Source: a virus. Taken from it: a stretch of 36,081 bases of DNA. The translations under genes and the position numbers were made by a program. Below the pieces are notes generated by a model. It saw only the letters and a list, made by a program, of their open reading frames with translations, did no database searches and was not told the DNA's origin. Below are positions 1 through 36,081 of the stretch, one piece after another. The stretch lies in the IMG/VR virus record IMGVR_UViG_3300009703_000049, positions 1 through 36,081 of that record. One strand, given 5' to 3'. Numbering within the stretch: position 1 is the stretch's first letter; each line of letters opens with the position of its first letter.

Positions 1-1
1 A

Positions 2-481
2 AAAGAAGAAAGGTTAAAAGTAAAACATAAATGCGGCAAACATTATCAACTATCAGATTTAATAACAATATGGAAAGACCATGACAGTATGAGTAGTGGT
101 GCTTCTCCCTTATGTGTTAAATGTGGATATACTATGTTTGATACTATGTTTACAACATTAGAGGGAAAAAGAATATCAATAGGAAGTGGTTTAATGGGTT
201 TATTAGAATACAATCAAAATAATACCCCTATTGAGGATTCATATATTTTCATGAAATGTTTACCAGAAGGTAGAAAATTTTTTACACCATTTGGAAAAGA
301 AAAACCATTAAATTATGCATCAGTTAAAGAAATAAATGAATTAAAAAAATATACTCCCGATTATGCGTTCTATGCTGATGCAGTAATAAGAAAAGCAAAA
401 CCAATATTTGATGCAATGAGTTGGGATATTAATGAATGTCGTCAAGATAATAACCAAAAAATGTTGGATGATTGGTGGTAA
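2..481 (+). CDS. Zinc-finger-containing hypothetical protein, 5' end outside window
   Basis: The frame is open from base 2, so the gene starts upstream of the window; the internal ATG at 89 is probably not the true start. The 29 residues encoded before that ATG include a CGKH group (bases 32-43), and after it comes CVKCG. Together these look like a C-x2-H ... C-x2-C zinc site that would be cut apart if translation began at 89. The remaining ~110 residues are mixed and rich in aromatic and charged residues, with no family I recognise. It is the first visible gene of the + strand replication operon and is followed 1 bp later by the next start. Role unknown; nucleic-acid binding is only a guess from the zinc site. 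Confidence 0.7.
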   Translation, partial: KEERLKVKHKCGKHYQLSDLITIWKDHDSMSSGASPLCVKCGYTMFDTMFTTLEGKRISIGSGLMGLLEYNQNNTPIEDSYIFMKCLPEGRKFFTPFGKEKPLNYASVKEINELKKYTPDYAFYADAVIRKAKPIFDAMSWDINECRQDNNQKMLDDWW

Positions 482-482
482 A

Positions 483-623
483 ATGTTTTGGAAGAAAAAA
501 CCACACATAGATAAAAAGAAAAAAGCATATGTCATATCAGAACTACAACGATTAAAAAATAGTTCAATATATATGACAACAGAATTAGATAAATTAATAA
601 AATACATGGAGAGATTAAAATGA
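483..623 (+). CDS. Small basic hypothetical protein (46 aa)
   Basis: A short lysine-rich protein beginning MFWKKKPHIDKKKK, followed by a predicted helix (SELQRLKN...TELDKLIKYMERLK) with a heptad-like hydrophobic pattern. I place the start at ATG 483 rather than the in-frame ATG at 432: 483 has GGTGG (474-478) just upstream and lies directly after the stop of the previous gene, whereas 432 lies deep inside that gene. The stop overlaps the next start (ATGA at 620-623), so it is probably translationally coupled. No family recognised. Confidence 0.55.
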   Translation: MFWKKKPHIDKKKKAYVISELQRLKNSSIYMTTELDKLIKYMERLK

Positions 624-814
624 AATATACAACAGTAATGATACAATTATCATCAGATAGTGGAATACCGATAGATTATCCTGATGATTGGGCCGAAACA
701 GTATTTAATATTGGGCAAATGTTACACGCTAAATATAATTGTGGGTTAGATATAACCTATGGATTAGCGTCTAGGAAATTAATGATACAATTAGAAGAGG
801 AAGTGAGCGAATGA
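620..814 (+). CDS. Hypothetical protein (64 aa)
   Basis: Starts at ATG 620, overlapping the previous stop, with GGAGAG about 6 nt upstream. Its stop region overlaps the next gene in the same ATGA way. The protein is acidic, with a PIDYPDDWAE segment and a C-terminal beta/helix pattern. No cysteines suggest a metal site and there is no transmembrane segment. Its position between a zinc-finger protein and the Cas4-like nuclease suggests a replication or repair accessory, but nothing in the sequence shows this. Confidence 0.6.
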   Translation: MKYTTVMIQLSSDSGIPIDYPDDWAETVFNIGQMLHAKYNCGLDITYGLASRKLMIQLEEEVSE

Positions 815-1674
815 CAGAATGGACAAGACCGGAAGCAGATATGACAGCAGACTTTACCTATCAATGGAATGCTGATTGGGATGAAGATAAACCACTATTA
901 AAGATAACTAAATCATCTTTAGGCACTTTTAAGTGGTGTAATAAACAATATGAGTTTTCTTATTTAGATAGAAGGCCACAAGATACTAGCGAGGCTATGC
1001 TTAAAGGAACTATTGTTCATAATGCATATGAAAGTTTCTTTGATAATGTAGATGTATCTCAAATTGAAGGCGAAAATCATGAAAAGGTTGAAGAATATTT
1101 TACAAGTATGTTTCCGATTGATGATTATACAGATACTTATGATTCAATTATTGCGTTTGAAACTGATAGATATATAACTAAACCAGAAGTATTTATGCCA
1201 GAATCAAATGAAATAATACTTAATGCACAATGGGTAGTTGAAGCAAACATAAACCCAAAGTTTCCACTACAAAGAGATTATACTGTTCACCTTCAAGGTA
1301 TTATTGATAGAGTATTTATTGAGGATGATTATGTAATACCAATGGAATTAAAAACAGGTATTTGGAAGGATTCAAAGTTATCCGGTATGAGGGCTGAAAT
1401 GTCTTATTACAAATTATTAATGGAAGAATCAGATGAATTTGAACATAATAATATTACACATTGGGGATGGTTTTACCCTGATTCAAATTATTGCTATGTT
1501 GAAAAATGTAAACCTGCAAGTCAAACAGCATTAAAGAAATCATTTGCGAAATTAATTCATGCATACGAAAGAAAGAATTTTCCAACATCTTATTTCTATA
1601 GGAAATGTGTTCATTGCTCTTTTATGGGAATTTGTGATGAAGCAGTTGAAAAACAATTAATGGATGAGTGGTAA
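811..1674 (+). CDS. Cas4/RecB-like PD-(D/E)xK nuclease with Fe-S cluster cysteines
   Basis: 287 aa. The order of motifs is that of Cas4/AddB-type nucleases: an N-terminal cysteine C43 in KWCNKQYEF; GTIVHNAYE with H70; D166 in IIDRVF; the E-x-K pair E179/K181 in PMELKTG; Y199/Y200 in the following helix; and a C-terminal C-x2-C-x5-C (C266, C269, C275). The four cysteines are the known ligands of a 4Fe-4S cluster in this family, and H70, D166, E179 and K181 form the metal-dependent nuclease centre. The usual glutamine of motif IV is not obvious (AEMSYYKLL). The start overlaps the upstream gene (ATGA). It probably processes DNA ends during replication or recombination. As there is no cas1 or cas2 in view, I do not read it as part of a CRISPR system. 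Confidence 0.85.
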   Translation: MTEWTRPEADMTADFTYQWNADWDEDKPLLKITKSSLGTFKWCNKQYEFSYLDRRPQDTSEAMLKGTIVHNAYESFFDNVDVSQIEGENHEKVEEYFTSMFPIDDYTDTYDSIIAFETDRYITKPEVFMPESNEIILNAQWVVEANINPKFPLQRDYTVHLQGIIDRVFIEDDYVIPMELKTGIWKDSKLSGMRAEMSYYKLLMEESDEFEHNNITHWGWFYPDSNYCYVEKCKPASQTALKKSFAKLIHAYERKNFPTSYFYRKCVHCSFMGICDEAVEKQLMDEW

Positions 1675-1676
1675 CT

Positions 1677-2084
1677 ATGGAAGAAAAAATTAAAGAAAAA
1701 TTAAACTCAAAAGAATTGACATTTATGCAATTATTAAAAATGCATGAATTAGCAGAAGAGTTGTCTAAAGAATTGAATAGTGAATTACCACTTGATGAGA
1801 AAGTGGCCCTCATTTGGCAGGTTGAAATTAGTGCTGATAATGAATACTTAGGGTCTATAGTAGAGAAAGCAGTAGTTGAAATACTAACAAACCTATTTAT
1901 AGAACAATTACAGAATATGGCAGAAAACGCTACCGTAACCTTTGACAAAAAAACACCCTTGCCCCCAAAAACCCCCCCTATTGAGAAACCATCACCCCCT
2001 AAAAAACCAGTAGTTTTACAGAAAAGAAAGACTAAAACACAATCAGATGGAATAGACCTTCCAGATGGAGTTGAGCGAGTATGA
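1677..2084 (+). CDS. Hypothetical protein with Pro/Lys-rich C-terminal tail
   Basis: 135 aa from ATG 1677. An in-frame GTG at 1668 lies inside the preceding gene and has no better ribosome site. The N-terminal ~85 residues are predicted helical and charged (EEKIKEKLNSKELTFMQLL). The C-terminal ~50 residues are low-complexity with repeated P-x-K/PP units (KTPPIEKPSPPKKP), probably disordered. The stop overlaps the primase start (ATGA), so production is likely coupled to the primase. A primase partner or DNA-binding adaptor would fit the position, but this is inference. Confidence 0.65.
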   Translation: MEEKIKEKLNSKELTFMQLLKMHELAEELSKELNSELPLDEKVALIWQVEISADNEYLGSIVEKAVVEILTNLFIEQLQNMAENATVTFDKKTPLPPKTPPIEKPSPPKKPVVLQKRKTKTQSDGIDLPDGVERV

Positions 2085-3145
2085 ACTTCCCTAGAGCAGT
2101 ATGGGCCGGAAGTCACTTTAAGAACCAACCACAAATGAAACGCTTAGTAGTGCATAATGAACAGGAATATGTAGACTTCATTAAAGCATATACTGGAAGA
2201 ATGAATTGTTATACTACTGTTTATGACTTTTCTAGATTTAATACTAAGTATGATTCTTTTGGGATTGAAATTAGTGAAGTGAACCAAGAGTCTGTTATAT
2301 TAGATAGAATCTTTTTAGATTTTGATGCACATAGTTACGCCCTTGAGGAAGCATTAATTGATGTAAATATAGCAGTTGATTATTTACAACAAAAAGACTA
2401 TATGTTTAATATTTTATTTTCTGGTAAAGGATTTCATATTTATGTATATGGTTCGGTTACTAATAATATTAGAAATATTCAAGCAATGTTTAATGAAATA
2501 TTATTACATACCCAAGACCTTAGAAGTAGTGCTGAGACTATGTTAGAAACTAACAATGGTACTACCTTAGATAATTCTGGTATTCAAACTTATAGATTAA
2601 GGCGAATTGCTAATACTATGAATATGAGTGCTAACTTATATTGTATTCCTTTATTGTTAGAAGATTTAGATAAAGAAATTGATGAAATAATAGAGATGGC
2701 AAAACAACCTAGATTTGGGGCAAAGAAAATATATGGTAATGAAAAGATAAATTGGCCTAATGTTCCCTTTGCAACAGAAATTCCTAATGAAATATCAATA
2801 GTAGAATCAATTGGTAAAGTACCAATAGTGCCTTGCTTACAAAAAGCAATAATGGTGGAAAATCCTACCCATGAGGCGAGAGTATATGTTACTTCATGGT
2901 ATAGAGATATATTATCGTTAGGTGAGAAGAACATCAGTTATGAAGGAAAAGCAAATATAATTAATCTAATTATGCATGAGTTAGAGAATATCTCTAATTA
3001 TAATCAAGTATGGTTAGATTGGGATAAAGAAACTACTAGATACCATGTTAGGTATATTGTTGATGGTGAATATTCAGCACCTAGTTGTTCTAAATTAATA
3101 AGTAAAGGATATTGTGCAGGTAAATGTTGGAGGTATGGTCAATGA
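2081..3145 (+). CDS. Archaeo-eukaryotic primase, PriS-like catalytic part joined to PriL-type Fe-S domain
   Basis: 354 aa. The N-terminal half has the AEP catalytic pattern: FLDFDAH with D80/D82, SGKGFH with S114/H119, and D164 followed by YRLRRIANTMN, matching the R-x-x-R-x-P-x-T/S-x-N region of archaeal PriS. From residue ~248 the sequence changes to a PriL C-terminal pattern: VPCLQK (C252), THEAR (H264, R267), then YSAPSC (C336) and C345, C349. Four spaced cysteines are what the 4Fe-4S domain of the large primase subunit carries. The protein thus combines both subunit functions in one short chain, as known for some archaeal plasmids and viruses and for Nanoarchaeum. It should make primers for viral replication. 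The last cysteines lie in the overlap with the next gene. Confidence 0.82.
   Translation: MNFPRAVWAGSHFKNQPQMKRLVVHNEQEYVDFIKAYTGRMNCYTTVYDFSRFNTKYDSFGIEISEVNQESVILDRIFLDFDAHSYALEEALIDVNIAVDYLQQKDYMFNILFSGKGFHIYVYGSVTNNIRNIQAMFNEILLHTQDLRSSAETMLETNNGTTLDNSGIQTYRLRRIANTMNMSANLYCIPLLLEDLDKEIDEIIEMAKQPRFGAKKIYGNEKINWPNVPFATEIPNEISIVESIGKVPIVPCLQKAIMVENPTHEARVYVTSWYRDILSLGEKNISYEGKANIINLIMHELENISNYNQVWLDWDKETTRYHVRYIVDGEYSAPSCSKLISKGYCAGKCWRYGQ
3129..3134 (+). promoter_or_regulatory. Shine-Dalgarno GGAGGT deciding the ERCC4 nuclease start
   Basis: A consensus GGAGGT lies 7 nt before ATG 3142. It supports a start at 3142 (ATGA overlap with the primase stop) rather than the in-frame ATG at 3124, which would sit upstream of this site. 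Confidence 0.7.
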
Positions 3146-3837
3146 CATTATACATAGATGATAGAGAAAAATCAATGTTTTGTAGATTAGTAGAACAAAA
3201 AGCAAAAAGAATGAATATTAGAACCAAAGTAAAGAGAATAGAAGTAGGTGATTATGTAATAGGTGATGTTTGTTTTGAGGCAAAATCTACTCAAGACTTT
3301 ATGACTTCCCTATTCTCAAAAAGACTTTGGACACAATTAGATAACATGGATAGGTGTTTTGATGTTAATTTTGTAATTGTGTATGGTTCAATTGAAGAGG
3401 CGTGTGAAGTTGGTAATCATATGAAAGGCTTTGATAAAATGCCCGCAGGTTCTAAAGCAGCATTATTAGAAAATAAGTTTAGAGGTGCAATTAGTAGAAT
3501 AGAATTAGATAGTGATATTCAAGTAATTTGGACTCGCAATGAAAATGAAGCGGCGCAACGATTAATAACTATCGCTAAGATGGCCCCTATTGAGCGTCAA
3601 GTAATCAAGCCAACTATTCATAAGCGTATATCAACTAATGATGTTAGAGTTGATATGTTAGCAACAGTTAAAGGAATATCCGAGAAAAAGGCAAAAGACC
3701 TATTAAACCAATTTGGGTCTATAATGGAAATTGGTGAATGTAACATTAACGAATTATGTTTCATTAACGGTATGGGCGAAACCGTTTCAAAGCGTCTAAG
3801 TAAAGTATTAAATTCAGAAGAGAGAGTGATGTTATGA
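3142..3837 (+). CDS. ERCC4-type (XPF/Hef-like) structure-specific nuclease with HhH domain
   Basis: 231 aa. Residues 1-150 form the ERCC4 nuclease domain: YIDDRE (D6, D7, R8), GDYVIG (D37), then the signature E46-x-K48 in FEAKSTQDF with D52, and Q65 in the next helix. This matches the GDY...ERKxxxD core of XPF, Mus81 and Hef, with Ala replacing the usual Arg. Residues ~170-225 contain two helix-hairpin-helix motifs (VKGISEKKAKDLL and INGMGETVSKRL), the DNA-binding module usual after this domain. No helicase domain is present, so it is like the short nuclease-only forms. It probably cuts flap, fork or Holliday-like intermediates formed during viral replication. ATGA overlaps join it to the primase and to the ATPase downstream. 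Confidence 0.88.
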   Translation: MTLYIDDREKSMFCRLVEQKAKRMNIRTKVKRIEVGDYVIGDVCFEAKSTQDFMTSLFSKRLWTQLDNMDRCFDVNFVIVYGSIEEACEVGNHMKGFDKMPAGSKAALLENKFRGAISRIELDSDIQVIWTRNENEAAQRLITIAKMAPIERQVIKPTIHKRISTNDVRVDMLATVKGISEKKAKDLLNQFGSIMEIGECNINELCFINGMGETVSKRLSKVLNSEERVML

Positions 3838-5342
3838 CAGATGAAGATATGTATGAAGAGTTCTATAATGAAATTGATGAAGATGGGGGAATAAGAGAAG
3901 AAGAATATCCCTTACCAGATATAATCCAAAAATGGATAGATGTAGGTGCAAATTATTCTAAATATAATGAGTTCCCATTACAAATGTGTTACTTTAATAT
4001 AATGGGCCAAGTCGTTAAAGATTTTATACAGATACCTCAAGGGTCAAACCGTAAGGATAGTAGATTACATTTTATTTGGTTACAAACTGCAAGAACAGGA
4101 AAATCAGCAGTATGGTCATTTATGAATGCTACTCTAACGGGAGTATATAATAAAATTAATAAAATAAGATTAGATAATAACCATATAGAATTTAAGGAAC
4201 AGTTAAAGGAGAATGATATATTTGATATTAGTGTATACACTAGTGCTGCACTAATAGGTACATTTATTGAAAATGATAAATTTACTCATCTTAATAATGA
4301 TGAAATAGTTTGTAATACTTTACAAGATGAGGAGTCAAATGTATGTAATTGTGAAGGCCCAAATAACCCAAGAAAATTATTTATTCCGGGCGCATTAAAT
4401 GGAAGTGGAATTGCACATTGGGATGAATTTGAATCTAGTGGAATATTTAATGTTAAAAAACATAATGAGGATATGTTATTAACCTTTCAAACATTTATGA
4501 ATGATATTGATACTATTAGTGGTGGTCATATTATGACTAAATATTTAGCAGGGGTTTCTTCAATAGGTGAATGTGATTCTCAACGCTCTTTATATGCTAC
4601 ATCTTATGTTCCACAAAACTTAGCCGATGTTATTAGAAATAGTGGTGTCTTACAAAGGGCATTTGTATATGTTAGAGAAGTTCCTAATCATGTTAGAAGG
4701 CAAATGCATGAATATGTAGTTAATAGTATTGGAACAGAAGTTGATAGTACAATAAATGTTGAAGAATTTATAGACCATTTTAAAGATATATATGGGAGAG
4801 TTGCAAAAAAATGGAGAGAAAATGGGCAACAATCTACTAAAATAATTGATATTCCTCCACAAGTAAATGATGTTATTAATCAATATAGAATTAGAATGGA
4901 AACTCATACTGCTGATTGTAGACCAGAAATAATAAAATCAGTTGAATCATTCAGTATAAATTTAATACTTTATCAAGTTAAAATTGCAATGTTTATTGCT
5001 TTATCAGATAATAGATTCAATATAACTGTTAATGATGCTCATTGTGCAGGTCGCATTGTGCAAAACGCTTATAACGAGTTGGTAGGCTGGCTGGAACAGG
5101 GCATAAGAATCCAACGCCAAACCCTAAGTAATAAAGTGGGTATTAATGAATTTAAACGAGCCTACTTTGATAGTAAGAAAGATGATGAAGGTTTTACACC
5201 TAAAAAAGCATTTTTAGCAGCATCTGCAAAATTATTACAATTATCACCAAAACCAACATATACTAGATATAATGAAATTAAAGATAAATTTGAAGAAACT
5301 AAAAATGGCAGGGTAGTTTACATAAAATACATAGGTGAATAA
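3834..5342 (+). CDS. P-loop ATPase, putative replicative helicase or ATPase
   Basis: 502 aa. An acidic N-terminus (first ~25 residues) leads into an all-alpha region, then a P-loop QTARTGKSAVWSF at residues 84-96 in which the first glycine of Walker A is replaced by Gln. A Walker B-like HWDEFES has D197/E198. Further on, SLYATSYVPQNL and a conserved-looking arginine region LQRAFVYVREVP (273-284) could hold sensor or arginine-finger residues. The ~200-residue C-terminus is helical. The position directly after primase and nuclease, as the largest gene of the operon, suggests the viral helicase or helicase-like AAA+ motor; I cannot assign it to MCM, SF3 or DnaB. It begins with an ATGA overlap and ends just before a small DUF4177-like gene. 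Confidence 0.65.
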   Translation: MTDEDMYEEFYNEIDEDGGIREEEYPLPDIIQKWIDVGANYSKYNEFPLQMCYFNIMGQVVKDFIQIPQGSNRKDSRLHFIWLQTARTGKSAVWSFMNATLTGVYNKINKIRLDNNHIEFKEQLKENDIFDISVYTSAALIGTFIENDKFTHLNNDEIVCNTLQDEESNVCNCEGPNNPRKLFIPGALNGSGIAHWDEFESSGIFNVKKHNEDMLLTFQTFMNDIDTISGGHIMTKYLAGVSSIGECDSQRSLYATSYVPQNLADVIRNSGVLQRAFVYVREVPNHVRRQMHEYVVNSIGTEVDSTINVEEFIDHFKDIYGRVAKKWRENGQQSTKIIDIPPQVNDVINQYRIRMETHTADCRPEIIKSVESFSINLILYQVKIAMFIALSDNRFNITVNDAHCAGRIVQNAYNELVGWLEQGIRIQRQTLSNKVGINEFKRAYFDSKKDDEGFTPKKAFLAASAKLLQLSPKPTYTRYNEIKDKFEETKNGRVVYIKYIGE

Positions 5343-5343
5343 G

Positions 5344-5580
5344 ATGATAGTATATGAACATACATACGTAATTTTTGATGTAAGAAAAGGCCCAAAAGTA
5401 ATGAAAGAAACTCTTAATACTTTTGGAGAAGATGGTTGGCAACTATGTTCAATCATTAATGTTGGTGGAGAAAAACTTTGTGCTTTTTTAAAGCGTTGTG
5501 AAGAAACAGAACCAGAAGATAAATCAGCAGAAGAGAAAACTGAATTAATGAATATTTGGAGCGATAAGAATGGTGAATAA
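5344..5580 (+). CDS. DUF4177-like small protein
   Basis: 78 aa from ATG 5344, which has GGTGA (5334-5338) 5 nt upstream; the in-frame GTG at 5335 overlaps that site. The pattern YEHTYVIFD ... LNTFGEDGWQLCSI ... CAFLKR is that of the DUF4177 fold: a beta strand, a helix ending in LN-x-x-G-x-x-GW, then strands ending in a KR pair. The function of the family is unknown; it is frequent in phages and bacteria. The last ~25 residues are an acidic tail. The end overlaps the exonuclease gene by 11 nt. Confidence 0.7.
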   Translation: MIVYEHTYVIFDVRKGPKVMKETLNTFGEDGWQLCSIINVGGEKLCAFLKRCEETEPEDKSAEEKTELMNIWSDKNGE

Positions 5581-6163
5581 TGTTCTTGCCTTTGATATAG
5601 AAACAAAGAATCTTTCTAATGAAATAGGCGGTTGGAATAATACTCATATGTTTTTAGTATCAACAGTTTCAACATGGGATGGAGATATTGCTAAAGTTTA
5701 TGTTGATGAACCTGAAAAAATATCTAAAGGTGAATATCAAGTATTACCAATGAACCAATTAAAATTTGATTTAGATGACCATTTAGAAAAGGGCGGAAAA
5801 TTATTAGGGCATAATATTGCTGGATTTGATTTACCTGTATTACGAGATTCATTAGATATTTATTGTATTCATAAATATTTCAAAAACAATCAATATATTG
5901 ATACTAGTAAATTAATTACTAAAGCGTGTGGAGAAAGAATTACTTTACAAAATGCAATAGACCACACATTAGGCAAAAGTAAATCATTAGAAAGTCACGA
6001 AGCACCTGCTTTATGGAAAATGGGAGAATATGATACAGTAATAGAATACTGTTTAAAGGATTCACAACTAGTATATGATTTGTGGAAAGCAGGACAAAGT
6101 GATACAATAAAAGCATTTAGTATAAAAAATAAAGAAATAATTGATATAGAGGTGAAATGGTAA
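5570..6163 (+). CDS. Stand-alone DEDDy 3'-5' exonuclease (RNase H-like fold)
   Basis: 197 aa. The three Exo motifs are clear: Exo I AFDIET (D9, E11), Exo II GHNIAGFDLPVL (N82, D87) and Exo III YCLKDSQLVYDL (Y160-x3-D164), the tyrosine form found in DNA polymerase proofreading domains and YprB-like proteins. The length is just that of one exonuclease domain; there is no polymerase domain in frame or next door. It may proofread in trans, trim ends or degrade host DNA. I use ATG 5570 with GGAG about 8 nt upstream. The stop shares TAATG with the next small gene. Confidence 0.85.
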   Translation: MVNNVLAFDIETKNLSNEIGGWNNTHMFLVSTVSTWDGDIAKVYVDEPEKISKGEYQVLPMNQLKFDLDDHLEKGGKLLGHNIAGFDLPVLRDSLDIYCIHKYFKNNQYIDTSKLITKACGERITLQNAIDHTLGKSKSLESHEAPALWKMGEYDTVIEYCLKDSQLVYDLWKAGQSDTIKAFSIKNKEIIDIEVKW

Positions 6164-6321
6164 TGGCAATGGGAAGTGGAGAAGTATTTGCATGGATTAT
6201 ATTCATGATAATAATAACAATATTGTTCTTTGCAGCGTTTGGCGGTAGTGACTATAATGAACAAAGCATTGAAGAATATATGAGTAAATTAACATCAGAA
6301 GAAAAGAAAAGGAAAACATAA
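6163..6321 (+). CDS. Small single-helix membrane protein (52 aa)
   Basis: Begins at the ATG of a TAATG overlap with the exonuclease stop, with GAGGTGA just upstream. Residues ~9-27 (VFAWIIFMIIITILFFAAF) form one strong transmembrane helix. The ~25-residue tail is charged (IEEYMSKLTSEEKKRK) and very likely cytosolic by the positive-inside rule. The only membrane protein seen in the early operon. Function unknown; host membrane interference or anchoring are possible. Confidence 0.7.
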   Translation: MAMGSGEVFAWIIFMIIITILFFAAFGGSDYNEQSIEEYMSKLTSEEKKRKT

Positions 6322-6482
6322 TGTCATTAAAACAAACTTGTTCTTCTTGCACAGAACAAACAATACCACTCCGGCTTATGGGAGTATATGTAGGTTCCAG
6401 CGATTCAATTAAAATATGGCAATGTCGTAATTGTAGTCACATATGGACATTTAATACTCTTGTAGTCAAGGCCGGACTATAA
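6321..6482 (+). CDS. Small zinc-ribbon protein (53 aa)
   Basis: Starts in another TAATG overlap. It carries two C-x2-C knuckles, C7/C10 (TCSSC) and C35/C38 (QCRNC), 25 residues apart with beta-rich sequence between: a zinc ribbon that fills nearly the whole protein. Such ribbons occur in transcription factors and RNA polymerase subunits (TFS, RpoM-like), but this one lacks the acidic hairpin residues of TFS, so a specific role cannot be given. It is the last gene of the + strand operon, directly before a terminator-like hairpin. Confidence 0.72.
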   Translation: MSLKQTCSSCTEQTIPLRLMGVYVGSSDSIKIWQCRNCSHIWTFNTLVVKAGL

Positions 6483-6491
6483 TACACTACC

Positions 6492-6557
6492 TTCCCCCAA
6501 TGATACAAACTACTACGGCTTTATCGTAGTTTGTTGAGGGGGAAAAGTCTTTTTTTT
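6492..6557 (+). terminator. Hairpin plus T8 tract ending the + strand operon
   Basis: TTCCCCC (6492-6498) pairs with GGGGGAA (6538-6544), and inside it ACAAACTAC (6505-6513) pairs with GTAGTTTGT (6526-6534), giving a long stem with one internal loop. T8 follows at 6550-6557. Archaeal termination mainly needs the T tract; the extra stem resembles a bacterial intrinsic terminator and may also protect the transcript 3' end. Confidence 0.7.
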
Positions 6558-6581
6558 ATGCAAAATTTTTAGTGACATTGG

Positions 6582-6604
6582 GATAATAGTTTTACGCTAT
6601 TATC
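6582..6604 (-). terminator. Perfect 8-bp hairpin at the end of the - strand operon
   Basis: GATAATAG (6582-6589) and CTATTATC (6597-6604) form an 8-bp stem with a 7-nt loop that overlaps the stop codon of the fibre gene (6603-6605). On the - strand only a short T4 follows, so termination efficiency is uncertain. It may act as a 3' stabilising stem or as part of a bidirectional termination region. Confidence 0.45.
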
Positions 6605-7901
6605 ATGCGAAGAATGGAATATATCTAGTCGCCCCACTAATATTAATTTGTAACCATCCCATATGTCCGGTAATTGTAGGAGTTACGGGGTCATCATCAC
6701 TTACAGTAAGTGGATTACCCGTAGCACCTAAAGTAGTTCCATCTACTCTAATATCCCCGTTTATGTGTAATGTTTCTGAAGGACTTATACCTATCCCAAC
6801 TCTATTATTTGCTCCATCAACTTTAAGCATATTTATATTACCATCAGACTCAACTCTAAAATCAATATCTAATGAACCATCATTAACTACTACTTCATCA
6901 GCCCCAACTGATAACCCTGCTCTCATTTCTGTTCCATCCTTACAAACATTAATTTGTATTTCTCCATCTTCTGTTGTATCTGTTACATCTTGTACTATTG
7001 CTACAATTCTAGCATATTCTACATTTTGATTATTGTCATTTTCTCCTTGAAAACTTATTACTGCTAATTGTTCATTATCAGGTGTTCCACCTGCATCAAT
7101 AATATCTGTTCTTTGAAGAATTAAATCTGGTGCTGAACCTGAACTTGTTGAACTTGATTCAAGCCGTAATGCTGTTGATGTATGGTCTGAATGCATAACT
7201 ACTGCCATTGCTGAACTATCCAATGTCATTAAAGTTTTAGTAGAACCACCATCATTTATTGTAAATAATAAATCTTTATTTGACACCTTATTAGCAATAG
7301 TAACTTCACCCGCAGTATCACTACTAATACTCATAGCCTCAACATAATTATTACTAGAAGCATATCCAATAGACAAACTATTATCATCTTGGTCTGTTGT
7401 TAAATATTGTATAGGGCGGTCTGTTGCACTATCTACTGAACTTGCTGCTACTTTAACTACTGCAATAGGAATATCCCCATCAATCCATTCTGGTAATTTA
7501 TTAGTAGTAGTATTACTTCCTCTTAATACAATTACATTAGCCGCAGTTGCCACCATTAATAAATAAACATCAGAAGAAACAGGTGTAATATCAACTCCAC
7601 CTGTTCCGGGGTCATATGAAGTATTCATAGTAATATTAGTTGTAGTCCCACTTCCACTTCCAATTTGAACGTATGCTCCTTGTCTAAACCCTGCTCCCCC
7701 TTTAACTTGTAATTGAGTAAATCCACCACTAGTACTTTGAGTAATATCAAAATCAGTAGCAGATTCTTTAATAATATAAGTACCTTTTGTGGCTAAATGT
7801 AATGCTTTAAAAATCCCACTGTGAGGAAAATCTAAATCATCTCTAAGTTGTAAAGTAGGAGTAACATCCATTTCACTTAAAAAATGTGGATTAACAGCCA
7901 T
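6603..7901 (-). CDS. Tail fibre / receptor-binding-like protein
   Basis: 432 aa, the last gene of the morphogenesis operon. Low-complexity Ser/Thr/Gly/Asp beta-rich sequence typical of fibre shafts. Near residues 350-385 the segment DFRVESDGNINMLKVDG followed by NRVGIGISPSETLHI closely resembles the beta-solenoid repeats (VDxxxNRVGIGTxxPxxTLHV) that precede intramolecular chaperone domains in many phage fibres. Here only ~45 residues follow and there is no peptidase S74 domain. The N-terminus (AVNPHFLSEMDVTPTLQLRD) is the likely attachment end. It overlaps the preceding gene by one base. A host-recognition role is inferred from position and fold type. Confidence 0.7.
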   Translation of the reverse strand: MAVNPHFLSEMDVTPTLQLRDDLDFPHSGIFKALHLATKGTYIIKESATDFDITQSTSGGFTQLQVKGGAGFRQGAYVQIGSGSGTTTNITMNTSYDPGTGGVDITPVSSDVYLLMVATAANVIVLRGSNTTTNKLPEWIDGDIPIAVVKVAASSVDSATDRPIQYLTTDQDDNSLSIGYASSNNYVEAMSISSDTAGEVTIANKVSNKDLLFTINDGGSTKTLMTLDSSAMAVVMHSDHTSTALRLESSSTSSGSAPDLILQRTDIIDAGGTPDNEQLAVISFQGENDNNQNVEYARIVAIVQDVTDTTEDGEIQINVCKDGTEMRAGLSVGADEVVVNDGSLDIDFRVESDGNINMLKVDGANNRVGIGISPSETLHINGDIRVDGTTLGATGNPLTVSDDDPVTPTITGHMGWLQINISGATRYIPFFA

Positions 7902-8299
7902 TATTCCACCTCTAATATAAATGTAACATCTATTTGGTCACTATTAGAAAAAGGCCCAACACCATCAAAATTAACTCTTGATAACATAGTGCTTTCTGCG
8001 CTATAACTTGTAGTTGTTCTTAATTCATCAAATTGGTCATCTTGTGGGGTCGTTGCACTAAAAATACCAAATTCCCTAATAGTATGTCCTGAAAGTTCAC
8101 TACCTGTAAATGAAACACTAAAATCAATTGTTGTTCTATCTGATACATAGTTAGTAGTTGCTTTATTTGCTGCTAATATAGGCACATCTAATACATTACT
8201 ATCAGGGTTGGTTGAGTCACCACCTGTTCCCACATTCGCTGTCTGAAAGAACTCCTTAATAAAGAGTGCTACCTTTTCCTTTGCTTTTTCTGTTATCAT
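7901..8299 (-). CDS. Baseplate/tail-tip protein (fibre attachment type)
   Basis: 132 aa. The N-terminal helix (ITEKAKEKVALFIKEFF) is followed by beta-rich sequence with the segment TIREFGIF and later MLSRVNFDGVGP and IDVTFILEVE. This REFGIF ... SRVxFD ... arrangement is seen in many small tail proteins encoded between the hub and the fibres; I know no precise function. It overlaps the hub gene upstream (ATGA) and the fibre gene downstream, suggesting stoichiometric production with both. Confidence 0.6.
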   Translation of the reverse strand: MITEKAKEKVALFIKEFFQTANVGTGGDSTNPDSNVLDVPILAANKATTNYVSDRTTIDFSVSFTGSELSGHTIREFGIFSATTPQDDQFDELRTTTSYSAESTMLSRVNFDGVGPFSNSDQIDVTFILEVE

Positions 8300-11200
8300 A
8301 TTAATTCCTCGTCTAATTCCGTAGTAGTATCAACTGTTCCTAATGATGTATTAAACCCAATTGCTGCACCTGTATTAGTCCCACCAGTAACAATAGTATC
8401 AATTGCATAATTAAACCCAATTGTAAATGGGCTATTCGTTTTTGAAGTTTTCCTAATTATAAGTCTTAGTTCCTTTATTCCAAAGTTTTCAAAAAAGTCT
8501 GTAGTATCTGTTTGAGTTTTAAATTTATTTGCTCGCAAGAATGCGGAAGTTTTCTTTTGTAATTGTATAATTTCAGCAAAACGTTCACTAAGACCTTTAT
8601 TATATTTACCAAGAGTTAATTCAAGCATACCATACATAGTATGATTTATTTCTAATACTAAATATTCTCCTTTTATGATTCTATGTTCAGGAAAATCTAA
8701 AGTAATTATATCACCTGATTTAATTAATTCTAACCCTATACCACTACATCTAATTACAATTTTATAATTATCTTCTCCATGTAATTTAAGTAAAGAATTT
8801 GCTCGTTCATTTACTTCTTGTTGAGTAATCAATGTTTCATCAATATCTTCTAATGTCTTTTTTCCTATTTTATTAATAGATTGTCTATTTTTACGTATTG
8901 ATTTAATTCCATCACCATATACAATAATTTCATTAAAAATATCAAACAATGATTCATTACGATTAACTTCTATTATATCAATATCATTTTTAGAATTTAA
9001 AGTAATATCTACATAATCAAAAGTTTCTGTATCTGGTCGTAATGTTATTCCGTTAGGGTTAACTACTATTCTTTTATTTTTTATATTTGCTAATAAATCA
9101 ATAGACCCATATAAATCTATTCCAGTAAAATTAGGAGCAATAAAATATGGAAAAGTAATAGTAGAATCATTATAAGTAACATTTTCATTTTTAAATAAAT
9201 CATTAATTATTTGTTCAGCCTCTTGCCCAATAGTAACAGATGAAGCAATATTAGCAATTTGTGGATTATTAATTTTAGGAGATAGTGAGGTTTTGATAGT
9301 AAATATTTCACCCAAAGACACAATTCCTGCCATTTTTTCAAATTCTTCACTAAAATTTAATGTGCATTTTCTAATAGAAGAGGCGGCACTTTCAACAAAC
9401 ATATTTCTTCTTAATTGTGTAGTCCCATCATTTAGTAATATATCATAAGATTTAGGGTCTTCGAATTTTTTATCCACACCAAATACATCTGAATAACTCC
9501 TAGGAACAATATAATCCATAGAACCATCTCCACCATCCATTTCTACAATAACATACATTGATTGGATTGCCTCATTATATCCATATTTATCTTTTAAAGC
9601 ATATATATTACCTTTTTCCCATAAAGATATATGAGCAATATCACTATACATTTCATCTGAATCTGGTCTTTTTGTATATTTAGAAGTCATTTTATATAAA
9701 TCAATTGAAGTAGGTGTTTTAGGCCATAAACAAGTTTCAGCCGGTTGCATTACTCTATAAAATTGAGATGGTATAAACCCACTCCCACCAAATAATAGTG
9801 GGCCACAATTATCAACAGTTAAATAATGTTTTTGTCCTGTTCCACTAGTTGAAACAGTATGAGAAATAATATAATGCATTTTATTTGGGTGGGTATTTTC
9901 CACTGAAACAGCCGCCGCCTTACCAATATCAACTGTATTACTATAACCCCCTCCTGTTTGTGAATCAACCCATGTTCCTTCAAAACCACCTGAATCAGCA
10001 CTATTCAAAGTATTAGTACCATAAATAAATGATTCAGTACCAACCAAATAACAACCCGTTAAATTAGGGCAAAATCGTAACCAATAATTATCAGAATTAT
10101 TTGTAGCATTATCACTTAAATCAAATTCCCAAGTTTGGATATTACGATTATGTTCGTTAGTGTGGTCATATTTAGTCCCTCCCGTAATTGTTCCTGTTCC
10201 ATCTCCCATATGTAATATTGGTTTTAGAATAAAGTGCTGTCCATCAGCAATTGTATCAGGAGAAGTAGTAGTAATTGTTGTTCCATGAATATCTGTTTCC
10301 ATAAAATTAGCATCCATAGCAGAATAATTATGAACAGCAGACCCATTATGTTTTTTTTGTTCTGTTTCTGTATGAAAAAAAGTCCATTCGTCTGTTCCTC
10401 CGGGATTATCTTTAACAATAGAATTACTAATATCCACAATTGCGCCTAATCCTGCTTGCCATTCCCCTTTATTCTCAATATCGAAACGACCAATATTTAC
10501 TGCTTTACACCCACGATAAACTTCAGGCCCAATAAATCCTTCATGTAATAATAAATTAATAAATGCTGAAGGGTGTAATTTAAGGTGGTTTGTATCTTGT
10601 GCAGTAGTAGTATAAATTGCATTTTGTGTATTTGCTAGTGGGCTACGAAAATCAACATCACTACCCGTTGAAAAGACAGGAGGCATAATAATAGCATCAA
10701 GCCCACTTAAATCAGCAGATATCCCCCAATTATTATCCCAATTTGTTGAAGTTCCACCATTAGGATAATCCCCATTAAGTATTGCTCCTTGAGTCATGGA
10801 TAATCCTTTTGGACTACTTACACTTAAATCACATAAAGAAGATTGTCCCTCTCTTCCGTGTAATTTGGTTGAACGCCATGATGGGTTTGTTGAACCTGCT
10901 TTATTAGTATATGATAATTTATATACTTGCCCAGTATATAATTCACCATCTATCATCTTTACCTTAGAAGTTAATGTAATTGCACTTGTTGTTGCAGAAG
11001 AAACTGTGCCTAAAAATCTCCCATCAGTTGTATATAATCTATCATTAGTATCAAATATATTTCCACCAGCCCCATCGTCATTAGCAGTAGTAATTATATC
11101 TTTATCAGAATTATATTCTGAAGTATTAGCAATATTTACATCATTCCCATAAGCCGTATAAAATGATGTATTTTTTACTGGCATAAATACTGTATAATCA

Positions 11201-14200
11201 AAAGCATCCACCGCATCATTTATTGGGTCAGGCGGAAGTTCAGGGTCAATAGCATTAAAATGCCAATCAAAAGTTAATTCTCTAAGTCGCATTAAACCAC
11301 TTCTTTTTATTTGGTCGCCTGTAATAGACGATTCAATTATATTTAATGTCTCAAATGATTCATCTGTAATAATTTCTCTATTAAATTCACCTAAATATTT
11401 ATGATGTTCAATTCCTGTAGATTCTTTTGTTAATTTTCCTTGAATAACCAAACTATAATCCGTTAAATCTCTAGCACTATATCCTAAATTATGTTGGCGA
11501 GCCATACTATCCGGCCAAATATCACCTCCGGCAAAAATAAACCATCGTAACATTTTAGGGTCTATTATTTCTAAAGAGTCTTTTGCCCTCATAATACTAT
11601 TCTCTTTATATCCTTCTATTCTATCAGTCCCACTAGTTGATGCCCAATCAGAACCATCCCCACCATCACTAGTATCGTAATAATGTGGCATTTTATCTAA
11701 TGCGGGAGTAATAGCATTATTATTATATATTTCAAAATCTTCAAATGCAGAACCATGTGCAGGTAAATTCCCCCTTACTTCATGTGATTTTTGGTTAATT
11801 CTAATTTGTGAAGTTAAACTTTGTCCATAGGGTGAAGCCATACTTGGTAAAAAATTATTTAAATTGACACTACTTCTTCTTTTTCCCCAAATAGATTTAT
11901 ATGCAGTAGCATAAGCGGATATATTTCCTTTATTAGAATGATTTTTATTAGCCCCACTAAATAATGTTTTAATATTAAAATAACTACTACCCAAACCGCT
12001 TTTTTGTAAATCAATATATCTAAATGTGGGCGCACCAAATTGGGCTATATTAGTAACAGTTGTTCCGATTCCTGCATCAATAGTAGCACTTACAGTAGAA
12101 TCATGTTCAAAAGAATATGATATGGGTTTATTAGCACTAGAATAATCTGAATTAACCATATGTAAAATACCACCAAGACCTAAACCTTGAGTATTTAAGA
12201 AATAAATTCCATGATGACTGTCACCTTTAGTTGTTGTGCTAGAAACATATAGTGGTTCATTATCTGCTAATAAGATTGGTAATTCTCTATCAAATAATAC
12301 TTCCCATTCGGTTATTGTAGCAGTAGAAGCAGTATAATCAGAAACCTCTATTCTTTCAACTGTTCCAATATATGTCCCATCTGATTTAAATACTGGTTTG
12401 CCCCTACCTAAATATTCATATATTGTTGCTGGTAAATTAACATTAGTCCCATCAATTAATACTCTTCCAGTATGTCCTTTAGAAATTGCACCTTTAATTA
12501 ACATTCCACTATCAGTTAAAGTTTTAAATCTAGTATCTAATGGGTTATAATCTACTCTTGCTAATATTGCAGGGCAATTAGGTGCTAATTCAATTATTGT
12601 ATTAATTTCTTTAGAATCAATAGATACTATATTAAAATTAGTAATAGAACTAATAGTATTAACTTCAGTATGAGTAACCGATGATGATAACTCATCAGAT
12701 AATCTTGACATAAAAGGTAAAGTGTCTAAAATTGATGAGGGATTATTTATATAATATCCCCTAGCATTACTATCATCAAATCCAGAACTTCCTAATAAAT
12801 TAGCCCCATCAATTTCCGGCGCACCATTATTTCTTGTTAATTTTAACCCAGAAGTAAAAAATAATCCTTTATTGGCTGCTCCCCTTAATGAAGTTATTGT
12901 TTGTGATGCTGATGGGCTACCTTGAATAGACTTACCAAACGAAATATAATCATGGCTAGTTTGTCTAAGTAGTGATGTTCCTGATGTAACAAACAATAAA
13001 GCCCCTTCTTCTAATGTTACTGTTGTGCTTGATACAGATTTTACCCTACCAATAAACGCATAAAAATTAGCAGAACCATCTGATATAAATAACAAATCAC
13101 CCGCAACTATAATGTCAGCATCGGCAGTAGTAATAGTAGTATCTCCCACATTAATATTTGCACTGTTAGTAGTAAGACTACTTGATACGGTTAATGGTAT
13201 TTGTGAAGAATATATCCAATCATCAGAATATTTATAATTTTTATTAACTATTGGCCCCAATAATTTATTAATATCATTCCTCCCATATAATTTATAAATA
13301 AATATACCATTTTCTACTGATTCTTCAATAGTTTCAATAATACCTTTAAATATAATTTTATCAATATAAAAACTACCACTAAAATAATCTAACATATTTG
13401 GATAGTCAAGAGATTCTTTTTGATATATAGTAATTCTAGGTGTATCTAGTTTAACATATCCATTAACTGAATCACCATATTTGATATTTACTCTATGACC
13501 GGAATATTCTCCACCAATTAATACTATTTCTAAATCATTTATTCTAGAATCACTATAATTACTTAATGCACTACCATTATAAGAAATGGCACTAGCGGCC
13601 ACTTCTCTTGAATCAGCGTTTGTGTGGGTTACTTCTGTATCAATATTAAAATCTACTAATAATGTTTCTGTAATTTTACCCCATCGTTGTCTATTAGCAG
13701 TTAGCGCACTAAAAGTAACTTGTATATTACCGGAAGTAAAAGTGGCCTCATCATATTTCCTATAATGGCTTATTGTTAATATTTGTTCTAAAGAATTAGT
13801 AGTGGGATTAAATACTGGGGCAGCAATAGCAGATAATTTATAATAATAATCTCCAATTTTAATTAATTCAAATTCCCCACTTGAATTTTCTAATATGATT
13901 CTTAAATCTTGATTTTCAGATAATGCCGTTGCAGTAATTGTAGTAGTACCTAAAGTTCCACTATAAGTACCAAATAAACTAGCATCAAAATTATTATTAA
14001 TAGAACCTTCTATAATTTTATGTCTAATTTTAATGGGGTCATATTTTTGTATTTTAACTCCCATTATCTTATGAGGGTCAATAATTTTACCCTCAAAATA
14101 TGAACCTGTTTTAGTAATTGATTGAAAAACATTTATATCCATAACTCTAGGAATAAAATTATTTTTAATCGCTGAATCTCCGTAATGAATATACCTTGTA

Positions 14201-15201
14201 GGGCCAGTAAAAGAACCACTTGTTTGTGCTGCAATTTTATTATCAGTTGTGCGGTGAATATTTTTAAAACAAGAATTCCATGCAGTATAAGTATTAGTAT
14301 AGGCTGTTGTATCTGAACCATATAATTCAACTGCTCCATCAGAAGTAGATGGAATATCATTAACCCTATTATTATCTACTAATATTGCAGTTGTAGTATA
14401 TTTACCATAATCAGTAATTTGTAATCCATAATATTGTTCCGTTACAAAATGTGTTAACGCAGTAGTTTGACCAGTACCTGCTTCTCTTGAATAATATAAT
14501 GCATACTTAGTATTATGATTTAATTGGTTATCTTTATCTAATCTATCATTGTAAAAATAAAATAATGGTCTAGCACAATTTGTATAAATATCATGGCGAG
14601 AATCTGACCCATCACCACTTCCTTGCCCCCCATACATAAGAGCAACCACACTAGTATCAGTTAATAGTGGCCCCTTATAGATGGCAAACTTAGTATCTTT
14701 AGCAATTTCACCATTATATTGTGGCTCAAATTCAAATGAATCTCCTGCTACTTCATCTGTAAGGACATTAGTAATTCTAGCAAAATGATGAGATTTATAG
14801 TCATCAGCAAATATCATCACAAAATAATCATTAAGGGCATCTAATGATATTTGTGTTCCGGTTGAAGTTAAATTATCATAACATTTAAGCCTATATCCAG
14901 TAGTATTTTCTAAATTACTCAAATAATCACTTATAGTAGTTGCCCCCCCTACCCCATTAGTAGTATCATCAGGATATTCCCTATTAATTATATCAAAAGA
15001 AGCAGAATAAGATACCCCATTAGTATCTTGACTAGTTAGTGTTGAATTATCATTATGTATTTCATAACAAACAATAGATGCGGTAGCAGTTAAATCATTT
15101 TTTAATATTGGGTTTGTAGGACAATCCCAATTAATATTTTGACTTGCTGCCGCAGGTAAAGTGGCAAAACTACTACCAACAGTTAAAGCATATTGAGTCA
15201 T
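8296..15201 (-). CDS. Giant tail-tip / baseplate hub protein (2301 aa)
   Basis: 2301 aa, by far the largest gene. Most of the length is beta-rich, rich in Thr/Ser/Asn/Asp, with scattered repeats of a ~50-residue module containing DG-x-[FY]-[IL]GTV (about residues 692-745, 928-987 and 1380-1428). The C-terminal ~400 residues change in character: FDIFNEIIVYGDG near residue 2080, then KSGDIITLDFPEHRI and LELTLGKYNKGLSERF near 2190-2210. That resembles the hub fold of T4 gp27 / Mu gp44-type tail proteins. The protein probably forms the tail tip with the hub at its C-terminus and long decorations or receptor-binding arms before it. Position after tape measure and two tail proteins supports this. 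Confidence 0.72.
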   Translation of the reverse strand: MTQYALTVGSSFATLPAAASQNINWDCPTNPILKNDLTATASIVCYEIHNDNSTLTSQDTNGVSYSASFDIINREYPDDTTNGVGGATTISDYLSNLENTTGYRLKCYDNLTSTGTQISLDALNDYFVMIFADDYKSHHFARITNVLTDEVAGDSFEFEPQYNGEIAKDTKFAIYKGPLLTDTSVVALMYGGQGSGDGSDSRHDIYTNCARPLFYFYNDRLDKDNQLNHNTKYALYYSREAGTGQTTALTHFVTEQYYGLQITDYGKYTTTAILVDNNRVNDIPSTSDGAVELYGSDTTAYTNTYTAWNSCFKNIHRTTDNKIAAQTSGSFTGPTRYIHYGDSAIKNNFIPRVMDINVFQSITKTGSYFEGKIIDPHKIMGVKIQKYDPIKIRHKIIEGSINNNFDASLFGTYSGTLGTTTITATALSENQDLRIILENSSGEFELIKIGDYYYKLSAIAAPVFNPTTNSLEQILTISHYRKYDEATFTSGNIQVTFSALTANRQRWGKITETLLVDFNIDTEVTHTNADSREVAASAISYNGSALSNYSDSRINDLEIVLIGGEYSGHRVNIKYGDSVNGYVKLDTPRITIYQKESLDYPNMLDYFSGSFYIDKIIFKGIIETIEESVENGIFIYKLYGRNDINKLLGPIVNKNYKYSDDWIYSSQIPLTVSSSLTTNSANINVGDTTITTADADIIVAGDLLFISDGSANFYAFIGRVKSVSSTTVTLEEGALLFVTSGTSLLRQTSHDYISFGKSIQGSPSASQTITSLRGAANKGLFFTSGLKLTRNNGAPEIDGANLLGSSGFDDSNARGYYINNPSSILDTLPFMSRLSDELSSSVTHTEVNTISSITNFNIVSIDSKEINTIIELAPNCPAILARVDYNPLDTRFKTLTDSGMLIKGAISKGHTGRVLIDGTNVNLPATIYEYLGRGKPVFKSDGTYIGTVERIEVSDYTASTATITEWEVLFDRELPILLADNEPLYVSSTTTKGDSHHGIYFLNTQGLGLGGILHMVNSDYSSANKPISYSFEHDSTVSATIDAGIGTTVTNIAQFGAPTFRYIDLQKSGLGSSYFNIKTLFSGANKNHSNKGNISAYATAYKSIWGKRRSSVNLNNFLPSMASPYGQSLTSQIRINQKSHEVRGNLPAHGSAFEDFEIYNNNAITPALDKMPHYYDTSDGGDGSDWASTSGTDRIEGYKENSIMRAKDSLEIIDPKMLRWFIFAGGDIWPDSMARQHNLGYSARDLTDYSLVIQGKLTKESTGIEHHKYLGEFNREIITDESFETLNIIESSITGDQIKRSGLMRLRELTFDWHFNAIDPELPPDPINDAVDAFDYTVFMPVKNTSFYTAYGNDVNIANTSEYNSDKDIITTANDDGAGGNIFDTNDRLYTTDGRFLGTVSSATTSAITLTSKVKMIDGELYTGQVYKLSYTNKAGSTNPSWRSTKLHGREGQSSLCDLSVSSPKGLSMTQGAILNGDYPNGGTSTNWDNNWGISADLSGLDAIIMPPVFSTGSDVDFRSPLANTQNAIYTTTAQDTNHLKLHPSAFINLLLHEGFIGPEVYRGCKAVNIGRFDIENKGEWQAGLGAIVDISNSIVKDNPGGTDEWTFFHTETEQKKHNGSAVHNYSAMDANFMETDIHGTTITTTSPDTIADGQHFILKPILHMGDGTGTITGGTKYDHTNEHNRNIQTWEFDLSDNATNNSDNYWLRFCPNLTGCYLVGTESFIYGTNTLNSADSGGFEGTWVDSQTGGGYSNTVDIGKAAAVSVENTHPNKMHYIISHTVSTSGTGQKHYLTVDNCGPLLFGGSGFIPSQFYRVMQPAETCLWPKTPTSIDLYKMTSKYTKRPDSDEMYSDIAHISLWEKGNIYALKDKYGYNEAIQSMYVIVEMDGGDGSMDYIVPRSYSDVFGVDKKFEDPKSYDILLNDGTTQLRRNMFVESAASSIRKCTLNFSEEFEKMAGIVSLGEIFTIKTSLSPKINNPQIANIASSVTIGQEAEQIINDLFKNENVTYNDSTITFPYFIAPNFTGIDLYGSIDLLANIKNKRIVVNPNGITLRPDTETFDYVDITLNSKNDIDIIEVNRNESLFDIFNEIIVYGDGIKSIRKNRQSINKIGKKTLEDIDETLITQQEVNERANSLLKLHGEDNYKIVIRCSGIGLELIKSGDIITLDFPEHRIIKGEYLVLEINHTMYGMLELTLGKYNKGLSERFAEIIQLQKKTSAFLRANKFKTQTDTTDFFENFGIKELRLIIRKTSKTNSPFTIGFNYAIDTIVTGGTNTGAAIGFNTSLGTVDTTTELDEELI

Positions 15202-16292
15202 ATATTCACCTCTTCAAATCTATAATAAATTAAAATATCATCAAATCTAGGGGCTAAAGTATAAATTGAATCATATTGTTTTTTTACTCCCTTTAATATT
15301 GCAAACTCATGTATCTCACCAAAAAACTGTGTAGTATGACCAATTGAAGGCCATTGTCCTATATACATATCTTCTTCAGGAAAGGCAAAATTAAAGGGTG
15401 CTGTAGAATAACTACTATGGGTTTTCGTAGTTAATTCTTGACCATTATAATATATTTTCATTGTTCCTGAACTAGCATGAAAACTAGCAGAAATATGACA
15501 AGAAGATAATATATATGGAGATTCTCTATAATTATGAGTATAAAGAGCAATCCCATTAATTGAAGGTGAAATTGTATTACTCATAGTAACGGCTGAACTA
15601 CTAACACTACTAACTGTTCCAATTGAAGTAAATGTTTGCCCACTACGAGTAAATAATTCTTGACCAACAAAAAACTCATTATTTTCTGTTCCGGCAGTAG
15701 TAAAGGTATCTGTTCCTGATGTATGAGAATTAGGAGTAACCGTAACTATATATTTAACTTCATTATTATTACTATCATAAACATTAGTGGCAGAATTATG
15801 TCCTGTTGAGTTTACTCTAGGAATAATAATAGCATCACTAGTTAAAGTATCAGTACCATTGGCATCAACCATAAACTCTATTTTATATTCAGCAGGTTGA
15901 TTTTGGGTAGTAGTAGTAACATTTAACAAAGAAAGGGTAATTTGTCCACCTTGAAATATAGTCATACGAGAGCCAACTCTTACACTATCATCACTATACA
16001 CATAGTCTTGATAGTGCGCCTTAGTAGTATTATATTCTTGAACATTAGGAAATGTTTTAATTGAGTCAACAATACCTGATTCTCCAGCAGGATTATTAGT
16101 AGATGCTAATTTATAACCATTACCATTCAAATCATATGGTGTAATTATTGTTTGTATTGTAAATGAATCATCATGCCCAAATATACCAATTGGGCTATTA
16201 GCAACTTGGTCACTATAATCAATTTTTACATATCCATCACAAAGAACAGGAAAAATTAAGGCTTGTTTTTGCCCCACATATAATGACTTCAT
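15198..16292 (-). CDS. Tail protein with C-terminal LamG/concanavalin-like domain
   Basis: 364 aa. The C-terminal part (SASFHASSGTMKIYYNGQEL, MYIGQWP, FFGEIHEFAILKG) follows the concanavalin A-like LamG_3 pattern: a strand with 'G-x-x-K-x-Y-x-N-G', then 'IG', then 'G-x-I-x-E-x-x-I'. That fold commonly binds carbohydrate. Around residues 201-252 it carries one copy of the GTVSSV module that is repeated in the neighbouring hub protein. It probably decorates the tail tip and binds host glycans. The gene overlaps the hub start (ATGA). Confidence 0.68.
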   Translation of the reverse strand: MKSLYVGQKQALIFPVLCDGYVKIDYSDQVANSPIGIFGHDDSFTIQTIITPYDLNGNGYKLASTNNPAGESGIVDSIKTFPNVQEYNTTKAHYQDYVYSDDSVRVGSRMTIFQGGQITLSLLNVTTTTQNQPAEYKIEFMVDANGTDTLTSDAIIIPRVNSTGHNSATNVYDSNNNEVKYIVTVTPNSHTSGTDTFTTAGTENNEFFVGQELFTRSGQTFTSIGTVSSVSSSAVTMSNTISPSINGIALYTHNYRESPYILSSCHISASFHASSGTMKIYYNGQELTTKTHSSYSTAPFNFAFPEEDMYIGQWPSIGHTTQFFGEIHEFAILKGVKKQYDSIYTLAPRFDDILIYYRFEEVNI

Positions 16293-16294
16293 AT

Positions 16295-17008
16295 TTAAAA
16301 CCCAATAGTAATTGCTACTTCAAAATCCATAGTAAATGTGACAAAAGGTGAACCTTCAAATGTAGTATTAAAACTTCTAATAAATCCCTTTACCCCATTA
16401 ATTTCTCCCGTATCTGTATCAATTGGTGTTGGAAAAGATGAACCACCAATAGACCCTTTAGCATCAAGTCCAGTTGTAGTACCCTTGTCCCTAACACCAT
16501 AATTAAATGGCATCATTTTAGCATCTTCTAATTCTGATGAAGAACTTAACCCACTATGATATTCCCAATTTTTATCAATATACGAAGGATAAACTATAAT
16601 AATTTCATTTAAATTTTGTTGGTCTTGTAAGAAAGAAGAATCAACGTAAGAATGTAACATTTGTGCAATTTCTTGTGCTGTCATTTTCCTAGTTACTCCA
16701 TCAGCAACACCACTATCTCCTGTAATAACTTGACCTTCTTTAAATTTCTTTTTAATTTCTTGCTCAACTAAAATACCAGATATATTAATTGTTTTAGATG
16801 CCATACCTAAATCAACGGCTAATGAAGTTGATTCACCAGCAATTAATCCAGAAAAAGGAATAGGAAATGCAGCAACAGTTTTACCTGTGGTAATATTAAC
16901 AGTTTCTGCCTGTAACCAAATCCTATTATAATCACTATTACTAGCATCATTAGATGCAAGTTTAATAAAAACCCACGCACCACCAATACCTGCACTTGAA
17001 CTTGGCAT
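16295..17008 (-). CDS. Tail protein between tape measure and hub (distal-tail position)
   Basis: 237 aa, mixed alpha/beta with no recognised motif. It starts within one base of the tape-measure stop. Its C-terminal part (GFIRSFNTTFEGSPFVTFTM) is beta-rich. In siphovirus-like gene order the protein directly after the tape measure is usually the distal tail protein (Dit) that joins tube and hub. Only the gene order supports this here, so I label it structural rather than Dit. Confidence 0.55.
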   Translation of the reverse strand: MPSSSAGIGGAWVFIKLASNDASNSDYNRIWLQAETVNITTGKTVAAFPIPFSGLIAGESTSLAVDLGMASKTINISGILVEQEIKKKFKEGQVITGDSGVADGVTRKMTAQEIAQMLHSYVDSSFLQDQQNLNEIIIVYPSYIDKNWEYHSGLSSSSELEDAKMMPFNYGVRDKGTTTGLDAKGSIGGSSFPTPIDTDTGEINGVKGFIRSFNTTFEGSPFVTFTMDFEVAITIGF

Positions 17009-18537
17009 TATAATCTAACTCCTGTACTTGTTGTTCTATTTATTTCTCTATTAATCATTGAACCAACCTTTCTTGCTATATCTCTTAATTCAGTATCAGA
17101 TGCACCAACTCTACCGTTTACATGAACATTAATAGTATTACCTATTTTATGATTTGGTGTAACATTTGAACCTGCTTTTAAATTAACTATTTCTGGGCCT
17201 CTTTCACCTACTAAATATTGACCACTATTAGCAACAAAACCACCATCAGCCATAGCAATAGGTTCTCCAATATATGCGGGTTTATCTAAACCTACTTTAT
17301 GTGTTAGATACCTTATAAGTCCTATCGTTTGTGTTGTTGATTGTTTAGTTTGGGAAGTATCAGTTTTATTATCCCACCATTCAATAAAACTCTTATAGAT
17401 ATTATCTAATGCGCTTTCCATCCATATTGGTAAATTAGTGGCTAAGTATGGTAGTCCTGTTTCCACAGCCCAATTTATTAGACTACCAATAGCAGCAACT
17501 AATTGAAATAATAACATACCAACAAATGTTGTAATAGTACCAACAACTGCTGTAAAAATTGCCCATGCTAATTTTGCTAATGCTTTTAGTGTTTCACCAA
17601 TTTTAGCATCGGGGTCTTTAAATAATTGCCAAAATGCATTTGCTCTTTCATAGACCGTAACCCAAAGCGGTTTAATAAATTCCCACCAAGAATTAAATAT
17701 AGCAATTACAGTATCTTTTCTCTTCTCCAGTTTTTTCCAAAACCCAATAATAAATGGCTTTGCTATAATTGCTAATATTATTAATAAAGACCCCCACAGT
17801 AATACTTGTCCCATCACTAATAAACCTCCTTTTAAGAATGACCAAAGCATTTTACCCATACCTGTAATTAATTCTCCTACTTTTGTAAAAGTCCTACCAA
17901 GTTTTTTCCACCTAACCGTAAAAAATTTTTTAATTGGGCCATATTCTATAAATTCTTTTGCTCCCCTTACATTTTTTATTTTTCCTAATCCTCTATCTTT
18001 AGCAAGTTGTAATCTTTCAGTATCTTCAGTATTAAAATTCCACATTGTTCTTCCCCTAATAGAATCTAATAATTCTTCATTAGGAACACTACGTTTAATA
18101 TCCTTCATTTTTTTTGCCTGTACGTCATATGCTTCATTTATTTGTTCTTCTAATCTTGCTCTTGCATATGTTTGACCATACATTGCCTCTAATCCTTTAT
18201 ATATTTCATTATTAGTATCAAGTTCTGAATCTTTTTGTTTTTTAATATCTTCATAAATTTTAACTTCTTTTGCTAAATTTGCTATTTGTTCCATTCTTTG
18301 TTTTCTTTGTTCTATACCTGATTCATTCCATGAAGTTATAGTAATGCCAATTGCTTTAATATAATTTAATTGTTTCCAAAGACCTGTCCCTGAAGCAAAG
18401 CGCATAATAACTTCCATTAGTGGGCCACCTTTGGCCGCTTTACCAAGAGAAGTAACAATATTACTAGCGGGTTCATTTGCATCATGTAATAACTGAACAA
18501 TATTACTCATTGTTTTTTCAGTTTCTTTTAATGACAT
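17008..18537 (-). CDS. Tail tape measure protein
   Basis: 509 aa. The N-terminal half is helical and charged (coiled-coil-like, residues ~75-160), followed by hydrophobic segments at ~230-267 and ~315-355. The C-terminus has the hallmark of many tape measures: YLVGERGPEIVNLKAGSNV (442-460), then a beta segment INVHVNGRV and a closing helix. By the usual ~0.15 nm per residue this implies a tail of about 75 nm. The start shares TAATG with the end of the frameshifted tail chaperone, with GGTGA upstream. It should set tail length, and its membrane segments may help DNA entry. Confidence 0.9.
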   Translation of the reverse strand: MSLKETEKTMSNIVQLLHDANEPASNIVTSLGKAAKGGPLMEVIMRFASGTGLWKQLNYIKAIGITITSWNESGIEQRKQRMEQIANLAKEVKIYEDIKKQKDSELDTNNEIYKGLEAMYGQTYARARLEEQINEAYDVQAKKMKDIKRSVPNEELLDSIRGRTMWNFNTEDTERLQLAKDRGLGKIKNVRGAKEFIEYGPIKKFFTVRWKKLGRTFTKVGELITGMGKMLWSFLKGGLLVMGQVLLWGSLLIILAIIAKPFIIGFWKKLEKRKDTVIAIFNSWWEFIKPLWVTVYERANAFWQLFKDPDAKIGETLKALAKLAWAIFTAVVGTITTFVGMLLFQLVAAIGSLINWAVETGLPYLATNLPIWMESALDNIYKSFIEWWDNKTDTSQTKQSTTQTIGLIRYLTHKVGLDKPAYIGEPIAMADGGFVANSGQYLVGERGPEIVNLKAGSNVTPNHKIGNTINVHVNGRVGASDTELRDIARKVGSMINREINRTTSTGVRL

Positions 18538-19108
18538 TAATTCACCTTCTTTTTCATTTCTTCTGCTTTATATTTTTCTACTTCTGTATGTAATGTTAAG
18601 AAATCTAATACTTTATTGGCTGGCATATCATATATATCCATTGGATTAATCGAAAAGGCTACCGCTAGACTATACACAACAAATAAGGAAGAAATATCGG
18701 GAGATACAGCACCCCCCCTTATTGCTTTCCTTATTGCCCTTTTTTTACTTCATCCCCCTGCGTAAAATCCGCAAGTGGATTTGGTAAAATTTCTTTTAAT
18801 TGATTTCCAACATATTGATTAAGTTTTAGTAACTCAACTGCCGATAGACTTGGTTCAGTTTTTTCAATAAAATTATCCACAATAAACCGATACATTGCAT
18901 TAAGGTCAATATCCATTTCTTGTGTTTTTGGGTTTAATTTCATTACAGAAGCCATAGCCTGTTCAACTTGAAGCCATGTGGGTTCTTTAACCCAAACTTT
19001 CAAGTATTCTTCTTTATCGGGTGAAACCCGCACATACTTTGGTTCATTATCTACTTTAATAAATAAACCACTTTTATCACTTATTGTTTTTCTTTGTCCG
19101 TTTAACAT
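18537..19108 (-). CDS. Tail assembly chaperone, frameshifted long form (GT type), 190 aa
   Basis: A -1 frame opens just after a TGA (bases 18752-18750) and runs without stops to 18537, where its TAA shares TAATG with the tape-measure start. It has no early ATG, and its 67 residues make sense only as an extension of the upstream chaperone: RAIRKAIRGGAVSPDISSLF, then a helical domain SINPMDIYDMPANKVLDFL and a charged helix. A ribosome that slips back one base on A7 (18746-18740) joins 123 residues of the short form to these 67. The layout matches the G/GT pair of lambda-like and many other long-tailed phages, in which the T part binds the tape measure. The coordinates span the fusion; translation re-reads base 18740. 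Confidence 0.8.
18731..19108 (-). CDS. Tail assembly chaperone, short form (G type), 125 aa
   Basis: 125 aa from ATG 19108, which has AGGTGG at 19122-19117 with an 8-nt spacer; a longer reading from GTG 19120 would use part of that site as its start codon. Sequence VWVKEPTWLQVEQAMASVMK and a long helical C-terminal part (LSAVELLKLNQYVGNQLKEIL) fit the chaperone family encoded between tail tube and tape measure. It ends EVKKGQ at TAA 18733-18731, directly after the slippery A7. Most ribosomes should make this form, a minority the fusion. It overlaps a small basic gene by 32 nt. Confidence 0.82.
   Translation of the reverse strand: MLNGQRKTISDKSGLFIKVDNEPKYVRVSPDKEEYLKVWVKEPTWLQVEQAMASVMKLNPKTQEMDIDLNAMYRFIVDNFIEKTEPSLSAVELLKLNQYVGNQLKEILPNPLADFTQGDEVKKGQ
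18734..18758 (-). promoter_or_regulatory. Programmed -1 frameshift site
   Basis: Zero-frame codons are GTA AAA AAA GGG. The heptamer A AAA AAA (18746-18740) lets both tRNAs re-pair after a -1 slip. Only bases 18749-18734 lie between the -1 frame TGA and the zero-frame TAA, so a shift can occur only here. GGGGGA (18758-18753), 6 nt upstream, is placed like the Shine-Dalgarno-like stimulator of dnaX. A G-rich stretch with a G7 run follows about 20 nt downstream and may form a stimulatory structure. Confidence 0.8.
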
Positions 19109-19229
19109 CTTTTTTTCCACCTTCTACTAACTTACTATTTGTAGTGGATTTTGATTTTCTAGGTTTTAATTCTACCTTTTTGGCCTTTTGTTTTTTAATA
19201 TAACGTGCTCTTTTTTCTCGCTTATCCAT
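19077..19229 (-). CDS. Small lysine-rich protein (50 aa)
   Basis: ATG 19229 follows GGTGA (19238-19234) by 4 nt; that GGTGA includes the stop of the tail-tube gene. The product is extremely basic (MDKREKRARYIKKQKAKK, then more Lys/Arg) with no hydrophobic core, so probably disordered. The stop TGA is at 19079-19077, inside the tail chaperone gene. Its tight coupling suggests a real gene; it could bind nucleic acid or an acidic tail component. No homologue recognised. Confidence 0.6.
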   Translation of the reverse strand: MDKREKRARYIKKQKAKKVELKPRKSKSTTNSKLVEGGKKDVKRTKKNNK

Positions 19230-19233
19230 TTAA

Positions 19234-20808
19234 TCACCCTTGAAGAACCCAATGTGTTTTAACAGTACAAGTGTTTAACTTTCTTGGCATAACCGTAGCA
19301 TCAACTGTAATTGCCCCCTTATCATCTGGGATTGTCCAATTACTTGAAGTTAAATGGTAGTCTTGGAATTTCATTAATATTTGTTCTCCATCGTCTTTAT
19401 CAAATTGAATATCAATAGTGCTTGTGCCTGATGCAACTTCCCCTTCTGTAAATAATTCTTGAAATAATTTATCATCAGTAACAATTGCAGTAAAAGTCAA
19501 TTCATAACTTCGTTGTGCGGGTAGTGCAGATTTAATATCCTTTGACCCGATACCAACAAATCTCTTATCCATTAAATTATTATTAATAGTCAAACTTAAT
19601 GCTGTTATTTTTAGATATTGTTGTCCGAATATACTAAAGGAACCACTTGAAAAGAAAAATGGTTCAAGAAATTCTGCATTTGTTGATGATGCAAAATTAA
19701 TTAAAGAACTATTTGTTGATTGACCGCCTCTTGCTTCATATATTTCAATAGTAGTATGTTCATTCAAATTATACACTTCTCTAGTATTTAAATCCATAGT
19801 CATTTTAACTTCTTCATTTTCATTTGCTGTCATAGTTAATGTATTAACTCTATTTCCTCTAGCAACTCTAATAAAAGTATTAGTTTCTGTGGCTTCGCCT
19901 TCTGTGGTTAATGTACTAGGGTCTTTTGCCAGCGATTGTTCAAGAGCAAATGATGGTAAATCTTCTCCATTATTTTCTACAAATCTATATTCAATATGGT
20001 GGTCAATAGTTCCTGAACTAATAATGGGGCTTCGTAATAATTCCATATCAGCCCTAGCATCTTGACCTTTTAATAGGGGAGGAAGTAATACTTTATTAGC
20101 ATTTGATTTATAGAAAAATGGTCCAGTATCAGTATGTTCATCAATAACATGGTCTGATGCTGCACCGGCATTTCCAGCATCAATATAAAAACTACTTACA
20201 GTATTTCCTGTAAAATCATCAGTAGGAATATCATCTACTAAAGTAGCAGTAATTTGGTCACATTTTCCTAAAGCATAATAAAGCCAAGCACCATGATTAG
20301 CAATTAAATTAACATTACCACCAGAAGCAGTTTTAATTCCCTTATATTGGTGTGTCCAATTTCTTGAACTACCCAATGAGAGATTTAATTGTTTCATTTC
20401 AACATCAACATTAGGAAATGTTCCTGTTTCTACTAATCCTAACCAATTATCAGCATTTAATCTAGTTGTTGTACTAGTTTTTTCTCCAAAACAAGGTGCG
20501 CCATAACTTCTAATAATAAAATAATCAGTAGCGGCTAAAGTAACAGCAGGAGAAAAATCAATTGTATGTTGCCCATTAGAAGTTATAATAAGTGCTTCTT
20601 TAAAAGCATTATTAGTATCATATCTATCTATAACACACCCAACATAAATATTGGGACATAAAAGAACATCTGCTGTTAAATCACCATGCATAGTTATTTG
20701 AGATACACTAGAACCAGAACTACCATCGGTTTTAATGTATAAATCCACTTCAGGCACAAATGTTAAACTTGCGCCGCTTCCTAAAAATATATCTGTATTT
20801 ACTGCCAT
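19234..20808 (-). CDS. Probable major tail tube protein
   Basis: 524 aa. Beta-rich with an N-terminus AVNTDIFLGSGASLTFVPEV and a middle segment NWTHQYKGIKTASGGNVNLI then YYALG, close to the '(K)G...G-x-x-n-x-x-n-x-x-x-ll-x-x-aLG' pattern of phage tail tube proteins. It precedes the tail chaperone pair, the usual place of the major tail protein. It is longer than a simple tube protein (about 150-350 aa), so it probably carries extra surface domains. No sheath gene is present near it, so the tail should be non-contractile. Confidence 0.7.
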   Translation of the reverse strand: MAVNTDIFLGSGASLTFVPEVDLYIKTDGSSGSSVSQITMHGDLTADVLLCPNIYVGCVIDRYDTNNAFKEALIITSNGQHTIDFSPAVTLAATDYFIIRSYGAPCFGEKTSTTTRLNADNWLGLVETGTFPNVDVEMKQLNLSLGSSRNWTHQYKGIKTASGGNVNLIANHGAWLYYALGKCDQITATLVDDIPTDDFTGNTVSSFYIDAGNAGAASDHVIDEHTDTGPFFYKSNANKVLLPPLLKGQDARADMELLRSPIISSGTIDHHIEYRFVENNGEDLPSFALEQSLAKDPSTLTTEGEATETNTFIRVARGNRVNTLTMTANENEEVKMTMDLNTREVYNLNEHTTIEIYEARGGQSTNSSLINFASSTNAEFLEPFFFSSGSFSIFGQQYLKITALSLTINNNLMDKRFVGIGSKDIKSALPAQRSYELTFTAIVTDDKLFQELFTEGEVASGTSTIDIQFDKDDGEQILMKFQDYHLTSSNWTIPDDKGAITVDATVMPRKLNTCTVKTHWVLQG

Positions 20809-20842
20809 ATTTATTCACATCTCCCGTTATTATACAAACGGA

Positions 20843-21409
20843 CTAAGGTAGGGATTGTGCAAACTTTTTCATTTCAATTGTTATTTTATATCCAAATATT
20901 CTTTTATTTCTATCATTTGATTCTGTTCGGGAACCTAAGTGAATTTGATTGATTTTAAGGGCATCTCCGCTAATAGTTACAGTTGCGCCCTTCCTGTTCG
21001 CTTCAAGCCTATGTCGTGCTATCTTATATAGACTTTCCAATCTATCCCTCGCAAAGTTTGCATCAGACGCCCCTCTATCATCTTGGATTGTTCTAATATG
21101 TATTGTAAGACTATAAACTTCATCTCTAATATCCCAACTAATAGTAGGGTAATTAATTGTTTGAGAGTTCTCAAATACCACAATTAAATCTGAAGTAGTA
21201 CTTCCTGTTGCATTAGACATATCATATCTTAATGCAGTATTTTTATTCATATTACGAATATCAATAATTGTTGGTGTAACTTGATGGCCCGAAGTTCCAG
21301 CCGCAGTAGCAGAACCAGCCCAAGTATTAGTACCAGAATAATCTGATTGAGTAATATTTGTGCCTTTAAGCAATTCCACTAGATAAGTTACTTCATCCAA
21401 ATATATCAT
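20843..21409 (-). CDS. Tail terminator/completion-like protein
   Basis: 188 aa. The N-terminal ~70 residues are variable; then SDLIVVFENSQTI, then SLTIHIRTIQDD ... ARDRLESLYKIARHRLEANR, and a final strand FGYKITIEMKKFA. The alpha/beta order and the place between neck proteins and tail tube match tail terminator (gpU-like) proteins. Two starts are possible: ATG 21409 (ATGA overlap, but with GAGGAG directly touching it) or TTG 21400 (the same GAGGAG at 9 nt). The first residues read MIYLDE, strikingly like the MIYLVE of the next gene upstream. Confidence 0.62.
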   Translation of the reverse strand: MIYLDEVTYLVELLKGTNITQSDYSGTNTWAGSATAAGTSGHQVTPTIIDIRNMNKNTALRYDMSNATGSTTSDLIVVFENSQTINYPTISWDIRDEVYSLTIHIRTIQDDRGASDANFARDRLESLYKIARHRLEANRKGATVTISGDALKINQIHLGSRTESNDRNKRIFGYKITIEMKKFAQSLP

Positions 21410-21954
21410 CTCCTCATTAATTTAGTAATCATTTCTCTTATGGCATTATTATATATCTTTGAGTATAAATTATTTCCTTTAACATGATATGTTGATGAAG
21501 AGTCATCTAAATTAAATCCACCTAAATCTCCCCACATTGATTCAATGGCTACCCTATAATTATTATTTGCTTCAGGCAACCTTGCAGTAATTTCATTAAA
21601 TACCATTCTAAATGCCTTTCTTCTAATATTATTAACTAAATCAGCCCAACCTGCATCAGTAAGATTACCTAATTCATCTCGCTCTAAATCTACATTAGGT
21701 TCATTAATTTCATTAATTTTATTTTGTGCAGCATGAATTGCCTCATGGGAAATCCTATCTCCCATTATTTCAATTGCTTCTTCTTCACTAAGGTCATAAT
21801 CTCCTTCACCGACATCATCTAATAATTGCTTAAAATTAGTTAAATTCATTTTTATCTTATCTTCTGCTGTATTATATACACCATATCTTCTAGGTCTATT
21901 AGGGTCATATCTAAAATCAACATCAGTTTTAACTATAGAAAACCATTCAACCAA
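21406..21954 (-). CDS. Neck protein with HExxH motif (putative metallopeptidase)
   Basis: 182 aa from TTG 21954, which has GGTGA 5 nt upstream. An in-frame GTG at 21963 uses part of that site and seems less likely; the gene at 27572 shows that TTG starts occur in this genome. A helix contains ISHEAIHAAQ, a full HExxH zinc-peptidase motif (H70, E71, H74 counting from TTG), following a strand DKIKMNLTNF as in gluzincin folds. The third metal ligand is not certain. The rest is helical (NNIRRKAFRMVFNEITARL). In neck position one expects a gp10-like connector, so the protein may be a connector with a peptidase domain, or the motif may be fortuitous. Confidence 0.55.
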   Translation of the reverse strand: MVEWFSIVKTDVDFRYDPNRPRRYGVYNTAEDKIKMNLTNFKQLLDDVGEGDYDLSEEEAIEIMGDRISHEAIHAAQNKINEINEPNVDLERDELGNLTDAGWADLVNNIRRKAFRMVFNEITARLPEANNNYRVAIESMWGDLGGFNLDDSSSTYHVKGNNLYSKIYNNAIREMITKLMRR

Positions 21955-22159
21955 ATATATCACCTAAATCTTCATTTAATTTTTTAGCCAATTCTTCTGA
22001 AACACGTCTTTCTGCTTCTTCTGCAATATAATCTTCTGAAAGGGCTAAACTAGGATTAATTAAACCAATTAAATATTCTTGTTCTTTAACAATAGCAAAT
22101 AATTCATTATATCTTTTCCTAACCCATTTGGCATAATTTATAGAAGGGCCAAAAACCAT
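21947..22159 (-). CDS. Small helical protein with MVFG N-terminus (70 aa)
   Basis: I use ATG 22159 with GTGAT just upstream; an in-frame TTG at 22171 would overlap the previous stop. Begins MVFGPSINYAKWVRKRYNEL and continues as a mostly helical chain with an acidic end (AEEAERRVSEELAKKLNEDL). The MVFG start is shared with two other proteins of the operon (24999 and 26500 starts). It lies in the neck region and is probably a minor structural or assembly protein; function unknown. Confidence 0.6.
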   Translation of the reverse strand: MVFGPSINYAKWVRKRYNELFAIVKEQEYLIGLINPSLALSEDYIAEEAERRVSEELAKKLNEDLGDIFG

Positions 22160-22163
22160 ATTA

Positions 22164-23261
22164 TCACTCAATTAAGAATATAGTTTCTTTCATATTGTCA
22201 AGTATTTCTTTAGATTCTGCCTTAAGTAAATCATATTTACTCTTAATATCAATTTGTGCGCCGGTATCAGCAATTAATACTGTTGAATCATCATGCCTTA
22301 GTATTTCACACGCAGTAAGTTTAGTAGCCGCATCAGTAATAATACCCGGAACTCTATAACTACCTGCCATATAAGTAACTTTAACTGATTGTCTTTCTAA
22401 ATAGGGGAAATTCTTTCTAAAGAAAACCTTACCATCAGATTCAATCATCCAAAAATCACCAAGACGGCGCATTTCTTCTCTATCAGTAAAATCTATTTTA
22501 GATAATCCTGAACCACTAATATCAATTTCACTATTTACACCATCTTCTCCTACTAATAATGAAGAAATAACAACCTTAGCAGAATTACCTTCATAATCTA
22601 CCGTAGCATAAAAATAGTCTGAAATATTAACAGCACTTGCGCCATCTTGTAATGATTTTGCAGCAGTAGCACCTGTTATGTTTGCAGTTTTTGCAGGATA
22701 TGTTTCATTAATTAATGCCACTAATTCTTCAGCAGCAGTTTTATTACCATAAGTAGAATTAAATGTTGAATCAGTAGCACCAGCAGTTAAAGTAAATACT
22801 CTTGATGTTCCCGACCATCCCGGAACTCTTAATGTTATAGAAGTTACATTAGTATAATCATTAATAGTAACAGAAGCAGTTGCAGATGCTAAATCAGTCC
22901 AAGAATTACCCTGCCAAACTTCTAACCTAATCATTTTCCTAATATATGGAGAATGTAGTTGAATAAATCCAACATAATCATTCCAATATAAAGGGTAATT
23001 TAATAATATTCCACTAAAATTAAAATTGTGTACTTCATTTATATAAAGAACTGGTCGCCAAGAATTATCTGTAATTTCATCAATATAATCTTCTGTCCTT
23101 TTAATAAATTGCCCCACTTGTGCATGGGTTGGGTTTGTGCTTGCACCAAAGGTAGGTATTTGTAATAAATCAGCCACTAATGTAGAATTGGTATAATATC
23201 CTTGTCCCGTAGCATAATTAGGGGCAATCGCAGTATAGTCAGATGGTGAGGAATATTTCAT
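22164..23261 (-). CDS. Head-tail connector / adaptor protein (HK97 gp6-like)
   Basis: 365 aa. The N-terminus LVADLLQIPTFGASTNPTHA, then FIKRTEDYIDEITDNSWR, is the helical start of head-completion adaptors (helices with 'T..QV...I..A...I...T...W'). The C-terminal part (VKVTYMAGSYRVPGIITDAA, then a helical end) is also typical. Between them is an inserted beta-rich region (~130-270: TNVTSITLRVPGWSG...) not found in short members. The protein should form the ring below the portal. Starts ATGA-overlapped with its upstream neighbour. Confidence 0.72.
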   Translation of the reverse strand: MKYSSPSDYTAIAPNYATGQGYYTNSTLVADLLQIPTFGASTNPTHAQVGQFIKRTEDYIDEITDNSWRPVLYINEVHNFNFSGILLNYPLYWNDYVGFIQLHSPYIRKMIRLEVWQGNSWTDLASATASVTINDYTNVTSITLRVPGWSGTSRVFTLTAGATDSTFNSTYGNKTAAEELVALINETYPAKTANITGATAAKSLQDGASAVNISDYFYATVDYEGNSAKVVISSLLVGEDGVNSEIDISGSGLSKIDFTDREEMRRLGDFWMIESDGKVFFRKNFPYLERQSVKVTYMAGSYRVPGIITDAATKLTACEILRHDDSTVLIADTGAQIDIKSKYDLLKAESKEILDNMKETIFLIE

Positions 23262-24349
23262 GTTAACGACCTTATAGCACTTTCTAATTTTTTAATGTTT
23301 GCTTGGATTTTTTCAATTAAATCAACTCTATATGTAAGAATTATATTTTGTGATGCTTGTGTTTCAGGAACACTAGGAACTGGTAAATCACCTATAGGTT
23401 TTCTAGTAAATGCTCTTGGTTCAAATGATTCAGATGAAATAGGAATATTAATTACTTTACTGGTAGTTTTACCTTTTATATTATAAAATAAAGTAATATC
23501 TTTTTTTGCTTCTTTACCCCCTTTTGTTAAATAATTAATTTCTGCATTACTTGTAAGAAGAAAACTAGTAACATATTTAGGATTTAATATTGCGTGATTA
23601 TTACTATCACTTTTAATACTTTCATAAATTAGTTTTTTAATATCATGGTCTAAAGTTTTATTTTGCCTTCCTTGTAATATGTCCATCGGTTTAAATTTTA
23701 TTTTCCCTTCTAAATTAAAATTATTATTCATTTTTTCATATTCAGGCTGATTAACCCCTAATGCTTTTAATTCATCTTCATTATCTTGCTTAGTTTCATT
23801 ATAATTCATATTAATATCAAAACTAATTGTTAATTCTTTTGGGTTATCAGTAAAATTATTAATTATATCACCATCAATAGGTGTTAAAAACTCTTCAAAT
23901 GATTGAATATATGTATCATCCATAATTTTTTTTGCACTTCTTCTAGTTTCTGAAGTACCAATAGGTTGCATTTTAAATTCTCTTAATTTATCTCCCATTT
24001 CATTTAATATAATATCTTCATAATTACCTAATCTTTGTCCTTTAGTATATTCCATATCTTTTAATGCTTTTTTAAGTGAAGTCTCTTTTATTTGTGTTAA
24101 TTGATTTAAAAATATTTGTTTAGCCTCATTAACATTATCTTCATAATTTTCATCTACTTTATTAGGGAAATCTCTAATTTCTTCTGGTAAATTAATTACA
24201 TCACCTAAATTTCTTCTATTAATTCGTGTATCTTTACCACCCCATACACTACCTACAACATATCTCATCATATCAGTATAAATGGTTCCCTCATTATCTG
24301 ATAGGTCAATTGACCCTTTAGAAGCAGGAAACCAAATATAATATGTCAT
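23258..24349 (-). CDS. Hypothetical neck-region protein (363 aa)
   Basis: I choose ATG 24349 because it forms an ATGA overlap with the previous stop; a GTG at 24358 is possible. Mainly charged and helical over residues ~60-190 (NEAKQIFLNQLTQIKET...), then a mixed beta region (LTISFDINMNYN, KDITLFYNIKGKTTSK) and a proline-containing stretch (IGDLPVPSVPETQAS) before a last helix. No family recognised. Its place between the MVFG protein and the adaptor suggests a virion or assembly protein. Confidence 0.6.
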   Translation of the reverse strand: MTYYIWFPASKGSIDLSDNEGTIYTDMMRYVVGSVWGGKDTRINRRNLGDVINLPEEIRDFPNKVDENYEDNVNEAKQIFLNQLTQIKETSLKKALKDMEYTKGQRLGNYEDIILNEMGDKLREFKMQPIGTSETRRSAKKIMDDTYIQSFEEFLTPIDGDIINNFTDNPKELTISFDINMNYNETKQDNEDELKALGVNQPEYEKMNNNFNLEGKIKFKPMDILQGRQNKTLDHDIKKLIYESIKSDSNNHAILNPKYVTSFLLTSNAEINYLTKGGKEAKKDITLFYNIKGKTTSKVINIPISSESFEPRAFTRKPIGDLPVPSVPETQASQNIILTYRVDLIEKIQANIKKLESAIRSLT

Positions 24350-24999
24350 GCCAGCCACTTAGCCCATGCCGCAACTTTACCTATATTTTGTGCTAAATGT
24401 ACTCCACCCGTAGGAGCAGTATAAGTCATTTGTCCGTTTTGTGGGTCTATCCAATATGGATTATTCATTTGGTCATACCCTACGGGTGGAACAGGATAAC
24501 CTGATTGATTAGCAAAAGAACCCGCAGGTTGGCCCTGTGGAGCCACCATTGTTTGCATTTGCGGTTGAGTCTGCCCAACCATATTTCCACCGCTTGAGGG
24601 AGCGAATCCTTGCGATTCTAAATACTGTTGTTTAGCCATTTTTCGCTGTAAAACCACTTCTTCATTTAGAGCAGTACCTAACATTTTTTGAATATCTAAA
24701 TCAATGTTTTCTTGAGTAATAGATTCATATTCTTTAAGTACACCATCAACTAACTTAATATGCCCGGAAGTAGTTTCTGTTCTAAATTCTAATTTAACTA
24801 ACATTTGGGACATTACTCTTTCCACTACATCTTCTATAAGTTTTTCAAATGTTATTAAAAATGCTTCACCATGATATTGTAAAAATTCTTCAACATGATT
24901 ATCCTGTAAAGTTAATAAATTATTAACTGTTTTAAAATTCTGTTGTTGTGTGTCCTGCACAGCCCTAAAGACCGTTCTATTACTCGTTCCAAAAACCAT
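24346..24999 (-). CDS. Hypothetical protein with MVFG N-terminus and Pro/Gln/Gly-rich C-terminus (217 aa)
   Basis: Starts MVFGTSNRTVFRAVQDTQQQ. Residues 1-130 are amphipathic helices (LIEDVVERVMSQMLVKLEF). Residues ~135-200 are low complexity, rich in Gln, Pro, Gly and Met with PxGQP and PPVGYDQMNNPYWID segments, probably disordered, before a short final helix (IGKVAAWAKWLA) that is amphipathic and could touch a membrane. TAATG overlap with the zinc protein upstream. Part of the gene group around the GTPase; function unknown. Confidence 0.6.
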   Translation of the reverse strand: MVFGTSNRTVFRAVQDTQQQNFKTVNNLLTLQDNHVEEFLQYHGEAFLITFEKLIEDVVERVMSQMLVKLEFRTETTSGHIKLVDGVLKEYESITQENIDLDIQKMLGTALNEEVVLQRKMAKQQYLESQGFAPSSGGNMVGQTQPQMQTMVAPQGQPAGSFANQSGYPVPPVGYDQMNNPYWIDPQNGQMTYTAPTGGVHLAQNIGKVAAWAKWLA

Positions 25000-25616
25000 T
25001 ATTCATCCACCAAACCTATTAAATTTTCTATTTGTTTCATTTTACCTTGCATTTCAGCCATTAACCTAATATATTGTTCTTTAGGCGTTTCTTTTGTGCC
25101 TTTAGGGGGTTCAATAACCCACCCTGCTGAAATTAAGGAAGTCATATCTATTTGGTTTAAATCTGTTAATGGCCCCTTTCTAAATGTTGGGACTTTTGCT
25201 CTAGGTAAAAATGCTCTAAATTCTAAACCATGTTCTTCTGCTAAAATTTGTTGTTCAAGCATTTCCATTTGTTTAAATATTCCTGCGTGTTTAGGACAAT
25301 ATGTTCCTCTTAATGGCCTACCTTTAGTTACTTCTGTTAATGGCATTCCGGGCCGCATTGGGTCAGATATTTCCCATTGTTGTTGTGAACCACAAACAAC
25401 GCATCTATGTTGAAGATTAAATTTATAACCATACTTAAATATAAATTTCTTTTTCTCCGGTAATAATACTTTACGAATTTCTTTTAATTGTTTTTTAGGT
25501 TTAAGTTCTCTAAACTCATATGGAATAATTGGCCCTGCGGCCCTGCCCATTTCTTTATTTGAACCAAATGAATTGGTTTGGGCAGTACTAATCATATTTG
25601 GATTAAAGCCTAACAT
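24999..25616 (-). CDS. Zinc-binding hypothetical protein (205 aa)
   Basis: C72-x2-C75 (RCVVCGSQQQW) and C107-x2-H110 (TYCPKH), 31 residues apart, form a probable treble-clef-like zinc site. The N-terminus (MLGFNPNMISTAQTNSFGSN) is disordered-looking, then a basic stretch (LKPKKQLKEIRKV). The C-terminal ~35 residues form a helix (QYIRLMAEMQGKMKQIENLI) that may be a coiled coil. It shares TAATG with the GTPase stop, so the two are likely produced together; a GTPase partner is an obvious but untested idea. Confidence 0.62.
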   Translation of the reverse strand: MLGFNPNMISTAQTNSFGSNKEMGRAAGPIIPYEFRELKPKKQLKEIRKVLLPEKKKFIFKYGYKFNLQHRCVVCGSQQQWEISDPMRPGMPLTEVTKGRPLRGTYCPKHAGIFKQMEMLEQQILAEEHGLEFRAFLPRAKVPTFRKGPLTDLNQIDMTSLISAGWVIEPPKGTKETPKEQYIRLMAEMQGKMKQIENLIGLVDE

Positions 25617-26284
25617 TAATAATCATCCACCATTGTTAATACTCCTCTATATACCATTTCCGGGTCTGATTTTGCACTTATTATATATTTGAAGGTTGGT
25701 ATTCCCCGTTCTTGTAATTTTTGCATTCCATATCTGAACGGTTCAAAGATTGGGTGTTTGTCAATTGAGTGGTATTCATGTTTTTTCCCCCATATATCAA
25801 ATTTATTTGCCCATAATCCTATTGCTATTGGATATTCCCTATTTTTTTTCTTTTTTAATTTTTTCCCATCTCGCCAATAATCATCACAAATTAAGTCCAC
25901 TAAATATTGCCATGCTAATTGATTTTGTAAATTTGCAGGATTTTCTAAATGTCTATTGTCAATCATAAATAATATATATTTAACTTTTCTTTTTCTCATA
26001 TCTTTCTTCCAAAGATTCCAATATTGTGATTCTCCACCAACATCTGATGTTCTTACTGTATGTGCATTTCCATCCATTTTAACAAACTTTCTTAATGGTT
26101 TATGTAATCCCACTGTTCTTTCTGTTATTTCTTGTACTTCGCCTCTAGTTCTTAATTGTTGATGAAGAGTTGTTTTTCCAACTTTACTTGCTCCATATAT
26201 TCCAAAATTAATTGAATGTACTCTTTTATATATTGTTGCTAATCCTTCAACACAAATAATTGCAAATCCTGCGAGAACAGACAC
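25616..26284 (-). CDS. Arf-like small GTPase with hydrophobic N-terminus
   Basis: 222 aa from GTG 26284. All five G motifs are present in order: G1 GASKVGKTT (G31-T39), G2 T57 in RTVGL, G3 DVGGE (D81-E85), G4 NKFD (160-163), G5 SAK (203-205). The DVGG form, the TVG switch I and the following NLWKKDM ... ILFMIDNRHLENP are the pattern of the Arf/Sar family rather than of translational or Era-like GTPases. Glutamate stands at the position of the catalytic Gln (Arf Q71, Ras Q61), which predicts slow GTP hydrolysis. A lysine-rich insert (GKKLKKKKNRE) precedes G4. Residues ~3-18 are hydrophobic (VLAGFAIICVEGLATI) and could anchor it in the membrane, like the amphipathic helix of Arf. It lies between two membrane-protein genes and a zinc-protein gene in the virion operon. 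Confidence 0.85.
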   Translation of the reverse strand: MSVLAGFAIICVEGLATIYKRVHSINFGIYGASKVGKTTLHQQLRTRGEVQEITERTVGLHKPLRKFVKMDGNAHTVRTSDVGGESQYWNLWKKDMRKRKVKYILFMIDNRHLENPANLQNQLAWQYLVDLICDDYWRDGKKLKKKKNREYPIAIGLWANKFDIWGKKHEYHSIDKHPIFEPFRYGMQKLQERGIPTFKYIISAKSDPEMVYRGVLTMVDDY

Positions 26285-26290
26285 ATAACA

Positions 26291-26500
26291 TCACATCATT
26301 TCAAATAAATATCCTATTGCAGAAAACATACTCCCAAAAAAATTAACTCCAAATACTCCTAAAATATTACCAACTAATACTCCTGCCGTAGTAGCAGTAA
26401 TAGCCCAAAACCACGCTCTAACTTTAATAAACCAAACATCGGCTGAATGCGCCCTTTGCAGGTCGTAAGCCATTGCTGTTTCATCAAAACCAAATACCAT
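26291..26500 (-). CDS. Small membrane protein with MVFG N-terminus (69 aa)
   Basis: Begins MVFGFDETAMAYDLQRAHSA, then a hydrophobic half with two closely spaced helices (about 26-47: IKVRAWFWAITATTAGVLVG; 48-67: ILGVFGVNFFGSMFSAIGYL), many Gly and Phe. A helical hairpin of this kind can insert in a membrane; it also resembles small holins, but there is no lysis enzyme nearby. Directly upstream of the GTPase gene (6 nt) with a GTGAT site before its own start. Confidence 0.65.
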   Translation of the reverse strand: MVFGFDETAMAYDLQRAHSADVWFIKVRAWFWAITATTAGVLVGNILGVFGVNFFGSMFSAIGYLFEMM

Positions 26501-26505
26501 TTATA

Positions 26506-26889
26506 TCACGGTTCAATAGAGGCCAAAAATTCATTAGGAACCTCTTGTTCTTCATATGTTTGAGGATATGTACCCATAGGTCTATATTGATTAGATGATT
26601 GTCTAATCTTTTCACGTTGTTGTTCTTCACGCTGTTTCTTTTGCCAATATATGTCAATTTTTCGGTCAAGTAGCCATAATTCCATTCTATCATTCATAAC
26701 CAAATCAAAAACTGCTTTAATGCCCATAATAGCACCAACAGTTAATAGGCCAAATAATACTGCATGACTTAATGCAGTCCAAGGTAATTGATAACCATAA
26801 TTAGAATAAAAATATACATTAGCACCACTAACAGTACCAACAAATAAAATTGTCATAATTAATCGTGTGTCTTTATTTAATGAAGCCAT
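26506..26889 (-). CDS. Membrane protein with two helices and a charged C-terminal tail (127 aa)
   Basis: Transmembrane helices at ~10-28 (LIMTILFVGTVSGANVYFY) and ~38-62 (TALSHAVLFGLLTVGAIMGI), then a long charged amphipathic helix (DRKIDIYWQKKQREEQQREK) and a Pro/Tyr-containing tail. Predicted topology has both ends on the same side. First gene of the three-gene membrane/GTPase group in transcription order. It could recruit the GTPase or anchor a virion component; no homologue recognised. Confidence 0.65.
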   Translation of the reverse strand: MASLNKDTRLIMTILFVGTVSGANVYFYSNYGYQLPWTALSHAVLFGLLTVGAIMGIKAVFDLVMNDRMELWLLDRKIDIYWQKKQREEQQREKIRQSSNQYRPMGTYPQTYEEQEVPNEFLASIEP

Positions 26890-26899
26890 TTAAATTACC

Positions 26900-27199
26900 T
26901 CAAAAATACTCCACAGTACAACTAGGAGTTCCAGCCGAACCGCCCGGCCCATTTCCAAATGATACATATAATCCATTATCACATATTACTCCATGCATAT
27001 CACATTCAATGCTTTTTTTTGGTTCTAATACTATTGAAAGTACTTGAGTCCCTGAAGCACCTGTATTATCATAAATAATTAATGTAGCATCTTCTGTTGT
27101 ATGCATATTAGAAGCATGAATACTCATTAATCTAACTCTTCCACTATATATTAAAGTAGAAGCAGATTGAACACCACTTGAACGACAACCACCAACCAT
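26900..27199 (-). CDS. Small beta-rich capsid accessory protein (99 aa)
   Basis: Predicted all-beta: ASTLIYSGRVRLMSIHASN, ATLIIYDNTGASGTQVLSIV, then EPKKSIECDMHGVICDNGLY. The 'L-x-x-I-x-x-x-N ... L-x-[IV]-Y-D' plus 'G-x-x-x-x-x-GL-[YF]-V' pattern recurs in small phage head or neck decoration proteins. Four cysteines (C5, C67, C73, C94) may pair. AGGTG site 5 nt before ATG. Its place two genes after the major capsid protein suggests a decoration or fibre role. Confidence 0.55.
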   Translation of the reverse strand: MVGGCRSSGVQSASTLIYSGRVRLMSIHASNMHTTEDATLIIYDNTGASGTQVLSIVLEPKKSIECDMHGVICDNGLYVSFGNGPGGSAGTPSCTVEYF

Positions 27200-27254
27200 A
27201 AAAACACCTATTCTTAATCTAAGCCACTATGCCCCCACCCTATAAGGTTAGCGG

Positions 27255-27572
27255 TCACTCTTCAACCTTTTTTGTCTTTTTAGGTAGTGATTTAGGTAAT
27301 GTTATCTTTTTCTTGGGCTTATATAAGTTAATTATTTCTTTACCATCTAAAGACTCATCTAACCCTAATGTACGCTTAAGGCTTAACAACCTTAGTTCAG
27401 AAATATCACTAAAATCATCACTAGCAGAAAATTTTACTGTTAAAGTATTATTTCCTAAATAGCATAAAGCGTGTTGAGCAGTTATTTCAAGTGATTCATC
27501 AGGCAATAAACAAAAGCCCCCGTTGGCCCTTGAATAAAAACGATTTGAGCCAACATTAGTTAATGTTGCCAA
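27255..27572 (-). CDS. Small protein downstream of capsid, TTG start (105 aa)
   Basis: The start is TTG at 27572, preceded by GGTGA and a 4-nt gap: a good case for non-ATG initiation here. N-terminal half beta-like (NRFYSRANGGFCLLPDESLE), middle AQHALCYLGNNTLTVKFSAS, C-terminus very basic and proline-containing (KPKKKITLPKSLPKKTKKVE). It is probably a minor capsid or internal protein. About 55 bp separate it from the next gene; that gap holds only the upstream ribosome site. Confidence 0.55.
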   Translation of the reverse strand: MATLTNVGSNRFYSRANGGFCLLPDESLEITAQHALCYLGNNTLTVKFSASDDFSDISELRLLSLKRTLGLDESLDGKEIINLYKPKKKITLPKSLPKKTKKVEE

Positions 27573-27582
27573 TTAATCACCT

Positions 27583-27927
27583 TCAAATTAATCCCGAAAC
27601 TCTAACTCTAACTGCACCAACCGCAGTAGTGCTAGTTGTTTCTGCATTTGTGCCATCTAAATCTGTTGAAAATAATTGAACTGCATCTGTTGCATAATCA
27701 CCTGAACCATCAATTTCTGCACTAACTAAATAAGTAGCGGGTTGTTGAAGTCCTGTAATTGTTACTGATGTAATTGAACTTAATCCCAATTGGGCGGCGG
27801 TAATTGATTCTCCACCTGTTGTATATGATGAAATCGAAATTACTGCATTGACTACATATTCATCTCCAACCACTTTAGGGCGAGAAACCCCCCTATGGTC
27901 GGCACTAATTGTAACTGTTGCTGCCAT
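27583..27927 (-). CDS. Small beta-rich protein after major capsid (114 aa), possible decoration protein
   Basis: All-beta composition with Thr/Ser/Val/Gly: ATVTISADHRGVSRPKVVGD, AVISISSYTTGGESIT, SITSVTITGLQQPATYLV and RVRVSGLI. Immediately downstream of the major capsid gene (10 bp), the position used by capsid decoration or cement proteins in many HK97-fold viruses. No specific family recognised. AGGTGATTTAA before ATG is a strong ribosome site, suggesting high expression like the capsid gene. Confidence 0.58.
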   Translation of the reverse strand: MAATVTISADHRGVSRPKVVGDEYVVNAVISISSYTTGGESITAAQLGLSSITSVTITGLQQPATYLVSAEIDGSGDYATDAVQLFSTDLDGTNAETTSTTAVGAVRVRVSGLI

Positions 27928-27937
27928 TTAAATCACC

Positions 27938-29323
27938 TCACTTGATGTTAGTAATTTTACCTTGACCCTTAAAGAATGAACAACCAATTTCACCCATTGT
28001 TCGGAACATAGCCTTGTTTCCAAGAGTACCAACACCGAATGGGTTTCCATGATTAATACCATCCTCAAAGTATTGGGTAGGTTTTAGCGTTGCAAACCAC
28101 AAATGGTCTGTATCTAAGAATAACATATCAGAAACACCTGTTGTCAATGTATCGTGTGTAGTAGTTGGCATATCTTTACAGGGGATTAATGGAATATCCA
28201 TATAAGTTGCAACTCTAAATCCAACCTCTTGACCCTTAACTCCTTTAACTCCACCATGAGTAGGAATAATCTCTTTTCCATCAATATATCGTTCTTGTGC
28301 TTGCAATAAATCTGCAATTGCTTGAACAGTATCAAAACCAGTTAGAATAACCTTTGGGGTTCCACCATTGGTTCGCAATGATTGAATTAAACTATTTAAA
28401 ATGCTTAATGTCAATGTTCTTTGTTCTGTTGAAGCATATCCATCTCCCAAATTAACTTCTGCATCTATATATCCAACACTTGAACCCATTGCTGTTGAAG
28501 CCTGTCTGTCAGTATTACCATATATTGAAGCAATATCTGTTGAAGCACCTGCACCATTAGCAGAAGCAATAATGTTTTGTGTTGCTAATTCGTGAATTTC
28601 AGCACTTGTTGAAATAACCTTATGTAATGAAGTATAATTACGCTCCATATCTGCATAAGTTTGAAGTCCTGTTGGCCCTGCTGAACCACCACTATCAAGG
28701 TCATAATTCTCTAATGGCATTACTAACATTTTAGATTGAACCTCAGCGTGTACTTTACCCATATCCTCACGAACAATGGCTCTCAAATCACCGATACCAT
28801 CGTCAATTTTTGCCATTTCCGCCGCTAACTCGCTGTACTCAAATTGATGTGCAACTGTTTTTGGGGACATAAATAGTGTTGAATATTCTGGTGCTACTGA
28901 TTGAAGCCCTGTTGAATCCAAAGCATGATTTTCTTGAACACCACCGATTTCGTCTGCATGGGGTGTATCTAATGCACTCCCTGCTGTATATGGAGCAGTA
29001 CCAATACCAAATGCAGCATTTGAACCACCTAATGGTCTTTTAGTCATAACTCTCCAACCGCTTTGTGTATATTGCCTCTTTGGTAATACACTCAATGGGT
29101 TAATTTCTTGATTAATCATTGACCAAACTTTTTGCCCATATATTTTGTTGTAAAGAGCCGATAGGTTTGGCCCTGCTGTTCCATTTAGTCCAATTGCTGA
29201 ATCGTGGCCTGTTACTAGACCACCAACCAAACCTGCTCCTTTAAGCAATTGATTACCACCAACGGGGCTTAATCCGTAGGTTCTTGCTTCCAAATCTTTT
29301 ATCGTATTAATATATTGTGTCAT
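27938..29323 (-). CDS. Major capsid protein (HK97 fold)
   Basis: 461 aa. After a ~50-residue Gly-rich N-terminus come a helix (LSALYNKIYGQKVWSMINQE), an E-loop-like region with RPLGGSN and TAPYTAGSA, FMSPKTVAHQFEYSELAAE (entry to the long spine helix), and a C-terminal half with KVILTGFDTVQAIADLLQAQ, VATYMDIPLIP and DMLFLDTDHLWFATLKP. This order, with 'D-T-x-x-x-x-L' and 'G-x-P-[VL]-x-x' elements in the A and P domains, is that of HK97-type capsid proteins. It follows the protease-scaffold by 2 bp and has a strong AGGTGAATAAAT leader. It should form the icosahedral shell. Confidence 0.85.
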   Translation of the reverse strand: MTQYINTIKDLEARTYGLSPVGGNQLLKGAGLVGGLVTGHDSAIGLNGTAGPNLSALYNKIYGQKVWSMINQEINPLSVLPKRQYTQSGWRVMTKRPLGGSNAAFGIGTAPYTAGSALDTPHADEIGGVQENHALDSTGLQSVAPEYSTLFMSPKTVAHQFEYSELAAEMAKIDDGIGDLRAIVREDMGKVHAEVQSKMLVMPLENYDLDSGGSAGPTGLQTYADMERNYTSLHKVISTSAEIHELATQNIIASANGAGASTDIASIYGNTDRQASTAMGSSVGYIDAEVNLGDGYASTEQRTLTLSILNSLIQSLRTNGGTPKVILTGFDTVQAIADLLQAQERYIDGKEIIPTHGGVKGVKGQEVGFRVATYMDIPLIPCKDMPTTTHDTLTTGVSDMLFLDTDHLWFATLKPTQYFEDGINHGNPFGVGTLGNKAMFRTMGEIGCSFFKGQGKITNIK

Positions 29324-29325
29324 AT

Positions 29326-30489
29326 TTATTCACCTGCCAATCTCTTTATTTCTGCATCCAATTCACCCCAAGACATTTTAGCAATATCTTCTGATGATGG
29401 AATCTGTAATTCTTCAACAACTTGTTGTTGTTTAGTAATTGTATTGTCTTTATTATCTTGTAAATAAGTTAATAGTTCGCTAAATTGTTTCTTCAATTCA
29501 GTAACTTCTGATTGTGCATCATAATTACCTTTTGCAATTTCAGCATTCTTGACTGTTATTTCAGAATCAAGCCGCTTTTGGAAAGTATCTGTTAGATTAT
29601 CATATGCCATCTTTTCAAGTTTTTCTGCCTTGAATTGTTCATATGCTTTTTCCAAAGTACTTTCGGACAAATCTAATGTATTTACATTAAATCCTTTTAC
29701 TACTGTAATTTGGTCATGTTGATTTTTAGGATTTCCACCTTCAACAATAACTTCACCTGCTTCACCTGCTTCAACTTGTCCTGTTGGTAAATCAGTATCA
29801 GACATTTCAACACTATCATCATATTCTTGAGTTGATTCCTCTAACTCTTCTTCTTGAAGTTCTAATTCCTCAGTACTTTCATCATCTGTTTCCATATATT
29901 CTGTCATATTTTCACCACATTTATTCATTAATTCATTTAATTCTTCTATTGCTTTTTCAAGTTTACTCATTTTCTTTTCATCCATTTTTAGTATATCAAA
30001 TCTTGCTTCTGGATTAATCCCCTTTTCACAAATTGTTATTTCATGGAGTTCTAATTTTGATATTTCGTTATATTCACCGTGTTCTTTATGGCTTTTCTTT
30101 ACTTTTTGTAATGCTTGTCCACCGATACTAAAACTCCTTAATGTTCCTTTTCTAATATCTCTTGAAACCTCTTTGGCTTTTTCTATATCATCTCTAAGTT
30201 TAATTACTACAAAAAATCCAACATCATCAACTTCGGTTTTCCATAATTTACCTTTTGAATCTCTATATTCTTTAACTACTTCACCGACTTGTACGTTTGA
30301 ATGATTAGTCATTACATTTCTGTATTTTGGATTTCTAATGAATTTTTTAGTTGCTTCGTCTAATGCCTTTAATGTAATTAAATCATTTTGTTTATCTACT
30401 ATTTCTAATGATGCATAACCTGCTATATGTAAATCATCCGACTTAATTATAATAAACTCATGTTGCTTATCGTCTATTACTGCTGACAC
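29326..30489 (-). CDS. Prohead protease fused to scaffold, with KMSW C-terminal tag
   Basis: 387 aa from GTG 30489 with GGTGGTGGG upstream. Residues 1-168 match HK97-type prohead proteases: AGYASLEIVDKQNDLI, NVMTNHSN with H63, LRSFSIGG with S121, and LHEITICEKGINPEA with E150. Residues ~170-360 are a very acidic, then coiled-coil region (scaffold). The last 23 residues read SSEDIAKMSWGELDAEIKR plus LAGE, nearly the same as the end of the 73-aa protein at 33624-33845. In fused protease-scaffolds the C-terminus usually binds the capsid protein, so this tag is the likely shell-binding helix. The gene is directly upstream of the major capsid gene. Confidence 0.85.
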   Translation of the reverse strand: MSAVIDDKQHEFIIIKSDDLHIAGYASLEIVDKQNDLITLKALDEATKKFIRNPKYRNVMTNHSNVQVGEVVKEYRDSKGKLWKTEVDDVGFFVVIKLRDDIEKAKEVSRDIRKGTLRSFSIGGQALQKVKKSHKEHGEYNEISKLELHEITICEKGINPEARFDILKMDEKKMSKLEKAIEELNELMNKCGENMTEYMETDDESTEELELQEEELEESTQEYDDSVEMSDTDLPTGQVEAGEAGEVIVEGGNPKNQHDQITVVKGFNVNTLDLSESTLEKAYEQFKAEKLEKMAYDNLTDTFQKRLDSEITVKNAEIAKGNYDAQSEVTELKKQFSELLTYLQDNKDNTITKQQQVVEELQIPSSEDIAKMSWGELDAEIKRLAGE

Positions 30490-30525
30490 TACCCACCACC
30501 TAACCTATCCTATATTAAAGGGTCG

Positions 30526-33012
30526 CTATTCAAGCCCTGAAAATGACAAACTTTTATACTTGTCATTATATACGTCCCAAACACCTTCATCTGATTTTTC
30601 ATCAACAGGTTTAATTTGGATTCCAGTAAATGCTAACCAATAATCAGCACCTTTAACTGGTAATACTCTAAAATGTAATTTAGAAGAGAACTTATTACCT
30701 TCTAATATATATTCGTGATAGCCATGCCGTTGAACACCTAATTCTATTTTACCTTGGTCTACTAATCTATCTTTAGATATATTATCTTCTATTTTAGCAG
30801 GGAACTTTTTTGATTTACCAAATAAATTAAAAATATCATCAACACTACCTATTTTAATTGTCCATGCTAATAATTTATTGGTACTAATTAATAATTGTAA
30901 ATTATCATCTTCTCTCATATATAGTTTAAAATCACCATGCCTAATATCTTCTGGTGTTTTATATTTAACTATAATATCTTCTTCTGCCTTAAATTTATGA
31001 TTACCTGTTGCCACAAAGAAATGTGTTACTTCACCCTTAGTTCCTGCCTTATTAACCATATAGTTTTCTAATTCTTTAATATCAGAATCTAATAAATTAT
31101 CATAAAATTTAGACATTTTTTTATTCTTTAGGATATGCTTTTCAATATCCTTAATATGTGTTTCACCATTATCTGTTAAATAATTTAAAATATAACTTCT
31201 TAATTCTCCCATATCTCTTTTACTTACTTCATCAAACTGTTCTTTCCAAAGGTCAATATCTAACATTGCATTTTTTGACATAAGGTTATTAGTCTTAAAT
31301 GTAATAAAACCATCTAAATCAGATTTAATAATTGCTTCACCATGAATAGAATCAGTAATAACTATACCTTTTTTTAATCCCCTCACATCATATGAAATAG
31401 ATTTCTTAGTATCGGCTGATAATAATGAAAGAGTAACTACTTTATCCGGTTGTTCAACTTCTGGTAATTCAATCACTTTAGCATTAAATATCTTATATCC
31501 ATCCTTAGATTGTTTAACTTCATCAACCTTTACTCTAAGAATAGTGCCAATCTCTTCCTCAATTTTAGTATTTATTGAACGACCAACAGGTAAATATAAT
31601 TTACCATCATATTTAATAGATTTTAATGTTTTAGCCTCTTCGGGGGTAAGTGGGCCAGCCCCTAACAAATAATTAAACATATTTGATTTAGTTTCTTTAA
31701 TATCTAATGCAACTAAATCCAAATCTACAAATTTCTTCCACTTAATCCACTTAGGATTCTTTTTTGTACCCACAAAATACGTTGAAGTAATATCTTTAAG
31801 TATTACCCCTTCAGATGTAGGTATTTTCATAATTTCTTTAGCATATTTTTCCACATCTTTTAGATTATCAGCAAATCTAGTATCTTTTTTAGATGGAAAT
31901 GCTAATTTTTCGTGAGAATGTTGAGTATAATTGTTAAATAATATTTTAATTCTTTCTTCTAAGATAACATCAGTAGTTTCATCGTCATTATGGCGCATAA
32001 TATCAAAAACATGACAGCGCAATTCAGTATCACTCTCTTTATCCTTAAATATACGAGCAACTACTTCTGCTCTATGTAATGGTTTATCACCATCAAAAAG
32101 CATAAGTTCAGCATCAAGAATACAATCGCCAAAATGAGCCTTTTTCATTAAATCTACTTGGTCTGGACATTTTGCAGTAATATCTTTCGCATTAAATGAA
32201 TAAATTTTAACATTATTATCAATTTTATGTATTTGTATTCTCATTCCATCATATTTCTCTTGCACTACCCATTCTCCAGTAAAACCTTTTAATTCTTCAA
32301 TATCATCAATATCAAATATACGATACATGGGTTTATTCGGTACTAAAAAATGCACATCACTTTTTTCTGCCTTCTGTATTTCTAAAACTTCTTCTAAATC
32401 CTCTTTACCCATAACATCATTTAAAAGTTTCATAGCACCATTAAATTTAGTTTTAATTCTTGAAGTATCTTCATCATCCCCATAGTGGGTAGCAATAAAT
32501 GCCACTAAATCTTCCGATTGTAGGTCTAACCCTGCCCACCCCTCACTTATTTCGTCAGGGGTAAGGTCTTTAGCCCCCCATTCTTCATCTTTTAGGGCAA
32601 ATTTAGTGTTACGGGTAGCCCAATGTATAAATTGAGCAAACAAGGTTGAATCCTTCATTAATTCACTAAAAAGTTCTTTTCCATACTTTTTAATAAATGG
32701 GTCACTTGATATAAAAGAATATCTCATACGTTTTATAGATTCATAAATACGTTCTGCCTGTATTGATTCTGGGTTTTTAGCCTCTTTATGAAATAATGTT
32801 TCCTCATCTAAATACTTTTTAAATGTTCTTGATAATTCATCAGTGTCATCCCATTGTCCTTTAACATCATCAATGGCTTTTACCCATTTAATTTTAAATT
32901 CTCTTGGATTATCTCTCGCTGATAAATAGGCAACTCTAACCCTCTCAAAATAAGAACGAATTTTTTTTGATAGGCTATCCTGCTCCTTAACAGCAACGCC
33001 TGTCTGAACCAT
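30526..33012 (-). CDS. lig: ATP-dependent DNA ligase with large C-terminal extension (828 aa)
   Basis: Nucleotidyltransferase motifs are clear: motif I EKYDGMR with catalytic K253, motif III LDAEL (299-303), IIIa CHVFDIM, motif IV SEGVILK (400-406) and motif V KWIKWKK (421-427). The N-terminal ~240 residues are helical, as in the DNA-binding domain of LIG1-type archaeal ligases, and an OB-fold follows to ~520. Archaeal ligases end near 560-600 aa; here ~270 more residues follow, with FFVATGNHKFKAEEDI, IRHGDFKLYM and FPAKIEDN, distantly like the HxARxLHYDFRLE ... VEDHP pattern of the LigD 3'-phosphoesterase domain. The gene sits in the head operon, between the tagged small proteins and the protease, not with the replication genes. 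Confidence 0.88.
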   Translation of the reverse strand: MVQTGVAVKEQDSLSKKIRSYFERVRVAYLSARDNPREFKIKWVKAIDDVKGQWDDTDELSRTFKKYLDEETLFHKEAKNPESIQAERIYESIKRMRYSFISSDPFIKKYGKELFSELMKDSTLFAQFIHWATRNTKFALKDEEWGAKDLTPDEISEGWAGLDLQSEDLVAFIATHYGDDEDTSRIKTKFNGAMKLLNDVMGKEDLEEVLEIQKAEKSDVHFLVPNKPMYRIFDIDDIEELKGFTGEWVVQEKYDGMRIQIHKIDNNVKIYSFNAKDITAKCPDQVDLMKKAHFGDCILDAELMLFDGDKPLHRAEVVARIFKDKESDTELRCHVFDIMRHNDDETTDVILEERIKILFNNYTQHSHEKLAFPSKKDTRFADNLKDVEKYAKEIMKIPTSEGVILKDITSTYFVGTKKNPKWIKWKKFVDLDLVALDIKETKSNMFNYLLGAGPLTPEEAKTLKSIKYDGKLYLPVGRSINTKIEEEIGTILRVKVDEVKQSKDGYKIFNAKVIELPEVEQPDKVVTLSLLSADTKKSISYDVRGLKKGIVITDSIHGEAIIKSDLDGFITFKTNNLMSKNAMLDIDLWKEQFDEVSKRDMGELRSYILNYLTDNGETHIKDIEKHILKNKKMSKFYDNLLDSDIKELENYMVNKAGTKGEVTHFFVATGNHKFKAEEDIIVKYKTPEDIRHGDFKLYMREDDNLQLLISTNKLLAWTIKIGSVDDIFNLFGKSKKFPAKIEDNISKDRLVDQGKIELGVQRHGYHEYILEGNKFSSKLHFRVLPVKGADYWLAFTGIQIKPVDEKSDEGVWDVYNDKYKSLSFSGLE

Positions 33013-33022
33013 TTAAATCACC

Positions 33023-33364
33023 CTATTCTTTTAAAGTATCTAATTGATTTCTAGTCTTTTTCAAAGTAGCGTCAAAAACATAATCCTTTTTATCTTGTTC
33101 CCATTCAGAAGTCCCATCCATTGATGTTGTCCTACTCATTGTACTTCTATCAGGTACTTTTTCCCCTTTAGTACGTTCAATTTCGACTTCTTCTCCCCTT
33201 CGTTCCTCTTCAAAAGGAAGTGTATTTCTAGAAGTTACTTGAATAGGGCTAGGGTTTTCACTATCAGATATATTATTCATATCTTCTAATTCCTCTTCAT
33301 CTGTTTTCAACACAATATGTGTTGGGTTTCTTATATCAACTATTTTTCTTTGTACTTCTCTCAT
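33023..33364 (-). CDS. Hypothetical acidic protein (113 aa)
   Basis: Start at ATG 33364, which has AGGTGA with a 5-nt spacer; a GTG at 33373 uses part of that site. Begins MREVQRKIVDIRNPTHIVLK; the middle is highly charged and low in hydrophobic residues (EEELEDMNNISDSENPSP, EEERRGEEVEIERTKGEK), so probably disordered. A short helix closes it (LKKTRNQLDTLKE). The N-terminal MREV resembles part of the gene at the right edge. Role unknown; position between tagged proteins and ligase suggests an assembly or packaged protein. Confidence 0.55.
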   Translation of the reverse strand: MREVQRKIVDIRNPTHIVLKTDEEELEDMNNISDSENPSPIQVTSRNTLPFEEERRGEEVEIERTKGEKVPDRSTMSRTTSMDGTSEWEQDKKDYVFDATLKKTRNQLDTLKE

Positions 33365-33369
33365 TTTAA

Positions 33370-33621
33370 TCACCTATACTTTTCTAATGCTGCATCAACA
33401 AATTTTTGTCTATTATCATCATCTAAACGCCCCCAAAATTCTTGGAATCCCGCTTGATACCTTGCTATCCATTCTTGGTCATAACCACCATAAACTTCAC
33501 CAAATAACATTTCTACTAGGTCTGCGGGAGCAGTATTATTAAAATACCACATTACCCTATTCACTATACTAACTTCATTACTTGTTTTAATTATTTCATC
33601 TAACTGTTTTCTAATTTCCAT
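33370..33621 (-). CDS. Small protein with IRKQLDE N-terminal tag (83 aa)
   Basis: I choose ATG 33621: GAGGG lies 5-6 nt before it, while ATG 33627 would touch that site. From 33621 the protein begins MEIRKQLDEIIKTSN, matching the MDIRKQLDELIIKEN start of the gene at 34394. The rest is helical with many aromatics (RVMWYFNNTAPADLVEMLF, YQAGFQEFWGRLDDDNRQKF) and looks like a compact folded domain. Function unknown. The shared N-terminus suggests a common targeting or binding signal. Confidence 0.65.
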   Translation of the reverse strand: MEIRKQLDEIIKTSNEVSIVNRVMWYFNNTAPADLVEMLFGEVYGGYDQEWIARYQAGFQEFWGRLDDDNRQKFVDAALEKYR

Positions 33622-33623
33622 TT

Positions 33624-33845
33624 TCATCCCTCAATTTTTTTAACCATTTCATTTAAATCATTCCAAGACATTTTGGATATATCATCCGGTAATCCATCAT
33701 TATTTACTGATAATGATGGTCTTGGTGTATTCATCTTAACATAACCCGACTTCATTAATATATTGTCATTGTTATATACTGTTTCTTCTAAAGTCTTAAT
33801 TTTCTCAACTAAGACCTTCAATATTTCTATTACTTCTTCTGTCAT
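33624..33845 (-). CDS. Small coiled-coil protein with KMSW C-terminal tag (73 aa)
   Basis: N-terminal ~25 residues form a probable coiled coil (EVIEILKVLVEKIKTLEETV), a flexible linker follows, and the end is LPDDISKMSWNDLNEMVKKI plus EG. That last segment aligns with the C-terminus of the protease-scaffold (DI-x-KMSW-x-[ED]-L ... K-x-x-x-G). A strong AGGTGAATAAAT leader precedes ATG 33845. It looks like a small adaptor or minor scaffold that binds the same partner as the main scaffold, probably the capsid shell; this is inference. Confidence 0.68.
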   Translation of the reverse strand: MTEEVIEILKVLVEKIKTLEETVYNNDNILMKSGYVKMNTPRPSLSVNNDGLPDDISKMSWNDLNEMVKKIEG

Positions 33846-33878
33846 ATTTATTCACCTAATTATTCTTCATAAATAACT

Positions 33879-34053
33879 TTATTTTTTCTTATGATATTTC
33901 ATTTCACTATCTCTATTAGAACGGAATAATTCATCCCACGAAAAAAAACGGCATATTACCACCATTATCAACAAATTCCCTATACTCTTGTTTCCGTTTT
34001 CTAATTGACATCATTTTCCTATCTTCATTTTTTATTATATCTTCCCAACTCAT
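33879..34053 (-). pseudogene. Small SW-motif gene broken by a +1 frameshift at T8
   Basis: ATG 34053 is in a proper ATGA overlap with the previous stop and has GGTGA 6 nt upstream. It begins MSWEDIIKNEDRKMMSIRKR and stops after 40 aa at TGA 33933-33931, just past a run of eight T (plus-strand A8 at 33941-33948). In the +1 frame the chain continues from the run as SWDELFRSNRDSEMKYHKKK to TAA 33881-33879. Because this continuation again carries the SW-[ED]-[DE]-L motif, I read both parts as one gene of about 60 aa. The cause could be a natural frameshift, a programmed shift at the homopolymer or a sequencing error. Confidence 0.55.
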
Positions 34054-34394
34054 CTCAAATCACCCTTTTTACTAGGATATACTGTTGAGCGCAATTGCTC
34101 ATATAGTAATTCATAAGTCTTTCTTAATTTTGCAGCAGTAGCCACAATATCAGTATTGGATTCTGAAAAGGTTTTCATTTTCTTATTTAATGTTTTATCT
34201 GCCTTTACTAACTTTAACTCTTTCATCATATCAATAAGTTCGCCCAACTTAGTAAAGTCTTGACCAAAATATTCAGAAGGTTCTGCGGCTTGTAAAGTCT
34301 TTTTAAATGCCTTACGCTGTTTCTTATCTAAATCTTCTAAAAGAGGGGCATTCTCTTTTATGATTAATTCATCTAATTGTTTTCTAATATCCAT
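34050..34394 (-). CDS. Helical protein with IRKQLDE N-terminal tag (114 aa)
   Basis: Begins MDIRKQLDELIIKEN, the same N-terminal tag as the 83-aa protein at 33621 and the protein at the right edge. After it, a helical, lysine-rich protein (LEDLDKKQRKAFKKTLQAAE, IDMMKELKLVKADKTLNKK) with a last helix LRKTYELLYEQL and a basic end. No hydrophobic membrane part, no cysteines. GAGAGGA site upstream. Could be an internal or scaffold-associated protein; function unknown. Confidence 0.65.
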   Translation of the reverse strand: MDIRKQLDELIIKENAPLLEDLDKKQRKAFKKTLQAAEPSEYFGQDFTKLGELIDMMKELKLVKADKTLNKKMKTFSESNTDIVATAAKLRKTYELLYEQLRSTVYPSKKGDLR

Positions 34395-34396
34395 AT

Positions 34397-35551
34397 CTAT
34401 TCCTCTCTAATATCTATACCGGGTGTATCTCCTAAAGTTTCTACTACTTGTCCAGCAGTTCTTACATAACCTCTCCTTTCTAAGTTTTCTATTCTTTCTT
34501 TAAATTGCTCTAATAAATCTATATTATATTGACTACCAATCCCTTGAATTTCAGAAATAATTTCTTCTTCTTCTGCTTGTAATTCATCTACATTTTTATC
34601 ATTATTAGCCAAACTCGCCTCTTCTAGTTCTAACCCAATATCTTCATATTCATTATATAATAATAATAACTCATGGAAATCTTCTTTATCAACAAGTTCT
34701 CCTAACCATTTTATAGTTTCTCTATCGGCTTTACTTAATTTACCTAATTTTTTATATTCAGTTTGAATTTTTGTCCTATGAGCAGTATCACTTACACCAA
34801 ATAAACCATATTTTGCACCAACATCATATATTGCTTCCCATACAGTTAAATTTTTCTCTATCTCTTTACCATCTTCAATATCTTTTATTGTAATAGACTC
34901 ATTAAATGTAGTTTGTATTTCTTCAGCAATTTCAAGGTCGTCATTACTTAATCCCGGATGAAGATTATGCCGTATTGTACCATCATCTTTTTTAACAAAA
35001 CTACTTTCATGTATTTGCCTTAATTCTGCCTTAGCCTTAATTAATGCGGTAATATGTTTTTTAGTATTTTTACCATAAATAATATGCCCAGAAGGAATAT
35101 TAGAAGTTTCTTTTACTGCCTTTGTAAATCCACCTAAATGTAATTCAATCCATTTAATTCGTTGGCTAGGAGATAAATATCTTAAATCATCAGTTTCTTT
35201 AACTGTCCCCTCTTGTCTTTCTGCCTTTCTTGGTTCAACAGTTGTTAATATACTAAGCACATTTTCTAAATTAATTTCTAAAGTAACAGGGATATTTTCT
35301 TTTATATCTATTATAGCATTTTTTACTGCATGATAATTCTGATGATAATTTTCCTTATTTATTGTCATTGGTGAATCTAAACCATCAAGCCATTCTTGAT
35401 TTTGACTTAGCCTTGTTAAATGAACATTTAAATTATTTCTATTTGCACGATTTAATTTACTAAGTAAGGAACCTTCTTGTGGGGAATTTAAAAAACTATA
35501 CATAGTTGATTGTTTAATAATATCTCCTCTCCAAAAAGCAGCCGCTTGCAT
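34397..35551 (-). CDS. Large all-helical hypothetical protein (384 aa)
   Basis: I use ATG 35551, which has GGTGAT 4 nt upstream; GTG 35563 and 35560 lie within or before that site. Begins MQAAAFWRGDIIKQSTMYSF. Nearly all helical and charged; the last ~100 residues look like a coiled coil (EYEDIGLELEEASLANNDKN, EEEEIISEIQGIG, FKERIENLERRG). It lies where portal or minor head genes often are, but lacks the portal's long wing/stem pattern that I would recognise. Probably a head or packaging-related protein. Confidence 0.58.
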   Translation of the reverse strand: MQAAAFWRGDIIKQSTMYSFLNSPQEGSLLSKLNRANRNNLNVHLTRLSQNQEWLDGLDSPMTINKENYHQNYHAVKNAIIDIKENIPVTLEINLENVLSILTTVEPRKAERQEGTVKETDDLRYLSPSQRIKWIELHLGGFTKAVKETSNIPSGHIIYGKNTKKHITALIKAKAELRQIHESSFVKKDDGTIRHNLHPGLSNDDLEIAEEIQTTFNESITIKDIEDGKEIEKNLTVWEAIYDVGAKYGLFGVSDTAHRTKIQTEYKKLGKLSKADRETIKWLGELVDKEDFHELLLLYNEYEDIGLELEEASLANNDKNVDELQAEEEEIISEIQGIGSQYNIDLLEQFKERIENLERRGYVRTAGQVVETLGDTPGIDIREE

Positions 35552-35556
35552 ATTAA

Positions 35557-35766
35557 TCACCACACATAATGGTCTTTCTTTCTTTGTTTTCTTGGTTTAT
35601 GAATAATACCGGGAATTGGTTTAATATCTTTAATTACATTTTCCTTTTGTTTAGGAGAATTAGGCATCAAATTTCTATTAGGTTCTACCTTCTTACTCAT
35701 TACTTTATTGTTAGCAGCAACTAATTGCCGCTTTTTATTCATTATATCTTCCATTGTTTCGCTCAT
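35557..35766 (-). CDS. Small basic hypothetical protein (69 aa)
   Basis: Starts at ATG 35766 in a TAATG overlap with the upstream gene, with CAGGTGA before it. N-terminal helix MSETMEDIMNKKRQLVAANN, then a Lys/Pro-rich unstructured tail ending RKQRKKDHYVW. Likely nucleic-acid binding or an extended assembly peptide; no homologue recognised. Confidence 0.55.
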   Translation of the reverse strand: MSETMEDIMNKKRQLVAANNKVMSKKVEPNRNLMPNSPKQKENVIKDIKPIPGIIHKPRKQRKKDHYVW

Positions 35767-36080
35767 TATTCATCACCTGCCATTGCACCTACTATTGTAC
35801 CTAAAACTTTTTCTTCATTAGGTTTCTCGTTTCTTTTAGCCCACGCATCAAGTTTATCTCTTCCAACATTGCTAATATCTCCTTCACGGTCGGGAATAAT
35901 AGCCACATTAATTTCATCCAATATTCTTTCAAGTTTCAAATGAAAATCTGCATCTAATTGTCCTACCTCTACTAAAGAATTTATCTTATCAAAAATAACA
36001 TCTGCCGCTTTATTTACTTCTCTCATTTGATTGCCTCTTAAAGTTCCTTTTCGCTTTAATACATCTAATTGTTTTCTTAT
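35766..36080 (-). CDS. Hypothetical helical protein with IRKQLD tag, 5' end outside window
   Basis: The frame stays open to the window edge: before the internal ATG at 36026 it encodes IRKQLDVLKRKGTLRGNQ, so the true start is beyond 36081. This upstream stretch is the same IRKQLD tag found at the N-termini of the proteins starting at 33621 and 34394, which argues that the start lies only one or two residues further. The rest is helical (VNKAADVIFDKINSLVEVGQ, LKLERILDEINVAI) with an acidic/Gly C-terminus. Function unknown. Confidence 0.65.
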   Translation of the reverse strand: MRKQLDVLKRKGTLRGNQMREVNKAADVIFDKINSLVEVGQLDADFHLKLERILDEINVAIIPDREGDISNVGRDKLDAWAKRNEKPNEEKVLGTIVGAMAGDE

Positions 36081-36081
36081 A

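Follow-up and report, generated by a model that had tools for sequence, protein, structure and literature searches.

The described proteins closest to the one considered here are the Arf and Arl GTPases (Arf6, Arl1 and Arf1, with the Asgard protein ArfR), the SRP receptor beta subunit (SRbeta) and, among viruses, the Rab- and Ras-like GTPases of pithoviruses, mimiviruses and their relatives. Arf proteins are switches of membrane traffic in eukaryotic cells. The Arf/Arl proteins give the best structural alignments to the viral protein (Z 18.9-17.3); they have in common with it a DxGG[EQ] switch II, a TVG in switch I (in clade I, the group to which our protein belongs) and a helix directly before the G domain. 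The viral protein differs from them in falling under the Pfam Arf cut-off, in having no Gly2 for myristoylation and in carrying a more hydrophobic N-terminal helix; one of its subgroups has DxAGQ, subfamilies II and III have an inserted switch I, and it is encoded by tailed viruses, within a fixed cassette. SRbeta also presents an Arf-like G domain straight after an N-terminal hydrophobic helix; here again the viral protein is under the Pfam cut-off, and its cassette has no SRalpha partner. The giant-virus proteins are likewise virus-encoded and have the closest fold among the BFVD models listed, but identity is about 10-20% among the matches listed, the hosts are eukaryotes, and the linkage to a conserved morphogenesis cassette is a finding on the marine viral family.

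The GTPase fold is already known; what appears to be new is to find it in tailed viruses as a core late gene whose membrane partners are fixed. The GTPase has no match in PHROGs, and tblastn of INPHARED with three GTPase subfamilies gave no credible match. No tailed virus is among the BFVD matches listed, where the viral models are GTPases of eukaryotic giant viruses.

A small GTPase in a late operon

The gene lies at 25616..26284 on the minus strand of the window (the whole stretch of DNA analysed, 36,081 nucleotides) and encodes 222 aa from a GTG start at 26284; the plus strand of the same interval has many stops. Conservation of residues 2, 6 and 7 (S/T, G and F) across 189 full-length relatives makes the GTG start credible. 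The product consists of a hydrophobic N-terminal helix (predicted at residues 2-22) and a G domain (24-222) with a lysine-rich loop at about 141-147. The original prediction, made from the letters alone, had described a complete G1-G5 motif set, a hydrophobic N-terminus and a place in a tailed-virus morphogenesis operon, and this description holds throughout: G31ASKVGKTT39, T57VG59, D81VGGE85, W89NLWKKD95, N160KFD163 and S203AK205 are present in that order; residues 1-19 are hydrophobic; and the co-directional neighbours include a prohead protease (29326..30489, minus; PF04586, E 3e-9), a major capsid protein of SU10 type (27938..29323, minus; PF17236, E 4e-7; phrog_24667, E 7e-19), a tail tube and a tape measure. 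At the end of the tail module stands a 2301-aa protein (8296-15201, minus) with no Pfam match.

The nucleotide-binding motifs are kept in all the relatives examined: GxxxxGKTT and NKxD occur in 224 of 224 distinct full-length homologues, and DxGG in 203, the inspected examples of the remaining 21 having DxAGQ. Lys37, Thr38, Asp81, Asn160, Lys161 and Asp163 are invariant over subfamilies of about 30% identity. The gene is under purifying selection (dN/dS between neighbours 0.17, 0.13 and 0.04), and its product has the highest median identity of the module (60.9% vs 57.7% for the capsid protein). A chance ORF is ruled out by the invariant motifs in the 224 homologues together with dN/dS; a packaging ATPase or kinase is ruled out by NKxD and SAK, by profile and by fold. 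The window gene encodes a genuine Ras-superfamily small GTPase with its nucleotide-binding motifs intact.

Within the superfamily, the window protein just passes the Pfam cut-off for Ras (21.9 bits vs 21.6) and misses that for Arf (PF00025; 19.7 vs 22.3). Its match to SRPRB is weak (14.7 vs 25), and weak SRPRB matches are found in 16 of 21 members; Roc and MMR_HSR1 are other weak matches. TIGR00231 (small_GTP) matches all 21 members tested, at best with 5e-7, yet under the NCBI cut-off. When the distant subfamilies are included, the profile finds the solved GTP-binding protein 8oun (E 6e-6) and Ras (1e-4); it has no meaningful match to other families, the RecA matches being to the P-loop only. 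The best PDB profile match among small GTPases, 8oun, is a companion entry of the Asgard ArfR structures 8ouk and 8oum.

An AlphaFold2 model built from 74 diverse sequences (pLDDT 87.1, pTM 0.84) aligns best, in VIA-align, with Arf6, Arl1, Arf1 and their relatives (Z 18.9-17.7 over about 160 residues, mostly at 2.2-2.5 A); next come SRP receptor beta (2fh5_B, 17.7), G-alpha (17.6) and Asgard ArfR (17.3), and further down an Asgard RagA-like protein (17.2), Sar1 (17.2) and Rab5 (17.1). The top 31 alignments are all with Arf/Arl proteins or Arf fusions, and SRbeta, G-alpha, Rag, Sar1 and Rab follow within 1-2 Z units. Foldseek gives its best E-value to Rab6, and its E-value order mixes Rab and Arl13. 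A first model, built from 21 close sequences (pLDDT 69), was poor in its P-loop and switch region, and its Foldseek order, with G-alpha at the head, was discarded.

The term ‘Arf-like’, as the original prediction used it, therefore stands in one sense and not in another. Arf and Arl lead, by a small margin, the structural matches among solved chains, the best structural and profile matches do not go to a packaging ATPase, a kinase or another such P-loop family, and an Arf-like fold is a fair reading of the model. Membership of the Arf family is not established, because the protein scores below the Pfam Arf cut-off and lacks Gly2 (188 of 189 clade I members have Ser or Thr there); the subgroup with Ras-type DxAGQ and the presence of rivals within 1-2 Z units count against it as well. 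The Arf lead is consistent but small.

Position 85 was originally read as evidence of a slow switch, or of one that needs an activator, as Glu is found there in place of the usual catalytic Gln. This reading is now weak. Among the 203 DxGG homologues, as counted from metagenomic contigs, the residue is E in 134, Q in 64, H in 3 and D in 2; the tree, which joins two long branches, needs at least 7-8 E/Q changes (8 in all, 7 of them forced by well-supported branches). Glu85 is thus a recurrent alternative and no lineage-defining defect, and because E and Q interchange repeatedly it is weak evidence of slow catalysis.

The N-terminal helix recalls SRbeta. Over the first 18 residues the family mean Eisenberg hydrophobicity is 0.62 and the moment 0.20, with K/R next at 20-21; by these values the helix of clade I is transmembrane-like, not amphipathic, and the N-terminus is hydrophobic in subfamilies II and III too. 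Going by sequence, it resembles an SRbeta-like membrane-inserted anchor, with a cytoplasmic G domain, more than the amphipathic helix of Arf. One residue, Glu13, is odd for a plain transmembrane segment and is conserved in 186 of 189 clade I members; it may pair with another membrane protein.

The cassette and its distribution

The gene singled out by the original prediction is one member of a larger conserved cassette, all of it on the minus strand. A two-TM hairpin protein (TM127; 26506..26889, 127 aa), with a long charged C-terminal tail as judged from hydropathy, is followed by a small single-TM protein (26291..26500, 69 aa) that lies between it and the GTPase. On the other side of the GTPase are a zinc-finger-like protein (24999..25616, 205 aa) with CxxC and CPxH (C-x2-C ... 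C-P-x-H) and no Pfam match, and a helical, low-complexity protein (24346..24999, 217 aa). Downstream of the cassette comes a 365-aa protein (22164..23261, minus), a candidate for head completion or the neck.

A scan of IMG/VR with the window protein found 150 relatives, of which 80 were kept. All 80 loci, as far as their contigs reach, present the same series: capsid protein, three small genes, 2-TM protein, GTPase, zinc protein, 217-aa protein. The 2-TM protein is present in all clade I loci, and a small ORF occupies the place of the 69-aa protein in 77 of the 80, mostly with a RAHSAD motif. A scan with the capsid protein, which is not conditioned on the GTPase, found the GTPase in all clade I contigs with enough downstream sequence. 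The original prediction had proposed looking for the gene at the same place in related contigs, and it is there in all that are long enough to tell.

Pattern and profile scans located subfamilies II and III (about 30% identity) in other marine viral contigs. Their order (80 loci) is 2-TM protein, 1-TM protein, GTPase, zinc protein, helical protein, 2-TM protein, TerS-like protein and, in brackets as it were, TerL. Profile comparison joins the GTPase of clade I to those of II and III (E 1e-70), and likewise the zinc protein (100%, E 1e-50) and the helical protein (94%, E 1e-6 to 1e-7). The membrane proteins are positional equivalents only: TM127 has no significant profile match to the TM2 protein of II/III, and profile comparison finds no homology between the 69-aa protein and the 1-TM protein of II/III (73-104 aa). 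The terminase (TerL) was used as a sample unbiased toward the GTPase. In 38 of 39 TerL loci with full flanks the GTPase is within 10 kb, and in the 39th it is just beyond, in the same record, which makes 39/39; in four more TerL records with no GTPase match, TerL is <=1.3 kb from the contig end on the cassette's side.

The cassette has no single address. Clade I has it downstream of the capsid gene; in II/III it is about 20 kb upstream of the capsid gene and upstream of TerL; the internal order is kept despite this change of place relative to the head genes. That the GTPase and zinc protein are homologous over such distant groups, despite the moved cassette, points to a functional unit independent of the neighbouring head genes. 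Two sister loci (L231 and L244), whose capsid protein is about 45% identical, have one gene of 598-599 aa (L231 4529-6325; L244 12366-14165) where the cassette stands in the window clade; the cassette may have another place in those viruses, or else its function is dispensable.

Other features of these loci may be recorded. An HMG-CoA lyase-like gene (PF00682, E 3e-18) lies near the cassette in L289 (8089-9042) and in 21 other II/III loci. In the window, three unrelated ORFs (33370-33627, 34050-34394 and 35766-36080, minus) have a common N-terminal peptide, IRKQLDxLI/K; many ORFs start with F..AW..LK in L289 and L282, and with W..ILK in L231 and L244. Such peptides, common to unrelated ORFs, could be a targeting or packaging tag on proteins of the virion module. 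One record, IMGVR_UViG_3300021958_000021 (184,733 bp), contains two different GTPase loci (L016 and L038) and probably joins two viruses in one assembly.

Viruses and probable host

The window also carries a PD-(D/E)XK nuclease, an ERCC4 nuclease and an ATP-dependent DNA ligase; its opposite strand holds a module of replication type. Among the related records (80-115 kb), 18 of 23 have PolB and 21 of 23 have Cpn60, and TFIIB is over the cut-off in two. These traits were compared with published accounts (PMC10768690, PMC12999244, PMC10160649) of the Magrovirales of Poseidoniales (Aoguangviridae and Apasviridae). The likeness extends to genome size, PolB (split in clade I), chaperonin, DNA ligase, ERCC4 nuclease and the opposition of replication and morphogenesis modules; the difference is that the descriptions examined, which cover the magrovirus literature in part, mention no GTPase, and an earlier GTPase annotation is possible. 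Most clade I records (G001-G010, from the records of L006 to L056) have PolB as two separate pieces; a split PolB is implied by a figure legend on Aoguangviridae (PMC10768690). Going by published descriptions, the viruses appear to fit the magroviruses, and by the same analogy the host is probably among the archaeal Poseidoniales.

Five Druskaviridae records (100-111 kb) have no GTPase, in a search with 23 magrovirus-like positives. Their capsid protein and protease are related, as is the 365-aa protein, which also occurs in L231 and L244, the sister loci without the GTPase.

A host gene picked up in bacteria was also considered and rejected, the sole genome-contig matches being two plainly viral contigs of a Maricaulis MAG. 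These two (L082 and L083) are magrovirus-like, and probably represent viral sequence that was mis-binned into a bacterial reference genome.

Assembly, egress and other possible roles

One way to understand a cassette that moves as a block, with its internal order kept, is to suppose that its products act together; a functional complex at the cytoplasmic membrane is the simplest reading. We give a probability of about 0.5 to the proposal that the protein is a membrane-anchored, Arf/SRbeta-like GTP switch, the core of a late cassette, serving virion assembly or egress. That is, the N-terminal helix would tether the GTPase to the host cytoplasmic membrane; the small membrane proteins would prepare membrane patches; GTP binding would switch the GTPase to a state that draws the zinc and helical proteins to the prepared patches; finally, GTP hydrolysis would release or remodel the assembly. 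The step served would most likely be a late one: virion assembly linked to the membrane or, with a slight preference, remodelling of the membrane for egress. Membrane remodelling or egress had been suggested from the GTPase alone; the adjoining small membrane proteins, absent from that account, strengthen the suggestion.

Egress is slightly favoured for several reasons. In phages, terminase genes often have lysis genes alongside, and the cassette adjoins terminase genes in II/III. Its neighbours are small membrane proteins of holin-like size. Archaea are generally without peptidoglycan, so that holin-endolysin lysis is not expected to function in them, and as of 2015 the isolated archaeal viruses had yielded no identified holin gene (PMC4456609). 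There is evidence on the other side. Glu13 would sit awkwardly in a simple anchor, TM127 and the 69-aa protein seem to be equivalent to the II/III proteins in position only, the sister loci L231 and L244 have a single gene at the cassette's place, and the cassette is no recognisable lysis module. The most specific form of the proposal must be more tentative: the Arf-like GTPase and the small membrane proteins might constitute a dedicated GTP-driven membrane-remodelling machine, for egress or for assembly at the membrane, which would be the first GTPase-based system of this kind in a tailed virus.

A second perspective makes the GTPase, zinc and membrane proteins virion components, carried inside the particle or on its surface and used at entry; they might, for instance, dock the genome or the ejection apparatus onto the host membrane. 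Head and tail genes surround the gene, which in clade I lies between those for capsid and neck, and its conservation is as strong as that of structural genes. However, the place of the cassette relative to the capsid and terminase genes differs between virus groups, and the Druskaviridae have the related capsid protein, protease and 365-aa protein without the GTPase; we regard a virion role as rather unlikely, though still a serious rival and more probable than the alternatives that follow.

The protein might instead be directed at the host, as a switch that imitates a host small GTPase, or competes with one, and diverts membrane, signalling or defence functions of the host, with no part in assembly. 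Its Ras-superfamily fold is compatible with this, and so are the closest viral models, the Rab- and Ras-like GTPases of eukaryotic giant viruses. That the gene stays linked to one set of virus-specific partners, even between very distant viruses, makes the idea an unlikely one, and PADLOC gave no match; a defence protein was rejected on the same result.

In phage T4, head initiation is membrane-linked, and a membrane-bound GTPase might similarly nucleate, or quality-check, prohead or packaging complexes. The cassette does adjoin capsid genes in clade I, and a zinc or TerS-like gene and TerL in II/III; but related tailed viruses build similar heads without a GTPase, and a head-assembly chaperone is accordingly improbable. 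Finally, that the domain is a degenerate P-loop serving as a structural scaffold, as Glu at position 85 in most clade I members could suggest, is scarcely credible given the six invariant residues of the nucleotide-binding motifs and the recurrence of Gln at that position.

A membrane-anchored GTP switch serving assembly or egress would bear on a wider problem. The exit of archaeal tailed viruses from their cells is largely unexplained, the endolysin-holin route not being expected where there is no peptidoglycan (PMC4456609). The GTPase cassette is a concrete, testable candidate for the membrane step in very abundant marine viruses, and it adds an Arf/SRbeta-like protein from the archaeal virosphere to the question of where such GTPases originated.
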